Shown one piece after another: positions 1 to 47,195 of a stretch of 47,195 bases of DNA. The notes beneath the pieces are model-generated. The model was not told where the DNA came from. It saw nothing but the letters and a program-made list of their open reading frames with translations, and ran no database searches. Source of the DNA: Treponema sp. (GTDB taxonomy: Bacteria; Spirochaetota; Spirochaetia; Treponematales; Treponemataceae); NCBI GenBank assembly GCA_024695475.1, contig JAILIC010000003.1, forward strand, positions 1 to 47,195. Direction: 5' to 3'. A program made the position numbers and the translations under genes. How positions within the stretch are numbered: position 1 is the first letter of the stretch; each line of letters begins with the position of its first letter.

Positions 1-15
1 TTATATAATTGAGGC

Positions 16-1143
16 ATGAATAAATGTATTGTAATTCCAGATTCCTTTAAAGGTACTATGAGTGCAATTGAAATATGCGATATTATGACAAAAGCAATTC
101 ATACCGTTTTTCCTGAATGCACGGTTGAATCTGTCCCTATAGCAGATGGTGGAGAGGGTACAGTTGACTGCTTTATGTATGCACTTAATAGTAAAAAAAT
201 CATGGTAAGTACCACAGGCCCCTATGGAGAAAAGATTGAAGCTTATTATACAAGAATCGGTAATAAGGCAATCATGGAAATGGCATGTTGTGCAGGATTA
301 CCACTAGTTGGAGATAACAAAGATCCTTCAAAAACAACAACTTTTGGATTAGGAACACTTATACTCCATGCAATCCAAAATGGATGTACTGAAATTGTCA
401 TTGGCTTAGGAGGAAGCTGTACCAATGACGGTGGAACAGGTGTTGCTAGAGCCTTAGGTACAACGTTTTATACATCAGAAGGAAAAATATTTAATCCCAA
501 ATCTGATGAGTTTACTTCGATAGCTCATATAGATAACAGTAAAACAGAAAAACTACTTTCAAATATTCAAATAACAGCCATGTGTGACATAGATAACCCC
601 TTATGCGGGCCAATAGGAGCATCTGCAATGTTTGGTCCTCAAAAAGGAGCCAGCAAAGATATGGTAGCAATCCTAGACAAAAATCTGGATGCGCTTTCTT
701 CTATTATATATAAAGACTTGCATAAAGATGTCAAAGAGATTCCAGGAGCAGGGGCAGCCGGAGGTATGGGTGCAGGAATCGTTGCTTTTCTTGGAGGAAA
801 ATTAAAATCAGGCATAGAGACTGTTCTAGATACAGTACACTTTAACACCCTGCTCCAAGGAACAGATATCGTTTTTACAGGCGAAGGAAAAATTGATGCT
901 CAAAGTTTTCATGGTAAGGTAATTAGCGGAATTGCAAACAGAACAAAAGCAGCTCATATTCCTTTAACAGTTATTGCAGGAGATATCGGAGACGACATAC
1001 CTGAAGATGTGTACGATCGAGGGATAAGCGGTATCTTTACCATTAACAGAAAAGCACTCCCCTACAAAGAACTTAAATCGTACAGTCCTGAATACCTAAA
1101 AAAAACTATGCTCGACATATTACATTTTTATAAAGCAAAGTAA
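16..1143 (+). CDS. garK: Glycerate kinase (GarK/GlxK family)
   Basis: Phosphorylates D-glycerate with ATP in the cytoplasm, feeding it to lower glycolysis; family members make 2- or 3-phosphoglycerate. The 375 residues match the usual family length. Family hallmarks are visible: DSFKGTMSA near the N-terminus (residues 9-17), the glycine-rich GLGGSCTNDGGTG segment around residue 131, and GEGKIDAQSFHGK around residue 291. The ATG lies just after a GAGG. The convergent neighbour is a tartronate-semialdehyde reductase, whose product is D-glycerate, so the two enzymes form consecutive steps. Family assignment is firm; the exact phosphorylation position is not visible from sequence. Confidence 0.93.
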   Translation: MNKCIVIPDSFKGTMSAIEICDIMTKAIHTVFPECTVESVPIADGGEGTVDCFMYALNSKKIMVSTTGPYGEKIEAYYTRIGNKAIMEMACCAGLPLVGDNKDPSKTTTFGLGTLILHAIQNGCTEIVIGLGGSCTNDGGTGVARALGTTFYTSEGKIFNPKSDEFTSIAHIDNSKTEKLLSNIQITAMCDIDNPLCGPIGASAMFGPQKGASKDMVAILDKNLDALSSIIYKDLHKDVKEIPGAGAAGGMGAGIVAFLGGKLKSGIETVLDTVHFNTLLQGTDIVFTGEGKIDAQSFHGKVISGIANRTKAAHIPLTVIAGDIGDDIPEDVYDRGISGIFTINRKALPYKELKSYSPEYLKKTMLDILHFYKAK

Positions 1144-1171
1144 TAAGCAAAGATCGCCAGCAGGCTAAAGT

Positions 1172-1202
1172 TGCAGATTATCTGTATTACAGATAATCTG
1201 CA
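1172..1202. terminator. Bidirectional hairpin between convergent garK and garR
   Basis: A perfect inverted repeat: GCAGATTATCTGT (1173-1185) pairs with ACAGATAATCTGC (1189-1201) around a 3-nt loop, with one more T-A pair outside. It lies in the 64-bp gap between the ends of two convergent genes. On the plus side it is followed by a T-rich stretch that is not a clean U-tract. Bidirectional terminator is inferred from position and symmetry. Confidence 0.7.
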
Positions 1203-1207
1203 CTATT

Positions 1208-2089
1208 TTATTTACCAATTTGCATATTTGCCATTTTTTCATAATACTTTGCCAAAGCACTGTGATCATCTTTTTCACAACCATCAGCTTTAAGTGACTG
1301 CATCATTTCCATAACCTGACTGGCAAGCGGAACAGGACTCGTAACAGCATGCGCTGCATTCAATACATTTGTTAAATCCTTTATATGCAACTCAATTCTA
1401 AAACCAGGTTTATAGTTGTGTGCCAAAATCATCGGAGCTTTTGCATCCATAACACTCGAACCTGCAGAACCACCTCTAATTGCCTGATACACCAATTCAG
1501 GATCAGCACCAGCTTTTCGAGCAAGCATCAGTGCTTCAGATACTGCCGCTATATTTACCGCCACCACAATCTGGTTAGCAAGTTTTGCAACATTACCGGC
1601 TCCTAATTCTCCCACATAGGTAACAGATGCAGCCATCTTACCAAGCACTTCTCTATATTTATCAAACAGTGCCTTTTTACCACCGCACATGACTGCCAAT
1701 GTACCGTCAATTGCCTTTGGCTCACCACCAGAAACAGGAGCATCAAGCATATCGATACCTTTTTTTGCAAGTTCCTCACCAATCTTACGAGTTTCGACTG
1801 GGTCGATAGAGCTCATATCGATGACGACAGTACCAGGCTTTGCCGTACCAATAACTCCATCCGGACCAAGAAGCACCTCACGAACCTGAGGCGTATTCTG
1901 AACCATAGTAATGATAAGATCACATTCCCTACCAATTTCAGCATTACTTTTTGCCGTAGCTCCTAGTGTAACCAGCTCATCAGCTGCTGCTTTTGTATGG
2001 TTACTTACAACAACATCATAGCCAGCCTTTACAAGATTTTTGCTCATCGGCTTACCCATAATTCCAAGACCAATAAATCCTATTTTCAT
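1208..2089 (-). CDS. garR: 2-hydroxy-3-oxopropionate (tartronate semialdehyde) reductase
   Basis: Member of the beta-hydroxyacid dehydrogenase family; NAD(P)H-dependent reduction of tartronate semialdehyde to D-glycerate is the likely reaction. The Rossmann motif GFIGLGIMG begins at residue 4, the substrate-binding DAPVSGG lies at 116-122, and the catalytic lysine is K169 in GNVAKLANQ. Length (293 aa) is typical. The adjacent convergent glycerate kinase supports this substrate over 3-hydroxyisobutyrate, which the same family also uses. The start is the ATG preceded by a purine-poor GGGGGCAGG-like leader. Confidence 0.9.
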   Translation of the reverse strand: MKIGFIGLGIMGKPMSKNLVKAGYDVVVSNHTKAAADELVTLGATAKSNAEIGRECDLIITMVQNTPQVREVLLGPDGVIGTAKPGTVVIDMSSIDPVETRKIGEELAKKGIDMLDAPVSGGEPKAIDGTLAVMCGGKKALFDKYREVLGKMAASVTYVGELGAGNVAKLANQIVVAVNIAAVSEALMLARKAGADPELVYQAIRGGSAGSSVMDAKAPMILAHNYKPGFRIELHIKDLTNVLNAAHAVTSPVPLASQVMEMMQSLKADGCEKDDHSALAKYYEKMANMQIGK

Positions 2090-2217
2090 ATACCTGCCCC
2101 CATTTTCTTTGTTTAAGCTATCTAACAGTGTATAATACCTTTAGCGTTTTGCGTAGTTTATTTTCTGCGTTGTAAATCTTCTTTTCTTCTGATATATTTC
2201 ATACAATTGGAGTTGTT

Positions 2218-3333
2218 ATGAAAAAAAACATTGTACCGCTACTGGTTCTCGTTGCTCTTGTTCAGACCAGTTTTGCAGACGATTGGTTTATGGCACAGAC
2301 AGAGACAGCTGATGTCAAATCTGTAGTAGCAACAAGCGAGCTTGTAGAAGCTCAGTTCAACGGAAAGTATCTGTATCCGCCAATCAACATCCTTGACGGC
2401 AATTATGACAGCACATGGTGCGAGGCAGATCAAAGTGGTCCAGGCATTGGCGAATCAATTACGGTAGAATTCTCTCAGCCAGTAAGCTTTGACGAGATTC
2501 AGATTGTAAATGGCTTTGCTTCAAAAGACTATTACAAAAAGAACAACCGCGTAAAAACAATCGTGCTCACACAGGTTGCAAAAAAACACTTTCAGCAAAA
2601 AGAATACACTTTAAATGACGATACTCCGACCTGGCAGTCAATCAACTTTGCTCTACCTCAGACAGCACAGACCATTACCATTAAAATAACAGACGTATAC
2701 AAAGGCTCAAAGTACGATGACACCTGTCTTGATGACATTCGTCTCTTATACAAGGGTAAAGTTATTCCTTTTACCGGTGTTGAAGAACTTAAAAAGATTC
2801 AGGAAGAAAACTCAAAACTTATGCTCAAAAGCTCTGCTGCAGACTTTAAAAGTCAGCTTTTAGCTCTTTCTTACGGCAGTGCAAAGATATACTTAAAAAG
2901 TCAAAAAGATGATTCTGCAATTATCATACACAAATCAAACGACGGTCAAAACATTACCGACATTCTTATAGGTGATGCATATTTTATCAAAAATGGTTCA
3001 GAAGAAGACGTCATAGCTCGCATTAATCAAACAGGATTTAACAAAATGTATCTTAATAAAGGCGACTTTGATTCTGAAATGGAACACTACTATACACAGG
3101 CGCAAAAGAAAAACTCAGAATATTTACTTCTCGGTTGGCAATGGAATAATTATGAAATTCAATGGGATATCGGTAACTTTAGACTCCTTAAAACCGAAAG
3201 AATTGATTATGTTAGAACAACTACTGCCATAATCATAAAACTAGACGGCAACACGGTATACTGGAATGGAGTTCCTTATACAGTTATTACCGAGCAGCAG
3301 ATTTTCGATATCCGTCAGTGGGACGGATACTGA
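2218..3333 (+). CDS. Exported protein with discoidin-like (F5/8 or NADase-type) glycan-binding domain
   Basis: A signal peptide covers residues 1-20 (KKN, hydrophobic core, cleavage near SFADD). Residues about 40-180 resemble the beta-sandwich of discoidin/NADase-type glycan-binding domains: the segment ILDGNYDSTWCE is the typical 'DGN..T.W' start, followed by ITVEFSQPVSFDEIQIVNGF. The C-terminal half (about 190-371) has no fold I recognise. A GGAG motif lies just before the ATG. It begins a plus-strand cluster and overlaps the next gene by 16 nt, suggesting co-translation with a VanW protein. A periplasmic or surface role in binding envelope glycan is inferred only. Confidence 0.7.
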   Translation: MKKNIVPLLVLVALVQTSFADDWFMAQTETADVKSVVATSELVEAQFNGKYLYPPINILDGNYDSTWCEADQSGPGIGESITVEFSQPVSFDEIQIVNGFASKDYYKKNNRVKTIVLTQVAKKHFQQKEYTLNDDTPTWQSINFALPQTAQTITIKITDVYKGSKYDDTCLDDIRLLYKGKVIPFTGVEELKKIQEENSKLMLKSSAADFKSQLLALSYGSAKIYLKSQKDDSAIIIHKSNDGQNITDILIGDAYFIKNGSEEDVIARINQTGFNKMYLNKGDFDSEMEHYYTQAQKKNSEYLLLGWQWNNYEIQWDIGNFRLLKTERIDYVRTTTAIIIKLDGNTVYWNGVPYTVITEQQIFDIRQWDGY

Positions 3334-4202
3334 TCTTGTATCGATTTATTCCCCAAAAACGCCGCTCCAGGCTTCGAGTAAAACTCGGAACTGCATATTA
3401 CTGCATGTTTCGTCGCCTTGCTTGGATTCGATGGAAACGGCGTTTTGCAATTTTTAAACACCTGTCCTCACCAGAGGAACTTCCTTTCACCGCCTTTACC
3501 GCCATAGAACATGCAGTTCCGCTACGTCGCAATCTGTCCAAGACGGACACCGCATTGCAGGAAGGTAAAATCGCAAACTTGGAGCTTGCAGTCAAAAAGG
3601 TCTCTGGGACGCTTTTGGAGTCAGGTAAAATTTTTTCGTACTGGCACCTCATCGGCAATCCAACAAAACGGAAAGGCTATAAAAAAGGCATGATGCTTGT
3701 AAACGGCAAGCCAACGGCAGCCATAGGTGGTGGACTGTGTGCACTTTCCAATCTTATTTACTGGATGACACTCCATACGCCACTTACCGTCATCGAGCGC
3801 TACCGCCACAGTTACGATGTTTTTCCTGACTCAAACAGGACACAGCCATTTGGTAGTGGAGCAACATGTGTCTACAATTATCGTGACCTCATGATCGAAA
3901 ATCGAACATGCGACACGTACATATTGTTTGTCTGGATAGATCATGAAAAAGGACTACTGTGCGGCAAATGGGTCAAAAATACCCCCATAACCGACAGCTA
4001 CGAGGTCTATCAAAAAGAGCACTGGATTACTGCGGAAATAGGTGGCATATATGTCAGACACAACACCATCTGGCGAAAGCATTATACACTCGATAATCAA
4101 GAGACCATAACTGATACAAAAACACTTTATAACGATGAGTATATTACCGAAAACCATGCCATAATGATGTATGAACCACTTTTGGAGACCAAAAAAAGAT
4201 GA
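3318..4202 (+). CDS. VanW family protein
   Basis: About 294 residues with the VanW core: RNLSKTDTALQEGKIANLELAVKKVSGTLLESGKIFS-like sequence near residues 75-110, then the glycine-rich AIGGGLCALSNLIYWM block near 135-150 and ERYRHSYD...PFGSGATCVYNYRDL near 165-190, which is the family's best-conserved stretch. The family occurs in vancomycin-resistance clusters and widely outside them; its biochemical function is unknown. The start given is a GTG inside the previous gene without a clear RBS; a TTG at 3336 or the ATG at 3405 are alternatives. The stop overlaps the next ATG by 4 nt (ATGA), indicating an operon. Confidence 0.82.
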   Translation: MGRILILYRFIPQKRRSRLRVKLGTAYYCMFRRLAWIRWKRRFAIFKHLSSPEELPFTAFTAIEHAVPLRRNLSKTDTALQEGKIANLELAVKKVSGTLLESGKIFSYWHLIGNPTKRKGYKKGMMLVNGKPTAAIGGGLCALSNLIYWMTLHTPLTVIERYRHSYDVFPDSNRTQPFGSGATCVYNYRDLMIENRTCDTYILFVWIDHEKGLLCGKWVKNTPITDSYEVYQKEHWITAEIGGIYVRHNTIWRKHYTLDNQETITDTKTLYNDEYITENHAIMMYEPLLETKKR

Positions 4203-5719
4203 CAAAAACAAAAGCTAAATATACTTTGGGCACAGCGTTTATAGTATTCCTTTTGGCAAGCGTTTTTTTCGTCAGGCTGTCTATGCTTCATAAATCTCAT
4301 GAGCCAAACGGACTTGATGGCTATTTTTATGCCCTCCAGGCACGCTCATTCATTGAAACCGGTCATCTAGAAAACCCCAGCCATGAGCCGGGATACTACC
4401 TTTGCGGGATATGTTCATTTTTTACAGACACCCCGATTAATGGCGTAAAGTTCTGGTCAGCACTTTCTGCAACACTTACGTGTCTTGCTGTTTTTTTGCT
4501 TCTTTTTGCCTTGACTAAGCATTTCCTTGCTTCAACACTTGGCTTTTTGCTTACCGCCTCATCTCCAACATTTGCTTCAATGTCAATTAACTTTATCAAC
4601 AACCAGACAGGCATCTGCTTTCTCTTACTGTATGTTTTTTTTCTTATAAAGCTGCTACAGTCTTTTTCGTTTAAGCATCTTCTTCCTGCCGTTACATTCC
4701 TGGCTCTTTCGATGATTAGTCACAAGGTGACGCTGTTATATGCTGTAGCAGTAACTTGTATCGTCCTGCTGCCATATATAAAACAAACGTTTGTGTCTTT
4801 TTACCAAAAGTGCAACACGTGGAACACCTTGTACAAGGTTTTTATACTTCTTGCCATCACTATTATTTTTATCACCGGCTGTATCATCACTTACCTCTTT
4901 TTTGCCCGTCACAGCCCTCGTTTTGTACATGCGTTTGCACTTCCAAGCCTTCCATTTATACATCACAAAAGATTGTCGATGTCAGTAACAACGTTTGGTA
5001 CCTATGAGATTACCTTTTATTTTGTAATCCTCTATATTCTAGGATGCATCACATTCGCAAAAAAACTGCACCGCACGCTTGCTCTTTTGATACCAGCATT
5101 GTTCTTTCCGATGCTTAACCTAGACAGCGACATGGGTGTACGGCTTTTTATGAATGCAGTGCCATTGTGCATTCCGCTTTTTGTATTTGAGTTGTACCTT
5201 GTATTTTCTTCGATTATTACAAAAAAAGGCAGCATTGCCTGTGGCATTTTTGCATGCCTTTTGCTTTATGTAGGACTATTCCTGACACCACACGTATATA
5301 ACCCTAAAAAAGACCCGCCCTACTCCTATTACCGACAGATTGTCTCAAAAGTCACGCTTGCTGATGACACGCTTTTAATCGCTCACTTAGGATTAAATCA
5401 TGTGTATACGTATTATAACGGGTTAAAAGATGCACTCAACTGGCTGCCGGATTTTGCAATTCCTGTCGAAAAGACCTGGCGTCTTTGTTACGGAGCAAAT
5501 GAAAACCGGATTCGAGATATGTTGCAGAAAACTGATACGGATCTTATCAGCACAATTGATCGTAATTACATACTGTTACGTGAAGATTTGTGGCAACAGT
5601 ATCTTGCTATAGAAGATACAGACATCGCAGAAACCTACAAAAACTGGTACAATCCTTATCAAGTCCGACCTGCATACATACGCAAGCTAAAAAAGCAAAA
5701 GCGTGCAACAGGCGAATAA
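4199..5719 (+). CDS. Multi-span membrane protein, GT-C glycosyltransferase-like
   Basis: 506 residues with roughly ten hydrophobic helices. The first follows residue 10; the first extracytoplasmic loop then carries NGLDGYFYALQARSFIETGHL (about 38-58), which resembles the acidic-aromatic loop and 'ARSLLETG' segment of family 39/ArnT-like GT-C transferases that use lipid-linked sugars. The soluble C-terminal tail (about 380-506) ends in a basic stretch. Its ATG overlaps the VanW stop by 4 nt. Function as an envelope glycosyltransferase is inferred from this loop and from the VanW and acyltransferase neighbours; I cannot identify a specific family. Confidence 0.6.
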   Translation: MTKTKAKYTLGTAFIVFLLASVFFVRLSMLHKSHEPNGLDGYFYALQARSFIETGHLENPSHEPGYYLCGICSFFTDTPINGVKFWSALSATLTCLAVFLLLFALTKHFLASTLGFLLTASSPTFASMSINFINNQTGICFLLLYVFFLIKLLQSFSFKHLLPAVTFLALSMISHKVTLLYAVAVTCIVLLPYIKQTFVSFYQKCNTWNTLYKVFILLAITIIFITGCIITYLFFARHSPRFVHAFALPSLPFIHHKRLSMSVTTFGTYEITFYFVILYILGCITFAKKLHRTLALLIPALFFPMLNLDSDMGVRLFMNAVPLCIPLFVFELYLVFSSIITKKGSIACGIFACLLLYVGLFLTPHVYNPKKDPPYSYYRQIVSKVTLADDTLLIAHLGLNHVYTYYNGLKDALNWLPDFAIPVEKTWRLCYGANENRIRDMLQKTDTDLISTIDRNYILLREDLWQQYLAIEDTDIAETYKNWYNPYQVRPAYIRKLKKQKRATGE

Positions 5720-5735
5720 ACTGATGGAGTAGATA

Positions 5736-6236
5736 ATGTTTTTAACCTTACGAAGATTCCTGCTTACCCCACTTATAGATTTGCTCCCCTCATCCTGTTT
5801 TGCATACAGACGGGTTATACTCCGCCTGATGGGAGTCACACTTGCTCACACTGCAAGGATAAACGCAGGCTTTAGAGTGTATGGTTCCGGCAGCTTATAT
5901 ATAGAAGATAATGTATGGATTGGACGCAACTGCCACTTCTATACCATAGGAAACTCAAACATTACAATAGGAAAATCCTGCGAGATTGGACCTGAGTGTG
6001 CATTTAACTGCCAGAGTCACAAAATAGGAAAAGCCGCAGATAGAGCCGGAGACTGTATAATCCATGACCTATCAGTCGGTAGCGGTTGCTGGCTTGGAAT
6101 GAGGGTCAGTGTTTTGTGCAATACCATAGGCTCAGGCTGTGTCATCGGAGCAGGAGCTCTTGTCTTACATGATGTAAAAGACAACGTTTTATGTGCCGGA
6201 GTTCCTGCACAAGAAAAAAAAGTACTACCCGAGTAA
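5736..6236 (+). CDS. Hexapeptide-repeat acyltransferase (LbH family)
   Basis: A 166-residue left-handed beta-helix protein. Repeated isoleucine-patch hexapeptides run from about residue 45 to 155 (IEDNVWIGRNCHFYTIG, ITIGKSCEIGPEC, VGSGCWLGMRVSVL, IGSGCVIGAGALVL), ending in the typical ...NVLCAGVPAQ. The insert FNCQSHKIG carries the histidine usually catalytic in sugar O-acetyltransferases. GGAG precedes the ATG, 16 nt after the membrane protein stop. It probably acetylates a sugar in the same envelope pathway; the acceptor is not known. Confidence 0.85.
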   Translation: MFLTLRRFLLTPLIDLLPSSCFAYRRVILRLMGVTLAHTARINAGFRVYGSGSLYIEDNVWIGRNCHFYTIGNSNITIGKSCEIGPECAFNCQSHKIGKAADRAGDCIIHDLSVGSGCWLGMRVSVLCNTIGSGCVIGAGALVLHDVKDNVLCAGVPAQEKKVLPE

Positions 6237-6273
6237 CCGTAACTGTAAAAATAATACCAGTCGAGGATATCAA

Positions 6274-9144
6274 ATGAAAAAACACATTCTTATTCTTTAT
6301 ACTATTGCAGCCCTAGTTGGATGTGCAAAAAAACAACCAACCGTAACTGAAAACCCAGATATTATAACCCCAGAGCTCGTTACCGAAACGCTCCAAACTA
6401 CCACAGCTGACAGTCTGTATGATGCAAGTCAGTATGTGTGTGATCTAAACGCTGTTGGAAGCATGGTTACATCCAATAAAGATACCCCGATGTATCGCCT
6501 GCCATCAGCAGACTCTGAGCAAATAGGTTTATTTAAATCAGGGGAATCCGGCTTTGTAAAACAAGTAGGAATGCGAGCAGATAAAAATAAAGACCTCTAC
6601 TGGATATATCTGTGCAACAGCAGTCAAAATAGCAGTGGCTGGATAATTAATTCTAAAGAACAGCCTTTTGCAAATACAACACCAGGTAAGCAAACAAATG
6701 GCAATACCTTGATTTACGAGCGTATAAATGCAGACATAACAATCGAACCACAAATCAGCATTAGTCAAAGCAGACATCCAAGCGGTCCTTACAAGTTTCA
6801 AACAAGTCCCTCAGGTAAACGATGGGCATATTCCACAAATTCTACCCTGTCTATTTTTACCGAAGATAAGGGAACTGTTACTAATACACAAGTTTCTATC
6901 CCTAAAGATTCCTATTCTGAGGCAACTTACACGATTCCCTTTACTTTTATTACTGACGACTTGATTTATTTTTGCTATGACTGTTTTCCTCTCGATACAC
7001 GCTATACCTTATTTAGCTATAACATAACCACTAACCAAATAAAAAAAGTCTTGAATTATGAAAAAGCCTATGATAATGGACCTGTATATCAAACAGAAGA
7101 AGTGTATGTCAGTCCAGATAAAAACTTCTACTATTTTGTAACCAAAAGTGGCGTCTTTTCGTATAATGTAAAAAAACAAGAAATCTATAAGCACACATTT
7201 AACGACCTTACAAGAGACCGACATCTACAGTACGGCAAAATTGTTTTTAACGAGCTAGGTGACGCATTATTTTCTGTTACAGGATACAACAATGGTTTGC
7301 ATCCAGAGTATAGACCTGACCATGCAATGGTATATATAAAAGCCGAAAGCTGGCCTCATGAAGAAATAAAGTTTATGCAGGTCATGACTTCAATTGCTGG
7401 ATATACCTTTACAGATAAAAATAAAGCCGTCTTACTGGACGACAGACTTATCGTATATGATTTTAGCGATCCATCAGACACCTATATACAACCAGAAAAG
7501 CAAACACCGCTTCCAGTGAAACTTACTGACTCTTATGAAGATTATTATTCTTATAGAGGAATAACTTTTTATACAAATTTACTTGTTGATAAAAAATCCG
7601 AGGTACTAGCTCTTATCGCGCAAAATGGGGCAAAAAAGAGCATCAGTTTTTACAGTCTCAGTACACTGGACTTTTTATACTGTCAAAACCTAAGAAAAGA
7701 CAAAGATTTGATACATTATGAACTAAACAATAACAAGCTTACGCTTGTGTATAAAGATGACTCTCAGACTATTACTGACAGATATACCATCACCGTAAAA
7801 AAACATGTTACAGAGCATAGTTTTTATGAGCCATTACGTATTAATCAGGCTTGTATTTGTGCATACAGTTATTACAACATAACCGTCCCCGAAAAAGATA
7901 TCTTTTACCAATATCTGTTCTTACCAAATAACATTTATTTTGAACATGTACTATCTGGTGAAGCAGGATTGTTAGCAGGTGTCGCAGGAGCTTACGAAGT
8001 TTTTGATGACCATATCGAAACCTATGAACCTACAGCATTCTATGATTGCTATGATACAAATAGCACCTACGATTTTCATGTTACCCCACGGGAGGCAACA
8101 TACACGTTTACCTACCAAAACGAAAATCTAGGCCACCGATATATGGACTATCAATGCACCCTCACGTTTGGTCAGGAAAGATATAACCCGTCAACCCATC
8201 AATACACAGGCGTTCAGTATGAAGACGCTTTATATAAGCGTTATGCATTAGCGTTTAACGAGCTTTCTGAAACTACTGACATCATTGGTGAGTTTACGGA
8301 CACCGATTACAAAGTGGTGAGAGACACACAACGCTTTGGCGCCGCTCCCATACCGGCAGGCAAAATCATTACAGCAAAATACTTAGAATATGGATTACTC
8401 GATGAATATACCATATCAATTATTTCACGAGTAAAACCACTTGAACGGGTCAATTTTTATCTCTGGCCAGAGGATATGGGTCCTATTGCATGCGATGACC
8501 TTGTACTGGCAGAGTCAGACACACTGCCTGCTTCGATAACAATAACAAGAGATACCCGCTATAGCAAAAAGTGGATTCCTGTCTGGTATAATACCATTCT
8601 TTCGTCTGACAAAAAACTGGAAGATTATTCTCAGTATTACAAAGAACACAAAGACAACAGAAAATTTAGAATGTACCAGACTCATAAAGTCGACTTTAGA
8701 AACACATTCTTGACTTTTTCACTGCCAAACCGTGATGTGTATTTTCTTATAAGAAAAATACACCAAGATAACAATCGATGGTACATTACCGCTGAGATAG
8801 CATCACGCGCACAGGCTGACTTTAATCAGTTTTTTGGAAATGACTCTTTTGACAATCTTCCCGATCTCACCAATAACCGCATCGCAGAGTTTATCATCGA
8901 ACAAAACGGAAACTTCATTAAGCTCTACAATGCAGAAAACGACGGCCTCATTGTTGAACTCATGTGTGTTGATCAAGACTGGATGGAGGCAATGGTAAAA
9001 TACATCAAGTCCGACAAACACTATAATCCGTCTGGCATAAAAGAAATTACCTGGCAGAGCGAAAGTAAACCTACACCACTTGTACCAGGACACGATGAAC
9101 AGGAGCCTTCTACAGAAAAAACGGAATTAACATTGATGAAATAA
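6274..9144 (+). CDS. Large lipoprotein with SH3-like and propeller-like regions
   Basis: I place the start at 6274, where GAGGATATCAA precedes ATG and a lipoprotein signal follows (lipobox ALVGC, Cys17); the frame is open further upstream into the previous gene. The mature protein is about 940 residues. Residues about 70-140 resemble a bacterial SH3 domain (MYRLPSADSEQIGLFKSGESGFV...WIYLC...GWI). Residues about 170-520 hold repeated 'SPSGKRWAYS' and 'SPDKNFYYFV'-type strands like a beta-propeller. The C-terminal part is unassigned. It is likely anchored in a membrane facing the periplasm or surface. No enzymatic motif is visible. Confidence 0.75.
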   Translation: MKKHILILYTIAALVGCAKKQPTVTENPDIITPELVTETLQTTTADSLYDASQYVCDLNAVGSMVTSNKDTPMYRLPSADSEQIGLFKSGESGFVKQVGMRADKNKDLYWIYLCNSSQNSSGWIINSKEQPFANTTPGKQTNGNTLIYERINADITIEPQISISQSRHPSGPYKFQTSPSGKRWAYSTNSTLSIFTEDKGTVTNTQVSIPKDSYSEATYTIPFTFITDDLIYFCYDCFPLDTRYTLFSYNITTNQIKKVLNYEKAYDNGPVYQTEEVYVSPDKNFYYFVTKSGVFSYNVKKQEIYKHTFNDLTRDRHLQYGKIVFNELGDALFSVTGYNNGLHPEYRPDHAMVYIKAESWPHEEIKFMQVMTSIAGYTFTDKNKAVLLDDRLIVYDFSDPSDTYIQPEKQTPLPVKLTDSYEDYYSYRGITFYTNLLVDKKSEVLALIAQNGAKKSISFYSLSTLDFLYCQNLRKDKDLIHYELNNNKLTLVYKDDSQTITDRYTITVKKHVTEHSFYEPLRINQACICAYSYYNITVPEKDIFYQYLFLPNNIYFEHVLSGEAGLLAGVAGAYEVFDDHIETYEPTAFYDCYDTNSTYDFHVTPREATYTFTYQNENLGHRYMDYQCTLTFGQERYNPSTHQYTGVQYEDALYKRYALAFNELSETTDIIGEFTDTDYKVVRDTQRFGAAPIPAGKIITAKYLEYGLLDEYTISIISRVKPLERVNFYLWPEDMGPIACDDLVLAESDTLPASITITRDTRYSKKWIPVWYNTILSSDKKLEDYSQYYKEHKDNRKFRMYQTHKVDFRNTFLTFSLPNRDVYFLIRKIHQDNNRWYITAEIASRAQADFNQFFGNDSFDNLPDLTNNRIAEFIIEQNGNFIKLYNAENDGLIVELMCVDQDWMEAMVKYIKSDKHYNPSGIKEITWQSESKPTPLVPGHDEQEPSTEKTELTLMK

Positions 9145-9145
9145 A

Positions 9146-9163
9146 AGATAATCTGTATTATCT
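9146..9163 (+). terminator. Weak hairpin after the large lipoprotein gene
   Basis: AGATAAT (9146-9152) pairs with ATTATCT (9157-9163) around CTGT, immediately after the stop codon at 9144. No T-tract follows, so intrinsic termination is uncertain. The sequence resembles the hairpin at 1172-1202. Confidence 0.35.
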
Positions 9164-9315
9164 GAGAAAAAAGTTGACTTGCGTTCAATCACTGAGTCTG
9201 CCAGTTTTATGAACACATATGAAATGTGCATCGAGGAAACATACCTCGGAAACAAATGGCAGGCTGCAGCTTTAGCAACTCTCGATGTCGACTTGGAAGA
9301 GCTATAATCGATTGC

Positions 9316-10185
9316 TTACAGGAACTCAACTTCACTGTCTTGAAACGTAAATGGTTGTTCTTCCTGTGAGCTATCATAGTTAAAAATACAGTCTACACGG
9401 CAGTAATCAGATTCAACCGTTTTCTTTGTCAGCTCTACGAGGCCGTACAGACGATAGCTGGTTGTTTTTGACTTGATAAAAGTCATGCAATAATGCAACT
9501 CTTTGGGAGAAAAACCTTCGCCTCTCAGAAAATCAATTCTTGAGAGGTACCACTCTCCTGTAGTCTCATACTGCAAATCATTATCAAACAGGATTTGTTT
9601 AGCATGTTCTTCGGCAGTCTTTAAGATAAAAGCTGCATGCTTATTATAAATACGCTCATAGTCACCATTTTCAAAATAGACTTCCGGCTTACATAGTTTT
9701 TTGATTGTTACCGGAAGATTATCTTTATTTGCTTTATCAGTTTTTCTGTTTTGGAGTACAAAGTCATCAAAGGCTATGACAATCTTTGTTTCATCAACGT
9801 CAATCAAAAACAACAGAAGAAACAGACATGAAAAACAGAGCATATAGCAGACATAGATGATATCTGAAAGCTTATATCTAAATCGCTGTGTCGCGTTTCC
9901 ATTTAAAAATCCAAATACAATAAGCAGTGCAATAAAAAGGATTGCCGCAATAAAAACAAACGGCTTTACACTTTTTTTAGCAATGCCAAACAGGCGCATT
10001 ATCTTGTTTATGCCCAACAGTATAATAAAACCCGGCAACGTTAAACACAAGCCAAATAAAATCTGTACTTTCAATTCTGAACCAAAAACAGGATTAATCA
10101 GGAAATCTAATACCAGAGCAACTATAACAGAAAGCACTGCAAGTATACATAAAGTAATAACCGTGTTCTTTTTAGTAATATGCAT
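9316..10185 (-). CDS. Membrane protein of unknown family
   Basis: About 289 residues starting at the ATG at 10185, which an AGGTGG motif precedes; an in-frame GTG three codons upstream is less likely. Four hydrophobic helices occupy about residues 9-30, 40-60, 75-95 and 105-128. The remaining 160 residues are soluble and contain YERIYNKHAAFILKTAEEHAKQILF, probably an amphipathic helix. I do not recognise a family. It is transcribed divergently from another membrane protein (10368) of similar layout, with 180 bp between the two starts. Confidence 0.6.
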   Translation of the reverse strand: MHITKKNTVITLCILAVLSVIVALVLDFLINPVFGSELKVQILFGLCLTLPGFIILLGINKIMRLFGIAKKSVKPFVFIAAILFIALLIVFGFLNGNATQRFRYKLSDIIYVCYMLCFSCLFLLLFLIDVDETKIVIAFDDFVLQNRKTDKANKDNLPVTIKKLCKPEVYFENGDYERIYNKHAAFILKTAEEHAKQILFDNDLQYETTGEWYLSRIDFLRGEGFSPKELHYCMTFIKSKTTSYRLYGLVELTKKTVESDYCRVDCIFNYDSSQEEQPFTFQDSEVEFL

Positions 10186-10367
10186 TTTTACCACCTAGTC
10201 AAACCGTAAAAACAAAGTCGCTTGTTTTGCAGTTGATATAGCAGGCATTATAGTATAAATATATATGTTGACCAAGTAGTGCATTTTACAATAGAGTATG
10301 CCTTTAAGTTGGTTCAATGCCCATCAGTTAACTAACAAAGTAAAAATACCTACAGGAGATACCGTAG

Positions 10368-11675
10368 ATGAGAAAAACATATTTTGAAGGGTACAAACTC
10401 GGATTACTTTTAATAGCCGTTTCTATTGCTCTGCTATTGATTTCAGGCGCAATAAACCCAAATGCAGAAAAATACGCCGTTAAATCTTTTACAATGGGAG
10501 TTATCTGTTTTTTCACAGGTGCAGCACAACTTATTTGCCCCGGAACAACCCGTGGAGTTGACATGGAGGACAAACAAAACCGTCTCAGTCAACGATTCTC
10601 TGTTGCAGACGGAATGACTAAATTTGTATGGGTGTTCTTTCTAGTACTGGGCATTGCACTTTCGGTCTACCTGATGATTTCAGAGAACGTGTATCTGGCA
10701 CCGATATTTGCCAAAATATCCGTGCTGTTCGTTCTTGCTCTCTTGGCAGTCAAATCTTTTGTCAAACTCATCATATCATTATTTAAGCTTCCAGAAACAA
10801 CTGAAAGTGAACACCTCGCCAACCAGCAAATGAAAGAAAAGGACGATACAGAACCACGATATGTCTTTGCCCTCATACTGCTTGTAAGTCTCGGCCTTGG
10901 CTTTGTTACCTGGCGCTCGTTTTCACTTGGTGATTTCTATACCCTTACCAAGACGTATCCATTGTTGGAAAGAATAATGGAAAAACAAGTTGTCAAACAC
11001 TATTTCACACAAGAACATCTTGAAGATATTGTCTCATTCCGCATAAAAAACTATGACCATGATGGCTATACAAACGATTACTATTATCTTATCGATGAAG
11101 AAAATGAGCCAATCCTTGCTTCATGTCCAGTGTGGCAGCTTGTACTCAATGCCATAAACGAAGACACTGATATTGCCATTTCGTACAAAAATCTCCCCTA
11201 CACTTTTAGCCAGTATGAGCTGAAAAATCAAAACGAAGTACTGTCGTATCTTAAAGCAAAAGGTCTGGACACCTCTTTCAAAGGCCGCATTTCAAATGAC
11301 GATGAGACATTTAACAAGGAAGGTCTGCGTAAAATCGCCGAAAACCTCTGCCAAGCAGCACTTGAAAATACAGAGATTCCTGTCATTATAGATGATACGC
11401 TGAGCTATAATTATGAATACCTTACCGCATGGATGATTCCTAATTTTTGTGCATATAAAGGCATCGACATGAACGCAGAAGACTGGACGGAAAATCTTAA
11501 AGGCTACACAATGGCTTCCCTTGACGAGGTATTTGCTTTTTTGTGTGATGATGATGAAAACGATAAAAACGGCATTGCCTTTAACATAGGAACCGAAGAC
11601 GCACTGCTGATTCCTCACGCTACCCTGAAGGAAGCCTGGCACAAACTAGCCGGCGAACCAGAACCCGCTGAGTAG
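10368..11675 (+). CDS. Membrane protein of unknown family
   Basis: 435 residues. Hydrophobic helices lie at about 11-30, 42-62, 88-108, 113-135 and 163-183; the rest (about 190-435) is soluble and acidic, with SDDDENDKNG-like stretches near the C-terminus. AGGAGA lies 10 nt upstream of the ATG. No conserved motif was recognised. A clear terminator follows directly, so this looks like a single-gene unit. Confidence 0.65.
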   Translation: MRKTYFEGYKLGLLLIAVSIALLLISGAINPNAEKYAVKSFTMGVICFFTGAAQLICPGTTRGVDMEDKQNRLSQRFSVADGMTKFVWVFFLVLGIALSVYLMISENVYLAPIFAKISVLFVLALLAVKSFVKLIISLFKLPETTESEHLANQQMKEKDDTEPRYVFALILLVSLGLGFVTWRSFSLGDFYTLTKTYPLLERIMEKQVVKHYFTQEHLEDIVSFRIKNYDHDGYTNDYYYLIDEENEPILASCPVWQLVLNAINEDTDIAISYKNLPYTFSQYELKNQNEVLSYLKAKGLDTSFKGRISNDDETFNKEGLRKIAENLCQAALENTEIPVIIDDTLSYNYEYLTAWMIPNFCAYKGIDMNAEDWTENLKGYTMASLDEVFAFLCDDDENDKNGIAFNIGTEDALLIPHATLKEAWHKLAGEPEPAE

Positions 11676-11702
11676 CCCAGCAATAGGCTGTGGCGTTTTT
11701 TT
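11675..11702 (+). terminator. Rho-independent terminator
   Basis: GCC-CAGC (11675-11681) pairs with GCTG-T-GGC (about 11687-11694), with one bulged T and a loop of about five bases, followed by G and seven Ts. It overlaps the stop codon region of the preceding membrane protein. Confidence 0.75.
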
Positions 11703-11756
11703 GCATGCATAAGCTATGAGATATATTCTATTATGTCTTTTTAGAGAGTATTTTGC

Positions 11757-11868
11757 GTACATATTGAGGCTCAATTTTGTACATATTGAGGCTCAATTTT
11801 GTACATATTGAGAGTCAATCGTTTACATATTGAGTCTAAATCGTTTACATATTGATTCTCAATATGTA
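11757..11868. repeat. Five tandem 22-bp repeats with core TACATATTGA
   Basis: Units start at 11757, 11779, 11801, 11823 and 11845, an exact 22-bp period. All share TACATATTGA. Units 1 and 2 are identical; later units drift after the core. Most carry a local TTGA-NNN-TCAA-like palindrome. In the last one the symmetry extends to TACATATTGA-TTC-TCAATATGTA (11846-11868), perfect 10-bp arms. The array fills an intergenic region of 336 bp upstream of a TetR gene. There are no spacers, so it is not a CRISPR. Operator or iteron array is inferred. Confidence 0.85.
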
Positions 11869-11949
11869 CTTTTAAGAAAGTATATTAAGGCATAAATATG
11901 GTTTGAAAATAGACTATCAGTAAAATATTGTAAGCTTATAGTGGAGCTA

Positions 11950-11978
11950 TTGACTTATTAATATAACAATGTTAAATT
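11950..11978 (+). promoter_or_regulatory. Candidate promoter of the tetR operon
   Basis: TTGACT (11950-11955) and TAAATT (11973-11978) are separated by 17 bp, 34 bp upstream of the TetR ATG. The hexamers fit sigma-70 consensus moderately well. An imperfect palindrome overlaps the -10. Confidence 0.5.
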
Positions 11979-11996
11979 ATCAACGTTAGATTATTA
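11959..11996. promoter_or_regulatory. Candidate TetR autoregulatory operator
   Basis: TAATA...AATGTT (11959-11973) and AACGTT...TATTA (11982-11996) form an imperfect 38-bp inverted repeat overlapping the predicted -10 and transcription start. Its position fits autorepression by the TetR protein encoded just downstream. Inferred from symmetry and location only. Confidence 0.35.
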
Positions 11997-12011
11997 AAGA
12001 GGTTTATTCTC

Positions 12012-12611
12012 ATGCGAAAGGCAAATACACAGATAGTTCCACAAATCAAGCAAAAGACCCTTGAGCTGCTCATGCACAATACCCCAGAGCAAATCGGTAT
12101 GCGTGACATTGCACGAGCATGTGGCATAACCGCTACTTCCATCTATCATTACTACAAAGATAAAAACAAGCTTTTTCAAGATATAAGCCTGGACTGTATC
12201 TACGATCTTAATGAGCGTATAAGCAAAGCCGTACAAAGCAACAACGATGATATACAAAAGCAAATAAAAAAAGCAATTGAAACATTTAGAGACTGGTGTT
12301 TTGAAAATCCACGACGAGCACTCTTGGTCATGCAAGATATCCAATCGGCGACAGATGCCGAGCCAGATGTCATGGAACAATATTACGTCTGTAACCGTAC
12401 CGGTGAATCCCTTTTAAAACAAGCCATTAGCATGGGTAAAGCAAAGTCCGATGATCCCAGACTCGATGTCGGTATTCTTATATCAAGTATCTGGGGCTGT
12501 GTAGAAGCCATCATTACAAAACGTACCGAAGTGGCATACTGGGACAACGGAAAAGCCTTTACAGACAGAGCCATAGCTCTATGGATGCAACAAATTTTTA
12601 TAGAAAACTAA
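12012..12611 (+). CDS. TetR/AcrR family transcriptional regulator
   Basis: 199 residues. The N-terminal helix-turn-helix is clear at about residues 28-52: GMRDIARACGITATSIYHYYKDKNKLF is the family pattern. The remainder is a helical ligand-binding domain, including a WCFENPRRALLVMQDIQ segment. The ATG follows a GAGG at 9-nt spacing. It heads a four-gene plus-strand cluster with gaps of 31, 15 and 27 nt, so it probably controls the DUF2271-like, outer-membrane-like and flavoprotein genes and itself. The ligand is unknown. Confidence 0.93.
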   Translation: MRKANTQIVPQIKQKTLELLMHNTPEQIGMRDIARACGITATSIYHYYKDKNKLFQDISLDCIYDLNERISKAVQSNNDDIQKQIKKAIETFRDWCFENPRRALLVMQDIQSATDAEPDVMEQYYVCNRTGESLLKQAISMGKAKSDDPRLDVGILISSIWGCVEAIITKRTEVAYWDNGKAFTDRAIALWMQQIFIEN

Positions 12612-12642
12612 GCAACTAAACTTCTAAAGAAAGGATGCATAT

Positions 12643-13272
12643 ATGAAAAAAGTCATTACTATTATCAGTGTCTGTATACTGACAACAAGTCTGCTCTGTG
12701 CGCGTGACATAAGCATAACCGTAAAAGCAGGTGCACACTGGAAAGAAAAACGAGAACCACAATGTGCCATTTGGCTTGAAGACACACAAGGAAACTATAT
12801 CAGCACACTGTATGTAACCGAACGTGCCAGCAAAAAAAACTGGATCATGGGTCCTGCACAAGGACGCCCGGAATCACTCCCCGTCTGGTATCATACTTCA
12901 AACTACGCTGCAGAAAAAAAGACAAAAAAACGTCCTGCAACGACACAGTTTGATGCTGTTACCAGCGCAACACCAAAAGGCAATATACTAAGCAAACGCG
13001 CCATTGTAGATACAGCCTGTGTCATCAAGGCAGAGTTTAACACCAGTTTTGACTACAACGAAAGTTATACAAAAAAGAACGCAGGCGTAAACGGACAACC
13101 ATCAGTCATCTATCAAGCTCTCATTCCGCAAGAGGCCACAGGGAATATCCCCCTCTCCTTTGCCGGTACCGGGACACTCAACGGCTCTGATGGAGTCATA
13201 CACACACAAACAGAGGGACTAACTACTGCCACTACCATCGTAGACAGTATTTCCATATCTTTTAGCAAATAA
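12643..13272 (+). CDS. Exported DUF2271-like protein
   Basis: A signal peptide of about 20 residues (ends LLCARD) precedes a region typical of the DUF2271 family: PQCAIWLEDTQGNYISTLYVTERASKKNW near residues 39-67, LPVWYH near 80, and FDAVTSATPKGN near 108. The family is periplasmic and of unknown function, often next to flavin- or redox-linked proteins. 'GAGKKNA'-type catalytic motifs are absent. AAGGA lies upstream of the ATG. The flavoprotein downstream makes a redox role plausible but unproven. Confidence 0.7.
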   Translation: MKKVITIISVCILTTSLLCARDISITVKAGAHWKEKREPQCAIWLEDTQGNYISTLYVTERASKKNWIMGPAQGRPESLPVWYHTSNYAAEKKTKKRPATTQFDAVTSATPKGNILSKRAIVDTACVIKAEFNTSFDYNESYTKKNAGVNGQPSVIYQALIPQEATGNIPLSFAGTGTLNGSDGVIHTQTEGLTTATTIVDSISISFSK

Positions 13273-13287
13273 CGATAAGAGCAAGCC

Positions 13288-13659
13288 ATGAAAAACCATT
13301 GTAAATTTCAGAGTATCATTATCCTCTTGATTTTAGTATCGAGTTCTTTTTACGCCGTAGCACAAAAAGAACCAGACTCTCCATTGGCATTGTCTATTAC
13401 AACAGACGCTGCGTATTATCCAGAAAGCTCATTTAAATCAGGCAATGATCATTTTGCTCCCATTTCAGGTGTATTCGACAGCTTTAAGTTCTGCACAACA
13501 CTCAATGACAAAGACAGCTTAACCACTCTCATTGATTTTTCAAGTCGCAGAAGCTTTGAAGTCGACCATGACAAAACAGAGGAAGAACCATACCTCAAAT
13601 GCACCGGCAGAGAGTGGTATTTTAAACGTATTGCCGTCAGCTGGACACACATCTTCTAA
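13288..13659 (+). CDS. Small exported protein, outer-membrane-barrel-like ends
   Basis: 123 residues with a signal peptide (cleavage near YAVAQ). The mature start, DAAYYPESSFKSGNDHFAPISG, reads like the first strands of an outer-membrane barrel, and the protein ends RIAVSWTHIF, alternating residues with a terminal Phe as in a BAM-recognised last strand. The length is too short for a normal 8-strand barrel beyond a single sheet, so an internal deletion of a larger ancestor is possible. It sits 15 nt after the DUF2271-like gene. No family was recognised. Confidence 0.6.
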   Translation: MKNHCKFQSIIILLILVSSSFYAVAQKEPDSPLALSITTDAAYYPESSFKSGNDHFAPISGVFDSFKFCTTLNDKDSLTTLIDFSSRRSFEVDHDKTEEEPYLKCTGREWYFKRIAVSWTHIF

Positions 13660-13686
13660 CAGAGAGTTTTACAGGAGCGTTTTGTC

Positions 13687-14265
13687 ATGAAAATTCTTAT
13701 TCTTAACGGCAGTCCACGTAAAAATGGCAAAACCGCTCAGTTGTTGCATTGTGCTGAGCAGGTAATAATCCAAAGCGGTAATAGTGCCATATATACAGAC
13801 GTGTGTTCCCTCAGGTTTACACACTGTACTGGTTGTATGGCATGCCGCTCTCACATACACTGTGTACTGCCTCATGATGATGCCCATACTATTGCAGATG
13901 AAATACAAACCTGCGACGGCATTATCGTAGGTACACCAGTGTATTGGGGTAATATAAATGGTACCCTTAAGTGTCTCTTTGACCGGCTGGTAGGCGTTAT
14001 GATGGGTGAGTCAAAATGGGGCATTCCTATTCCTTTACACAAAGGTAAACGTGCACTCATAATCACCAGCTGTACAACACCTTTTCCGTTTAACATACTG
14101 GCAGGGCAAACTACCAAAGCCGAAAAAGCCATAAAAGAGATTCTCTCCTATTCAGGATTTACCGTGTGTAGAACAGTGGCACTAGCAGGCACTAAAAATA
14201 TGCCGGCAATACCGGAACATACCTATACTAAAGTTCAAAAAGCAGCCAAGTTGCTTGTACGGTAA
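13687..14265 (+). CDS. Flavodoxin-fold NAD(P)H oxidoreductase / iron-sulfur flavoprotein-like
   Basis: 192 residues. The FMN-phosphate loop GSPRKNGKT lies at residues 8-16. Cysteines in C-T-G-C-M-A-C-R-(4)-C near 41-51 match the compact C-x2-C-x2-C-x(4-7)-C motif of iron-sulfur flavoproteins, followed by DDAHTIADEIQTCDGIIVGTPVYWGN, the second FMN-binding segment. Likely a cytoplasmic redox enzyme or reductase. It ends the TetR-led cluster. A shorter NADPH-dependent FMN reductase without the cluster is the alternative. Confidence 0.85.
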   Translation: MKILILNGSPRKNGKTAQLLHCAEQVIIQSGNSAIYTDVCSLRFTHCTGCMACRSHIHCVLPHDDAHTIADEIQTCDGIIVGTPVYWGNINGTLKCLFDRLVGVMMGESKWGIPIPLHKGKRALIITSCTTPFPFNILAGQTTKAEKAIKEILSYSGFTVCRTVALAGTKNMPAIPEHTYTKVQKAAKLLVR

Positions 14266-14288
14266 CCGACATAAGCGGTGACAAGCAA
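14251..14288 (+). terminator. Inverted repeat at the 3' end of the TetR-led operon
   Basis: TTGCTTGT (14251-14258) pairs with ACAAGCAA (14281-14288). The left arm lies inside the last codons of the flavoprotein gene. No T-tract follows, so it may be a factor-dependent terminator or RNA-stability hairpin. Confidence 0.35.
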
Positions 14289-14400
14289 CTATTCTACACG
14301 TATGACGTTGCAATATAATACCAAGTATTTTACTAATACCACTCTTTTTATTTTTTAAACAAAATATAGCAAAATTGATGCATAAAAGAACTAAAATAAC

Positions 14401-14430
14401 TTGACAAAACAGCTTAATAACTGCAATGTA
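14401..14430 (+). promoter_or_regulatory. Candidate promoter of potABCD
   Basis: A consensus TTGACA at 14401-14406 is followed 18 bp later by AATGTA, a weak -10; GATAAT further down (14442) has no matching -35. It is the only strong -35 in the 237-bp gap before potA. Confidence 0.4.
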
Positions 14431-14502
14431 TGTGGTACGCTGATAATAAGAAATTCAAAAACGGCGGATATATCACGACCTTTTAGAAAGGAGATTGCAT
14501 AG

Positions 14503-15693
14503 TTGAAAGGCAGTCGGGTTGTTATAGATCATGTCTCAAAGAGTTTTGGGGATTTTCACGCTCTTGATGACATCAATTTTACTATCGAGCCAGGTGAATT
14601 CTTTTCACTTCTTGGACCTTCTGGATGTGGAAAAACCACATTATTACGTATAATTGCCGGATTTGAATTTCCCGATGATGGAGTCGTATTATTTGACGAA
14701 AAAAACGTCATTCCATTACCTCCTAACAAGCGGCAGTCCAATACGGTATTCCAGACATACGCATTGTTTCCTCACCTTACTGTATATGAAAATATAGCTT
14801 TTCCATTACGGTTACGCAAAGTCGATGAAGCAACTATCGACCAAAAGGTAAAGGAATACATACATCTGGTACAACTTGATCAACATATTGATAAAAAGCC
14901 AAGTCAGTTATCTGGCGGTCAAAAACAGCGTGTTGCTATTGCCCGTGCTCTTATCAATGAACCAAAAGTATTGCTTTTGGATGAGCCATTGTCTGCACTC
15001 GATGCTAAATTGCGCGCAAACTTACTGATCGATCTGGATAATCTCCATGACAAGATTGGTATTACCTTTATCTATGTTACTCATGATCAAAGCGAAGCTC
15101 TTGCTGTCAGCGACCGCATTGCTGTCATGAATTTTGGTAAGGTACTGCAGGTTGGTACTCCATTTGAAATTTATGAGAGCCCAGCCACTCAATTTGTTGC
15201 TCAGTTTATTGGCGAAACAAACTTGTTTGAAAGTACCGTTGTAGAGTGTACTCCACACCAGACACCAGGCAAAGATCCTGATTACATGGTTACCCTGCAT
15301 ACCCCAGCATTGGGATTACAGGCACAACTCAAAGGGGACACACAGGCAACAAAAGAAGAAGACAAGAATATTCTCGTTACCGATTACGAACATACAAACC
15401 AAGGTCAAAAAATCTGTTTTACGATTAGACCCGAAAAAATACGTATCACTTTGGACGAGCCTGATGTACACGGTCGCAAAGACATCAATGTATTTAAAGG
15501 CATTGTTGAAGAACCTGTATATACGGGTTTCCAATCTAAGTTTTATGTCCGTCTTGAAAACGGTACCATCATTAAGGTTTTCAAGCAGCACACCAATTAT
15601 CTGGATGACGGTCCTGAAATTCAATGGAAGGATCAAGTCTACGTATCATGGTCAGCCGAAGATGGCTACATTGTTGAGGACATAACAAAATGA
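14503..15693 (+). CDS. potA: Spermidine/putrescine ABC transporter ATP-binding protein
   Basis: Cytoplasmic ATPase that powers polyamine import. Walker A GPSGCGKTT begins at about residue 38, the ABC signature LSGGQKQRVAIARAL at about 134, Walker B LLLDEPLSALDAKLR at about 154 and the H-loop THDQSEA at about 191. The C-terminal 150 residues are the TOBE-type regulatory domain. The start is TTG with AAAGGAG 9 nt upstream (14487-14493); no ATG fits as well. It overlaps potB by 4 nt. 396 aa is slightly long for PotA. Confidence 0.94.
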   Translation: MKGSRVVIDHVSKSFGDFHALDDINFTIEPGEFFSLLGPSGCGKTTLLRIIAGFEFPDDGVVLFDEKNVIPLPPNKRQSNTVFQTYALFPHLTVYENIAFPLRLRKVDEATIDQKVKEYIHLVQLDQHIDKKPSQLSGGQKQRVAIARALINEPKVLLLDEPLSALDAKLRANLLIDLDNLHDKIGITFIYVTHDQSEALAVSDRIAVMNFGKVLQVGTPFEIYESPATQFVAQFIGETNLFESTVVECTPHQTPGKDPDYMVTLHTPALGLQAQLKGDTQATKEEDKNILVTDYEHTNQGQKICFTIRPEKIRITLDEPDVHGRKDINVFKGIVEEPVYTGFQSKFYVRLENGTIIKVFKQHTNYLDDGPEIQWKDQVYVSWSAEDGYIVEDITK

Positions 15694-16682
15694 ACGAAAA
15701 AGAATCAGAAAAACAAGATAAACCCCCGGCTGCCGGGCAAAGTATGCTTTTACGGCTTGCAGCAAAAGCTCAAGCCGCAAAATATAAGAAGCTCAATCCA
15801 GGTCCATTTTATGCCTGGCCAATGGGTTTATGGTTTACGATTTTTTTTATCGTACCGCTGCTCATCATCGTCTGCTATTCATTTATGAAACGAGACGTAT
15901 ATGGTGGTGTTGTACACGAATTTACACTTAAAGCATTTTCTCAAGTATTTTCACCAGCATATGGTAAGATTTTTATACGTACCCTGTTGATTACTTCTAT
16001 TTCAACAGCTATTACCTTATTACTTGCATTACCAGCTGGATATGCAATGGCACGAAGCAGACACCAGACTCTATTATTGATTCTTGTCATCATTCCATTT
16101 TTGACAAACAGTCTTATTCGTATCTTTGCATGGATGACCATTTTAGGTGATAACGGTATCCTTAACGGTCTTGGACATTTGTTTTTTATGTTGTGGCATA
16201 ATCTCGGCTTCGGTAATCCAGATGCAGTCTTTACACCACACAAATTCATGTATACTCGTTCCGCCGTTATCATGGTAAATATCTACATGTACCTTCCGTA
16301 TGCGATTCTGCCAGTATTTACAGCAGTAGACCGCTTTGACTTTAGTTTACTGGAAGCTGCACGCGATTTAGGAGCCACAAAACCACAGTCAATGGTAAAG
16401 GTACTTATTCCTGGTATTAAGAGTGGTATTGTCAGTGCATTGATTTTTACATTTATTCCTATTTTTGGTACTTATACCGTTCCACAATTGGTTGGCGATA
16501 TCGACAGCTACATGCTTGGCAACATCATCGTTGATCAGGTACAAAAAGTACGTAACTGGCCTTTGGCATCAGCATTCAGCTTGCTCATTACCATTACCAG
16601 TATGCTTGGTATTTTGTGGATGCTTTCAACCACAAAAAAGGAATCCGACGCTAAAAAAACAGAACCGGGAGTTGCAAAATGA
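15690..16682 (+). CDS. potB: Spermidine/putrescine ABC transporter permease PotB
   Basis: Inner-membrane permease with six predicted helices, the first after a basic N-terminal tail of about 45 residues. The EAA loop that docks with the ATPase is visible as EAARDLGATKPQSMVKVLIPGIKSG around residue 225. The ATG overlaps the potA stop and the gene's stop overlaps potC, both as ATGA, indicating tight translational coupling. 330 residues is longer than E. coli PotB, mainly because of the N-terminal extension. Confidence 0.93.
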   Translation: MNEKESEKQDKPPAAGQSMLLRLAAKAQAAKYKKLNPGPFYAWPMGLWFTIFFIVPLLIIVCYSFMKRDVYGGVVHEFTLKAFSQVFSPAYGKIFIRTLLITSISTAITLLLALPAGYAMARSRHQTLLLILVIIPFLTNSLIRIFAWMTILGDNGILNGLGHLFFMLWHNLGFGNPDAVFTPHKFMYTRSAVIMVNIYMYLPYAILPVFTAVDRFDFSLLEAARDLGATKPQSMVKVLIPGIKSGIVSALIFTFIPIFGTYTVPQLVGDIDSYMLGNIIVDQVQKVRNWPLASAFSLLITITSMLGILWMLSTTKKESDAKKTEPGVAK

Positions 16683-17554
16683 ACATTAAAAATCCGTTCT
16701 CCCTGTACATACGACCTAAAAAAATATCAGAGCCAGCAAAACATGCTAAACGTACCTGGAAAAGACATACTGATATAAACCATCATTTTTCTAATACGGT
16801 ATTGTGCTTGTCTTTGTTGTTCTTGTTCATACCATTGTTTGTCATCGTCTTTTTCTCTTTTAACGAAGCAAAAGATACGACATTCACTCGTTTTTCGTTT
16901 ATCTGGTATGAAAAACTATTTTTTGAGTCCTCAGACTTGTGGGCTGCACTGCTAAACAGTCTTATCATTGCCATTACCTCCTCTCTTGTTGCCACCATTA
17001 TTGGCACATTGGCAGCATTAGGTATTACTTGGTATAAGTTTTTTGGTAAGTCTTACATTCAGTCTATCAGCTTTTTACCAATGGTATTGCCCGAAGTTAT
17101 CATGGGTGTATCACTCCTGATATTCTTTATGGATTTTCTCCACCTGCCACTGGGGCTCATTACTGTATTTGTTGCACATACAACATTTTGTCTGCCATTT
17201 GTGTACCTTATGGTCAGCGCACGTATTGATGAATTTGATTACTCCATCATCGAAGCAAGCCACGACTTGGGCGCAAATGAACTGCAAACATTGTTTTTAG
17301 TTGTCATACCAGCAATCATGCCTGGTATTATCTCAGGGTTTATGATTAGCGTTACCATGTCATTGGAAGACTATGTCATCACATCACTCGTCAGCGGTCC
17401 AGGTAGCACCACATTACCATTGTACGTCTACTCTATGATTCGTTTTGGTGTTAGCCCGGTAATCAATTCCCTGTCATTTATTCTTATACTGGCTATCTGT
17501 GCAGTAACATTTATCTTGCGCAAGGGGCTCAAATCCTTTGCTTCTGCACGATGA
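16679..17554 (+). CDS. potC: Spermidine/putrescine ABC transporter permease PotC
   Basis: Second permease subunit, 291 residues with six helices starting at about residue 38. The EAA motif reads EASHDLGANELQTLFLVVIPAIMPG around residue 195. ATG overlaps the potB stop by 4 nt. With PotB it forms the membrane pore of the importer. Family and operon context make the call firm. Confidence 0.93.
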   Translation: MNIKNPFSLYIRPKKISEPAKHAKRTWKRHTDINHHFSNTVLCLSLLFLFIPLFVIVFFSFNEAKDTTFTRFSFIWYEKLFFESSDLWAALLNSLIIAITSSLVATIIGTLAALGITWYKFFGKSYIQSISFLPMVLPEVIMGVSLLIFFMDFLHLPLGLITVFVAHTTFCLPFVYLMVSARIDEFDYSIIEASHDLGANELQTLFLVVIPAIMPGIISGFMISVTMSLEDYVITSLVSGPGSTTLPLYVYSMIRFGVSPVINSLSFILILAICAVTFILRKGLKSFASAR

Positions 17555-17580
17555 TATCCTGAATTACCACAGTATCTTTT

Positions 17581-17599
17581 CTGCTTGCATGGCAAGCAG
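17581..17599 (+). terminator. Hairpin between potC and potD
   Basis: CTGCTTGC (17581-17588) pairs with GCAAGCAG (17592-17599) around ATG, followed by TATATTTTTATC. It sits between potC and potD within the operon. It may attenuate transcription or protect the upstream or downstream mRNA so that PotD is made in excess; that role is inferred. Confidence 0.5.
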
Positions 17600-17629
17600 T
17601 ATATTTTTATCATTTTGGAGAATACTTTG

Positions 17630-18709
17630 ATGAAAAAAAGTATCACTAAAATTATAGCAGCCACTGGAGTTGCAGTGACATTTTTGGGACTTGCTTCTTG
17701 TTCAAAAGCAGGCAATAGCGCATCATCTAAAAAAACTGATAGAACATTGTTCTTGTACAATTGGACGTACTATACTCCTGACGAAGTACTTCGTGATTTT
17801 GAAAAAGAGTTTGACTGTACGGTAAAAGTTGACAACTACGCTTCTAACGAAGAAATGTATGCTAAACTTCGTGCTGGCGCAAAAGGATATGATATCGTTG
17901 TACCTTCACAAGACTATGCTTCAATTATGATTAAGCAAGGCATGTTGCGTGAGCTTGATCAGAGCAAGATGACAAACAAGGGCAACATCAATCCTTTAGT
18001 TTTTGAAAAGGCAACATATGATCCTGAAATGAAATATTGTGTACCATACTACTTTGGTGCTGCAGGTATTGCTGTAAACAAGACCAAGGCAACACGAGAA
18101 TATGATCGCACATGGAACATTTTTGCTGACACTCAGTTTAAAGGTCATGCAACCATGATGGATGATATGCGTGAAGTTATCGGTGACGCACTTGCTTATC
18201 AAGGTAAGAGCGTTAACAGCGTTTTTGAAGAAGACCTCAAGAGTGCTACAAACTTAATCAATAACGCATGGAAGCCTAATTTGGTAAAATTTGATGCAGA
18301 AGGATTTGGTAAATCTTTTGCTTCTGGCGATTTCTGGTTGTGTCAGGGATATGCCGAAGTTGTATTTGGTGAAGTTCCTGAAGAAAAATGGGCAGAAACC
18401 ATCGATTTCTTTATTCCTGAAGAAGGTGGCCCTTCTTACCTGGACAGCATGTGTATCTTAAAAGATGCAAAGCACTATGAACTTGCCAATGAGTTTGTAA
18501 ACTATATCCATCGTCCTGAAGTATATGCTAAATTCCTTGATGCATTCCACTTCCCTTGTTTTGTTAACCTCAAGGCTGAACAATACATGACAACAACTCC
18601 GATGTATGAAGCAAACCAGATGAATAACTGTGAGCTTAAGAACGATATCGGTGAAGACTTGGATAAATACAACGAATTATGGCAGACTATTCGTTTTGAG
18701 TCTAACTAA
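17630..18709 (+). CDS. potD: Spermidine/putrescine-binding lipoprotein PotD
   Basis: Substrate-binding component of the polyamine importer. I start it at 17630, preceded by GGAG, giving a lipoprotein signal with lipobox LASC (Cys about 24). Mature sequence starts with the family pattern LFLYNWTYYTPDEVLRDFEKEF, followed by KLRAGAKGYDIVVPSQDY, with polyamine-binding acidic and aromatic residues further on. About 359 residues. It is membrane-anchored and faces the periplasm. Downstream it converges with the Endonuc_Holl-like gene after 16 nt. Confidence 0.93.
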   Translation: MKKSITKIIAATGVAVTFLGLASCSKAGNSASSKKTDRTLFLYNWTYYTPDEVLRDFEKEFDCTVKVDNYASNEEMYAKLRAGAKGYDIVVPSQDYASIMIKQGMLRELDQSKMTNKGNINPLVFEKATYDPEMKYCVPYYFGAAGIAVNKTKATREYDRTWNIFADTQFKGHATMMDDMREVIGDALAYQGKSVNSVFEEDLKSATNLINNAWKPNLVKFDAEGFGKSFASGDFWLCQGYAEVVFGEVPEEKWAETIDFFIPEEGGPSYLDSMCILKDAKHYELANEFVNYIHRPEVYAKFLDAFHFPCFVNLKAEQYMTTTPMYEANQMNNCELKNDIGEDLDKYNELWQTIRFESN

Positions 18710-18725
18710 CTGTTTTAGGTAATAA

Positions 18726-19190
18726 CTAGCTATTTTGATCAGGCTGATAGATTACGTAGCGTACACGCCCGGACTCTACAGCCTGTTTTATTTCACGTTC
18801 ACGTTTTGATAATGTGGATGATCCAGTTTTAACTTCAATAAAAAGTACTTCTTCTATGGGGATACCCTCTCCTGCCCCTGGAAAAGCAACAAAGTCAATT
18901 GGTTTACCAACAAAGCGCACATCCGCTGGATTACAAGGAAATCCTTGCAAAAACGGAGCCACTTGCTCCATCATTTGGCCACCTAATACCGCCCGAGAGC
19001 GTTTAATAGCGTCTTCCCTACCAGCTTTTACAAGATCAGAAAAAGCCTTTTTTGTCTCAGCCTTGCCGACACTCCGTCCCAGGATAAAAGCAAGCAAAAA
19101 CATGATGCATACTACAACTAAAGCACAAATACATATGATAAAGGCAATATAATTATGACGCAGATAGTCAAGTAATATGCTTATTTCCAA
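18726..19190 (-). CDS. Membrane-anchored Holliday-junction-resolvase-related protein (Endonuc_Holl)
   Basis: 154 residues. One N-terminal helix (about 12-38) is followed by a coiled segment and a nuclease-like C-terminal region: VRFVGKPIDFVAFPGAGEG (about 92-110) and VLFIEVKTGSSTLSKREREIKQAV (about 116-140). The D...E-x-K arrangement is that of the PD-(D/E)xK nuclease superfamily and matches the Endonuc_Holl family. Start codon is TTG at 19190 overlapping the end of the upstream gene by 10 nt. True resolvase activity is not established for this family. Confidence 0.85.
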   Translation of the reverse strand: MEISILLDYLRHNYIAFIICICALVVVCIMFLLAFILGRSVGKAETKKAFSDLVKAGREDAIKRSRAVLGGQMMEQVAPFLQGFPCNPADVRFVGKPIDFVAFPGAGEGIPIEEVLFIEVKTGSSTLSKREREIKQAVESGRVRYVIYQPDQNS

Positions 19191-20170
19191 GTACTGCAGA
19201 TTCTGAACCCCATATAGTTATATACTTCATTCGGATCATAGGCATAACGATCCCCGGCACAGATAAAACCAGTATACAAAGACCAGCTGCCACCTCTACT
19301 TACCCGCTGTGATCCATACTGCGGCCCCGTAGCTCGTGTACCAGAATCTACATCAAGATAATCTGCCATCCAGTCCCAACAAAACTCCAGTACATTACCA
19401 CTCATATCAAACAGTCCCATAGCATTTGCACGGCCACTACCAGGAGCCGGCAAAGCTTCCGGTACAAACAAGGTACCAGCAGTACCAACGGTATGAGTTT
19501 CTTCAGCATTCATATCACACCAGGCTACATCTGTCTGAGGGACAGAGTCATCAGCTTTTCCTTTTGCATTAACCTGACCACTAGCCAGCTCGCCACTTTG
19601 AAAACCTTTTTTGAGACGGCGAGCTGCATATTCCCATTCAGTTTCAGTCGGCAGCCGATAGCCAGAAGCCGACCAATCACACACTGCCAAATCACAAGAG
19701 GCAGTATCAGTTGAGTCACGGAGTACCGCACCATTATATGTATAACAAGGCGTTTTACCTTGTTGCTCACTCAATGCATTGCACCACACAATGGCATCAT
19801 ACCAGTTAATCATAGTAACTGGTTGATACATGGTGTCTGACTCAGGAGCTTTACCCCTGCTGCTATGAGAACCTGCCTGACCAAGATTTTCAAAAACATA
19901 CCCTTCAGACTCTGCTCGTGTGCGTACCTGATACCAAAGCCCATACGTAGTTTCGTATTTATTAAGATAAAACGGACGTACCCAGCGTTCTGCAGTATAG
20001 GACTGACTGCCATCCCCAATAACAAACGTATCATACGGAATAGTATTATTTTGAGGCCCAAGGGCAACCATGTCTATATCTTTATAATCCGCTGACTTTA
20101 CGTCATCTGCGTGTACACAAATACCACACATGCAAAACAAGATACATACAAAGCTACGTATTTTTTTCAC
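19181..20170 (-). CDS. Exported formylglycine-generating-enzyme (SUMF1)-family protein
   Basis: 329 residues with a signal peptide (cleavage near VHADD). The FGE-sulfatase fold is shown by the N-terminal WVRPFYLNKYETTYGLW, PVTMINWYDAIVWCNALSEQQG, SGYRLPTETEWEYAAR and terminal VSRGGSW...YMGFRI blocks. Many bacterial members are not sulfatase activators but serve other periplasmic roles; no sulfatase is present nearby. Start is GTG overlapping the corA stop as GTGA. It forms a translationally coupled trio with corA and the downstream nuclease-like gene. Confidence 0.88.
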   Translation of the reverse strand: MKKIRSFVCILFCMCGICVHADDVKSADYKDIDMVALGPQNNTIPYDTFVIGDGSQSYTAERWVRPFYLNKYETTYGLWYQVRTRAESEGYVFENLGQAGSHSSRGKAPESDTMYQPVTMINWYDAIVWCNALSEQQGKTPCYTYNGAVLRDSTDTASCDLAVCDWSASGYRLPTETEWEYAARRLKKGFQSGELASGQVNAKGKADDSVPQTDVAWCDMNAEETHTVGTAGTLFVPEALPAPGSGRANAMGLFDMSGNVLEFCWDWMADYLDVDSGTRATGPQYGSQRVSRGGSWSLYTGFICAGDRYAYDPNEVYNYMGFRICSTWK

Positions 20171-21171
20171 CGGTCATTATTCCTCTTTCGGTTTTTACGG
20201 CTTTTTCTCTGGTTAGGCGAAATTCGTTGCAACGGAGATCGATCCCTCAGCATAAACCAAGCAAGCGCTGTGGAACCCAAACAGATAAGTCCGACAAAAA
20301 TCATACCCCGATTACCAATTGTCGTAAACGGTAACGGAATATTCATACCAAAAAAACTAACAACAAAAGTTGGAACCATAAGAACAATGTTCAATATGGT
20401 CAGTTTCTTCATGACGATATTCAGATTGTTAGATATAACAGAAGCAAATGCATCCATCATACCAGACAAAATATTACTATAGGTATCGGCCATACCGATT
20501 GCCTGCCTATTATCTATTTCGACATCATCAAGCCATTCCTGATCGTCAGCATCAAGGGTAAGCAATCGTGTCTTACGGATTTTTTCAAGCAACACCTGAT
20601 TGTTTGCAAGTGATGTCGTAAAAAACTCCAATGACTTTTCCAAATTGAGGAGCTGGATAATCTCTTTATTTTCAATGGAAACTTGCAGTTCTTTTTGGAT
20701 ACTTGCGGAACGCCGATTTATTTCTTTAAGATAGCGCAAAAAGGTAATATCAGAACGACTTAATATACGTATGATAAAAGCAGGGAAATCCGATAAAGAA
20801 ATATTTTTAACGCGATTAGCCGAAAAATCTTTTAATACTTCGCTATCAGTCCAGCAAATAGTAATAACTAGATTCTTTTTTAATATAATACCAAGAGGAA
20901 CGGTAAAATAAGGAATCTCTGCAGAAGGTACATATACCGGCAAACGGATAATCACTAATGTGTAATTATCAGCATCTTCAATACGCGATAACTCGTCAGG
21001 GTCAAGGATATCAAGCATATGTTCCGGATCAATACCGTATTCTTTTTCTAATGTAGCAGTATCATCATGGGATACAGAACGTGCATCAACCCATGTATTA
21101 AGAGAAGCATCCAACTCCTCTTTTTTTCGCTTTACTAATCTGCCATTTTCTTGTTGCCAAAAAACTATCAT
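20167..21171 (-). CDS. corA: CorA-family magnesium/divalent-cation transporter
   Basis: 334 residues. A long cytoplasmic domain (1-265) precedes two C-terminal helices. The signature G-M-N selectivity motif is present in VVSFFGMNIPLP near residue 283, where Y-GMN is usual and F-GMN occurs here. The tail is strongly basic. It starts the minus-strand trio with the FGE-like and Endonuc_Holl genes. Family call is firm; the ion (Mg, Co, Ni or Zn) cannot be told from sequence. Confidence 0.9.
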   Translation of the reverse strand: MIVFWQQENGRLVKRKKEELDASLNTWVDARSVSHDDTATLEKEYGIDPEHMLDILDPDELSRIEDADNYTLVIIRLPVYVPSAEIPYFTVPLGIILKKNLVITICWTDSEVLKDFSANRVKNISLSDFPAFIIRILSRSDITFLRYLKEINRRSASIQKELQVSIENKEIIQLLNLEKSLEFFTTSLANNQVLLEKIRKTRLLTLDADDQEWLDDVEIDNRQAIGMADTYSNILSGMMDAFASVISNNLNIVMKKLTILNIVLMVPTFVVSFFGMNIPLPFTTIGNRGMIFVGLICLGSTALAWFMLRDRSPLQRISPNQRKSRKNRKRNNDR

Positions 21172-21250
21172 AATAACACCCTGTTGAATTTGCTTCCTAT
21201 TGTATCAAAAAAGCTATCATTTTTCCAATAAAAAGTTATATATTGTATAT

Positions 21251-21631
21251 ATGAAGATTGCTTTTATCAGTATTTTCCTCTCCCTTTTTATGGTAGTGAC
21301 AGGATGTACCTCGCTACAAAATCAAAACGCCTATCTTTTGTCTGATATAGAAACAAGTGATTCCGAACTTAGTTGCACTTTTTTTAATAACACGGATAAA
21401 ACAATACAGGAAATAACTATAGCTCTTGCACAAGACAGCCAAGAGGTATCGATACAACACTACACCGTATATATACCGCCATTTTCAAGCATAGACCTCA
21501 CAATGAGTCTGCCATCCGATTATGACTATACGATGACTACCGATCAATACCTCTACGCCACTCAAATCATCTATACTGACGGAACAGTATGGAACAATCC
21601 GTATGGTACATCAGGCATCTATCTTCCGTAA
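21251..21631 (+). CDS. Small lipoprotein of unknown function
   Basis: 126 residues from the ATG at 21251 (an upstream in-frame ATG at 21200 lacks a signal). Lipobox VVTGC gives a Cys about residue 17. The mature part is a predicted beta-sandwich with CTFFNNTDKTIQEITIALAQ followed by alternating strands; no family was recognised. The 3' end overlaps the convergent phosphoesterase gene by 21 nt. Confidence 0.65.
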   Translation: MKIAFISIFLSLFMVVTGCTSLQNQNAYLLSDIETSDSELSCTFFNNTDKTIQEITIALAQDSQEVSIQHYTVYIPPFSSIDLTMSLPSDYDYTMTTDQYLYATQIIYTDGTVWNNPYGTSGIYLP

Positions 21632-22309
21632 CTCAGCCTGTGTTACCACCCATGAGCCATTCTGTTTTTCCACGGACATCTCTGCATAGCAGCCTTCCGC
21701 AAGCGGACCTGGATTTATAACGACAGTAGAACCGATATGGTCGATAGCAATACCCTCATGAATATGGCCAGTGACAACTGCCAAAGGCTGTTTTTGTTCA
21801 ATAAATTCACGAAGCAACTGAGAGCCAACGTGTACACCAGGAGCTACCTGATCACAGCCTGTATCCTTTGGAGGATTATGCATAAGCACAATAAGATTAT
21901 TCCAATGCCCCTGCTCATCAGCTGCACTAGCTGCTGACGTATTAACTATATCAAAGTCAGTAAGCATTTCAGCTTCATCACGTTCATTTGGAGTAGTTCC
22001 TGTAAACTTAGTACCACCACCACAACCAGCAAATGCCAAGCCCTCATGGTACAACAAAGCGCCCTGTACGCTGATATCTTTTTCTTCGATATCAGTGATA
22101 AAAGTCGGTTCATCACAATTACCAAGAACGGCATAAATCGTTTCGTGTTTTTTGCATAAAGCTTCCAATGCAGGTGTAGCAGTATCTAAATGATCAAACT
22201 CGGTAAAATCTCCAGCAAATAAAACTACATCAGCTGCAGCAAACTGGGCATCCAATAAATCAAGTTTTTGTATTGCACCATGCAAATCAGAAAGTACTAA
22301 GAATTTCAT
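21611..22309 (-). CDS. Metallophosphoesterase (YfcE/MJ0936-like)
   Basis: 232 residues with all metal-binding motifs: D-L-H (SDLHG, residues 7-11), AGDF-TEFD (about 33), LGNCDEP (about 62), and GHIHEG (about 180). These ligate two metals in the calcineurin-like fold. It is a soluble enzyme likely hydrolysing phosphodiesters or phosphate monoesters. RBS GGGGAGGA precedes the ATG, and only 11 nt separate it from hisC upstream, implying one transcript. Specific substrate unknown. Confidence 0.88.
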   Translation of the reverse strand: MKFLVLSDLHGAIQKLDLLDAQFAAADVVLFAGDFTEFDHLDTATPALEALCKKHETIYAVLGNCDEPTFITDIEEKDISVQGALLYHEGLAFAGCGGGTKFTGTTPNERDEAEMLTDFDIVNTSAASAADEQGHWNNLIVLMHNPPKDTGCDQVAPGVHVGSQLLREFIEQKQPLAVVTGHIHEGIAIDHIGSTVVINPGPLAEGCYAEMSVEKQNGSWVVTQAELRKIDA

Positions 22310-22320
22310 ACAGTCCTCCC

Positions 22321-23469
22321 CTATAGGTCAGCCATCACAGTACGCAGTGCCTGCATCTGCTCTGGTGTACCGATAGTGATACGTAAAAAGTTTTCAATAC
22401 CAGGGGTATTAAAATGACGCACCAATATGCCATCATTTTTAATATGTTCATAGGCTTTATGCCCATCAATACCACTTTTTTGCACAAAAATAAAATTAGT
22501 TTGTGATGGCAGTACATTCCACCCCTTATCACGCAAAAAAGCTGCAAAAGAGTCTCTTTCTTCTGCAACACGTTTAGCACACTGTACATAGTATGCCGTG
22601 TCTTTACATGCTGCACAACCTGCCACTTGCGAAACAGCATCAATAGGAAAATGATTAAGAGAATTCTTTACGGTAGTCACTGCCTGTATCAATTCAGGAG
22701 CTGCAACAAGATACCCAAGTCGCATTCCTGCTCCACAGAGACTCTTGCTGAATGTACGTACAACAACAAGATTAGGAAACTCTGCCAATAAAGGAATACA
22801 ACTTTCACCACCAAAATCGACATATGCCTCATCAACAACAAACACCTTGTCTTTTGGAGCTTGTTGTATCATAGCGCGTACTTGTGAGCGTGTCAGTCCC
22901 AATCCTGTAGGTGCATTTGGGTTTGCAAAAATAATACTTGAGTCATATTCTTGTGCCTTTGCAAGCATAGTTTGTACATCAAGTGACCAATCAGCATGTA
23001 AACTGACCTGTTCAAGCGGTACTCCATAAAAGCCTGCATACACGGGATAAAAGCTATAGGTAAAGGTTGGCAAAACCAGAGGACGATCATTGTCAAAAAA
23101 TGCATAAAACACAAATGACAATACTTCATCACTACCATTGCCGGTATAAATCATATCAGGAGTTACCGTAAACGGTAGAGCATCCTGAACATCAGGAGTA
23201 CAGACCTCACCTTGTACATGAGTACGGCACAAAACACCACCGGTTGCATTGAGCATATGTGCAATTTCAGCATGCAATGACAAAGAGTCAGGATCTGGAT
23301 ACAGGGCTAGTTTTTCAGGATGTGCCGCAACAAAAGCATTTAACGCTTCCACTACCTTTGGAGATGGCGGATAAGGATTTTCATTTGCATTTAATTTTAT
23401 ATACTTTCTGTCTTTAGGCTGCTCTCCAGGAACATACGGATGCAAGCCTGCCATTCGTTTTGCTAACAT
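22321..23469 (-). CDS. hisC: Histidinol-phosphate aminotransferase (class I/II PLP enzyme)
   Basis: 382 residues of fold-type-I PLP aminotransferase: LNANENPYPPSP (26-37), TGNGSDEVLSF (about 109), NPNAPTG (183-189), VDEAY (about 212-216) and the PLP lysine K242 in TFSKSLCGAG. A roughly 20-residue insertion rich in Cys and Val lies about 80-100 before the TGNGSDE motif. Strictly histidine-biosynthetic use is not shown: no other his genes are present, and relatives act on aromatic or other amino acids. GAGGAT precedes the ATG; the phosphoesterase follows. Confidence 0.88.
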   Translation of the reverse strand: MLAKRMAGLHPYVPGEQPKDRKYIKLNANENPYPPSPKVVEALNAFVAAHPEKLALYPDPDSLSLHAEIAHMLNATGGVLCRTHVQGEVCTPDVQDALPFTVTPDMIYTGNGSDEVLSFVFYAFFDNDRPLVLPTFTYSFYPVYAGFYGVPLEQVSLHADWSLDVQTMLAKAQEYDSSIIFANPNAPTGLGLTRSQVRAMIQQAPKDKVFVVDEAYVDFGGESCIPLLAEFPNLVVVRTFSKSLCGAGMRLGYLVAAPELIQAVTTVKNSLNHFPIDAVSQVAGCAACKDTAYYVQCAKRVAEERDSFAAFLRDKGWNVLPSQTNFIFVQKSGIDGHKAYEHIKNDGILVRHFNTPGIENFLRITIGTPEQMQALRTVMADL

Positions 23470-23510
23470 ATCCTCATTCTATGCATAAGAACTTAAAACG
23501 TCAACTGCAC

Positions 23511-23544
23511 AAAAAAGACTCCAAGGCATCACCCCGGAGTCTTT
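23511..23544 (-). terminator. Rho-independent terminator of leuCD
   Basis: Read on the minus strand, GACTCC (23541-23536) and GGAGTC (23522-23517) flank a 13-nt loop and are followed by six Ts (23516-23511). It lies between leuD (ends 23560) and hisC (starts 23469), separating the two units. Confidence 0.8.
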
Positions 23545-23559
23545 AACATGCGATGTATA

Positions 23560-24063
23560 TCACTCTTTACCAAAGCGCTTACGCATCAGCGGTTTTATGC
23601 CACCAGCTTCAAGTATTTTCATAGCTTGTTCACCTAACTGTTCGCAAGGATAGGACTCGCCTGTTTCTTGCACGGTTACTGTTCCTTTTTCTAAATTTAC
23701 CGTAAGGGTTTGTCCTTCTTTTACTTTGGAGCTAATACCTTTACAGATGATAGGCAACAAGCCCAGATTTATGGCATTACGAAAAAAGATCCGTGCAAAG
23801 GAATCTGCTAAAACGGCAGAAGCACCCATGTTTAAGAGTGCTATAGGTGCATGTTCACGACTGGAGCCACAACCAAAGTTTCTACCGGCGACAACAATAC
23901 CACCTTGCGGAAAATTTGGAGCAATATCCTCACTCACACCACATAAACAGTGGCTTCCTATTTCTTTAGGATCAGTAATTGCCAGAAAGCGTCCTGGATA
24001 AATTTGGTCAGTATCAATGTTATCGCCTACTATAATGATTTTTCCTGTTACTTCTGTTTTCAT
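23560..24063 (-). CDS. leuD: 3-isopropylmalate dehydratase small subunit
   Basis: Swivelling-domain subunit that completes the active site with LeuC to isomerise 3-isopropylmalate to 2-isopropylmalate in leucine synthesis. 167 residues, including NIDTDQIYPGRF (about 15-26) and the substrate-contact loop GRNFGCGSSREHAPIAL (about 61-77). Starts 13 nt after leuC stop. It is of the short archaeal-type small subunit; homoaconitase of the same family is an alternative that no neighbour supports. Confidence 0.88.
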   Translation of the reverse strand: MKTEVTGKIIIVGDNIDTDQIYPGRFLAITDPKEIGSHCLCGVSEDIAPNFPQGGIVVAGRNFGCGSSREHAPIALLNMGASAVLADSFARIFFRNAINLGLLPIICKGISSKVKEGQTLTVNLEKGTVTVQETGESYPCEQLGEQAMKILEAGGIKPLMRKRFGKE

Positions 24064-24076
24064 AGTACGTCTCCTT

Positions 24077-25336
24077 TTACAGATACTCTCTTGGATCAGT
24101 GATATGTCCAGTTATCATACTTGCCGCGACTGTTGCAGGACTTGCAAGATACATCTGAGCCTCTGTTGAGCCCATACGTCCAGGGAAGTTACGGTTTGTG
24201 CTGGTAATACATACTTCACCTGGTGCCAAAATACCTTCATGTGCACCAAGGCATGCTCCACATCCTGGAGTAGTAATAGTTGCACCAGAGTCCATAAGAT
24301 CCTGTATGTAGCCTTTTTTAATACATGCCTGCATTACTTCGCGAGATGCGGGCACGATAATGAGTCGTGTATAAGGAGGAATATGTTTACCTTTGAGTAT
24401 TTGAGCAGCAACAGCGATATCCTCTTCCCGACCACCAGTACAACTGCCAATATATCCTTGATTGAGAGTAACCTCTCCCTGAGAGACAACACTTGTAAGC
24501 GAATGCACATTTTCTACACTACTTGGGCAAGCCAACTGAGGCTCCAGACGGGATACATCAAAAACATAACTTTCAGCATAGTGATATCCCGGATCCGTGT
24601 TCTGCACTTCATAGGGACGTACGGCACGCTTTGCCACATAATCAAGGACATCTTGATTTGGTTGCATATATGCAGTCTTTGCTCCCATCTCAACAGCCAT
24701 ATTGCAAATACACATGCGGCCTGCAACATTCAGAGATTGTACATAACTGCCGGTAAAGTCGATTGCTTTGTATACCGCACCGTCTGCTCGTATCTTACCC
24801 AGCACTGCAAGTATGACATCCTTTGGATACACACCACGGGGAGCTTCGCCTTCCAATCGTACTTCAATAATTTCTGGTACACGGAACCACAGCTCTCCTG
24901 TCATGAGTATGGTAGCCATATCTGTAGCACCACAGCCGGTACCCATAGCACCAAAAGCTCCATGCGTAGTAGTATGACTGTCAGTTGCAACAACTATCAT
25001 TCCTGGGTAAATGACACCGGCCTCTGGCATAACCTGGTGGCATACACCACAGTTAGTATCAAAATGAAATCGTAGATTGTTCTTTTGTGCAAACTCACGC
25101 ATTTCCTTATGGTTTGCAGCACTTTTTATATCAGGGGTCGGGGCATAGTGATCAAATACAAAGGCACAACGCGTATTATCCCAGACCTTTTCGCCTCCCA
25201 TCTCATAAAATGAATACACTGTTTGAAGATACAAATCATTAATCTCAGCAAAATCTACTTTTGCAGTTACAATTTCTCCTGTTTTAACAGTTGCTTTGCC
25301 ACTGTTTTTTGCAAGAATCTTTTCGATTGCATGCAT
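24077..25336 (-). CDS. leuC: 3-isopropylmalate dehydratase large subunit
   Basis: 419 residues of the aconitase superfamily with the three [4Fe-4S] cysteines: NQGYIGSCTGGREEDI (about 295) and the paired cysteines of TTPGCGACLGAHEG (about 353). HFDTNCGVCHQVMPEAG and VATDSHTTTHGAFGAMG (about 92-135) form the N-terminal active-site signature. AGGAGG precedes the ATG. Together with leuD it makes the cytoplasmic isopropylmalate isomerase. A long, GC-rich structured leader lies upstream. Confidence 0.9.
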   Translation of the reverse strand: MHAIEKILAKNSGKATVKTGEIVTAKVDFAEINDLYLQTVYSFYEMGGEKVWDNTRCAFVFDHYAPTPDIKSAANHKEMREFAQKNNLRFHFDTNCGVCHQVMPEAGVIYPGMIVVATDSHTTTHGAFGAMGTGCGATDMATILMTGELWFRVPEIIEVRLEGEAPRGVYPKDVILAVLGKIRADGAVYKAIDFTGSYVQSLNVAGRMCICNMAVEMGAKTAYMQPNQDVLDYVAKRAVRPYEVQNTDPGYHYAESYVFDVSRLEPQLACPSSVENVHSLTSVVSQGEVTLNQGYIGSCTGGREEDIAVAAQILKGKHIPPYTRLIIVPASREVMQACIKKGYIQDLMDSGATITTPGCGACLGAHEGILAPGEVCITSTNRNFPGRMGSTEAQMYLASPATVAASMITGHITDPREYL

Positions 25337-25427
25337 ACGCCCGTTCCTCCTTTTATATGCTATTGATTATTGTAACTGCCTTTATCGCAGCACGCAATGA
25401 TTTTACCCACACGTTTTTTGCAATGCG

Positions 25428-25485
25428 CCCAGTAGGTCTGGGTACGCGATGTGTGTGCCCCTGGGTGAGACTCGCCCAAGGGGGC
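25428..25485. other. GC-rich double hairpin between sigma factor gene and leuC
   Basis: Two hairpins: CCCAG-TAGGT-CTGGG (25428-25442) and a longer one in which GCCCC-T-GGG pairs with CCC-A-GGGGC (25457-25485; one bulge of two bases). The inner loop can extend pairing as GAG/CTC. This is far more GC-rich than the surrounding DNA. It lies downstream of the sigma gene stop (25491) and upstream of leuC. Neither hairpin has a T-tract; terminator or leuC leader is inferred. Confidence 0.6.
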
Positions 25486-25490
25486 TGGAC

Positions 25491-26096
25491 TTAGGCGTAT
25501 AATCCGTTCAAAGCGTTTTTCAAAGTGCTAAAAGCAGCCTTTTCGATCTGATGAATGCGAGTTTTAGTAAGACCATAACAGTCGGCAATAGAGCTAAAAG
25601 ATTGAGGTTTTGTGTTTCCAAAACCATAGTGGCGGATAATAACGTCAGCTTCCTTTTTAGAGAGGGAATTAATGGCATCTTGCACACATTTAGAGACAGC
25701 TTCGTTCATATATTTTTCTTCGATTGGGTTTGTTAAATCATCTTCCAAAGCAGAAAGGATAGCTTCGTCATCGATATCGCACTCGTTTGTTTTTACGTAT
25801 TTACCAGCTGCACGCTGAATTTCGTTGCGGATGTACCATTTTGCATATGTTGTAAAACGAAAGCCTTTTTCAGCATCAAAGCGGTCAACTGCACGGATCA
25901 GGCCGACAATAGCTTCGCTGATTAAATCTTCACGTTCAAGCTTATAACCACGAAAACCCTTTGAGTAATGGATTGCAAATGGAATATTAGCAAGGATAAA
26001 ATGCTCGCGTGCCTTTTTGTCACCGTTTTTAACACGGAGTGCACACTGGTATTCCTCATCAGCTGAAAATGTGTTATAATGTGGATAGTTACTCAT
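25491..26096 (-). CDS. Sigma-70 family RNA polymerase sigma factor
   Basis: 201 residues. Region 2 spans about 28-95: EREDLISEAIVGLIRAVDRFDAEKGFRFTTYAKWYIRNEIQRA, containing the core-binding and -10-recognition helices. Region 3 is shortened. Region 4 spans about 140-195 with INSLSKKEADVIIRHYGF and the HTH SSIADCYGLTKTRIHQIEKAAFSTLKNAL. It resembles small RpoD/RpoH-like alternative factors rather than ECF. GGGGG precedes the ATG. Being next to the FliG-like block, it may control genes there, but no target promoter is shown. Confidence 0.9.
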   Translation of the reverse strand: MSNYPHYNTFSADEEYQCALRVKNGDKKAREHFILANIPFAIHYSKGFRGYKLEREDLISEAIVGLIRAVDRFDAEKGFRFTTYAKWYIRNEIQRAAGKYVKTNECDIDDEAILSALEDDLTNPIEEKYMNEAVSKCVQDAINSLSKKEADVIIRHYGFGNTKPQSFSSIADCYGLTKTRIHQIEKAAFSTLKNALNGLYA

Positions 26097-26165
26097 AAAA
26101 GCCCCCTATATAATGTGGTAGAATAAAGTTTGAAACATAATATAGGCGTATGGACTTTCCAAAAG

Positions 26166-26200
26166 TACAAAAATCTGTGTAAAAACAGCAGATTTTTGTA
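26166..26200 (-). terminator. Terminator of the Sel1-like gene
   Basis: TACAAAAATCTG (26166-26177) and CAGATTTTTGTA (26189-26200) form a perfect 12-bp stem with an 11-nt loop that can close further. It lies just after the Sel1-like gene on the minus strand and before the sigma factor gene. The U-rich end of the stem continues into CTTTTGG. Confidence 0.6.
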
Positions 26201-26232
26201 AATTAGTACTATACACATGTGTGTAGTTTATG

Positions 26233-26820
26233 TTACTTTTCTGATTCCTTGTCCATTTTGTCCCAATATGCAGCTTTCTTTTCATCATATATCGGGTTGT
26301 TAGGATTTTTAGAGTCGTACAAGCGTGCAATCCAGTAATACAAACATTCGATTAAACCATCTGGACAATCACTGCTTTCCTTTTTGCTTTCTTCAATTGT
26401 TTTGAGAGCAAGAGCTTCAGCTGCAATAAAATCCTGTGCAGTCGGAAGCGTTTCTCCTTCCTCAAGGTTTTCTTCTGTTGCATGGCTGATATAAATGCAA
26501 TCGTGCATTGCAAACCAGAGCATAGCATGGACACTACCAAGATCTTTTGCTTTTTTAAAATATGATTTTGCCTTTTCCTCACTTTCTTTTGAGCTGATAT
26601 CTATGAGAGCGCTTTTTGATGGGTCATCTGGATTAAAAACGCCAACGCTGTACAAAAAGCCCAAAACCTTAAGTGCATACACATTATTTTGCTCAGCTTC
26701 CTTTTCAAAAAGTGCAAGGTTTTTATCAAAATTGATTCCGCGGTTAAGTTCATCAGCGGCATGCTCAAATGTTGCGATTTCTTTTTCTGAAAACTTGTTC
26801 AAATCTGTTATGTTTGTCAT
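26233..26820 (-). CDS. Sel1-like repeat protein
   Basis: 195 residues from the ATG at 26820, which a GGAGG directly precedes; an upstream in-frame ATG at 26832 overlaps that RBS. The segment YALKVLGFLYSVGVFNPDDPSKS...KAKSYFKKAKDLGSVHAMLWFAMHD (about 44-110) carries the repeated A-x3-L-x2-hY-x2-G and YF-x2-A-x3-G pattern of Sel1/TPR-like repeats. No signal peptide. It is predicted to be a cytoplasmic helical scaffold; its partner is unknown. Confidence 0.7.
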   Translation of the reverse strand: MTNITDLNKFSEKEIATFEHAADELNRGINFDKNLALFEKEAEQNNVYALKVLGFLYSVGVFNPDDPSKSALIDISSKESEEKAKSYFKKAKDLGSVHAMLWFAMHDCIYISHATEENLEEGETLPTAQDFIAAEALALKTIEESKKESSDCPDGLIECLYYWIARLYDSKNPNNPIYDEKKAAYWDKMDKESEK

Positions 26821-26931
26821 TTTGTCCTCCATGCGACATAATATACTATAGACACAATTTGCAAATCGTTAAGTAATTTATAAAAAAATTTATAAAAATA
26901 TACACTTTTCCTATAACTTGCATTTACGTTA

Positions 26932-27006
26932 CTATCGCAAGTTTTGATTTAATAGTTGATCAATTTCTTCTGACGAAAGAATTTCTTTTTCCTTTTTCAT
27001 ATTCAT
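26932..27006 (-). CDS. Candidate 24-residue micro-ORF with FliM-like EIDxLL motif
   Basis: A 24-codon ORF starting ATG-AAT-ATG-AAA and ending TAG. The encoded peptide contains KEILSSEEIDQLLNQNLR. The core resembles the CheY-P-binding N-terminus of FliM, ILSQxEIDxLLN. The only ribosome-site candidate is a weak GAG 6 nt upstream of the inner ATG. The frame stays open for 12 codons upstream after a TAA, without a better start. It could be a real micro-protein, or a remnant of a fliM-like gene. Translation is unproven. Confidence 0.45.
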   Translation of the reverse strand: MNMKKEKEILSSEEIDQLLNQNLR

Positions 27007-27079
27007 CTCGAAGATAACATAGCAGCTTTTTATAAAACGTTAAGTTGCTGTCGCTTGTGTCAGCGATTATTACGGTGGG

Positions 27080-27103
27080 CTATTTTTTTGTTATGATTTT
27101 CAT
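27080..27103 (-). CDS. Seven-codon leader ORF with strong RBS inside a 15-bp hairpin
   Basis: ATG plus six codons (MKIITKK) and an amber stop. AGGAGG lies 5 nt before the ATG. After the TAG the same frame runs open for 40 more codons (PTVIIADTSDSNLTFYKK... to a TGA), so it may be the start of a broken gene. The RBS and start lie in the right arm of the hairpin at 27098-27153. Confidence 0.35.
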   Translation of the reverse strand: MKIITKK

Positions 27104-27153
27104 ATTTTCCTCCTGCAGTTTTCTTTTATTACTATAGTGAGGAAAATATGAAA
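27098..27153. repeat. Perfect 15-bp inverted repeat
   Basis: TTTCATATTTTCCTC (27098-27112) and GAGGAAAATATGAAA (27139-27153) are perfect complements around a 26-nt spacer. It begins 23 bp after the stop of the OGG-like gene. On the minus strand the second arm includes the SD and start of the seven-codon ORF. Between 26833 and 27175 there is no larger gene. Confidence 0.8.
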
Positions 27154-27175
27154 GGTTTAATTTTTTGGTTAGATT

Positions 27176-27808
27176 TTATTCCTTATATCGAAACAAAAAC
27201 ATTTCCAGCTGCTCTGATGAGACATTATGAATCATTGCAAGTTCATCCATAAGGCTAAGATAATTTGGATAACACTTTTGGTTTGCTGCCCACTCTGTAC
27301 CAGGGAAGTCATCAAACCGATTTAAATTTTTTACAACCTTGCTATCAAGAATAAGGCATTTTTTACCTTCAAAAGAAACGTTAAAGAAATATAATAATTT
27401 AGCTTTTGTAGCCATACCATATTTACCTAGTCCTTGAATATCGCACATATTGTTATAGACTTCTTGTAGTTGTGCCGCATTCAAATTTTGATTTTGTATT
27501 CTTGAAAAAATAGCTTCCAATTTTGTGAGATGATTAGCAATATCTTCAAAAGTTGCCTGAGGCGGGGTTCCACTCGGTGTTTGATATCCCCACATCAAAA
27601 CTTTCATTATTTTTGTTTTTATATCAGTTTCGGCTTTTACCTCTCCGCGAGTCAAAGTGATTTCATCTGTTGTAAAGATTGCTCTGTGTAAAGCATCTTT
27701 TTCAGGATAATTAAGCGCATCCCAGTTTCTTTTTCTGATTTTATCAATTTTGTGATTTTCCACATCAAGGTTTCTGATTTCATCAATGTGCTGAGCAATT
27801 GTTGGCAT
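27176..27808 (-). CDS. OGG-fold HhH-GPD-like DNA glycosylase
   Basis: 210 residues. A helix-hairpin-helix lies at 123-140: DIQGLGKYGMATKAKLLYF. Residues K135 (in MATK) and D155 (in ILDSKV) are 20 apart, close to the catalytic Lys-Asp spacing of OGG1, and the segment LILDSKVVKNLNRF resembles the helix bearing the catalytic aspartate. This suggests a base-excision glycosylase of the 8-oxoguanine OGG-fold family found in bacterial genomic islands. AGGAGA is upstream of the ATG. N-terminal 80 residues are unassigned. Substrate is unproven. Confidence 0.65.
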   Translation of the reverse strand: MPTIAQHIDEIRNLDVENHKIDKIRKRNWDALNYPEKDALHRAIFTTDEITLTRGEVKAETDIKTKIMKVLMWGYQTPSGTPPQATFEDIANHLTKLEAIFSRIQNQNLNAAQLQEVYNNMCDIQGLGKYGMATKAKLLYFFNVSFEGKKCLILDSKVVKNLNRFDDFPGTEWAANQKCYPNYLSLMDELAMIHNVSSEQLEMFLFRYKE

Positions 27809-27899
27809 TTTTATTTTTCTCCTTTGTTTATTGATTCTTCAAAAAAAATCTTCAACTATTAATTATAACCATATATTCAACAAAAACAACAATTTTTAA

Positions 27900-27941
27900 C
27901 TGCCCCTTAAAGTGACTAATAAAGGTCAATTTCGGGGGCAG
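27900..27941. terminator. Strong terminator hairpin closing the AAA-FliG-PcfJ operon
   Basis: CTGCCCC (27900-27906) pairs with GGGGCAG (27935-27941) and the inner TTAAAGTGAC pairs imperfectly with GTCAATTTCG, giving a 17-bp stem with three mismatches. On the plus strand seven Ts follow; on the minus strand the sequence after the stem is T-rich. It lies 22 bp past the two-helix peptide gene, so it most likely terminates the minus-strand operon and blocks transcription from the other side. Confidence 0.75.
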
Positions 27942-27962
27942 TTTTTTTACAACTCCAATCCA

Positions 27963-28193
27963 TTATTCATCAAAAGCTCCCGCTAGTGTAAGACCACCGA
28001 CTATGAGTATAACAACACCACCAACGGTTCCAACTCCAGGAATTGGGATAGCAGCAATTGCGGCCAGAAAATCATTAATAGCAGGAGCATTTTCTTCTAA
28101 GTCAAAAAGCTTATTCAGGAAAAATAATGTATACAGCATTAGGCATCCAAAAAAAAACAACTTAATTATTGCTACTAAAAATCTTCTTATCAT
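27963..28193 (-). CDS. Two-helix membrane peptide, last gene of the AAA-FliG-PcfJ operon
   Basis: 76 residues: an N-terminal helix at about 5-28 after a basic MIRR start, an acidic connecting stretch, and a second hydrophobic helix rich in Gly and Val at about 50-72 (IPGVGTVGGVVILIVGGLTLAG). The proline-glycine break between the helices is notable. It follows PcfJ by 75 nt on the same strand and precedes the terminator. No family was recognised; a role anchoring or partnering the soluble operon proteins in the membrane is inferred. Confidence 0.6.
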   Translation of the reverse strand: MIRRFLVAIIKLFFFGCLMLYTLFFLNKLFDLEENAPAINDFLAAIAAIPIPGVGTVGGVVILIVGGLTLAGAFDE

Positions 28194-28268
28194 ACTTTTA
28201 CACCTCTCAATTACTCATAACATAGTATACAAGGGGCCTATCGTTAACTTTTGCACATTGTAAAGTTT

Positions 28269-30020
28269 TTACAAAACATCCAGTCCGTGCCGATCGTGCC
28301 ATGTTGCAAGCACCTTTTTTTCTTCCTCAGTCGGATGCTTATTATAATTGGTAAGTTCCTGTTTTACCGCCTTTTGCTGTACTTCAATACAAATGGTATA
28401 TGCATCGTCTTTTGTGGCATACACTATCGTACACTCTTTATTTTTAACATCCTTAGCATAGCTACCTACACAGTTATGCAGCTTTGCACCAATTTCAGAA
28501 AGCTGATAACTGTCTTTTGGCAATCGGAAAGAATACCCTTCTATATCATCTTCAAGTTTTTTTTGCTCACTCGTATATTTAAACACAATTTTTCGACTAC
28601 GAGCTCGATACGAAATACTTGAAAGTGCGTCATGATTAAACCGTGTAAATCCCTCATCAAGAATATCAGAGCGTAACTCTTTTGGCACATATCTAAAATA
28701 CTGGCAAAACATGTTAACTGAATCCTTTTTTATATATAAATCAACATCGCCATCCTCATCGTATGTCTTTTTTAAGAGAGTATTTAAAGTCGCTATCTGT
28801 CCGCGACGTCGGATACTGTATCTTGAAAAAAACACAAGTGACTTTCGGTCCATGTCATCAAGTATCGCACAGTTATCTTCACTTTCAAGTACGCGATTAT
28901 ACAGGTTTACATCCTTAAAACCTGAGTCTTGCATACGCATACACGTTAAAAGCACTGCAGGGCGCTCCATATAGCAGCGTCTTAAAATGCGCCAGTCTTT
29001 AATATGTGCTTTTTCTAAGAATTTGTGAAAAACCTTTGAATCTGTCCGCTTGTATGCAAAACGGATTTTCAGTTCATACAGCTCTTTGCTCATAAGGACT
29101 TGATACAATGCATGTTCATACGGCAGCATCGTCAGATTGTACATCTTTGTAAGATGCGTCTCTTTTGTATTTTTAGTATTAAGTGCTCTTTCGATTTTGG
29201 TTCCTGTATAGCGTTCTACCAAAAGAATACACTTTTCATATGCCTCACTAATTACAGACTGAGGATACATGGTATTGTCCAGCGTCCGCAAAAAAGCAAT
29301 GACCTTTTGATAGTACAAATAGGGAGGAAGAACCTCTTCCGTATGAGCAAATACAAAATCATTCCACGGCTCCTCTTCCCCCGTCCAAGGAATGTCATCT
29401 TCTGAGCGTGTTGAACTAAACACGCCGTTTTTTATATCAAAACACAATGTCTCTGTTTTTATGACAGGCATTTCAGGGAGCGCATCCGAATAAAAAGGGA
29501 ACGTTTTTGCCTCAACAAACAAATTCCGATGATTGGCTGCTTCAATTTCTTTGCGGACAAAGCAGGTAAAAGAGAGTTTCAACGTCAAATTGTCATAATC
29601 TACCGTTATCTTTGACGCAAAATAATCTTTTTGGATTTCGTCTGCGTCAGTAAAATTGGTTATATTAAAATCAAACCGTTTTAGTTCCCTTCGGTAATTA
29701 AGATATAACTGCATCTCTTTTGGAGATAAATCTTCCAAGTAAATAATTTTATCTTTAGAAAGGATTTCCTTTCCGGTAATAATGGGTTTTAAAGGTCGTA
29801 CTGGAAACTCTACAAAATCTGCATATACCACGTCCGCACCAAGATTACTTTGTACAGGAAGATCGTCAACTTGTTGCCAAAGCTTTTTTTTGTTGTCAAA
29901 AATAATGGTATAGGGAAAAAAACTGCTTTTTTGTCGCACAGGAATTATAGTCTTTTCTGTAGCAGATTTTTCAAAACTATTGGTTCCGTATTTTCTGTAA
30001 AAATAAAGTTCTTCTTGCAT
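28269..30020 (-). CDS. PcfJ-like protein
   Basis: 583 residues. The C-terminal region (about 495-583) has the PcfJ signature: SFRLPKDSYQLSEIGAKLHNCVGSYA with the LHNCVGSY core at 514-521, then a TICIEV strand, QxxxN, and TWHDRHGLD at the end. The first 490 residues are helical and not assigned. PcfJ occurs on conjugative plasmids and mobile elements with unknown function. AAGGAAAAA precedes the ATG, and the FliG-like gene stops 9 nt upstream, so they are co-transcribed. Association with a mobile element is suggested by the family only. Confidence 0.8.
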   Translation of the reverse strand: MQEELYFYRKYGTNSFEKSATEKTIIPVRQKSSFFPYTIIFDNKKKLWQQVDDLPVQSNLGADVVYADFVEFPVRPLKPIITGKEILSKDKIIYLEDLSPKEMQLYLNYRRELKRFDFNITNFTDADEIQKDYFASKITVDYDNLTLKLSFTCFVRKEIEAANHRNLFVEAKTFPFYSDALPEMPVIKTETLCFDIKNGVFSSTRSEDDIPWTGEEEPWNDFVFAHTEEVLPPYLYYQKVIAFLRTLDNTMYPQSVISEAYEKCILLVERYTGTKIERALNTKNTKETHLTKMYNLTMLPYEHALYQVLMSKELYELKIRFAYKRTDSKVFHKFLEKAHIKDWRILRRCYMERPAVLLTCMRMQDSGFKDVNLYNRVLESEDNCAILDDMDRKSLVFFSRYSIRRRGQIATLNTLLKKTYDEDGDVDLYIKKDSVNMFCQYFRYVPKELRSDILDEGFTRFNHDALSSISYRARSRKIVFKYTSEQKKLEDDIEGYSFRLPKDSYQLSEIGAKLHNCVGSYAKDVKNKECTIVYATKDDAYTICIEVQQKAVKQELTNYNKHPTEEEKKVLATWHDRHGLDVL

Positions 30021-30029
30021 TTTTTCCTT

Positions 30030-30794
30030 CTAAATAGTTTCCTCTCCTATGCTGCCAAATGCCGTAGCAGGAATAATAATATCACCTGAAGACTCGAGCC
30101 GTCGTACTATTTTTACAAGATTTTTTTGACTTGCAAGTACATCACTTTTTTTAACAGGTCCCATAAAATCCATATCTTCCTTAAGCATCCCAGCTCCCCG
30201 ATGACTCATATTCCTAAAGACTTTTTCCTGTACCATTTTGGAGCTTCCTTTTAAAGCCTTTGCTAATTCCGTAGTTTCAACTTCTCTGAGCCATTTTTGA
30301 ATATCTCTGTCAGACAGATCAATAAGTATGTCCAAATTTACAAGATAATACTCAAGGTTCATTGCCAAAAGAGGATTTACGGCAAAAAGAACGTCCACAC
30401 TATCGTGCATTTTATGTACAAAAGTTGCATCTTCACCTTCTACCAGTTCTGAAGCTGCCTGCTCTCCATAAAAGTCTGCATTTTTTAGTACGGTGCCTGC
30501 CGCACTCATCACATCCGCGTCACAGTTTTTTTTGTCACCACAGGTCTCTAATATGTCAGATACTTTTTTACGCACATTTTCGGGAAGTTTTTGGAGAGCC
30601 TGTTTGCAGCGTTCTTCAGGAAGATAGACAAGGAGCAAGGCAAGATTTTTTTCGTAGCCACCAGCGATAAAGTCTTCTATTATAGTAAATGTTTTTTCGT
30701 TTGCTTTGGCACAACGTGCTTTAATCGTTGCCTGCATGGCCTGCGATTTTTCGTTATCCGTGTCATCAATTATAACCGTGTTTTGTTTTTCCAT
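30030..30794 (-). CDS. FliG-like protein (middle and C-terminal domains only)
   Basis: 254 residues. Residues 120-254 clearly match the C-terminal rotor domain of FliG: DRDIQKWLREVETTELAKALKG, QEKVFRNMSHRG and KEDMDFMGPV. The charged residues used for torque in E. coli FliG (K264, R281, D288, D289, R297) align with K182, R199, E206, D207 and K215. Residues about 45-105 resemble the middle domain (LLLVYLPEERCKQALQKLPE) but EHPQ is replaced by YEKN, and the N-terminal FliF-binding domain of about 100 residues is missing. It is embedded in an AAA+/PcfJ operon, not a flagellar one. GAGGAG precedes the ATG. Confidence 0.88.
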   Translation of the reverse strand: MEKQNTVIIDDTDNEKSQAMQATIKARCAKANEKTFTIIEDFIAGGYEKNLALLLVYLPEERCKQALQKLPENVRKKVSDILETCGDKKNCDADVMSAAGTVLKNADFYGEQAASELVEGEDATFVHKMHDSVDVLFAVNPLLAMNLEYYLVNLDILIDLSDRDIQKWLREVETTELAKALKGSSKMVQEKVFRNMSHRGAGMLKEDMDFMGPVKKSDVLASQKNLVKIVRRLESSGDIIIPATAFGSIGEETI

Positions 30795-30850
30795 ATCAGC
30801 TCCTCAGTCATTGCAGATATGTGTTTTTACGAATGTCATAGCCCCAAAAT

Positions 30851-33085
30851 TTATGCAATGTAAAACCCCACATGTCGTTCTTCTTCTTTATCCAAGCGTT
30901 CATTTTCGCAAAGCTCCACTATCTCATCATACGTAGGGAGCTTGCCGTTTATAACTTCTGTCATTTCACACTTGCGGACAATATTATCGATTTCGCCTCC
31001 AGAGAAATCAAATCGTCTGGCAAGTTTTTCCAGTTCCTCATCAACCAAAGCAGGAAGTTTACTACTCCAGATTTTTGTACGGGCTTCAAGACTCGGTTTT
31101 TCGTACTCTACCTTAAACAAAAAGCGGCGCTCAAAGGCCTTGTCCATGTTGTTGCAGAGGTTTGTGGTGGCAAAAATAATGCCGTCCAGCTTTTCCATTT
31201 CTTCCAGCAGGATATTCTGGATGGCGTTTTCGGTCTGGGCACAATTACCACTAGTAACATCACGCCGTTTTGAAATCAATGCATCAGCTTCGTTAAAAAG
31301 CAAAATCGGAGTATTTTCATGGCGACGTTCAGCTGTTTTGCAAAGCTGGCGGTAATTAGTAAAAATACGCTTGATGATTTTTTCGCTCTCACCAAACCAC
31401 ATCGATTTTGAGTCCGCAATATCAACATGAAGAATTTTTCGATTTGTCTTTTTTGCAAGTTGATACACTGTTTCCGTTTTTCCGGTTCCTGGAGCCCCGT
31501 AAAGCAAAACGGCAACACCCTTGGAAAGGCCCTTTGCTTCAAGTCGCTTTTGCATTGCCTCAAGCTTTTGTTGATTGAGGCTTTCTTCGAGCATATCAAT
31601 CTGCTTTTGCACCGATTCCGAATAAAAAAGCGTTTTTGCTTTAAGTTTTTCCGGCTCGATGATGTTTTTTCCGCTCACGCCTTTTTTAATATACAAATCT
31701 GCATTTTCGCCATATAGAGCCTCGATTGTTTTGTCGGCAAGCGTGATGGTCGTCTTTTCCACAACTTCATCTTTTTCGATCTCGACAAAGCCTTTTTTTA
31801 TAAGCTCGTGTTTTTCATCAAGAATCGAGCGCAACACTGAAAAATACGAGCTTGATTTTCCGTAATAGTCACGCAATGTTGACCCAAGACCAGAATCCGC
31901 ACCGCTCAAAAAATCCTTTGTGCAGTCATACAGAATAAAGCGGCTCGCACTATCAAGATGAGTACTCATAATTGCCTTAAAAAAGGGAAGATGGGCATAA
32001 CGGTCTTCAATTTTTTTGAGTCGATTGCGTTTTGCATACAACCCCATATGCTTTTCATACACACTTCCAAAGGTGTAGAGCGCGTCACTTGCTTTTTCAA
32101 TATCGTTTTTTTCATCATCCTCACTAATATATCGCTCCGCTTCGCTGCCAAAGAAAGTGGTTATTCCTTTAGCGGTAAGCTTAAGTACCGTTCTAACGAA
32201 AGGTCTATGACGAAAGCTCTCGGAACATTCAACTTCTTTTCTGACAAAGCCTTTTTCAAAAAGGATGTCAGTTTCGTCATTCAGTTTTTTGATTCTGGCA
32301 TAACGAAAAAAACAGCTCATAATATCGGAAATAAAATCCTCATCATCGACATCATCGTTTGACAGCGTTTTTCCGGTCAGACAAAGGGAACAAAGCAGAT
32401 ACAGAATATTGCGTGTGTCCAAATCGTTAGGAAACTGCTTTTTGATGTTTTTTATAATCTCGTTTTGTTTGTATGTACGCTCAAGTTTTGCAATAGTACG
32501 ATAAAAGTTTTCATCAAGCGTTGTATTTTTATAGCATGTTTTAAAGAGCATAAAAAACTCATGAAAAACTGCCTCCGAATGCTCATCCTGATCTTCAACG
32601 CTGATAATCGGAGAGTCTTCAATCACACACTCCATAATAGTTTCGGGGATTTCGTATCCGGAATCACTACCTACTTGTCTTCCAAAATGGTCTGTTTTTT
32701 TTTGATCGATAAGACACTTTTTTTTGAGGATCGAAAAATTGGTTGTGTATACAAGCATCATAAGATGAGGAAAACAGAGGTAATCGGCAATATCCGTAAT
32801 ACTTGCTGCAGAAGAGTGCTGTGTCTGATAAATAAAGATCACTGCAAAAAGCAAAGCTGAAATTTCATCGACGCCAAGATACGTGGCGAGCCTTGTAAGA
32901 TTTTCTTTTTCGGCCGCAAGTACAGTTTCTTCCAGTTTGCAGCCTTCAAGCGTATTCGATAGCGATATAATCGTCTTTAAAATAGTTTTTTCCTGTGTAT
33001 TTGACATACAAATAATATATGGAAAAATTTTTAAACGTTCAGAAAATGGAGAAATATTTTTTTTACTATACACATATGTAAACAT
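30851..33085 (-). CDS. AAA+ ATPase with winged-helix-like N-terminal regions
   Basis: 744 residues from the upstream ATG at 33085, which a GGAAAGG precedes; the more protein-like start is the ATG at 33007 (MSNTQEK, 718 aa), which lacks an RBS. In long numbering: Walker A GAPGTGKT 530-537, Walker B ILLFNEAD 594-601 with Asn before the catalytic Glu, sensor-1 FATTN near 640, and the R-R pair at 653-654 as Arg-finger candidates. Residues about 90-135 and 410-460 look like winged helices. Founder of the operon with FliG-like, PcfJ-like and two-helix genes; the next gene starts 56 nt downstream. It may be an unfoldase or remodelling ATPase. Confidence 0.85.
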   Translation of the reverse strand: MFTYVYSKKNISPFSERLKIFPYIICMSNTQEKTILKTIISLSNTLEGCKLEETVLAAEKENLTRLATYLGVDEISALLFAVIFIYQTQHSSAASITDIADYLCFPHLMMLVYTTNFSILKKKCLIDQKKTDHFGRQVGSDSGYEIPETIMECVIEDSPIISVEDQDEHSEAVFHEFFMLFKTCYKNTTLDENFYRTIAKLERTYKQNEIIKNIKKQFPNDLDTRNILYLLCSLCLTGKTLSNDDVDDEDFISDIMSCFFRYARIKKLNDETDILFEKGFVRKEVECSESFRHRPFVRTVLKLTAKGITTFFGSEAERYISEDDEKNDIEKASDALYTFGSVYEKHMGLYAKRNRLKKIEDRYAHLPFFKAIMSTHLDSASRFILYDCTKDFLSGADSGLGSTLRDYYGKSSSYFSVLRSILDEKHELIKKGFVEIEKDEVVEKTTITLADKTIEALYGENADLYIKKGVSGKNIIEPEKLKAKTLFYSESVQKQIDMLEESLNQQKLEAMQKRLEAKGLSKGVAVLLYGAPGTGKTETVYQLAKKTNRKILHVDIADSKSMWFGESEKIIKRIFTNYRQLCKTAERRHENTPILLFNEADALISKRRDVTSGNCAQTENAIQNILLEEMEKLDGIIFATTNLCNNMDKAFERRFLFKVEYEKPSLEARTKIWSSKLPALVDEELEKLARRFDFSGGEIDNIVRKCEMTEVINGKLPTYDEIVELCENERLDKEEERHVGFYIA

Positions 33086-33125
33086 GACCTTTCCAAATGC
33101 CTTGTTTCTTGATAGAATATAAGGT

Positions 33126-35051
33126 ATGGCAAAAGCTTCTCCTATTTTTGCGTTATTAAAGTTTTACGCAACCCATTTAAAATCTTCAATTGTAGAAGTT
33201 ACTGATTTTATTTTATACGTAAAAAAATATACTCAACATCATGTAGAAGAACAACCGGAATTAATTACATTCTTAGATAATCCAGAGCAAAAGATTACCC
33301 AAGAGCTTGATAATCTCGTTGCTTCAAAAGATATTGTCATTGCTGAGCTCAGCAATAAAAAGACGGTTATTTTTATTGTCTCACAATTTGTAGAGCATTA
33401 TGACAAGATTTATCAAACTATTCTTGCTAAACCAGAAACGCCTTTTCCTATCGTTGATAAGCTGACAAAACAAGTACCAAAAGAGATTCTCTGCCAAAAG
33501 ACAATTACCAGTTTTTTAGAGACTCAATTAAATACACCCAAACTATCAAACAAAGAATTATACTGTCTTACTTTTGAAAAAGAGATTCCTTCTATTGTAT
33601 ATCCATCATCTTTTCCTGCTGAAAAGTTTGCTGATATTGCATTAACAAAAATCAAGTTGCTTTTGGACAAAGATCAGTATCACGAGTTTTTTGAGAATAA
33701 ACTGCGCATGTCTAACCCTGGAAAAGAAATTCAGGCAAAGAATTTCTTCAAGGCCTTTGTAGACACCCCTGAACGAGCTGCAGATACCTTAAAAAACAGT
33801 ACTGATAGTTTTTATTTCTTTACACAGCTTTGCTACTTTATCTCGCAGGAATTCAAGAATGTAACTGACCTTACCGTAGAAGATCAGAATGTACTGCAGT
33901 CTGTACAGATTGCTCAGCTCATTATTGCACACTATAAAAATCAACTGCAAAAAAATCAAAAGATTTCCATGGCACTAGATACGGTCAAAGAGTATCTTCT
34001 TAAACAACCGTATTATTATAGCATGGAAACTATTTTGAATTTTACCGACAGCAAGGGTATCTTGCTCCGTACACAATATGAAGATGCAAACCTCAAAGAG
34101 TTTCTTGAAAAAGAAACTTCTTCCGGAGAAAGTAATGCATTGCCACAATTGTTGGTATTTAAAGTAGAGTCTGGTAAACGATATTTTATCTACAAGCACC
34201 GTGTATTTCCGTTAATTTTGCGTTTGTGTACCGATGCGCACGATGCTATCAGTAAAACAATCAGCGACAATTGGTACGAGGCTCTATATCAGTTTGAAAA
34301 ACTACCCGAGATGACAGATACAGCAGCATTTGAAAAGATGCTCGAAAAAGAAGTTGAGACAGCCTCCCCTGTATTGTATGCCTTGTTACATGCCAACTTT
34401 TTGACCATGCTTGGCTATGAAATGACAACATCAGGGACAGATCAGCATCTCAACCTTATTTTTGCAAACAATGAGTTACTCCCCTACAGCGAACTGCTCA
34501 TGATTAAGCAGCACACATTATATGAAAATGCAAAAATAAAACTGCCATTCTGGTATACGCTTCCTGTTTTATCTTGGTTTGCTACATTCCTGCATAACAG
34601 AAAAAAGAATAAAAAACAAAAAGCAAAAACAAGTCAAAAGCATAACAGCGTATCAAGTAATGATGAATTTGAAATACCAAGTTCAGGTTCTCAGCCAGTA
34701 TCAAAAAAGGAAGCATTATCGAAAGCTGCCAAAAAGCTTGAAAAACAGTATGTCCAAGAAGGCTCAACAATTAATCGTGAGCTCGAATCCTTCTGTAAAC
34801 AATGGAATAAGATGCTGGATAAAAATGCCTATGAAAACCTGCGAGAGGACGTTGACAGTCTGGTACGTGACTATATGCGCAAGATATTTAGGTCGCTTAA
34901 CGGTTCCACCTTTACTGACGAGCGATTACAAAACCTTGCAGAAACATTATGTAACGTTCCGGGCATGAAGAAAATTGGAGAGCGAGACGCTTTGCTTATG
35001 TACGTCAAGCTTTACATGCTTCTTTTGATAAAAAATACCAACGGCAGATAA
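33126..35051 (+). CDS. 641-residue protein of unknown family
   Basis: Mostly helical with many charged residues. A hydrophobic segment PFWYTLPVLSWFATF lies near 485-505, directly followed by a highly basic low-complexity stretch (NRKKNKKQKAKTSQ, about 508-525) and a Ser-rich linker. No signal peptide. I recognise no family or catalytic motif. It is divergent from the AAA+ gene and shares the 40-118 bp between the starts. Nine Ts follow soon after the stop, but no strong stem was seen. Next downstream is ssb. Confidence 0.6.
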   Translation: MAKASPIFALLKFYATHLKSSIVEVTDFILYVKKYTQHHVEEQPELITFLDNPEQKITQELDNLVASKDIVIAELSNKKTVIFIVSQFVEHYDKIYQTILAKPETPFPIVDKLTKQVPKEILCQKTITSFLETQLNTPKLSNKELYCLTFEKEIPSIVYPSSFPAEKFADIALTKIKLLLDKDQYHEFFENKLRMSNPGKEIQAKNFFKAFVDTPERAADTLKNSTDSFYFFTQLCYFISQEFKNVTDLTVEDQNVLQSVQIAQLIIAHYKNQLQKNQKISMALDTVKEYLLKQPYYYSMETILNFTDSKGILLRTQYEDANLKEFLEKETSSGESNALPQLLVFKVESGKRYFIYKHRVFPLILRLCTDAHDAISKTISDNWYEALYQFEKLPEMTDTAAFEKMLEKEVETASPVLYALLHANFLTMLGYEMTTSGTDQHLNLIFANNELLPYSELLMIKQHTLYENAKIKLPFWYTLPVLSWFATFLHNRKKNKKQKAKTSQKHNSVSSNDEFEIPSSGSQPVSKKEALSKAAKKLEKQYVQEGSTINRELESFCKQWNKMLDKNAYENLREDVDSLVRDYMRKIFRSLNGSTFTDERLQNLAETLCNVPGMKKIGERDALLMYVKLYMLLLIKNTNGR

Positions 35052-35080
35052 TTTTTTTTTAGTTTTTTGTAAAAACATGT

Positions 35081-35150
35081 CCTATTTTATTCATTTAGTT
35101 CCTATTTATATGTAGGGAAAAGTCAGTTCCCATACTACATAAAATAGGAG
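35081..35150 (+). promoter_or_regulatory. ssb leader: repeated CCTATTTTAT and RBS-masking hairpin
   Basis: CCTATTTTAT at 35081-35090 recurs as CCTATTTATA at 35101-35110 exactly 20 bp later, and in inverted form as ATAAAATAGG at 35139-35148. CCTATTTATATGTAG (35101-35115) pairs with CTACATAAAATAGG (35135-35148), with GGAA/TTCC inside. The SD AGGAG (35146-35150) overlaps the right arm. Translation may depend on opening this stem, or a repressor may bind the repeats; inferred. Confidence 0.6.
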
Positions 35151-35156
35151 ACTAAT

Positions 35157-35600
35157 ATGAATCATCTTAACTCAATTATCCTTGAGGGTAATGTTACTCG
35201 TAAACCAGAGGTTCGCCAATTTGACAATGGTACCTCTGTATGCAAAATCGGCATCGCTGTTGACCGCAGCTATCGTAACCAAGACGGAAGTTTTAGCAAC
35301 GAAGTATCTTTTTTTAATGTTGACCTTTTTGGTAAATACGCCCAACAGTACGCAGAAAAAATATCGATTGGACGGGGAATCCGCATTATCGGAAGAATCA
35401 AGCAGGAACGTTGGACAACTGCTGACGGTAAAAACAACAGCCGTGTCACGGTTGTTGCCGAGCATATTTACCTCAAACCGATTATAAAAAAAGATACGGA
35501 TAGTACCGACGATACAATCGATGTCGATACTACTACCGTATCTTCTGACACGCAAGAACTTGCTGACTTAGCAGAAGCTCAGCAAGCTGTTGTATTTTAA
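35157..35600 (+). CDS. ssb: Single-stranded DNA-binding protein
   Basis: Binds ssDNA in replication and repair. 147 residues: the OB-fold covers about 1-105 with NHLNSIILEGNVTRKPEVR, FFNVDLFGKYAQ and GRIKQERW. The acidic linker DTDSTDDTIDVDTTT follows. The C-terminus reads AEAQQAVVF rather than the usual DDDIPF, so the normal partner-binding tip is missing or altered. The ATG is 6 nt after AGGAG, in the leader hairpin. Start is supported by the conserved N-terminus. Confidence 0.93.
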   Translation: MNHLNSIILEGNVTRKPEVRQFDNGTSVCKIGIAVDRSYRNQDGSFSNEVSFFNVDLFGKYAQQYAEKISIGRGIRIIGRIKQERWTTADGKNNSRVTVVAEHIYLKPIIKKDTDSTDDTIDVDTTTVSSDTQELADLAEAQQAVVF

Positions 35601-35618
35601 AAACACACAGTCGTGCAA

Positions 35619-37877
35619 TTAACGGCGACGTTTATTAGAACCATTGCGGACAGATTGTCTTGCACCCTGTTTTGTAGGGCGATTTGTCCGTTTTCCAAAA
35701 TTGTTTTTACTTTCAGCCTGCATTTGTTCCTGCCGTTCATTTGCAAGACGATATGCCTCAATCTTTTCAGGAGAGTAAAAACCATCCTTCCAATTAAAAC
35801 GAGATGTTTCAGGCAATACTTGCTGTTTATAATATGCAGTAGAAATCTGTTTAAAATATCCCTTAGTAACTTTTGTCTTTGAAAAATCAATGAGAAAGTG
35901 TCCAAAGCCATTTGAACGCAAGAGATCTGCTTTATCAATGATGGAATAAGGGCTTTCTGGCATAACAAAAGAACCATCAGGGGTAGAATTTACTTTAAAC
36001 TCCATGCCTTCTTTATCTGTAAAATACGTAAAATCATAGGAATCAGGAAGTTTAAATCGTATACGGAACAAAGTTGGATAGGCAAACAGTGTTATCATAA
36101 CACGAGAGCGAACAGCACGCTCATACGTAGCTTCAACATTTTGGCGTGAGTTTTCAAATGGAGTAATAAAAGCTCCAATGTTTTGATTTTCAAGCCAAGA
36201 TACAGCCCAACGGTTAAACGTATACAGATATGGACCTGCGATAATATGCACTTTTTTAGAACGTAACATCGCTATATGAGCCAGATTATTAACAATCCAT
36301 GTTGTATATCCCATATCACACAACTGGTCGATTTTTTGCTGCAGTTCATCTTCGATACCTGCAGGACAGTAGGGATCAAGAGAAAGTATCAATTGCTTTT
36401 TTGACAATGGTAAAACAGTTTTTGCTTCTAACAACTGAGGAATTGTCTCGTAATTTAACTCGATGATAACACGAACCGGGTGTCCTGCCTGTACAACAAA
36501 GACGTCCGATAATGTCGATACCTGTATATATAAGCCATCAGGAAAATAAGACAATTCATTCTTTTCTACAGGTGTCACATCAAGAATCGGCAGGCGTTCT
36601 GCTCCCGGTTGACGTCTAAAATGACTGATATCGCCTGGTAATACACGTGGATAGCGTTTTGACATAGATTTTATCTGCAATAGATAGACACTATCGCCAC
36701 AAGAAAATCCCTGCGGTATATCAATCCAACGATTACCCTTTTCATCGATAGAAACAGTACGTACTTTGTGACTGACACGACCGGTATCATTTTTAGTATG
36801 CAAACGAATAGAATCGCCTGGATCCGGGTCATAACTACCACCCTTGAGCAAGGCCATTCGGATACGTTCTTCACCAGCATTCTTAATAGCGTCTTCATCA
36901 GGACTCTTCAGTTGATCGATAACGCCTAGGTAGATACCAGTACCGCCTGCCTGATTAGGATTAAGTATTGCAGCCCCTGCTTTTTCAACACCCTCTGCGA
37001 CATTTGAAAAACCATACCAATAGGTAGTCTTACTACGGGCAAAGTCATTTGCAAGCATACGCTTAGCAGCTGCAATAGAGCCTTTTTTATCTTCTTTATA
37101 GTGATCCATAAGATAGCGATATGCAGCAACAACACTACCAACATATTCGGCACTTTTCATACGGCCTTCTATCTTAAATGACTCTACGCCTAATTCCATT
37201 AAATCAGGAATCTTTTCGATAAGTTGTAAATCACAAGGAGAAAAATAATAACCTTCTTTTGCTCCAGAAGCACCCTCTGCAGTATAGTAACGGCGACATG
37301 CCTGCGTACACATACCTCTATTTGCAGATTTGCCTCCCAAGAAGCTAGAAAACAAGCAAAGTCCAGACTCGCTGACACATAATGCACCATGAACAAATAT
37401 TTCAAGTTCCATATTGGTGCGTGCCTTGATGGATTTTATTTCTTCCAAACCGAGTTCACGAGCTACAACAGCGCGTTTAAAACCTTCCTTACTCAAAAGG
37501 TTAACTGCCGCAGCACTTTCTACATTCATCTGAGTTGAGGCATGTAATTCCAATTTAGGAAAAAACTGCTGTGCCATACGCGAAACAGCAAAGTCCTGAA
37601 CAATAAGTCCATCAGGGCCAACCTGATTTAAGTAAGACAAAAAACGATACAAGCGTTCTGTCTCATACTCCTCAACAACGGTATTAACCGTTACATATAT
37701 CTTTTTGCCTTGGCGATGCAAAGAATTGACAGCAGCTTCAAATTGATTCCATGCAAAATTGGTAGAACGAAGTCTTGCATTAAAGCTTTTAAGACCCATA
37801 TATACTGCATCGGCACCTTCGCCGATTGCAGCATCAAGAGATTCAATGTTACCTGCCGGTGCTAATAATTCAGCCAT
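35619..37877 (-). CDS. Peptidase U32 family protein (RlhA-like)
   Basis: 752 residues. The N-terminal domain (1-350) is the U32 TIM-barrel-like fold: MAELLAPAGNIESLDAAI, GADAVYMGLKSFNAR, and the signature HGALCVSESGLCLFSSF near 158-174, followed by GMCTQACRRYY. The middle holds the family's beta-rich accessory domain. Similar proteins act in rRNA hydroxylation (RlhA) or as collagenases; RlhA-like seems more likely. The C-terminal tail is very basic (KNNFGKR...SNKRRR), suggesting nucleic-acid contact. It converges with ssb, 18 nt apart. Confidence 0.85.
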   Translation of the reverse strand: MAELLAPAGNIESLDAAIGEGADAVYMGLKSFNARLRSTNFAWNQFEAAVNSLHRQGKKIYVTVNTVVEEYETERLYRFLSYLNQVGPDGLIVQDFAVSRMAQQFFPKLELHASTQMNVESAAAVNLLSKEGFKRAVVARELGLEEIKSIKARTNMELEIFVHGALCVSESGLCLFSSFLGGKSANRGMCTQACRRYYTAEGASGAKEGYYFSPCDLQLIEKIPDLMELGVESFKIEGRMKSAEYVGSVVAAYRYLMDHYKEDKKGSIAAAKRMLANDFARSKTTYWYGFSNVAEGVEKAGAAILNPNQAGGTGIYLGVIDQLKSPDEDAIKNAGEERIRMALLKGGSYDPDPGDSIRLHTKNDTGRVSHKVRTVSIDEKGNRWIDIPQGFSCGDSVYLLQIKSMSKRYPRVLPGDISHFRRQPGAERLPILDVTPVEKNELSYFPDGLYIQVSTLSDVFVVQAGHPVRVIIELNYETIPQLLEAKTVLPLSKKQLILSLDPYCPAGIEDELQQKIDQLCDMGYTTWIVNNLAHIAMLRSKKVHIIAGPYLYTFNRWAVSWLENQNIGAFITPFENSRQNVEATYERAVRSRVMITLFAYPTLFRIRFKLPDSYDFTYFTDKEGMEFKVNSTPDGSFVMPESPYSIIDKADLLRSNGFGHFLIDFSKTKVTKGYFKQISTAYYKQQVLPETSRFNWKDGFYSPEKIEAYRLANERQEQMQAESKNNFGKRTNRPTKQGARQSVRNGSNKRRR

Positions 37878-37909
37878 GAGTACATAATAGCATAAAGCAG
37901 CACACTTTT

Positions 37910-38950
37910 CTATGCTTTTCCATCAAATATTCCCGGAGATGCCTTTGACGGGGTAACCATTGCCCAATCCGATGGAGAAGAATAACACTCATGTATACCT
38001 TTATTTATTACGGTTCTTACAAAATGAACTGGAGAGGAGCTTTTGGTAACGATAAAGGCTCCACGTTCATTCACATTTGTATTCCATACTGTATCGGGGA
38101 GCGTTGCCGCAGCTTTCCCTACATTTACTTTTGTCCATGTCTCCCTATCAGACCGTATATAGACAAATGCATCCTGTATATGGTTATCTGCACTCTGTGT
38201 TAGGGTAATGACATCACACGAAGAGCCAAAACACGCTTTAGTGTTAGCAGCCCATAAATCACGGGCACTATCAGTACATACATATCCAGAAGCTAGTGAC
38301 AAGTCAGCACCTATCTCATCAATGCAATTGTCTTCTTCATCACTCCTCATATGCACAACAATGACTTCATCTTTTGTTACTTCTATAGGAGGAAAGGCAT
38401 ACGACTGTTCCAGTCCATCATAGGCACTGGATAATATCAAGCCTGACAAATTGCCAGACCTCAAAACAAGCAATTCGACATATTCATATTTAAGTTTATG
38501 CTTTGTTGGAGATGAAGCTTTTCCATCCTGAATTTCCGTCAGTGCCAGTAGTGCACAATGATCATTATATCCTGTAAATGGAATACTAAAGGTCAACGTA
38601 TTGCCTACCGCATCCTTTATCTCGCTATAAAGACTATATGCTTTACCAACCACAGTCTGCTCAGACAACGTATAAACGAGCGTTTTATCCCCATCATGTG
38701 CAATTACCGTATCATATGTAACAGTATCGTCACTTACGGTTGCTGATTTCGGAGACACCGGCTCTGAAAAAGTAATTGCTATCGTCGTCGCAGAGCGCAC
38801 TCCATACGAAACAATTTTTGGAGTGTCATAATCGCCTGACAGTACATGGATTCCTGACTCGGTAAGGGTACAGGAAACTTGAAAAACAGAGCTTAAAACC
38901 AATATCGATAAAATAATCGTCTGTAAAATGATAATACATAGTGTTTTCAT
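37910..38950 (-). CDS. Lipoprotein-like exported protein with Ig-like domain
   Basis: The RBS-supported ATG is at 38950 (GGTGAGGAT upstream); the longer frame to 39061 adds 37 residues with no signal. The signal sequence ends in VFQVSC, a candidate lipobox with Cys about 27. Residues about 45-140 form an Ig-like or bacterial 'DxG-SATTIAITFSEPV' beta-domain seen in many surface proteins, then a Lamin-tail-like region with EYVELLVLRSG (about 165). 346 residues; likely periplasmic or surface. No known specific function. Confidence 0.6.
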   Translation of the reverse strand: MKTLCIIILQTIILSILVLSSVFQVSCTLTESGIHVLSGDYDTPKIVSYGVRSATTIAITFSEPVSPKSATVSDDTVTYDTVIAHDGDKTLVYTLSEQTVVGKAYSLYSEIKDAVGNTLTFSIPFTGYNDHCALLALTEIQDGKASSPTKHKLKYEYVELLVLRSGNLSGLILSSAYDGLEQSYAFPPIEVTKDEVIVVHMRSDEEDNCIDEIGADLSLASGYVCTDSARDLWAANTKACFGSSCDVITLTQSADNHIQDAFVYIRSDRETWTKVNVGKAAATLPDTVWNTNVNERGAFIVTKSSSPVHFVRTVINKGIHECYSSPSDWAMVTPSKASPGIFDGKA

Positions 38951-39027
38951 AATATCCTCACCTTTAAATAGCAAACGATTGATAAAAAGAGGAACTAAAA
39001 TACACCAGATTACCTGTTTTAAACAAA

Positions 39028-39055
39028 AAAAAGCTGTCCCAAAGGACAGCTTTTT
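39028..39055. terminator. Bidirectional terminator downstream of the DUF2259 gene
   Basis: AAAAAGCTGTCC (39028-39039) pairs perfectly with GGACAGCTTTTT (39044-39055) around CAAA, with flanking A and T runs on both strands. It lies 17 bp after the DUF2259 gene stop on the minus strand and about 80 bp upstream of the next minus-strand gene. Confidence 0.85.
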
Positions 39056-39071
39056 ATACATTCATACAAGA

Positions 39072-39770
39072 TTACAAACGAATTGTTTCTACCATGTAGC
39101 GGATACAGGTACCACTGGCATCTTCGACCGTTTTTTCGATAACAAATACAAGATTACGTCCACTTGCATCTCTAAAAATCTTATCAATACAGTAGCCTGT
39201 TACACCTTTTCGCTGTATCTGAGGTGAACCGACCGTATACTCTCCCACTGTTTGGCCATTAGCATCAAGCTTTCGCAGTGAAATATAGAATGAAGAAGAT
39301 GTCTGAATTCCACTGCCCTTTATCGATGGCACTAACGCTATATGATATGAAATAGAACTGCCTTCATTCAAAAAGTCCTTAAACGAAATAGCATCACCCG
39401 TACTTTCAGCATCTTCTGGACGTGAGTATAACAGGTTATCTGGTCTATTCTGTACACAGCCATACTTTTTCAGTGTTGCATAGTTTTTGGCCAGTAACTG
39501 CTCAAAAGCTTCTTTACCACTTGTATTTGAAGTAGCAGCAGAGGGTACTGTACGATATACTTCACCAGGAACAAATACATTACCAGCAACATTTACTGTA
39601 TATATTTCAGCATATGACTGAAAAGAATAGTCCGTTTTTCCATACTCACCAAAGACATAAACAGAGCCATCTTGTGAAAAACCTTTATCAACAAAAACCG
39701 CAGCATCACCGGCAAAAGCACTGATACAAATTGAAAAAATAGATAATCCGATTATTACGAGTTTTTTCAT
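39072..39770 (-). CDS. Exported DUF2259 family protein
   Basis: 232 residues from the ATG at 39770 that follows GGAGG. A signal peptide ends near SAFAGD. The mature start AAVFVDKGFSQDGSVYVFGEYG is the usual DUF2259 N-terminus, a family I associate with treponemes; function unknown. The rest is predominantly beta-strands, including YRTVPSAATSNTSGKEAFEQLLAKNYATLKKYG. Ends at the strong terminator 39028-39055, so it is a single-gene unit. Confidence 0.75.
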   Translation of the reverse strand: MKKLVIIGLSIFSICISAFAGDAAVFVDKGFSQDGSVYVFGEYGKTDYSFQSYAEIYTVNVAGNVFVPGEVYRTVPSAATSNTSGKEAFEQLLAKNYATLKKYGCVQNRPDNLLYSRPEDAESTGDAISFKDFLNEGSSISYHIALVPSIKGSGIQTSSSFYISLRKLDANGQTVGEYTVGSPQIQRKGVTGYCIDKIFRDASGRNLVFVIEKTVEDASGTCIRYMVETIRL

Positions 39771-39786
39771 GGAATCCTCCACATGA

Positions 39787-39851
39787 TATCATTTATATTT
39801 TCGGAATCAAATGATAAGTCTTTACTAAAATATCAGTAACGGCTATCATTT
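39787..39851. promoter_or_regulatory. Three TATCATTT sites in divergent intergenic region
   Basis: TATCATTT occurs at 39787-39794, inverted (AAATGATA) at 39809-39816 and again direct at 39844-39851, in the 85 bp between the divergent starts at 39770 and 39856. The first two form an inverted repeat with a 14-bp spacer, a candidate operator. Function inferred. Confidence 0.35.
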
Positions 39852-39855
39852 TTTT

Positions 39856-40677
39856 ATGACACTCAATGACCGAAATCATTTTTTCATGGTATTGCAATTA
39901 CTATTTACGATAAGCTGTCTTCTTATTACAGGTATATTCATATATGCGCTAGCAACTCATACTGTCTCACAACCAGAGTATACTACTTCCATTTTCAAAA
40001 CAAACTTTATTTTATTACGCTCATCCTTTTTACCAACCATACTTTCGTTATTTATACTGTTGTTTATACCGTTGCCTGGTATGTATATTGTGTATCGGTA
40101 TTTTGAAAAAACACAGTCAAATGAAGTATTCTTTTTTGCCTGTTTTCTCATTACCTGTACTACCGAAGCATCGAGATTGTTTTTGCCTTGCTTTGATATG
40201 TGGCAAACATATTCACCTTTTTTAGTCTTTATCGGAAGGATTATTTTTTGTGGAAGAGTACTCTGTCCTCTTTTCTTTTTGATGGCAGCACTTTTAACAA
40301 GCACCGAACAACACATGTATATGTTCCGCAATTTTAACCTGCTAATTGCAGCATCATTCATTCTTGCTTCTTTTATTCCTCTTAATACAATGACGGTAAC
40401 CAGTTCTTGTCTTATTACTTGGGGATATAACCAGTTTTTCAATATCATTCAAATTATTATCTATATAATTACGGCTTCTTCGTTTTTTATTAATGCTCAT
40501 CTTCAAGAAATTGTCGAGTTACATGAAGAAGGTATTGGATTTATCGTGCTGATTATAGGATATCTGTTATTAATACACACAGACAATTATTTATTTTTAG
40601 TCACAGGAAGCTTTTTGCTCGCCTATGGTATTCGGCAATACCTGAGGGCAATACACAGATTATATCTATGGAAGTAA
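39856..40677 (+). CDS. Multi-span membrane protein of unknown family
   Basis: 273 residues with about seven or eight helices, first at about 10-30. Sequence is rich in Phe, Ile and Cys (RLFLPCFDMWQTYSPFLVFIGRIIFCGRVLCPLFFLMAALL). No motif recognised. The 3' end overlaps the convergent CDP-diglyceride-synthetase-like gene by 12 nt. Likely inner-membrane; function unknown. Confidence 0.6.
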   Translation: MTLNDRNHFFMVLQLLFTISCLLITGIFIYALATHTVSQPEYTTSIFKTNFILLRSSFLPTILSLFILLFIPLPGMYIVYRYFEKTQSNEVFFFACFLITCTTEASRLFLPCFDMWQTYSPFLVFIGRIIFCGRVLCPLFFLMAALLTSTEQHMYMFRNFNLLIAASFILASFIPLNTMTVTSSCLITWGYNQFFNIIQIIIYIITASSFFINAHLQEIVELHEEGIGFIVLIIGYLLLIHTDNYLFLVTGSFLLAYGIRQYLRAIHRLYLWK

Positions 40678-41286
40678 TAGAGAGGTTACCCCACCTAATG
40701 CAATAGGAATAAGTATGTTATCAAAATCTTTCAAAGGCAATACTTCTATTGCCATACCAACACACGCAATCAATAGAGCGATGTAGGTATGGTGTGTATA
40801 TAAAAAGGTCGAACAAAAAATAGCTACAAAACAAGTAAGGCTGCCTGCAACTGTTTTACCAGAAGTTCCGGGTATCCGTATCATACCAAACAGTTTACCG
40901 GCAAGGCTTGCCAAACCGTCTCCAAACGCAAGTGCAAAGATACCTACCGTAGCACAAGTCTCATTCCACAATACCGCGCTGCAACAGATTCCTATTACTA
41001 AGGTTAAAGGTCCGAGGACAAAGCGATTTTCATCTCGCTTTCGGGCTGCCGCTTCTGTAATTGTAGATACAAATGGTATTTTTTTGCCATTTAATCGACA
41101 GAGCTCAGCAACCGTATATAAAATGCCGGCACATATAAGGAGAGATAACGTAGGTAGATAAAAATAATGTAACAAAAAAGGAATAAACGCCGTGCAAATA
41201 TGTATCGATTTGCGAAATACTTCTTTTTTTATATCTGTGACATAGCGGGTAAAAAAGATGCCCGCCTGTCGCCCCAACAGTTTCAC
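40666..41286 (-). CDS. Dolichol-kinase/phosphatidate cytidylyltransferase-like membrane protein
   Basis: 206 residues with six or so helices. The N-terminal DIKKEVFRKSIHICTAFIPF and the FGDGLASLAGKLFGM...GTSGKTVAGSLT block (about 117-150) match the SEC59/phytol-kinase/CdsA-like superfamily, where these residues bind CTP and metal. Likely a CTP-dependent lipid kinase or cytidylyltransferase. Start is GTG overlapping the FlcA-like stop as GTGA. The substrate is undetermined. Confidence 0.75.
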   Translation of the reverse strand: MKLLGRQAGIFFTRYVTDIKKEVFRKSIHICTAFIPFLLHYFYLPTLSLLICAGILYTVAELCRLNGKKIPFVSTITEAAARKRDENRFVLGPLTLVIGICCSAVLWNETCATVGIFALAFGDGLASLAGKLFGMIRIPGTSGKTVAGSLTCFVAIFCSTFLYTHHTYIALLIACVGMAIEVLPLKDFDNILIPIALGGVTSLLLP

Positions 41287-44200
41287 TTTGCTATTCCTTT
41301 ATCATAGGTCAATGTTCTCGGTATATCAACATATATTGCAGGAGCAAAGTCAGTATACGGATGAGCAATATATCTGATATTTTGTTCAGCTAAATTACTA
41401 CCACCGATTCTTACTAAGGTTTCTGGATTACGTGTTAATGCATCCCAAGCGTTAAGAGACTCTGACAAATGGACTATAGCCTGACCATTAAGAGAGCTAT
41501 CTCCAGTTTGATGTGCTATGCGATATTGTGCAACACCCAAGTTATTTGATGCTCTCATATATAAGTCAACCAGACGAGCCTCATCATCCCGTTCATGTGG
41601 GAACAAGATACCTAATCTATTGCGAACCATTGCAATATTATCCAACAGTGTCTGATAATATCCTTGTGCCGCATAGTTATCATTACGCAAAGCAAGTACA
41701 TTGCCTAATGCAAGCAACAGGTTATTGTCATTATGTACTACTTCAGATGCCTTTATAAAGGAACCTAATGCATTGGTATAATCTTGCTTACCATATTGGA
41801 TAACTCCAACTTTATAGCGAATTTCTGGAACATCATTATATATCTGCAAGGCACGATTATAATTTCGCAAGGCGTTATCCATATTACCACTAATATAGTA
41901 ATCAATATCACCCATGTCACTATACAGTACACCTACGTTTTTATTGCCTTCAAAGCCACTTATTTCATTTTCCTGCTGATAGACACCAATACCTTTGCTA
42001 TATACTTCTTCAGCTTTTAGATATTCATGTTCCTCAACATATAACTCACCTAGTTGCCTATAGGCATCAATACGCTTATTCATGTCCTTCTTTTTTATAG
42101 TCGGTACTTTGTCAAACGTAGCAATTGTTTCTTGCATGGTAGCAATAGCAGCATTTCTGTTATCAGTTTTAACAAAATATGACGCCAGATTATACTGTGC
42201 AACAGGATTGGCTGGATCTGCTTTGACAGCACGTTCAAGCAATGGTCTAACATCCTCGATAATTGCCCGCAGGTATTCTTCCGAAGGAGCAAGCTCGCCA
42301 TATTCTTTTTCAAGCAGATAGCCACTTAATTCAGTCAAGTCGTCTGCACCTAAAGACTTTGGGCGAGGGAAAAAGTGCTCTTTTAGCTGTAAAACTTCTC
42401 GCAAATTGTCAATACGAATAAAGTATCGCATCATACGAGAAAGATACAAATCATTTGATCCATACAACTGTATCAGTGAGGCATATTGCGTGCGGGCATC
42501 ATCAAATTTACTCTCATCTTTTTCACCTGCCCACTCAAGATAAATATCTCCCAAAAGCAAAATACCATCTTTATCATTAATATAATGGTCAAGAACATAG
42601 CGACGTACAATTTTTTCGGCACGCTCATAATTTGCAAGATCTGCCATTTCCATATAGGCATATTCAAGACCAGCTTGCTTGTCAAAATCAAATGTTCCGA
42701 GGATACGCTCGTACATTGTTTCTGCTCTACTGTACTGTTTATGATTTTTATATCCTACTGCATATCTAAAAAACCATTTCTTATTAGCATGATACGAAAC
42801 AGCCTCTTGAAACTTCATCTCTGACTGAGGATACTCGTCTGACTCCAGAAGTGCATATCCTTGTTTATAGAGAGAATTAGCCTTGAGCGGACGATATACA
42901 AAACGATCTGTTACAAAGAAGAGACACATACCTATCATAGCAACTACCAATCCAGCAATTGCCATAGGGATTACTCTATTAAGCAGCTGATATTTTATAG
43001 AGCTCTTATATGCTTCATATTCTGCAAATGAACGTCTCTCATAATCACGAGGAACTGCAATACTAATATCAAGCAGTTTTTCAAGATGAGTTGCCAGCTG
43101 TCGTGCAGATACTTTTTTTAATACTTTATCGATAACTTCAAAAACAACGTCATCGGTAAATTCATCTTTTGCAATTAATTCCTCAACAGCAATACGGACA
43201 TTTAACGGATAGGTAGTAAGGTTTGCCTTAAACTTTTCGTACTCTTCATCAGTAAGGGTTGTACGAGGAGCAGCTTCTTCTTTACCTATCTCAACAGTTT
43301 CTTTTTTGCTAAGATCAGCTTCACCTTCAATATTGGTAAAATTAGGTATTTCAAAATCATCAGGATTGGCAAGTTCAAAGTCGCTTGCACCGTTTTCGAG
43401 CGTACTGTCTGTATCAGGGATTTCAAAATCTGATAAGCCACCAGTATCATCAATACTACCACTATCTTCTGCCTCAACGCCCATAGACATTTCGCCACCT
43501 ATATCAGCGCTCATGTCATCAGTGCCCATGTCAAAGTCAAGATTTGCCATGTCAAATCCATCAGAAGCATCACCTGTAGTATTCATATCAGGCATATCTA
43601 AATCATCTATACCAGCAACAGCTTCACTAGCACCTGCATCGGAAAAATCGACATCCGGTACAGATGGAGCTTCTTCCTCATCCAGAGATGGCATCGGTAC
43701 AGCATCAAAATCTTCAGTAGCAGCTGGTACATCTTCTGTTGTACCACTATCTGCCATATCAAGATCATCAAGATTAAAATCGGTATCAGAGGTATCTTCT
43801 GGGGCTTCTGCAGCCTCACCATCAGAGATACTGTCAGGTATATCAATATTAAAATCGGTATCTGATCCAATATCGAGATTTTCTGGAACTGGAGTATCGT
43901 CTGAACCTGGTATTTCAGGAGCGGCTGAAACAGTACTATCAGCCATACTGTCAGTGTCAGATATATCCAGATTATCAATAGTAAAATCAGTATCTGCTCC
44001 AACATCGAGATTTTCTGGAGCTGGAGTTTTTTCTATGTCACTGCTAGCTGTAGGATCAGAAATATCTAGATCATCAAGATTAAAGTCTATATCAGAACTA
44101 GCTTCTGGAGTGGCTGTATCACCAGATTCTGCAGGTATATCAAATGAGGGTATATCAGCACTTTCCGAGTCATCTGCAGGAGCTTCCAAACCACCTGGAA

Positions 44201-44933
44201 TATCATTCAAATCAAAATCAGTTACTGAATCAGAAGAGGCTTCGGGTATATCAAGATTTGACAGATCAAAATCATCAGTACCAGTATCAGCAGTCACCTC
44301 ACTTGCAGCAGGCTCCGCCATATTACTATCAGCAACAGGCGGGATCTCAGCTGCCGATGGTTCATTGACATCGGGGATATCTAGAGCATCAAGATCTACA
44401 TCGTCTAAATTAAAATCACCAGAATCGTTATTGTCTTGTGCGAGGGCATCAAGTGGAGACTCATCAAAATTCAAACCGTCAATACCAGGCTCACCTGCTG
44501 CATCACCTGCTTGTGCAATGGCATCAAGAGGGGATTCATTTCCAGCAGCATCTGCAGCAGAATCATCGAGGAAGCCTGACAAATCAAGATCATCAAGACC
44601 GACATTGCCTACACCACCACCAAGAATATCATCTAGATTAGGAATATCACTAGGTCCTGAATTTCCTTCATCTGCACTATCGAGTGTATCCATATCCACA
44701 GGAGCTGCTTCGGATATTGACTCTGCATCAGAAACATTTCCAGCTGAATCGGATTGTTGTTCTTTTTTTTCTGGTACACCAAGGACAAAATCATCGGCAT
44801 CACTAGCTTCTGAAATATTTGTTGGAATTTCAGCTCGTACCGGTTTCTCACCACGAGAGGCTCTAATGACGCTCTCATTTCCTAAGGCAAGAATATCTTC
44901 ACTAAGCTTTCTTAATTGATCTAGTCCTGGCAT
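41283..44933 (-). CDS. flcA: FlcA-like periplasmic flagellar collar TPR protein
   Basis: 1216 residues. N-terminal MPGLDQLRKLSEDILALGNESVIRASRGEKP is followed by about 500 residues of acidic repeats (for example ENLDVGADTDFTIDNLDIS, three copies) and a conserved segment about 530-640. A single helix lies near 652-674 (IPMAIAGLVVAMIGMCLFFV), then TPR repeats fill 690-1216. One helix with an N-terminal cytoplasmic and C-terminal periplasmic TPR part fits the spirochaete collar protein FlcA (BB0326-type), which shapes periplasmic flagellar motors. The name is an architecture-based inference. Confidence 0.7.
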   Translation of the reverse strand: MPGLDQLRKLSEDILALGNESVIRASRGEKPVRAEIPTNISEASDADDFVLGVPEKKEQQSDSAGNVSDAESISEAAPVDMDTLDSADEGNSGPSDIPNLDDILGGGVGNVGLDDLDLSGFLDDSAADAAGNESPLDAIAQAGDAAGEPGIDGLNFDESPLDALAQDNNDSGDFNLDDVDLDALDIPDVNEPSAAEIPPVADSNMAEPAASEVTADTGTDDFDLSNLDIPEASSDSVTDFDLNDIPGGLEAPADDSESADIPSFDIPAESGDTATPEASSDIDFNLDDLDISDPTASSDIEKTPAPENLDVGADTDFTIDNLDISDTDSMADSTVSAAPEIPGSDDTPVPENLDIGSDTDFNIDIPDSISDGEAAEAPEDTSDTDFNLDDLDMADSGTTEDVPAATEDFDAVPMPSLDEEEAPSVPDVDFSDAGASEAVAGIDDLDMPDMNTTGDASDGFDMANLDFDMGTDDMSADIGGEMSMGVEAEDSGSIDDTGGLSDFEIPDTDSTLENGASDFELANPDDFEIPNFTNIEGEADLSKKETVEIGKEEAAPRTTLTDEEYEKFKANLTTYPLNVRIAVEELIAKDEFTDDVVFEVIDKVLKKVSARQLATHLEKLLDISIAVPRDYERRSFAEYEAYKSSIKYQLLNRVIPMAIAGLVVAMIGMCLFFVTDRFVYRPLKANSLYKQGYALLESDEYPQSEMKFQEAVSYHANKKWFFRYAVGYKNHKQYSRAETMYERILGTFDFDKQAGLEYAYMEMADLANYERAEKIVRRYVLDHYINDKDGILLLGDIYLEWAGEKDESKFDDARTQYASLIQLYGSNDLYLSRMMRYFIRIDNLREVLQLKEHFFPRPKSLGADDLTELSGYLLEKEYGELAPSEEYLRAIIEDVRPLLERAVKADPANPVAQYNLASYFVKTDNRNAAIATMQETIATFDKVPTIKKKDMNKRIDAYRQLGELYVEEHEYLKAEEVYSKGIGVYQQENEISGFEGNKNVGVLYSDMGDIDYYISGNMDNALRNYNRALQIYNDVPEIRYKVGVIQYGKQDYTNALGSFIKASEVVHNDNNLLLALGNVLALRNDNYAAQGYYQTLLDNIAMVRNRLGILFPHERDDEARLVDLYMRASNNLGVAQYRIAHQTGDSSLNGQAIVHLSESLNAWDALTRNPETLVRIGGSNLAEQNIRYIAHPYTDFAPAIYVDIPRTLTYDKGIAK

Positions 44934-45063
44934 GACGTTGTAATTTTACTCCACAAAAAATAGTATTACAAGTAGTAAAAAATTCTCTTTCTTATTTATA
45001 ATTACGGATTTTTTTTTATACCTCTTTACTACTAAATATAAGTAATTTTCGCTTGAGGTTTTT

Positions 45064-45069
45064 ATGTAA
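45064..45069 (+). promoter_or_regulatory. Start-stop codon pair in the leader of the CBM48-like gene
   Basis: GAGG (45055-45058) is correctly spaced before ATG at 45064, but the next codon is TAA. The pair is in frame with the CDS start at 45088, 24 nt further, which has no nearby SD. A start-stop element or early nonsense codon with reinitiation is possible. Confidence 0.5.
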
Positions 45070-45087
45070 CCTGACGATATTCAGAAT

Positions 45088-45816
45088 ATGGCAAAACGAA
45101 TTTTTCTTATATGTCTCATTTGTTTTACATTACTTTCATTATCTATTCAGGCTCAGGATGCAGAGACAGAAAACAAAATTTATGCATATGATGCATTAGT
45201 AACCGCAATGGACGGACCGGGAGCACCCCAAATCCTCGGTAAGGATATCGTTTTTACAACAGAGCGTAGTAGTTATCATTTTGTTGGCATCGCTTTTGAT
45301 TTTGAAAACTACAAGATAATACATCCATTTAAAATTCGTACCCTGACTGATGAAGATGGCGAGCCTACCAGGTCTTGGTTTTTCTATATTCTTACTCCGC
45401 CAGAAAATCTCACATCAATATCATATCGTCTTATACTAGATGGATTATGGACTACTGATCCTTTAAACAGCAACAAAGAGTATGATACTACACTTGGAGT
45501 AACAATTTCTAAACTTGCCATAGATACTCGTATTCCTCCAGAAACCTATCAGAAGAATAATGGATCTGTTCATTTTGTGTATAAAGGGGAATCAGGTCAA
45601 TGCATTAGATTAGGTGGGACATTTACCAATTGGGATTCCTGGATTTATTATTTGAATGAAACTACACCGGGAATTTATGAAATAGATATTCCGCTTACAA
45701 GCGGTACTTATTATTATACATTTTATAGAGGTATTACACCGCTCATCGATGCTAAAAATCCAATCCAGGCATATACACAAGATGGAAGAATAGCATCTGT
45801 CATCCATGTAAAATAA
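45088..45816 (+). CDS. Exported CBM48-like (glycogen-binding/isoamylase N-terminal) protein
   Basis: 242 residues. Signal peptide ends SIQAQD. Two beta-sandwich domains: about 30-145 unassigned, and 155-242 resembles AMPK-beta/isoamylase N-terminal CBM48: VHFVYKGESGQCIRLGGTFTNWDSW, with the conserved G-x-F-x-x-W, then GIYEIDIPLTSGTYYYTFYRG. This suggests binding to glycan in the periplasm; no catalytic domain. The CDS ATG is chosen because the signal peptide starts here; see the start-stop pair at 45064. It is divergent from the FlcA-like gene. Confidence 0.78.
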   Translation: MAKRIFLICLICFTLLSLSIQAQDAETENKIYAYDALVTAMDGPGAPQILGKDIVFTTERSSYHFVGIAFDFENYKIIHPFKIRTLTDEDGEPTRSWFFYILTPPENLTSISYRLILDGLWTTDPLNSNKEYDTTLGVTISKLAIDTRIPPETYQKNNGSVHFVYKGESGQCIRLGGTFTNWDSWIYYLNETTPGIYEIDIPLTSGTYYYTFYRGITPLIDAKNPIQAYTQDGRIASVIHVK

Positions 45817-45870
45817 AAGATATAGCAAAAAACTATGTTCTCTTTAAGAGACTCATCAGCCCTCATACGT

Positions 45871-45907
45871 GAAGTCAAGGTACACTGACGCGAAAAACCT
45901 TGACTTC
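45871..45907. terminator. Terminator hairpin between CBM48-like gene and ffh
   Basis: GAAGTCAAGG (45871-45880) and CCTTGACTTC (45898-45907) form a perfect 10-bp stem with a 17-nt loop between convergent genes. No clean T-tract on either side; bidirectional terminator inferred from position. Confidence 0.6.
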
Positions 45908-45944
45908 GCTGTTTATAAAAAAGAGAGGATGGTCATCTTTTACC

Positions 45945-47195
45945 TTAAAAACCAAACTTACCGTTTGACATACCAGACAGCTGTTGCATCAGTTTTGCCT
46001 GCATACCTCTATTACGGCTCAGTTTTTTCATTGTAAGTTTTATTTTTTCAAATTGCTTAATCAATTTATTTACTTCTGCAACTGATGTACCAGAGCCTTT
46101 AGCTATACGCTTACGTCTACTTGGACCAATAATCAAATGGTTAGCACGCTCTTTTTTAGTCATTGACTGAATAATAGCTTCTTGATGTTTCATCATGGAA
46201 GTATCAAGTTGCTGTCCATTCATTTGTCCTGCCAAACCTGGCATCATTTCCATCAAAGATTGCATAGAGCCCATCTTTTTTACTTGTTGAAACTGCGCAA
46301 GCATATCATCAAGGGTAAACTCATTACGGGCCATCTTCTGTTGCAGACGTTCAGCCTCTTCCTGATCAACGGTTTCCTGAGCTTTCTCAACCAAAGAAAC
46401 AATATCACCCATACCCAAGATACGGCTGGCAATTCGCTCTGGATGGAATACTTCAAAGTCTTCTGTTTTTTCACCAGTACCAATAAACAAAATTGGCTTA
46501 CCAGTGATAGATTTTAATGAAATTGCAGCACCACCACGGGCATCAGAGTCAAACTTAGTAAGAATAACACCTGTAAGACCGAGCTTTTCATCAAACGTCT
46601 GGGCGATTTCTACAGAGTTCTGTCCTGTCATAGCATCAGCGACAAGCAATACTTCAACAGGATTTACTTTTTGCTTTACAGAAATGAGTTCTGCCATCAT
46701 GTCATCATCGATCTGCAAGCGACCAGCAGTATCGATAAGGATAGTGTCATATCCATGCTGTTTTGCATATGTTATTGCATTCTCTGCAACTTGTACGGCA
46801 TTCTTGGTATCTTCTTTATATACAGGAACATCAATTTTTTGACCAAGAACACACAACTGTTCAACAGCAGCTGGTCGTACCAAGTCACAAGCAACTAATA
46901 ATGGTTTACGACCATCTTTTTTTAATTTATAGGCAAGCTTATGAGCTGCAGTTGTTTTACCAGCACCCTGTAAACCAAGCAACAGAATGATAGACTGGGT
47001 ATCAGGTCCTTTTAATTGCAAATCGACCTTAGTATCCCCCAGCAAATGTACCATACGATCATAAATTATCTTGATAAACTGCTGACCAGGATCAACTGCA
47101 CGAAGAACCTTCTCACCCTTTGCTTCTTCAATGGTTCCGTTTACAAAACGACGCACTACTCTGACATTAACATCAGCTTCAAGCAATGCCATCTT
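45945..47195 (-). CDS. ffh: Signal recognition particle protein Ffh (5' end outside window)
   Basis: SRP GTPase that binds signal peptides and 4.5S RNA and targets ribosomes to the membrane. The visible part begins inside the N domain at ...MALLEADVNVRVV, so roughly the first 40 residues lie beyond 47195. G domain motifs: GLQGAGKTTAAHKLA, DTAGR, TKFDSDARGG. The methionine-rich M domain (MGSMQSLMEMMPG) contains the RNA-binding SRRKRIAKGSG. It is incomplete only because of the window edge. Confidence 0.95.
   Translation of the reverse strand, partial: KMALLEADVNVRVVRRFVNGTIEEAKGEKVLRAVDPGQQFIKIIYDRMVHLLGDTKVDLQLKGPDTQSIILLLGLQGAGKTTAAHKLAYKLKKDGRKPLLVACDLVRPAAVEQLCVLGQKIDVPVYKEDTKNAVQVAENAITYAKQHGYDTILIDTAGRLQIDDDMMAELISVKQKVNPVEVLLVADAMTGQNSVEIAQTFDEKLGLTGVILTKFDSDARGGAAISLKSITGKPILFIGTGEKTEDFEVFHPERIASRILGMGDIVSLVEKAQETVDQEEAERLQQKMARNEFTLDDMLAQFQQVKKMGSMQSLMEMMPGLAGQMNGQQLDTSMMKHQEAIIQSMTKKERANHLIIGPSRRKRIAKGSGTSVAEVNKLIKQFEKIKLTMKKLSRNRGMQAKLMQQLSGMSNGKFGF

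Follow-up and report, generated by a model that had tools for sequence, protein, structure and literature searches.

A short FliG-like protein and a PcfJ-domain partner form a variably present gene pair in gut Treponemataceae

The window, a stretch of 47,195 nucleotides from Treponema sp. (contig JAILIC010000003.1), carries a short fliG-like gene that is flanked on the same strand by genes for a PcfJ-domain protein and an AAA ATPase, with further genes for an OGG-like protein, a 199-aa protein and a small sigma-70-like protein beyond (Table 1). The sequence GAGGAG, which resembles a ribosome-binding site, lies 5' of the short fliG reading frame.

Table 1. Genes at and around the short fliG locus (positions are those of the window)
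Feature	Position	Strand	Remarks
Short FliG, middle and C domains, 254 aa	30030..30794	-	Torque positions K182/R199/E206/D207/K215
PcfJ-domain partner, 583 aa	28269..30020	-	PF14284, E 9.9e-12; starts 9 bp past the short fliG stop
AAA ATPase, 744 aa	30851..33085	-	PF00004, E 2.9e-21; 56 bp upstream of short fliG
OGG-like	27176-27808	-	PF21790 (8-oxoguanine glycosylase OGG-like), E 1.1e-18
Protein, 199 aa	26233-26832	-	Downstream of pair
Small sigma-70-like	25491-26096	-	Downstream of pair

A profile search matched residues 139-241 of the short FliG to FliG_C (E = 4.5e-32), gave a weak FliG_M match below the cut-off (E = 0.036) and returned no match to the FliF-binding N domain, the absence of which had been claimed in the first-pass annotation. 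The TIGR00207 alignment begins only at profile position 121, and its score of 116 bits falls below the equivalog cut-off of 226.7. Solved structures of the FliG middle and C domains (MC) aligned to residues 41-242 (E 7.5e-28), the range that corresponds to positions 120-324 of the Salmonella FliG chain 8umd. At the C-terminal end the offset to 8umd is a constant +82, which leads from the five charged residues listed in Table 1 to K264, R281, D288, D289 and R297, and the alignment to the host's FliG2 is gapless here; the earlier assignment of these residues to the torque sites is thus borne out. The AlphaFold2 model of the protein (pLDDT 83) found FliG MC chains as its top structural matches (1lkv, E 5.6e-9). 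Its C domain agrees with that of MotAB-bound FliG (8ucs_H) to 1.3 A at 52% identity, and the VIA Z for this domain was 15.2. In the middle domain the EHPQ-type FliM-binding tetrad is replaced by GYEK in our alignment; the first-pass annotation had correctly reported the loss of EHPQ but had read the replacement as YEKN, and the tetrad of the host's canonical FliG2 is itself EYPQ. The short FliG is a FliG-derived MC protein that has the torque charges but neither the domain for binding FliF nor the motif for binding FliM.

The host genome contains three FliG_C genes, encoding the short FliG, FliG2 and a FliG1-like protein. FliG2 (356 aa; G000:C116) is encoded between the C-terminal part of fliF and fliH, so that a full fliG does exist elsewhere in the genome, and because other FliG_C genes are present the window gene is not the host's only fliG. 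The C domain of the short FliG is 57.5% identical to that of FliG2, ARM_M 32% and the linker 13%. Borrelia FliG1 (PMC7225975) resembles the short FliG in being a divergent second FliG of a spirochaete, but the host's own FliG1-like protein (436 aa; L003 1468-2778, minus strand, G000:C104) retains the N domain while most of its torque charges are gone in the alignment, which is the reverse of the short FliG. The host also has a single FliM gene, and of its two MotA/ExbB-family genes one shares the FliM contig; a canonical FliG or FliM is present in every short-FliG carrier examined. In several treponeme genomes (G090, G095, G096, G100, G165 and G177) the FliM-domain matches number four or five, not one, so accessory copies may exist for FliM too.

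The torque charges of the window gene would suit a second, stator-driven rotor ring. However, the FliF-binding domain and FliM-binding motif are absent, no second FliF-like gene is adjacent and no stator or ring gene is linked. We therefore regard this possibility as very improbable, and the earlier proposal that the protein drives another rotor is unsupported.

The next same-strand gene after the short fliG is a PcfJ-domain gene in 34 loci, many of which were found through FliG. A scan from the partner side, in which the PcfJ profile was run against 84,980 species genomes, found 30 loci, almost all from gut Treponema or Spirochaetales. Seven of these, which lie at a contig edge or hold no full reading frame, were left out of the pairing count; a short FliG stands directly upstream of PcfJ in 21 of the 23 judgeable loci, the exceptions being L205 and a Veillonella locus (L213). 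The partner in the window passes the PF14284 gathering score of 25 with 45.3 bits. Spacing between the two genes ranges from -89 to +31 bp in 30 of 33 pairs and is larger in three. The mirror-tree correlation between short FliG and PcfJ reaches r = 0.84, to which plain linkage contributes, whereas permutation gave at most 0.38; dN/dS between close members is 0.19-0.33.

In genome G132 a MatE gene and a gene for a 529-aa protein flank the pair. These two flanking genes adjoin each other without the pair in G100, G090 and G095, where the flanking proteins are about 87-90% identical. Such precise absence of the short fliG and PcfJ genes from a conserved junction in close relatives marks the pair as a presence/absence cassette. 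By their adjacency, near-overlap, co-evolution, purifying selection and variation between close species, short FliG and PcfJ form a co-inherited, selected and variably present two-gene unit acting together. In T. bryantii NK4A124 (G086) the corresponding junction instead holds two other genes of 380 and 157 aa (L244 2551-4157, plus strand, G086:C4), and this junction is possibly a site of variable gene content.

Relatives of the AAA ATPase adjoin the pair in L069, L071 and L124, so that the AAA gene recurs beside the pair in four loci and is an optional third gene of the cassette. It is the only neighbour that recurs; the others differ between loci, which rules out a larger fixed operon. The window gene at 33126-35051, beside the pair and the AAA gene, was found in 59 of 59 genus genomes, and in five relatives its neighbour on the cassette side is a different gene. 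Downstream of the pair, the order of the OGG-like, 199-aa and sigma-70-like genes is conserved in L071 (T. bryantii NK4A124), although their membership of the module is uncertain. The pair lies outside flagellar operons. Its Pfam-matching neighbours are ordinary (transporters, MCP, EAL/GGDEF, ferredoxin, ADP-ribosylglycohydrolase), and no integrase or transposase was identified among the few neighbours scanned.

At least three FliG_C genes occur in about 58 of the 195 genomes of the family, with a maximum of seven. After duplicate removal the short-FliG class, defined as 170-310 aa, comprises 67 proteins, two of which are probably fragments of other genes; no short member has an EHPQ-type motif. 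In the tree, a group (96/98) made up of FliG2 and a few diverged accessory members stands apart from the main paired short-FliG group (92/88), which includes the window protein; the deep placement of long branches is unsure. This separation points to an old, diverse lineage in gut Treponemataceae rather than a fresh duplicate, and to the extent that the deep branching holds the tree rules out a recent fliG duplication. A decayed fragment of a duplicated fliG would account for the absent N domain, but the open and conserved reading frames of the family, the dN/dS values given above, the constant partner and the tree position outside the FliG2 clade all argue against it; the conservation data refute this explanation, and we give it a negligible probability.

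Several other arrangements of FliG parts were observed. Strongly diverged FliG_C genes in tandem or with double domains occur without a PcfJ neighbour (L165 6008-7579, L166 5432-9306, L172, L173, L175 and L074), and an 816-aa fusion (L164, G165:C6:1-3539, 710-3160, plus strand) consists of a UPF0227 (YqiA-like) part, a FliM-like part containing FliMN_C, and the FliG middle and C domains.

A phage origin was rejected. The sole phage match of the short FliG, MT835480.1, is a cellular flagellar operon; the record (L084), named 'Bacteriophage sp.', carries FliF, FliG, FliH and FliI-like genes and is probably misassigned as phage. The FliG encoded by the lone viral-contig match is long and has the EHPQ motif, which speaks against a viral origin. 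On this 89.9-kb contig (L085, IMGVR_UViG_3300005200_000008), FliM and a 404-aa FliG are encoded at 8066-10645 on the plus strand; the start of this FliG resembles the FliF C-terminal tail, and DNA methylase-like genes lie nearby. As for a plasmid origin, the annotated entries among the matches listed are FliG genes.

We examined how the torque charges are conserved among the 34 paired short FliGs. R281 is R in 29, and positions 288 and 289 are acidic in 31 and 32, respectively (85-94% retention for the three), and K/R is found at K264 in 25 (74%) and at R297 in 21 (62%). The claim that all torque charges are kept therefore holds for the window gene and only partly for the family, in which K264 and R297 are relaxed. 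For MotA contact, R281, D288 and D289 are primary and K264 and R297 secondary (PMC6079164), and the order of conservation in the short FliGs is the same as this published order of importance. Torque-helix positions 280, 284 and 287 are variable. Nevertheless, when all 34 charged positions of the FliG2 C domain are ranked by conservation, the primary trio comes no higher than the upper third, with K249, R245, R252, E253 and K273 beside it. MotA binding by the short FliG is plausible from these patterns, and because other C-domain charges are retained equally, MotA contact is a reasonable inference rather than a demonstration.

The same data bear on a reading in which the protein has no role at the motor and its FliG MC fold instead serves PcfJ as an adaptor or scaffold, its charges being kept only for folding or self-assembly. 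Since charges without a known MotA role are conserved as well as the primary ones, a fold constraint may suffice, and the strong divergence of the middle domain and linker (13-32% identity to FliG2) is in keeping with such reuse. However, the primary-over-secondary order fits MotA contact and the exposed neighbours on the torque helix are variable, so we consider an adaptor without a motor role quite unlikely.

The AlphaFold2 model of the PcfJ partner (pLDDT 84) offers a weak lead to its function. For the last 100 residues all 50 VIA matches listed are GNAT-type acetyltransferases (best Z 7.9), with Foldseek E values above 0.1, so likeness of this C domain to the GNAT fold is at most suggestive. 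The N-terminal and central parts had no solved-structure match among the matches listed, which the C domain filled. We found no link of PcfJ to the flagellar motor, and open-access literature searches tied no function to the family.

These features could also fit a conflict module, either toxin-antitoxin or anti-phage, in which the short FliG would be a FliG-shaped antidote, decoy or sensor and PcfJ an effector of possibly acyltransferase-like activity, with the AAA ATPase as an optional regulator. The arrangement of a small gene followed by a larger, near-overlapping second gene is of this kind, as are the patchy distribution with precise absence from close relatives, the fast divergence, the orphan tandem copies of the small gene, the weak GNAT-fold likeness and the resemblance of the AAA gene to IetA, which PADLOC detected in the ATPase part only. 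Against this, PADLOC had no match for the short FliG or PcfJ, no defence genes were recognised among the neighbours scanned, and the model gives no reason for an antitoxin to have remained a FliG MC protein. We judge a conflict module, the chief competing reading, unlikely.

We favour a stator- or rotor-docking modulator that carries PcfJ, with a probability of roughly 0.4. Lacking the FliF-binding domain and an EHPQ-type FliM site, the short FliG would be barred from the standard routes into the C-ring. It might instead dock onto MotA or rotor C domains via the conserved R281/E288/D289 face and so deliver PcfJ to the motor; acting there as a clutch or competitor in certain conditions, the pair may alter stator engagement or motor output. 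In favour of this reading are the fit of the C domain to MotAB-bound FliG, the order in which the charges are conserved, the loss of the EHPQ-type motif, the canonical FliG or FliM of the carriers and the obligate-looking partner; the equal retention of other C-domain charges, the location outside flagellar operons and the missing link of PcfJ to the motor weigh against it. Possible competition with FliG for stators, as first suggested from the window sequence, is close to this mechanism.

Compared with canonical FliG (PF14841/PF01706, TIGR00207), the short FliG has the middle and C fold and the torque charges in common, but it lacks the N domain and E(H/Y)PQ, lies outside the fliF-fliG-fliH operon and is paired with PcfJ. 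The partner shares a C-terminal PcfJ domain with an HNC motif region with the PcfJ-like proteins (PF14284) of plasmids and phages, although the match to these relatives is confined to the C-terminal part, and in two that we inspected (from a Selenomonas plasmid and a Brevibacillus phage) no FliG is annotated alongside. EpsE, a glycosyltransferase, and YcgR, a PilZ protein, are motor clutches or brakes. Both resemble the proposed role of the short FliG in being soluble proteins at the FliG-MotA interface, but neither is a FliG mimic. In the open-access literature we came across no account of a FliG mimic that is variably present and coupled to PcfJ, most subscription papers and preprints being outside the scope of this search.

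More broadly, the short FliGs could be fast-diversifying rotor mimics that bind their own cell's stators and carry a PcfJ effector, forming a transferable cassette for motor control or hijack, to which fusions of FliM-like and FliG parts would add further members; we hold this wider view tentatively and think it somewhat doubtful. The cassette may represent an unrecognised way of tampering with the flagellar motor. Should it act on the motor, it would be a motor regulator of rotor origin that differs between close species, and the PcfJ family would gain a testable role. Some carriers are in culture (Treponema bryantii NK4A124, T. saccharophilum DSM 2985 and T. zioleckii kT3), so the motor question can be tested in them.
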